Under the pieces are notes generated by a model. The model had not been told where the DNA came from, did not search any database, and worked only from the letters and a program-made list of their open reading frames with translations. DNA of 6,459 bases from Lentzea sp. (lineage in GTDB: Bacteria > Actinomycetota > Actinomycetes > Mycobacteriales > Pseudonocardiaceae), in the NCBI GenBank assembly GCA_030146905.1, contig JASLAV010001007.1, forward strand, positions 1 to 6,459. The letters are read 5' to 3'. Every line of letters begins with the position of its first letter. Positions within the stretch are counted from its first letter, which is position 1. The position numbers and the translations under genes were made by a program. This document shows positions 1 to 6,459 of this stretch, in pieces.

Positions 1-598
1 GCGCGGCCTGTGCCTGGAGCACGACGCCGGTGATGTGGTGGGCGACGACGTCGTGCAGGTCGCGAGCCAGCTCCAGCCGTTCGTCACGGCGCACCCGCTC
101 GGCGGCGGCGTGGCGGCGGAGGTCGAGCAACCGCAGGCACAGGCCCGTGACCAGAGCGGCGAGCCACCCGGCCAGGTTGAGCACCACCACGGGCGCCAGG
201 CCGGAGGCGTCCGGCCGTGCGGCCACCCAGCAGCAGGCCACCACGGCGGCGGCACCGGTGGCGACCGCGACCGCCGACCGGACGGGAAAGCTCCGCACCG
301 CGGCGCCGACGAGCACCGACAGTCCCAGCACCATCGCGGCCCCCGGCTCACTCGGCAGCTCCGCGAACCGCGCGACCGCGATGGTGATCGCCGCGACCGC
401 GAACCCCACGAGCACGGCCGGTCGCCATCGGCGCACGACGGCGAGGCCGCACACCACAGCCGCGGCCGGCCCGCCGAACCACCAGTACCCGGCACCCCAG
501 CTGTCCGCGAGCGCGAGCGCCTGCCCGAGGAGCGCCGCCACGAGCACGACCCCGAGCCCTGCGTCCGCCGCGACCCCGAACCGGTTCCGATCGTCCAC
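1..598 (-). CDS. Sensor histidine kinase, NarL/DesK type (HisKA_3), N-terminal part
   Basis: This gene is cut by the left edge, leaving about 199 residues. Hydrophobic stretches at about residues 14-30, 42-55, 60-77, 88-101, 108-127 and 136-157 suggest a five- or six-helix membrane sensor with almost no extracytoplasmic domain. A charged linker follows, then the dimerisation/phosphoacceptor motif RDLHDVVAHHITGVVLQ at about 179-195, with H182 the expected phosphorylated histidine. In the family this box is followed by an HATPase_c domain, and the partner is usually a LuxR/NarL-type response regulator; both would lie to the left of the window. The GTG at 598 was chosen as start. An in-frame GTG at 622 would add eight residues, and neither has a clear ribosome binding site. 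The signal sensed cannot be told. The gene is divergent from the DUF418 gene. The family call is firm; the start is uncertain. Confidence 0.93.
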   Translation of the reverse strand, partial: MDDRNRFGVAADAGLGVVLVAALLGQALALADSWGAGYWWFGGPAAAVVCGLAVVRRWRPAVLVGFAVAAITIAVARFAELPSEPGAAMVLGLSVLVGAAVRSFPVRSAVAVATGAAAVVACCWVAARPDASGLAPVVVLNLAGWLAALVTGLCLRLLDLRRHAAAERVRRDERLELARDLHDVVAHHITGVVLQAQAA

Positions 599-673
599 GC
601 CGGGCAGGCTACGGATGATCACGGGCGTCGAGGACTGGCCGAAAGTACCGATTCGACGCGCCGGTCGCCGCCA

Positions 674-713
674 ACCGGCCGGAAGAACCGTCCCGGCAGT
701 GCTTCCGGCCGGT
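674..713. repeat. Perfect 12-bp inverted repeat between divergent genes
   Basis: ACCGGCCGGAAG at 674-685 is followed after 16 nt by its exact reverse complement CTTCCGGCCGGT at 702-713. It lies in the 148-bp gap between the kinase and the DUF418 gene, ending 33 nt before the DUF418 start. Divergent genes need no terminator here, so it could be an operator for a dimeric regulator or a leader hairpin in a DUF418 transcript. High GC makes short GC palindromes common, but the central GGAAG/CTTCC makes this one less trivial. Its function is unknown. Confidence 0.45.
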
Positions 714-746
714 GCCGGTGGCCGGCCGCGACCAGATGATCAAGCC

Positions 747-1697
747 ATGTCACTGCTCAGGTCCAAGCCCGACGCCTCACCCGGCCAGCAGCGGATCGGT
801 GTGCTCGACATCGTGCGGGGGTTCGCGCTCTGCGGAGTTCTCCTCGCCGACATCCAGCCGATCGCGCACGCCACCCTGGCCGCCACCACCGGCCCGCCCG
901 GCGCCGGGTACGAGTGGCTCCGGCACGTCTACAGCCGGTTCTTCCCGATCTTCTCGCTGTTGTTCGGCGTCGGGTTCGCGCTGCTCCACCGGTCCGCGGT
1001 GACTCGGGCCGACCGGCCCCGTCTGGTCCTGCTCCGCCGGCTCCTGGCGCTCGGTGTCGCCGGGACGGCACACCTCCTGCTGCTCTGGTGGGGCGACATC
1101 CTGTCCACCTACGCGGTGGTCGGCCTCCTGGTGCTGCTGCCGTCGACGTGGTTGCCGCGCTGGGCCGTCACCGGGCTCGGGGCGGCGTTCCTCACCACGG
1201 CGATCGTCATCAACGACAGCCGTTTCATCGTTGTCCCCGGGCTTTTCCTCCTCGGCGCGGCCCTGGTCCGGTACGGGGTGGTCGACCGGGTGGAACAGTC
1301 CGTCCGGGTGCCGGCCGTGCTGGGCGCGGCGTTCGCCGTGTCGATGCCTTTCGCCGCCCACCTCCCGTTGACAGCGGCCGGGTTGCTGGGCGCCGGGCTG
1401 TACGTGTGCGTGCTGCTGCTCCTGTGCCGCACACCGCTGCGGCCTGTCCTGGTCGCCGTGTTCGCACCGCTCGGGCGGATGGCGTTCACCAACTACCTGA
1501 CCGCGACGGTCCTCGTGCTGGCGGCCGCTCGACTGGTCGGTGGCGATGCGACGCGGTGGCCCGTGACCACGTTCCTGACGGTCGCCGGCTCGATCATCAC
1601 CGTGCAGTGGCTGTGGTCCACGCTCTGGCTGCGCGCGCACCGGCACGGCCCGCTCGAGTACCTGTGGCGGTGGGCCACCTGGTTGCGCCGGCCGTGA
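747..1697 (+). CDS. DUF418/YeiB-type multi-pass membrane protein
   Basis: This is a 316-residue integral membrane protein. It opens with the family signature RIGVLDIVRGFALCGVLLAD (residues 16-35). SLLFGVGFALL follows at 70-80, then a GTAHLLLLWWGDIL segment with the conserved WGDIL at 115-119. The C-terminal DUF418 block contains GRMAFTNYL at 243-251 and GPLEYLWR at 301-308. About eight hydrophobic segments are visible. DUF418 proteins are distant relatives of membrane acyltransferases, but no reaction or substrate is established for this one. Many family members are nearer 380-400 residues, so this is a compact version, with the middle periplasmic and transmembrane part apparently shortened. 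The ATG at 747 is the natural start because the signature begins just after it. The frame is open upstream but encodes low-complexity Arg/Ser/Thr-rich sequence. No good ribosome binding site is seen. It is divergent from the kinase and convergent with the mannanase gene. Confidence 0.88.
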   Translation: MSLLRSKPDASPGQQRIGVLDIVRGFALCGVLLADIQPIAHATLAATTGPPGAGYEWLRHVYSRFFPIFSLLFGVGFALLHRSAVTRADRPRLVLLRRLLALGVAGTAHLLLLWWGDILSTYAVVGLLVLLPSTWLPRWAVTGLGAAFLTTAIVINDSRFIVVPGLFLLGAALVRYGVVDRVEQSVRVPAVLGAAFAVSMPFAAHLPLTAAGLLGAGLYVCVLLLLCRTPLRPVLVAVFAPLGRMAFTNYLTATVLVLAAARLVGGDATRWPVTTFLTVAGSIITVQWLWSTLWLRAHRHGPLEYLWRWATWLRRP

Positions 1698-1728
1698 CGG
1701 GTGACGCACATGATCGCCCCCCGTCACG
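1693..1728 (+). terminator. Possible intrinsic terminator stem-loop after the DUF418 gene
   Basis: CGTGACGGG at 1693-1701, overlapping the TGA stop of the DUF418 gene, pairs perfectly with CCCGTCACG at 1720-1728 across an 18-nt loop. It sits in the 55-bp gap between two convergent genes, where a terminator is expected. There is no T-run on either side, as is common in actinomycetes. The loop is rather long, so the call is moderate. Confidence 0.4.
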
Positions 1729-1744
1729 CCGACGCCCTGCGCGA

Positions 1745-1764
1745 GCAGCGGGCTATCCCGCTGC
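1745..1764 (-). terminator. Tight stem-loop over the mannanase stop codon
   Basis: GCAGCGGG at 1745-1752 and CCCGCTGC at 1757-1764 form a perfect 8-bp stem with a 4-nt loop that holds part of the TAG stop codon of the mannanase gene. It may stabilise the 3' end of that mRNA or help termination together with the neighbouring stem-loop. No T-tract follows. Part of the stem is coding, so some of the symmetry could be chance. Confidence 0.35.
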
Positions 1765-3339
1765 GTTCATGAGGTCCACCGCGCTGTGCTGACGGGCGGC
1801 GTCACTGCGCTGGAACGGGCCCGCCCACGGCTGGTCGTACGAGTCGGCGCTGGACCGGTCCCGCGCGTGGGCGGTGTCGGCCTGGCGGCGCAGGTAACCG
1901 GTGTACGGGCGGTCGGGCAGCGCCCTGTTCAGCGCGGCCAGCCCGCGGGCGTAGACGCCCTTGAAGGACGGGACGTCCCCGCCACCGCCGTCGTCGAACA
2001 GGATGCCGCCGGGGTTGAGGAAGCCGCTGCCGGTCGAGGCGTCCGCGAGGGTGCGCGCCCTGGCGAGCAGGCTCGCGTCCCCGGTCGCCCGGTGCAGCTC
2101 GGTCAGCGCGGCGAGCGGAACGCCCTGGTTGTAGCTCCACGGCGTGAGGTTGTTGTTGGCGCAGGTGGCCGTGGTCAGACCGTCGTTGACCAGGCCCGCG
2201 CTGTTGATCATCTTGCTGGCGGCGAACCAGTTCCAGCCGGTCCTGGCGCGCTGCAGGTAGGTGGTGTCGCCGGGGATCCTGTTGTGCAGGGCGGCGTTGA
2301 GCTGGACGTACAGCGAGTTGGTGATGGCGTTCTTGTAGTTCTTGCTGGCGCTCCACCACACGCCACCGCCGCAGACGGAGTCCCAGTACCGGAAGATGTG
2401 GTCGGCGCCGACGCGGGCGGTGGTGAGGTACCTGCTCTCCCCGGTCAGGTCGTAGGCGGCCAGCCACGCCAGGCCCCACCAGGCGATGTCGTCGTTGTAG
2501 TCGTTGATGAAGTTGCCCTGCCAGGCCCTGATGTTGAGGTCGTAGGTGCGGGCGATGGCGTAGCGGTAGCTGTTCATCCCGGTCACCCGGATGTTGTCGA
2601 TGACCGCGGTGAGCGCGTTCGCCGAGTTCCACCAGCCCGTCGTGTCGAACAGGCCGGTGCCGAGGTTGTAGCGCTGCATCAGCGCCGTGGCCGCGGCCGT
2701 GCGGCGTTCACCGGCGTTCCACGTCGTGCGGTACCAGCTGGTGCACGCGATCGTGGACGACCCGGCCGGGCGCCCGCAGGCCCGCAGCAGGCCGACGCCG
2801 AGGCCGGCCCAGTCGTCCACGTTGAACATCATGGTGCGCCACTCGCCGAAGCCCGCGGGGGCGGACGTGTTGCCGAGCCTGGACCCGGAAGCCCAGCTGA
2901 CGCCGGCGTCGAAGGAGCGGTCCAGCCACACCTCGTCGCCCTGCTGGACGGAGGACATCGCCGCCCATCCCATCGCGTCCGTGTCGTTGAAGCGCAGCGA
3001 GAGCTGGCGTCCTCCGACGGAGACGGTCTGAGCCAGGCGTTGCGCGGGCGCGAGTGCGGGATCGCGGGCGTCGCAGTGCTTGTTGCAGATGACGGCCGAT
3101 GCGGCCGGTGGGGTGCTTCCCGTCGACGGCGGGTTGCCGGTCGCCGGTTGTGCGCTGGTGCCGGGCCGGTGGCCGGAGCGCCGTGCACTGGCGGGCAGGG
3201 TGGGGTCGCGGTCGTCGCAGTAGTAGTCGCAGTCCACGGTGGAGGGAGCCGGTGGCGGTGCGCCGGCCTGCGACTCCGGTGGAACGGCGAGGACGACCGT
3301 GGACATCATCAGGGACGCGAGGAACGCAGCTCTCAACAT
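1753..3339 (-). CDS. Secreted glycoside hydrolase family 76 protein (alpha-1,6-mannanase type)
   Basis: This 528-residue protein has a signal peptide at about residues 1-25. GH76 enzymes are endo-acting alpha-1,6-mannanases that cut the backbone of yeast mannan or related mannans outside the cell. The catalytic domain spans about residues 210-475 and shows the (alpha/alpha)6 signatures. YNDDIAWWGLAWLAAY at 281-296 contains the paired aspartates D283 and D284 that act as nucleophile and acid/base in the family. GGVWWSASKNYKNAITNSL lies at 324-342, WSYNQG at 401-406 and FKGVYARGLAAL at 459-470. The region before it is unusual. A C-x3-CD-x-RDP-x-L motif occurs twice (C37/C41 and C85/C89), separated by a Pro/Thr/Ser/Gly-rich linker. 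A domain at about 100-208 follows, with DEVWLDRSFDAG and the cysteines in LLRACGR and IACTSWYR; I cannot name it. The ATG at 3339 has a strong GGGAGGT ribosome binding site and starts the signal peptide. The promoter carries a LacI-type operator, so induction by a mannan-derived sugar is inferred. Confidence 0.93.
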   Translation of the reverse strand: MLRAAFLASLMMSTVVLAVPPESQAGAPPPAPSTVDCDYYCDDRDPTLPASARRSGHRPGTSAQPATGNPPSTGSTPPAASAVICNKHCDARDPALAPAQRLAQTVSVGGRQLSLRFNDTDAMGWAAMSSVQQGDEVWLDRSFDAGVSWASGSRLGNTSAPAGFGEWRTMMFNVDDWAGLGVGLLRACGRPAGSSTIACTSWYRTTWNAGERRTAAATALMQRYNLGTGLFDTTGWWNSANALTAVIDNIRVTGMNSYRYAIARTYDLNIRAWQGNFINDYNDDIAWWGLAWLAAYDLTGESRYLTTARVGADHIFRYWDSVCGGGVWWSASKNYKNAITNSLYVQLNAALHNRIPGDTTYLQRARTGWNWFAASKMINSAGLVNDGLTTATCANNNLTPWSYNQGVPLAALTELHRATGDASLLARARTLADASTGSGFLNPGGILFDDGGGGDVPSFKGVYARGLAALNRALPDRPYTGYLRRQADTAHARDRSSADSYDQPWAGPFQRSDAARQHSAVDLMNAAG

Positions 3340-3342
3340 GAG

Positions 3343-3349
3343 ACCTCCC
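3343..3349 (-). promoter_or_regulatory. Strong ribosome binding site of the mannanase gene
   Basis: GGGAGGT on the minus strand lies 3 nt before the ATG ending at 3337. It is a near-consensus Shine-Dalgarno sequence and fixes the start of the GH76 protein just before its signal peptide. The spacing is short if measured from the last base of the match. Confidence 0.75.
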
Positions 3350-3377
3350 GATGCAGGGCGGGCGGTTCGACAAGGTG

Positions 3378-3391
3378 TGAGAGCGCTCTCA
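3378..3391. promoter_or_regulatory. LacI-family-type operator palindrome
   Basis: TGAGAGCGCTCTCA is a perfect 14-bp palindrome with the central GAGCGCTC typical of actinomycete LacI-family operators; it differs from the cellobiose-regulator box TGGGAGCGCTCCCA at one symmetric position. It lies 38 bp upstream of the mannanase start codon and just downstream of the predicted -10 box, at the expected transcription start. A repressor bound here would block transcription, and an oligosaccharide would release it. The regulator gene is not in the window. Confidence 0.8.
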
Positions 3392-3397
3392 AAATCG

Positions 3398-3427
3398 AGG
3401 CTAGGGTTCTGGCGATTCCGGAGTCAA
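3398..3427 (-). promoter_or_regulatory. Predicted promoter of the mannanase gene
   Basis: On the minus strand, TTGACT (3422-3427) and TAGCCT (3398-3403) are separated by 18 bp. This is a good match to a housekeeping sigma factor promoter of the actinomycete TTGAC / TAgnnT type. The transcription start would fall near 3390, within or at the edge of the LacI-type palindrome, giving a leader of about 50 nt. Confidence 0.6.
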
Positions 3428-3490
3428 CGCCTCCGACTGGTCAGGTTTTTGTCAGAGCGTTCAATGGGGAGCACAACCCGCGCACGAAAC

Positions 3491-3495
3491 GAGGA
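3491..3495 (+). promoter_or_regulatory. Ribosome binding site deciding the methyltransferase start
   Basis: GAGGA lies 4 nt before the ATG at 3500 and supports that start over the in-frame ATG at 3464, which has no comparable site and would add 12 polar residues not expected in the fold. Confidence 0.55.
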
Positions 3496-3499
3496 CTTC

Positions 3500-4309
3500 A
3501 TGGCCGAGGACCGGCAGACCCAGATCCGCGGCGCGTTCGACGCCGCGGCAGCCGATTTCACCGCGCTGGGGCGCCACCTGTGGGAGCCGATCGGCACGGC
3601 GGCGGTCGCCGTGGCCGACCCGAGGCCCGGTGAACGCGTCCTCGACGCCTGCTGCGGCACGGGAGCCTCGGCGATCCCGGCCGCCGGGCTCGTCGGTGCG
3701 AACGGACACGTCGACGCAGTGGACATGTCCGGCCCCATGGTCGACGAGCTGCGCCGGCTGTCGGCGGACCTGCCCCAGTTGCACGCCCACCAGGCGGACG
3801 TGACGACGTGGCAGGGAGAGAGCTACGACGTGGTGCAGTCGGCGCTCGGCATCTTCTTCTTCCCCGACATGACCGCGGGAACCGACCACCTGATCAGCCT
3901 GGCGAAGCCGGGCGGGCGCGTGGTGTTCACCATCTGGCGCGGCGAGTCGATGGCCGCGGCCGGCCGTCATCTCGGCCTCGCCGTCGCCGATGTCACGGGC
4001 ACGCCGGCGCCGGCACCCCGTCCGCCTCACCTGATCGACCGGGTCAACCAGCCGGACGCCTACGCGGACTGGTTGACCGGACGAGGTCTGGCCGGCGTCG
4101 AGGTGGCGGTGAACGAGATGGCGCTGACGATGACCCCGGAGGTGGCGTGGCTGGTGGTCGTCGGGTCCGGTTTCCGCGGAGCGCTCGCGAAGGTGCCGGC
4201 GGATCGGGTGGAAGCCGTGCGGGAGCGCTATCTGGCGTCACTGCGGGACGAGGGCGTGACACAGCTCGACGCCACCACGTTGATCGGCAGCGGTCGCCGC
4301 ACCGCGTGA
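3500..4309 (+). CDS. Class I SAM-dependent methyltransferase
   Basis: This 269-residue soluble protein carries a Rossmann-type methyltransferase domain. Motif I is VLDACCGTGASAIPAA at about residues 47-62, the glycine-rich S-adenosylmethionine loop. The acidic end of strand 2, VDAVDMS with D75, should contact the ribose hydroxyls. Motifs around YDVVQSALGIFFFPD (109-123) and the strand after LAKPGGRVVFTIW (134-146) complete the UbiE/Methyltransf_11-like core. The N-terminal IRGAFDAAAADF helix is also typical of this group. The C-terminal part (about 175-269) probably shapes the acceptor pocket, and no specific acceptor can be read from it. The cysteine pair in DACCGTG is common in this subgroup. 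The gene is divergent from the mannanase across a 160-bp gap and shares no operon with it. The next gene starts 82 bp downstream behind its own regulatory box, so co-function is not implied. The family call is firm; the substrate is unknown. Confidence 0.9.
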   Translation: MAEDRQTQIRGAFDAAAADFTALGRHLWEPIGTAAVAVADPRPGERVLDACCGTGASAIPAAGLVGANGHVDAVDMSGPMVDELRRLSADLPQLHAHQADVTTWQGESYDVVQSALGIFFFPDMTAGTDHLISLAKPGGRVVFTIWRGESMAAAGRHLGLAVADVTGTPAPAPRPPHLIDRVNQPDAYADWLTGRGLAGVEVAVNEMALTMTPEVAWLVVVGSGFRGALAKVPADRVEAVRERYLASLRDEGVTQLDATTLIGSGRRTA

Positions 4310-4328
4310 CGTGCAACTCGTGAACTAG

Positions 4329-4345
4329 ATGCAAATGATTGTCAT
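4329..4345. promoter_or_regulatory. Zur/Fur-family-like box before the ABC importer
   Basis: ATGCAAATGATTGTCAT is an interrupted palindrome in which 7 of 8 base pairs around the centre would pair if one asymmetric C/T and one A/G position are allowed (6 exact). Its core TGCAAATGATTGTCA matches the TGAAAATGATTTTCA form of actinobacterial zinc-uptake regulator (Zur) boxes, recalled from memory, at 13 of 15 positions. It lies about 46 bp before the start codon and upstream of a candidate -10 box. A nickel-regulator (Nur) box of two TTGCAA units is a weaker alternative: ATGCAA and TTGTCA are present but spaced by 4 rather than 5. The AT-rich patch stands out sharply from its GC-rich surroundings. 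Confidence 0.65.
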
Positions 4346-4349
4346 GAGC

Positions 4350-4355
4350 TAACGT
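4350..4355 (+). promoter_or_regulatory. Candidate -10 box of the ABC importer operon
   Basis: TAACGT lies directly after the Zur-like box and 36 bp before the start codon. With a -10 here, the box covers the spacer and -35 region, a position where a bound repressor would exclude RNA polymerase. No good -35 hexamer is seen, so this is tentative. Confidence 0.35.
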
Positions 4356-4391
4356 CGGTGCGTTGCCGCTCTCATGACGTCAGGAAGCCTC

Positions 4392-5888
4392 ATGCACCAC
4401 CGCGCGCCCTTGGCCGCCGCCGGACTGACCGCCGTCTCGGTTCTCCTCACCGGGTGTTTCGCCTCCGGAGCGGGGGAGACGGCGGGACCGTCCGGAGGGG
4501 ACAGGATCAAGCTGGCCATGATGCAGCCACCGCGGTCCGGCCTGTCGCCGTTCAGCGACGACGCGTTCAAGCTGTCCCGCTGGTCCACCGCGGAGACGCT
4601 GGTGACGCTGGACGACAACGGGGACGCCCGGCCGGGACTCGCGACCGGGTGGCGGCGCACCTCGGACACCGCCTGGGAGTTCACCGTCCGCGACGGCGTG
4701 AAGTTCCACGACGGCAGCCCCCTGACGGCGGCGGTCGCCGTGAACACGCTCACCAGGGCGATGAAGGCGGTGCCGAAACCGCGCATCCTCGACGGCGTCA
4801 CGCTCACCGCGGCGGTGGCGGGGGACAAGCTGGCCGTCACCACGGGAACGCCGGACCCGCTTCTGCCGCAACGGTTGTCGTCGCCCCAGCTGTCCATTCT
4901 GGCCGAGAGCGCGTACGCGGCGGACGGCAAGGTCAACCCGGTCGGCACCGGCAGCGGGCCGTTCCGGCTGGTGCGGGTCGGCGGGACCACGAGCGCGACC
5001 CTCGACCGCCACGACGGCTACTGGGGTGAGAAGGCGAAGGCCGCGGGCATCGACGTGTCCTTCGTGCCGGACGGCACCGCGCGTGCCGCCGCCATCCGCA
5101 GCGGAGAGGCGCACATCGCCGAGGCCGTCCCGGTCTCGCAGGCCGCGCTGCTCGATCCGCCGACCATCAGCGAGGTGCCGATGCCGCGCACCAACACCCT
5201 CTACCTCAACACCAAGACCGGGCCCTTCGCCGATCCCGCGGTGCGAGCAGCCGCACGCGAGACGATCGACCGCGGCCAGCTCGTCGGCGGTGTCTACGAG
5301 AACCGCGCCGACATCGCCAAGGGACTGCTCGGACCCGCGTTGCCGTGGACCGTCCAGGCCAGGAAGGAGATCACCGGCCGCGTCGCGGCAGGCCGGCCGA
5401 ACGGTGCCACGATCACGCTGGCGACCTTCACCGACCGCGCGGAACTGCCGGAGGTCGCCTCGATCGTCCAGCAACAGCTCCAGGACGCCGGCTTCACCGT
5501 GAACCAGGTCGTGCGCGAGTACGCCCACATCGAACAGGACATGCTGGCCGGCAGGTTCGACGCGTTCATCCTGTCCAGGGCGACCGTGCTCGACTCCGGT
5601 GACCCCGTCGCCTACCTGAAGTCGGACTTCACCTGCGCCGGTTCCTTCAACATCGCGCAGCTGTGCGACGAGAAGGTCGACCAGGCCGTGCTCAGGGCGG
5701 AGGCCGCGGAGGCCGGTGAGCAGCGCCGCGCGGCGATCCTCGAGGCCGAGGCCGCCGTGCTGCGCACCGACGCCGCCATCCCGATGCTGCACGAACGTGT
5801 GATCCAGGGTGACGCCACGTCGGTCGCCGGCTCCGTGAAGGACCCGCGCGAGCGGGCGCTCGTCACCGCCGCCACGCACGTGAAGTGA
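4392..5888 (+). CDS. ABC importer substrate-binding lipoprotein, peptide/nickel class (SBP_bac_5)
   Basis: This 498-residue lipoprotein captures the substrate outside the membrane for an Opp/Dpp/Nik/Cnt-type ABC importer. The signal peptide ends in the lipobox LLTGC, with C22 the lipidated residue. Family hallmarks follow in order: ETLVTLDDNGDARPGLATGW (68-87), the signature WEFTVRDGVKFHDGSPLTA (95-113), NPVGTGSGPFRL (182-193), NTLYLNTKTGPFADPAVRAA (268-287) and the C-terminal lobe up to HERVIQGD (467-474). C415 and C425 may form a disulfide. The length is normal. The ATG at 4392 has AGGAAG just upstream (4382-4387); the in-frame ATG at 4374 has no such site and would lengthen the signal peptide's N-region. 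The permease gene follows after 11 bp, so the two are co-transcribed. The Zur-like box suggests metal-limitation control, hence a metal or metallophore substrate, though the sequence alone does not exclude peptides. There is no His-rich loop of the ZnuA kind. Confidence 0.92.
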   Translation: MHHRAPLAAAGLTAVSVLLTGCFASGAGETAGPSGGDRIKLAMMQPPRSGLSPFSDDAFKLSRWSTAETLVTLDDNGDARPGLATGWRRTSDTAWEFTVRDGVKFHDGSPLTAAVAVNTLTRAMKAVPKPRILDGVTLTAAVAGDKLAVTTGTPDPLLPQRLSSPQLSILAESAYAADGKVNPVGTGSGPFRLVRVGGTTSATLDRHDGYWGEKAKAAGIDVSFVPDGTARAAAIRSGEAHIAEAVPVSQAALLDPPTISEVPMPRTNTLYLNTKTGPFADPAVRAAARETIDRGQLVGGVYENRADIAKGLLGPALPWTVQARKEITGRVAAGRPNGATITLATFTDRAELPEVASIVQQQLQDAGFTVNQVVREYAHIEQDMLAGRFDAFILSRATVLDSGDPVAYLKSDFTCAGSFNIAQLCDEKVDQAVLRAEAAEAGEQRRAAILEAEAAVLRTDAAIPMLHERVIQGDATSVAGSVKDPRERALVTAATHVK

Positions 5889-5899
5889 GGGCGGAGCCG

Positions 5900-6459
5900 A
5901 TGCGCGGGCGCGCGGGAGTCGTGCTCTCACGCCTCGGCGCGCTCGCGCTGATCACGATCGTCGTCGGGCTCCTGCCCTGGTTGTCCGGGCGCGACCCCGC
6001 GTTGTCGGTGCTGCGGGCGCGGTCGGCGGAGCAGGAGCCGACACCGGAGGCGCTCGACGCGGTGCGCCGGCAGCTCGGGCTCGACGCCGGGCCCGTCGAC
6101 GTGTTCACCGGCTGGCTGTCGGGGCTGGTGCGCGGAGACCTCGGTCGTTCGTGGACCAGCGGTGCCGAGGTGCTGCCGTCCGTGCTGTCCGGCCTCGGCG
6201 TCTCCCTCACGCTGATGTGCGCGGCGGTCGTCGTCGCGGTCGTCGTGTCGGCGGCGCTGTGCCTGCCGAGCCTGCTGCGAGGCGCTCGCGGCGACGGCGC
6301 CGGAGCGACCGGTGGCGCGGGGGCGGCGCTCGCGCCACCGGTCGCTCCGGCGCCGTCGCCGCGAGCGCCTCGCAGCAGGCTCGGCAGGCACAGCGCCGCC
6401 GACACGACGACCGCGACGACGACCGCCGCGCACATAAGCGTGAGGGAGACGCCGAGGCC
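5900..6459 (+). CDS. ABC importer permease, DppB/NikB type, incomplete and disrupted by an inverted repeat
   Basis: This is the start of the inner-membrane permease that pairs with the preceding binding protein. The ATG follows the binding-protein stop by 11 bp, with a purine-rich GGCGGAG site overlapping the gap. The first transmembrane helix is at about residues 8-28. It is followed by the typical periplasmic segment with ALDAVRRQLGLDAGPVDVF (51-69) and LVRGDLGRSWTSGAEVLPSVL (split here only for reading: 76-96), the DppB-family hallmark. The second helix is LTLMCAAVVVAVVVSAALCL (103-122). A full protein would have about 300 residues and six helices. From residue about 141 (6320) the frame enters the reverse arm of the large inverted repeat. 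It stays open but encodes Pro/Ala/Arg/Thr-rich sequence with no helices, so only residues 1-140 are credible. The rest of the operon (second permease, ATPases) is outside the window. Confidence 0.88.
   Translation, partial: MRGRAGVVLSRLGALALITIVVGLLPWLSGRDPALSVLRARSAEQEPTPEALDAVRRQLGLDAGPVDVFTGWLSGLVRGDLGRSWTSGAEVLPSVLSGLGVSLTLMCAAVVVAVVVSAALCLPSLLRGARGDGAGATGGAGAALAPPVAPAPSPRAPRSRLGRHSAADTTTATTTAAHISVRETPR
6191..6459. repeat. Near-perfect 129-bp inverted repeat ending at the window edge
   Basis: Bases 6191-6319 are repeated in reverse complement at 6331-6459, with an 11-nt centre (6320-6330). Only one position fails to pair: G6214 against A6436, which in the sense frame is CTG versus CTT, both leucine. 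The left arm is normal permease coding sequence; the right arm is its antisense copy. The outer end cannot be seen because the repeat reaches the last base. A fold-back or assembly artefact at a contig end is more likely than a real 269-bp hairpin. Confidence 0.95.

What the first reader, a model, noticed from the sequence alone, without database searches (positions are those of the whole stretch)
6191..6459. Permease gene folds back on itself in a 129-bp near-perfect inverted repeat at the window end
The two arms differ at one base pair in 129, and the reverse arm is antisense to conserved permease coding sequence. The single difference is synonymous and gives a rare A/T-ending leucine codon in the reverse arm, which fits a sequencing error rather than long divergence. 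The repeat stops exactly at the window edge, and the arm length is close to a large assembly k-mer. A fold-back read, amplification chimera or assembly-graph turn at a contig end is the simplest reading. If it is real, it would be a long hairpin that inactivates the importer, or a terminal structure of a replicon.
Basis: partly seen in the sequence, partly recalled or inferred. Interest (0 to 1): 0.7.

Follow-up and report, generated by a model that had tools for sequence, protein, structure and literature searches.

The report
Fold-back copying artefact at sequence end
The last 126 or so bases of this Lentzea-like sequence are a mirror-image copy of the gene just before them, most likely made in the test tube when a DNA strand folded back and primed itself, so the finding is probably ordinary and not a real genome feature.

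Summary
The inverted repeat is real in the letters: arms 6191-6319 and 6331-6459, 128 of 129 bases complementary, 11-base spacer. But the normal gene does not stop at 6319. Against ten Lentzea orthologues, normal permease sequence runs through the spacer and 3-4 bases into the second arm, to 6333/6334, then similarity ends. The break lies on self-complementary CGC(G) at 6331-6334, which can pair with 6316-6319. This is what self-priming gives: the sense strand's 3' end snapped back over an 11-base loop and a polymerase copied the strand back to 6191. The ten orthologues have stems of 8-9 bases at most there. Of 99 protein matches, none reaches beyond 17 of the 41 residues of the antisense tail. 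The single mismatch lies in the copy: 9 of 9 relatives checked agree with the forward arm. A plain assembly-graph turn at a usual k-mer fits less well. I could see no reads; I cannot tell amplification from library preparation, nor prove that 6459 is a contig end. Verdict: technical artefact, low interest.

The parts
5900..6333 (+). Genuine 5' part of a peptide/nickel-type ABC permease gene (first half of a fused two-permease gene in relatives); the last genuine base may be 6334
   Evidence: 80-89% DNA identity to ten Lentzea orthologues over stretches that end at window 6333 (eight), 6334 (one) or 6338 (one); Pfam BPD_transp_1_N, E 0.00026, 21.6 bits, below its cut-off of 23.8; L015 orthologue 584 aa with two PF00528 stretches
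6191..6319 (+). Template arm: normal permease coding sequence that was copied
   Evidence: alignment with nine Lentzea and one Saccharothrix locus; 128 of 129 complementary to 6331-6459
6320..6330 (+). Loop: 11 bases of normal coding sequence between the arms
   Evidence: identical to L007 and L005 at 11 of 11 bases, to L015 at 10 of 11 (three loci compared)
6331..6334 (+). Priming match CGC(G): sequence that fits relatives and can pair with 6316-6319; the break lies after 6333 or 6334
   Evidence: 3-4 of 4 bases match L015, L007, L005, then 4-6 of 11. 6334 is a third codon position, G in the window and in 2 of 10 orthologues, C in 8 of 10
6335..6459 (-). Fold-back copy: reverse complement of 6191-6315 (one base differs), antisense to the permease gene; not expected in the real genome
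   Evidence: 28-32 of 114 bases (6346-6459) match the colinear position in three relatives, about chance; of 99 protein hits none goes beyond 17 residues into the 41-residue tail; no Pfam hit
6436..6436 (+). Single copying or reading error (A, expected C) in the fold-back copy
   Evidence: partner 6214 is G in the window and in 9 of 9 Lentzea loci printed

Best explanation
The end of the window is an in vitro fold-back chimera. A single strand carrying the gene in sense orientation ended, or was trimmed, at 6333/6334. Its 3' end CGC(G) annealed to CGCG at 6316-6319 of the same strand across an 11-base loop, and a polymerase extended it, copying the strand backwards from 6315 to 6191. The product was sequenced and an assembler joined it to the true sequence. 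Shown: the repeat, the point where similarity to relatives ends, the complementary bases there, the absence of the structure in the ten orthologues looked at. Inferred: that it happened in vitro, which enzyme did it (phi29 amplification, or end repair during library preparation), that 6459 is a contig end, and that 6436 is a copying or sequencing error (G read as if T, as from an oxidised G, would fit; speculation).
For: Colinear similarity to ten Lentzea orthologues continues through the loop to 6333/6334 (6338 in one) and then ends; in the three loci counted it falls to chance. Relatives continue L-A-A-L-P-E-F (nine loci); a loosely defined P-E-F-like motif ([PA][EDS][FYL]) follows at this point in 118 of the 120 homologues listed, of 2591 found. 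The break sits on a 3-4 base self-complementary match. The longest stem in the same stretch of the ten orthologues is 8-9 bases. None of 99 protein matches to the chimeric ORF covers the antisense tail; the longest reach is 17 of 41 residues (P0002). The mismatch is in the copy, not in the template. The published self-priming model predicts this layout: hairpin from a short natural complement, 3' end extended with the 5' part of the same strand as template, inner part natural (passages of PMC3946424). In a single-cell phi29 amplification 406 of 475 chimeras were inverted, with 2-21 complementary bases at over 70% of junctions (abstract and Results of PMC1855051).
Against: No raw reads, coverage or assembly record could be seen; no whole genome is held for the window, so the contig-end premise is untested. 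Predicted DNA folding of 6294-6334 is no better than shuffles (z 0.42; 124 of 200 shuffles fold at least as well) and its best structure pairs the 3' end in another register, so the fold is not specially favoured. PMC1855051 excludes hairpin self-priming as a major route in phi29 amplification, and the artefact reads of PMC3946424 were AT-rich, unlike this arm of 78% G+C. No same-species sequence was found to show the true continuation (closest of the 120 listed homologues 90% identical over the N-terminal 144 residues).
Confidence: 0.92

Rival explanations
1. Assembly-graph turn: the assembler walked from the true path onto its own reverse complement at a contig end and stopped one k-mer later, with at most a trivial chimeric read behind it.
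For: The reverse arm runs exactly to the window end; contig ends at graph branches are common (recalled). k = 141 would fit if the true break were 6331, i.e. if this strain did not have Ala at 6332-6334.
Against: All ten orthologues have Ala there, which puts the break at 6333/6334 and k at 143 or 144, not a usual value (127 and 141 recalled). An exact turn leaves no mismatch, but 6436 differs. A turn still needs a k-mer that spans the loop, hence a chimeric read, so it is at most the second half of the main explanation.
Confidence: 0.04
2. Real in vivo fold-back: in this strain a broken chromosome or replicon end healed by snap-back copying, giving a large inverted duplication or hairpin-capped end; a short-read assembly would show only the first stretch of the mirror copy.
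For: Fold-back formation of inverted duplications is described for the human genome (PMC3907307) and very large inverted repeats for some bacterial chromosomes (PMC5345009); of both I saw only title and abstract start. Such an event would look the same in one contig end.
Against: None of the ten orthologues has it. In genome G015, which encodes the Lentzea guizhouensis protein P0001, the locus lies at 7.22 Mb of about 10.0 Mb, not near an end. It would cut a conserved permease. Long perfect hairpins are unstable in bacteria (general knowledge).
Confidence: 0.03
3. Functional inverted repeat, such as a regulatory hairpin, an invertible switch or a mobile-element end inside the permease gene.
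For: Only the size and near-perfection of the arms.
Against: The second arm copies coding sequence of this very gene with one change; no mobile-element family among the six window proteins searched in Pfam; the junction core (22 bases fixed, 11 free) has 0 exact matches in viral contigs; plasmid records match only the permease part (6 records, none over 80% of the query).
Confidence: 0.01

Closest known systems
Interrupted-palindrome read artefact from hairpin self-priming in library preparation (PMC3946424; passages seen)
   Same: Short natural complement, loop, 3' end extended on the 5' part of the same strand; inner part natural sequence, only the 3' part artificial
   Different: Described for degraded historic and ancient DNA, with AT-rich artefact reads; here arms are 129 bases in G+C-rich DNA and seen in an assembled sequence
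Inverted chimeras of multiple displacement amplification (PMC1855051; abstract and Results read)
   Same: Inverted second segment, few complementary bases at the junction, nearby template
   Different: The paper's model is priming on a displaced neighbouring strand with a deletion between segments, and it excludes hairpin self-priming as a major route. Here the arms are only 11 bases apart
Inverted-repeat chimeric reads from sonication or enzymatic fragmentation (PMC10908179; passages seen)
   Same: Chimeric reads built from a strand and its own inverted complement after end repair at short inverted repeats
   Different: Reported on human libraries, at natural inverted repeats of 8 bases or more by their filter; here 3-4 bases

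Membership tests
Self-primed fold-back artefact | Near-perfect inverted arms with a short loop | tested here: met
   128 of 129, loop 11 bases
Self-primed fold-back artefact | Natural sequence through the loop up to the priming bases, artificial only beyond | tested here: met
   colinear with ten orthologues to 6333/6334, 6338 in one; chance level after in the three loci counted
Self-primed fold-back artefact | Short complementary match at the break | tested here: met
   CGC(G) 6331-6334 with 6316-6319 (sequence); in a G+C-rich stretch 3-4 bases are weak evidence alone
Self-primed fold-back artefact | Stable hairpin in this register predicted at the 3' end (helpful, not strictly defining) | tested here: not met
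   z 0.42 and another register
Self-primed fold-back artefact | Absent from relatives and from other assemblies | tested here: met
   0 of 10 orthologues; 0 of 99 protein hits cover the tail; only 7996 candidates scored and no same-species record seen
Self-primed fold-back artefact | Supported by few or single reads, at a contig or read end | not testable with these tools
   no reads; no genome held
Replicon terminus (hairpin telomere or fold-back chromosome end) | Locus at the end of a linear replicon | tested here: inconclusive
   interior in G015 (7.22 of about 10.0 Mb); own genome not held
Replicon terminus (hairpin telomere or fold-back chromosome end) | Structure shared by related replicons | tested here: not met
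   no perfect stem over 9 bases in ten orthologues
Assembly-graph turn at the k-mer length | Arm end equals break plus k, for a usual odd k, and arms identical | tested here: not met
   k would be 143/144 and one mismatch exists; derivation mine

The most novel reading that the evidence does not exclude
A real in vivo snap-back in this Lentzea-like strain: a chromosome or replicon end repaired by 3-4 base self-priming inside the permease gene, leaving a long inverted duplication of which the window shows only the first 126 or so bases.
Probability: 0.03. Interest if true: 0.4.

Novelty: not a real feature. Interest (0 to 1): 0.05.

Why it matters
It matters only as a caution: a fold-back copy at a sequence end makes a false truncated permease with an antisense tail, and could be mistaken for a replicon terminus or a regulatory hairpin. 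Comparing the break with relatives, rather than looking at arm length, helps to tell them apart: here genuine-looking sequence runs past the centre of symmetry to the priming bases.

Tried and rejected
Special hairpin-forming sequence as cause: DNA folding of 6294-6334 gave z 0.42 and a different register, so no support. Replicon end or mobile element: plasmid search found only the permease part (6 records, none over 80% of the query); junction core 0 exact matches in viral contigs. Search for a same-species intact copy: none among the 120 listed of 2591 homologues; the closest is 90% identical over 144 residues. P0002, whose alignment runs 17 residues into the tail (filters off), was read: it has L-A-A-L-P-E-F followed by what looks like a frameshift, not a fold-back; judged by eye. 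P0178, one of the two of 120 without the motif, was not looked into. Paper searches gave nothing I used; of one search I used only titles and abstract starts; of the listings I opened PMC1855051, PMC10908179 and PMC3946424, one each. I make no claim that contig-end artefacts of this kind are undescribed.

Full report
What is there. The window's last 269 bases hold two arms, 6191-6319 and 6331-6459, complementary at 128 of 129 positions, with 11 bases between. First-order Markov sequences of the window's composition (200 of 359 bases) give perfect stems of 7.8 bases on average and 13 at most, against 105 here.

Where it is. The window comes from a close relative of the genus Lentzea: the solute-binding protein gene just upstream is 88-93% identical in protein (best segment) to nine Lentzea loci, and 2.85 kb of DNA, 3484-6333, is 88.6% identical to Lentzea pudingi. 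The gene hit by the repeat is a peptide/nickel-type ABC permease.

Where the true sequence ends. Of 24 genomes searched in the genus of L. pudingi, ten have an orthologue at E 1.1e-99 or better (80-89% identity); of the other 14, thirteen have only weaker matches (5.3e-25 or worse) and one has none. In all ten the colinear alignment runs past 6319 and through the 11-base spacer, and ends at window 6333 (eight), 6334 (one) or 6338 (one). The ten overlap with the nine Lentzea loci; they are not ten further species. Bases 6320-6330 match L007 (L. jiangxiensis) and L005 (L. alba) at 11 of 11 and L015 at 10 of 11; over 6335-6345 agreement drops to 4-6 of 11 and over 6346-6459 to 28-32 of 114, about chance. 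Relatives go on L-A-A-L-P-E-F-L-L (nine loci); the window goes on L-A-P-P-V-A-P. Among the 120 homologues listed (of 2591 found), 118 show a P-E-F-like motif, loosely defined, at that point; the two others are P0133, named as a Lentzea guizhouensis protein and apparently the second half of a frame-shifted gene, and P0178, not looked into. So the centre of symmetry (6325) is not the break. The break is 8-9 bases further on, after the bases CGC(G) at 6331-6334, which can pair with CGCG at 6316-6319.

Mechanism. That offset is the mark of self-priming: the sense strand ended at 6333/6334, its 3' end folded back over an 11-base loop, paired by 3-4 bases, and was extended along itself to 6191. It makes the loop and the priming bases natural and only what follows artificial, as found. 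The one mismatch lies in the copy: 9 of 9 Lentzea loci printed carry the forward arm's G at 6214. The same process is proposed for library preparation (PMC3946424, passages; a related one in PMC10908179, passages) and, by another route, inverted chimeras arise in phi29 amplification (PMC1855051, abstract and Results). PMC1855051 excludes the hairpin route as a major one in that reaction, which tilts me slightly towards library preparation; against that, the artefact reads of PMC3946424 were AT-rich. I cannot tell which it was.

Against biology. None of the ten orthologues has a perfect stem of more than 9 bases in the same stretch. In the protein search with the chimeric ORF (186 residues; 99 matches, only the 7996 candidates sharing most words scored, candidates limited in length so that full-length fused permeases are out of reach) alignments end at query residue 147 or before, except P0002, which runs to 162 with a weak, apparently frame-shifted end; the tail is residues 146-186. 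The tail has no Pfam match. In G015, which encodes the L. guizhouensis protein P0001, the locus lies at 7.22 Mb of about 10.0 Mb. Plasmid records match only the permease.

Against the graph-turn form. If the assembler had stopped on re-entering its own reverse complement, the window end would equal the break plus k in mirror coordinates, which gives k = 143 or 144 for a break at 6333 or 6334; and the re-entered k-mer could hold no mismatch, whereas 6436 lies inside it. k = 141 would fit only if this strain lacked the Ala codon that all ten orthologues have. These are derivations, not tool results.

Limits. No reads, no coverage, no genome for the window, and no same-species copy. That 6459 is a contig end is likely but unproved. 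The folding prediction does not single out this hairpin (z 0.42), and 3-4 complementary bases in DNA of 78% G+C are weak evidence by themselves; the strong evidence is the mirror copy itself together with the position of the break.

Verdict. Technical fold-back chimera, probability 0.92; not a feature of the genome; interest 0.05.

Noticed in passing
4330-4344 (TGCAAATGATTGTCA), about 30 bases before the first ATG (4374) of the binding-protein ORF: A 15-base imperfect palindrome that resembles an actinobacterial Zur operator (consensus recalled). It is identical in 9 of 9 Lentzea loci and present with one or two changes in 4 of 4 Saccharothrix loci, absent from 4 of 4 other actinobacterial loci scanned (only bases 4801-5080 of each locus; 7 further loci not scanned). 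With a P-type ATPase gene next to the operon in L015 (8270-10159, - strand) it suggests a metal or metallophore importer rather than a peptide importer.
   Followed up: partly
L015 6521-8275; window 5900 onward: Two permease subunits are fused in one gene; the L015 protein of 584 residues has two PF00528 stretches, and nine Lentzea loci give open frames of similar length.
   Followed up: partly
L026 (G015; encodes P0001, named Lentzea guizhouensis): The permease gene is split into two ORFs (P0001, and apparently P0133) by a net loss of 2 bases some tens of bases before the window's break point; could be a true pseudogene or an error in G+C-rich sequence.
   Followed up: partly
1753-3339, - strand: A protein with a GH76 domain (Pfam) has two N-terminal repeats of the form C-[DN]-x-x-C-D-x-R-D-P-x-L (DCDYYCDDRDPTLPASARR, ICNKHCDARDPALAPAQR; read by eye) before the catalytic part; meaning unknown.
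   Followed up: no
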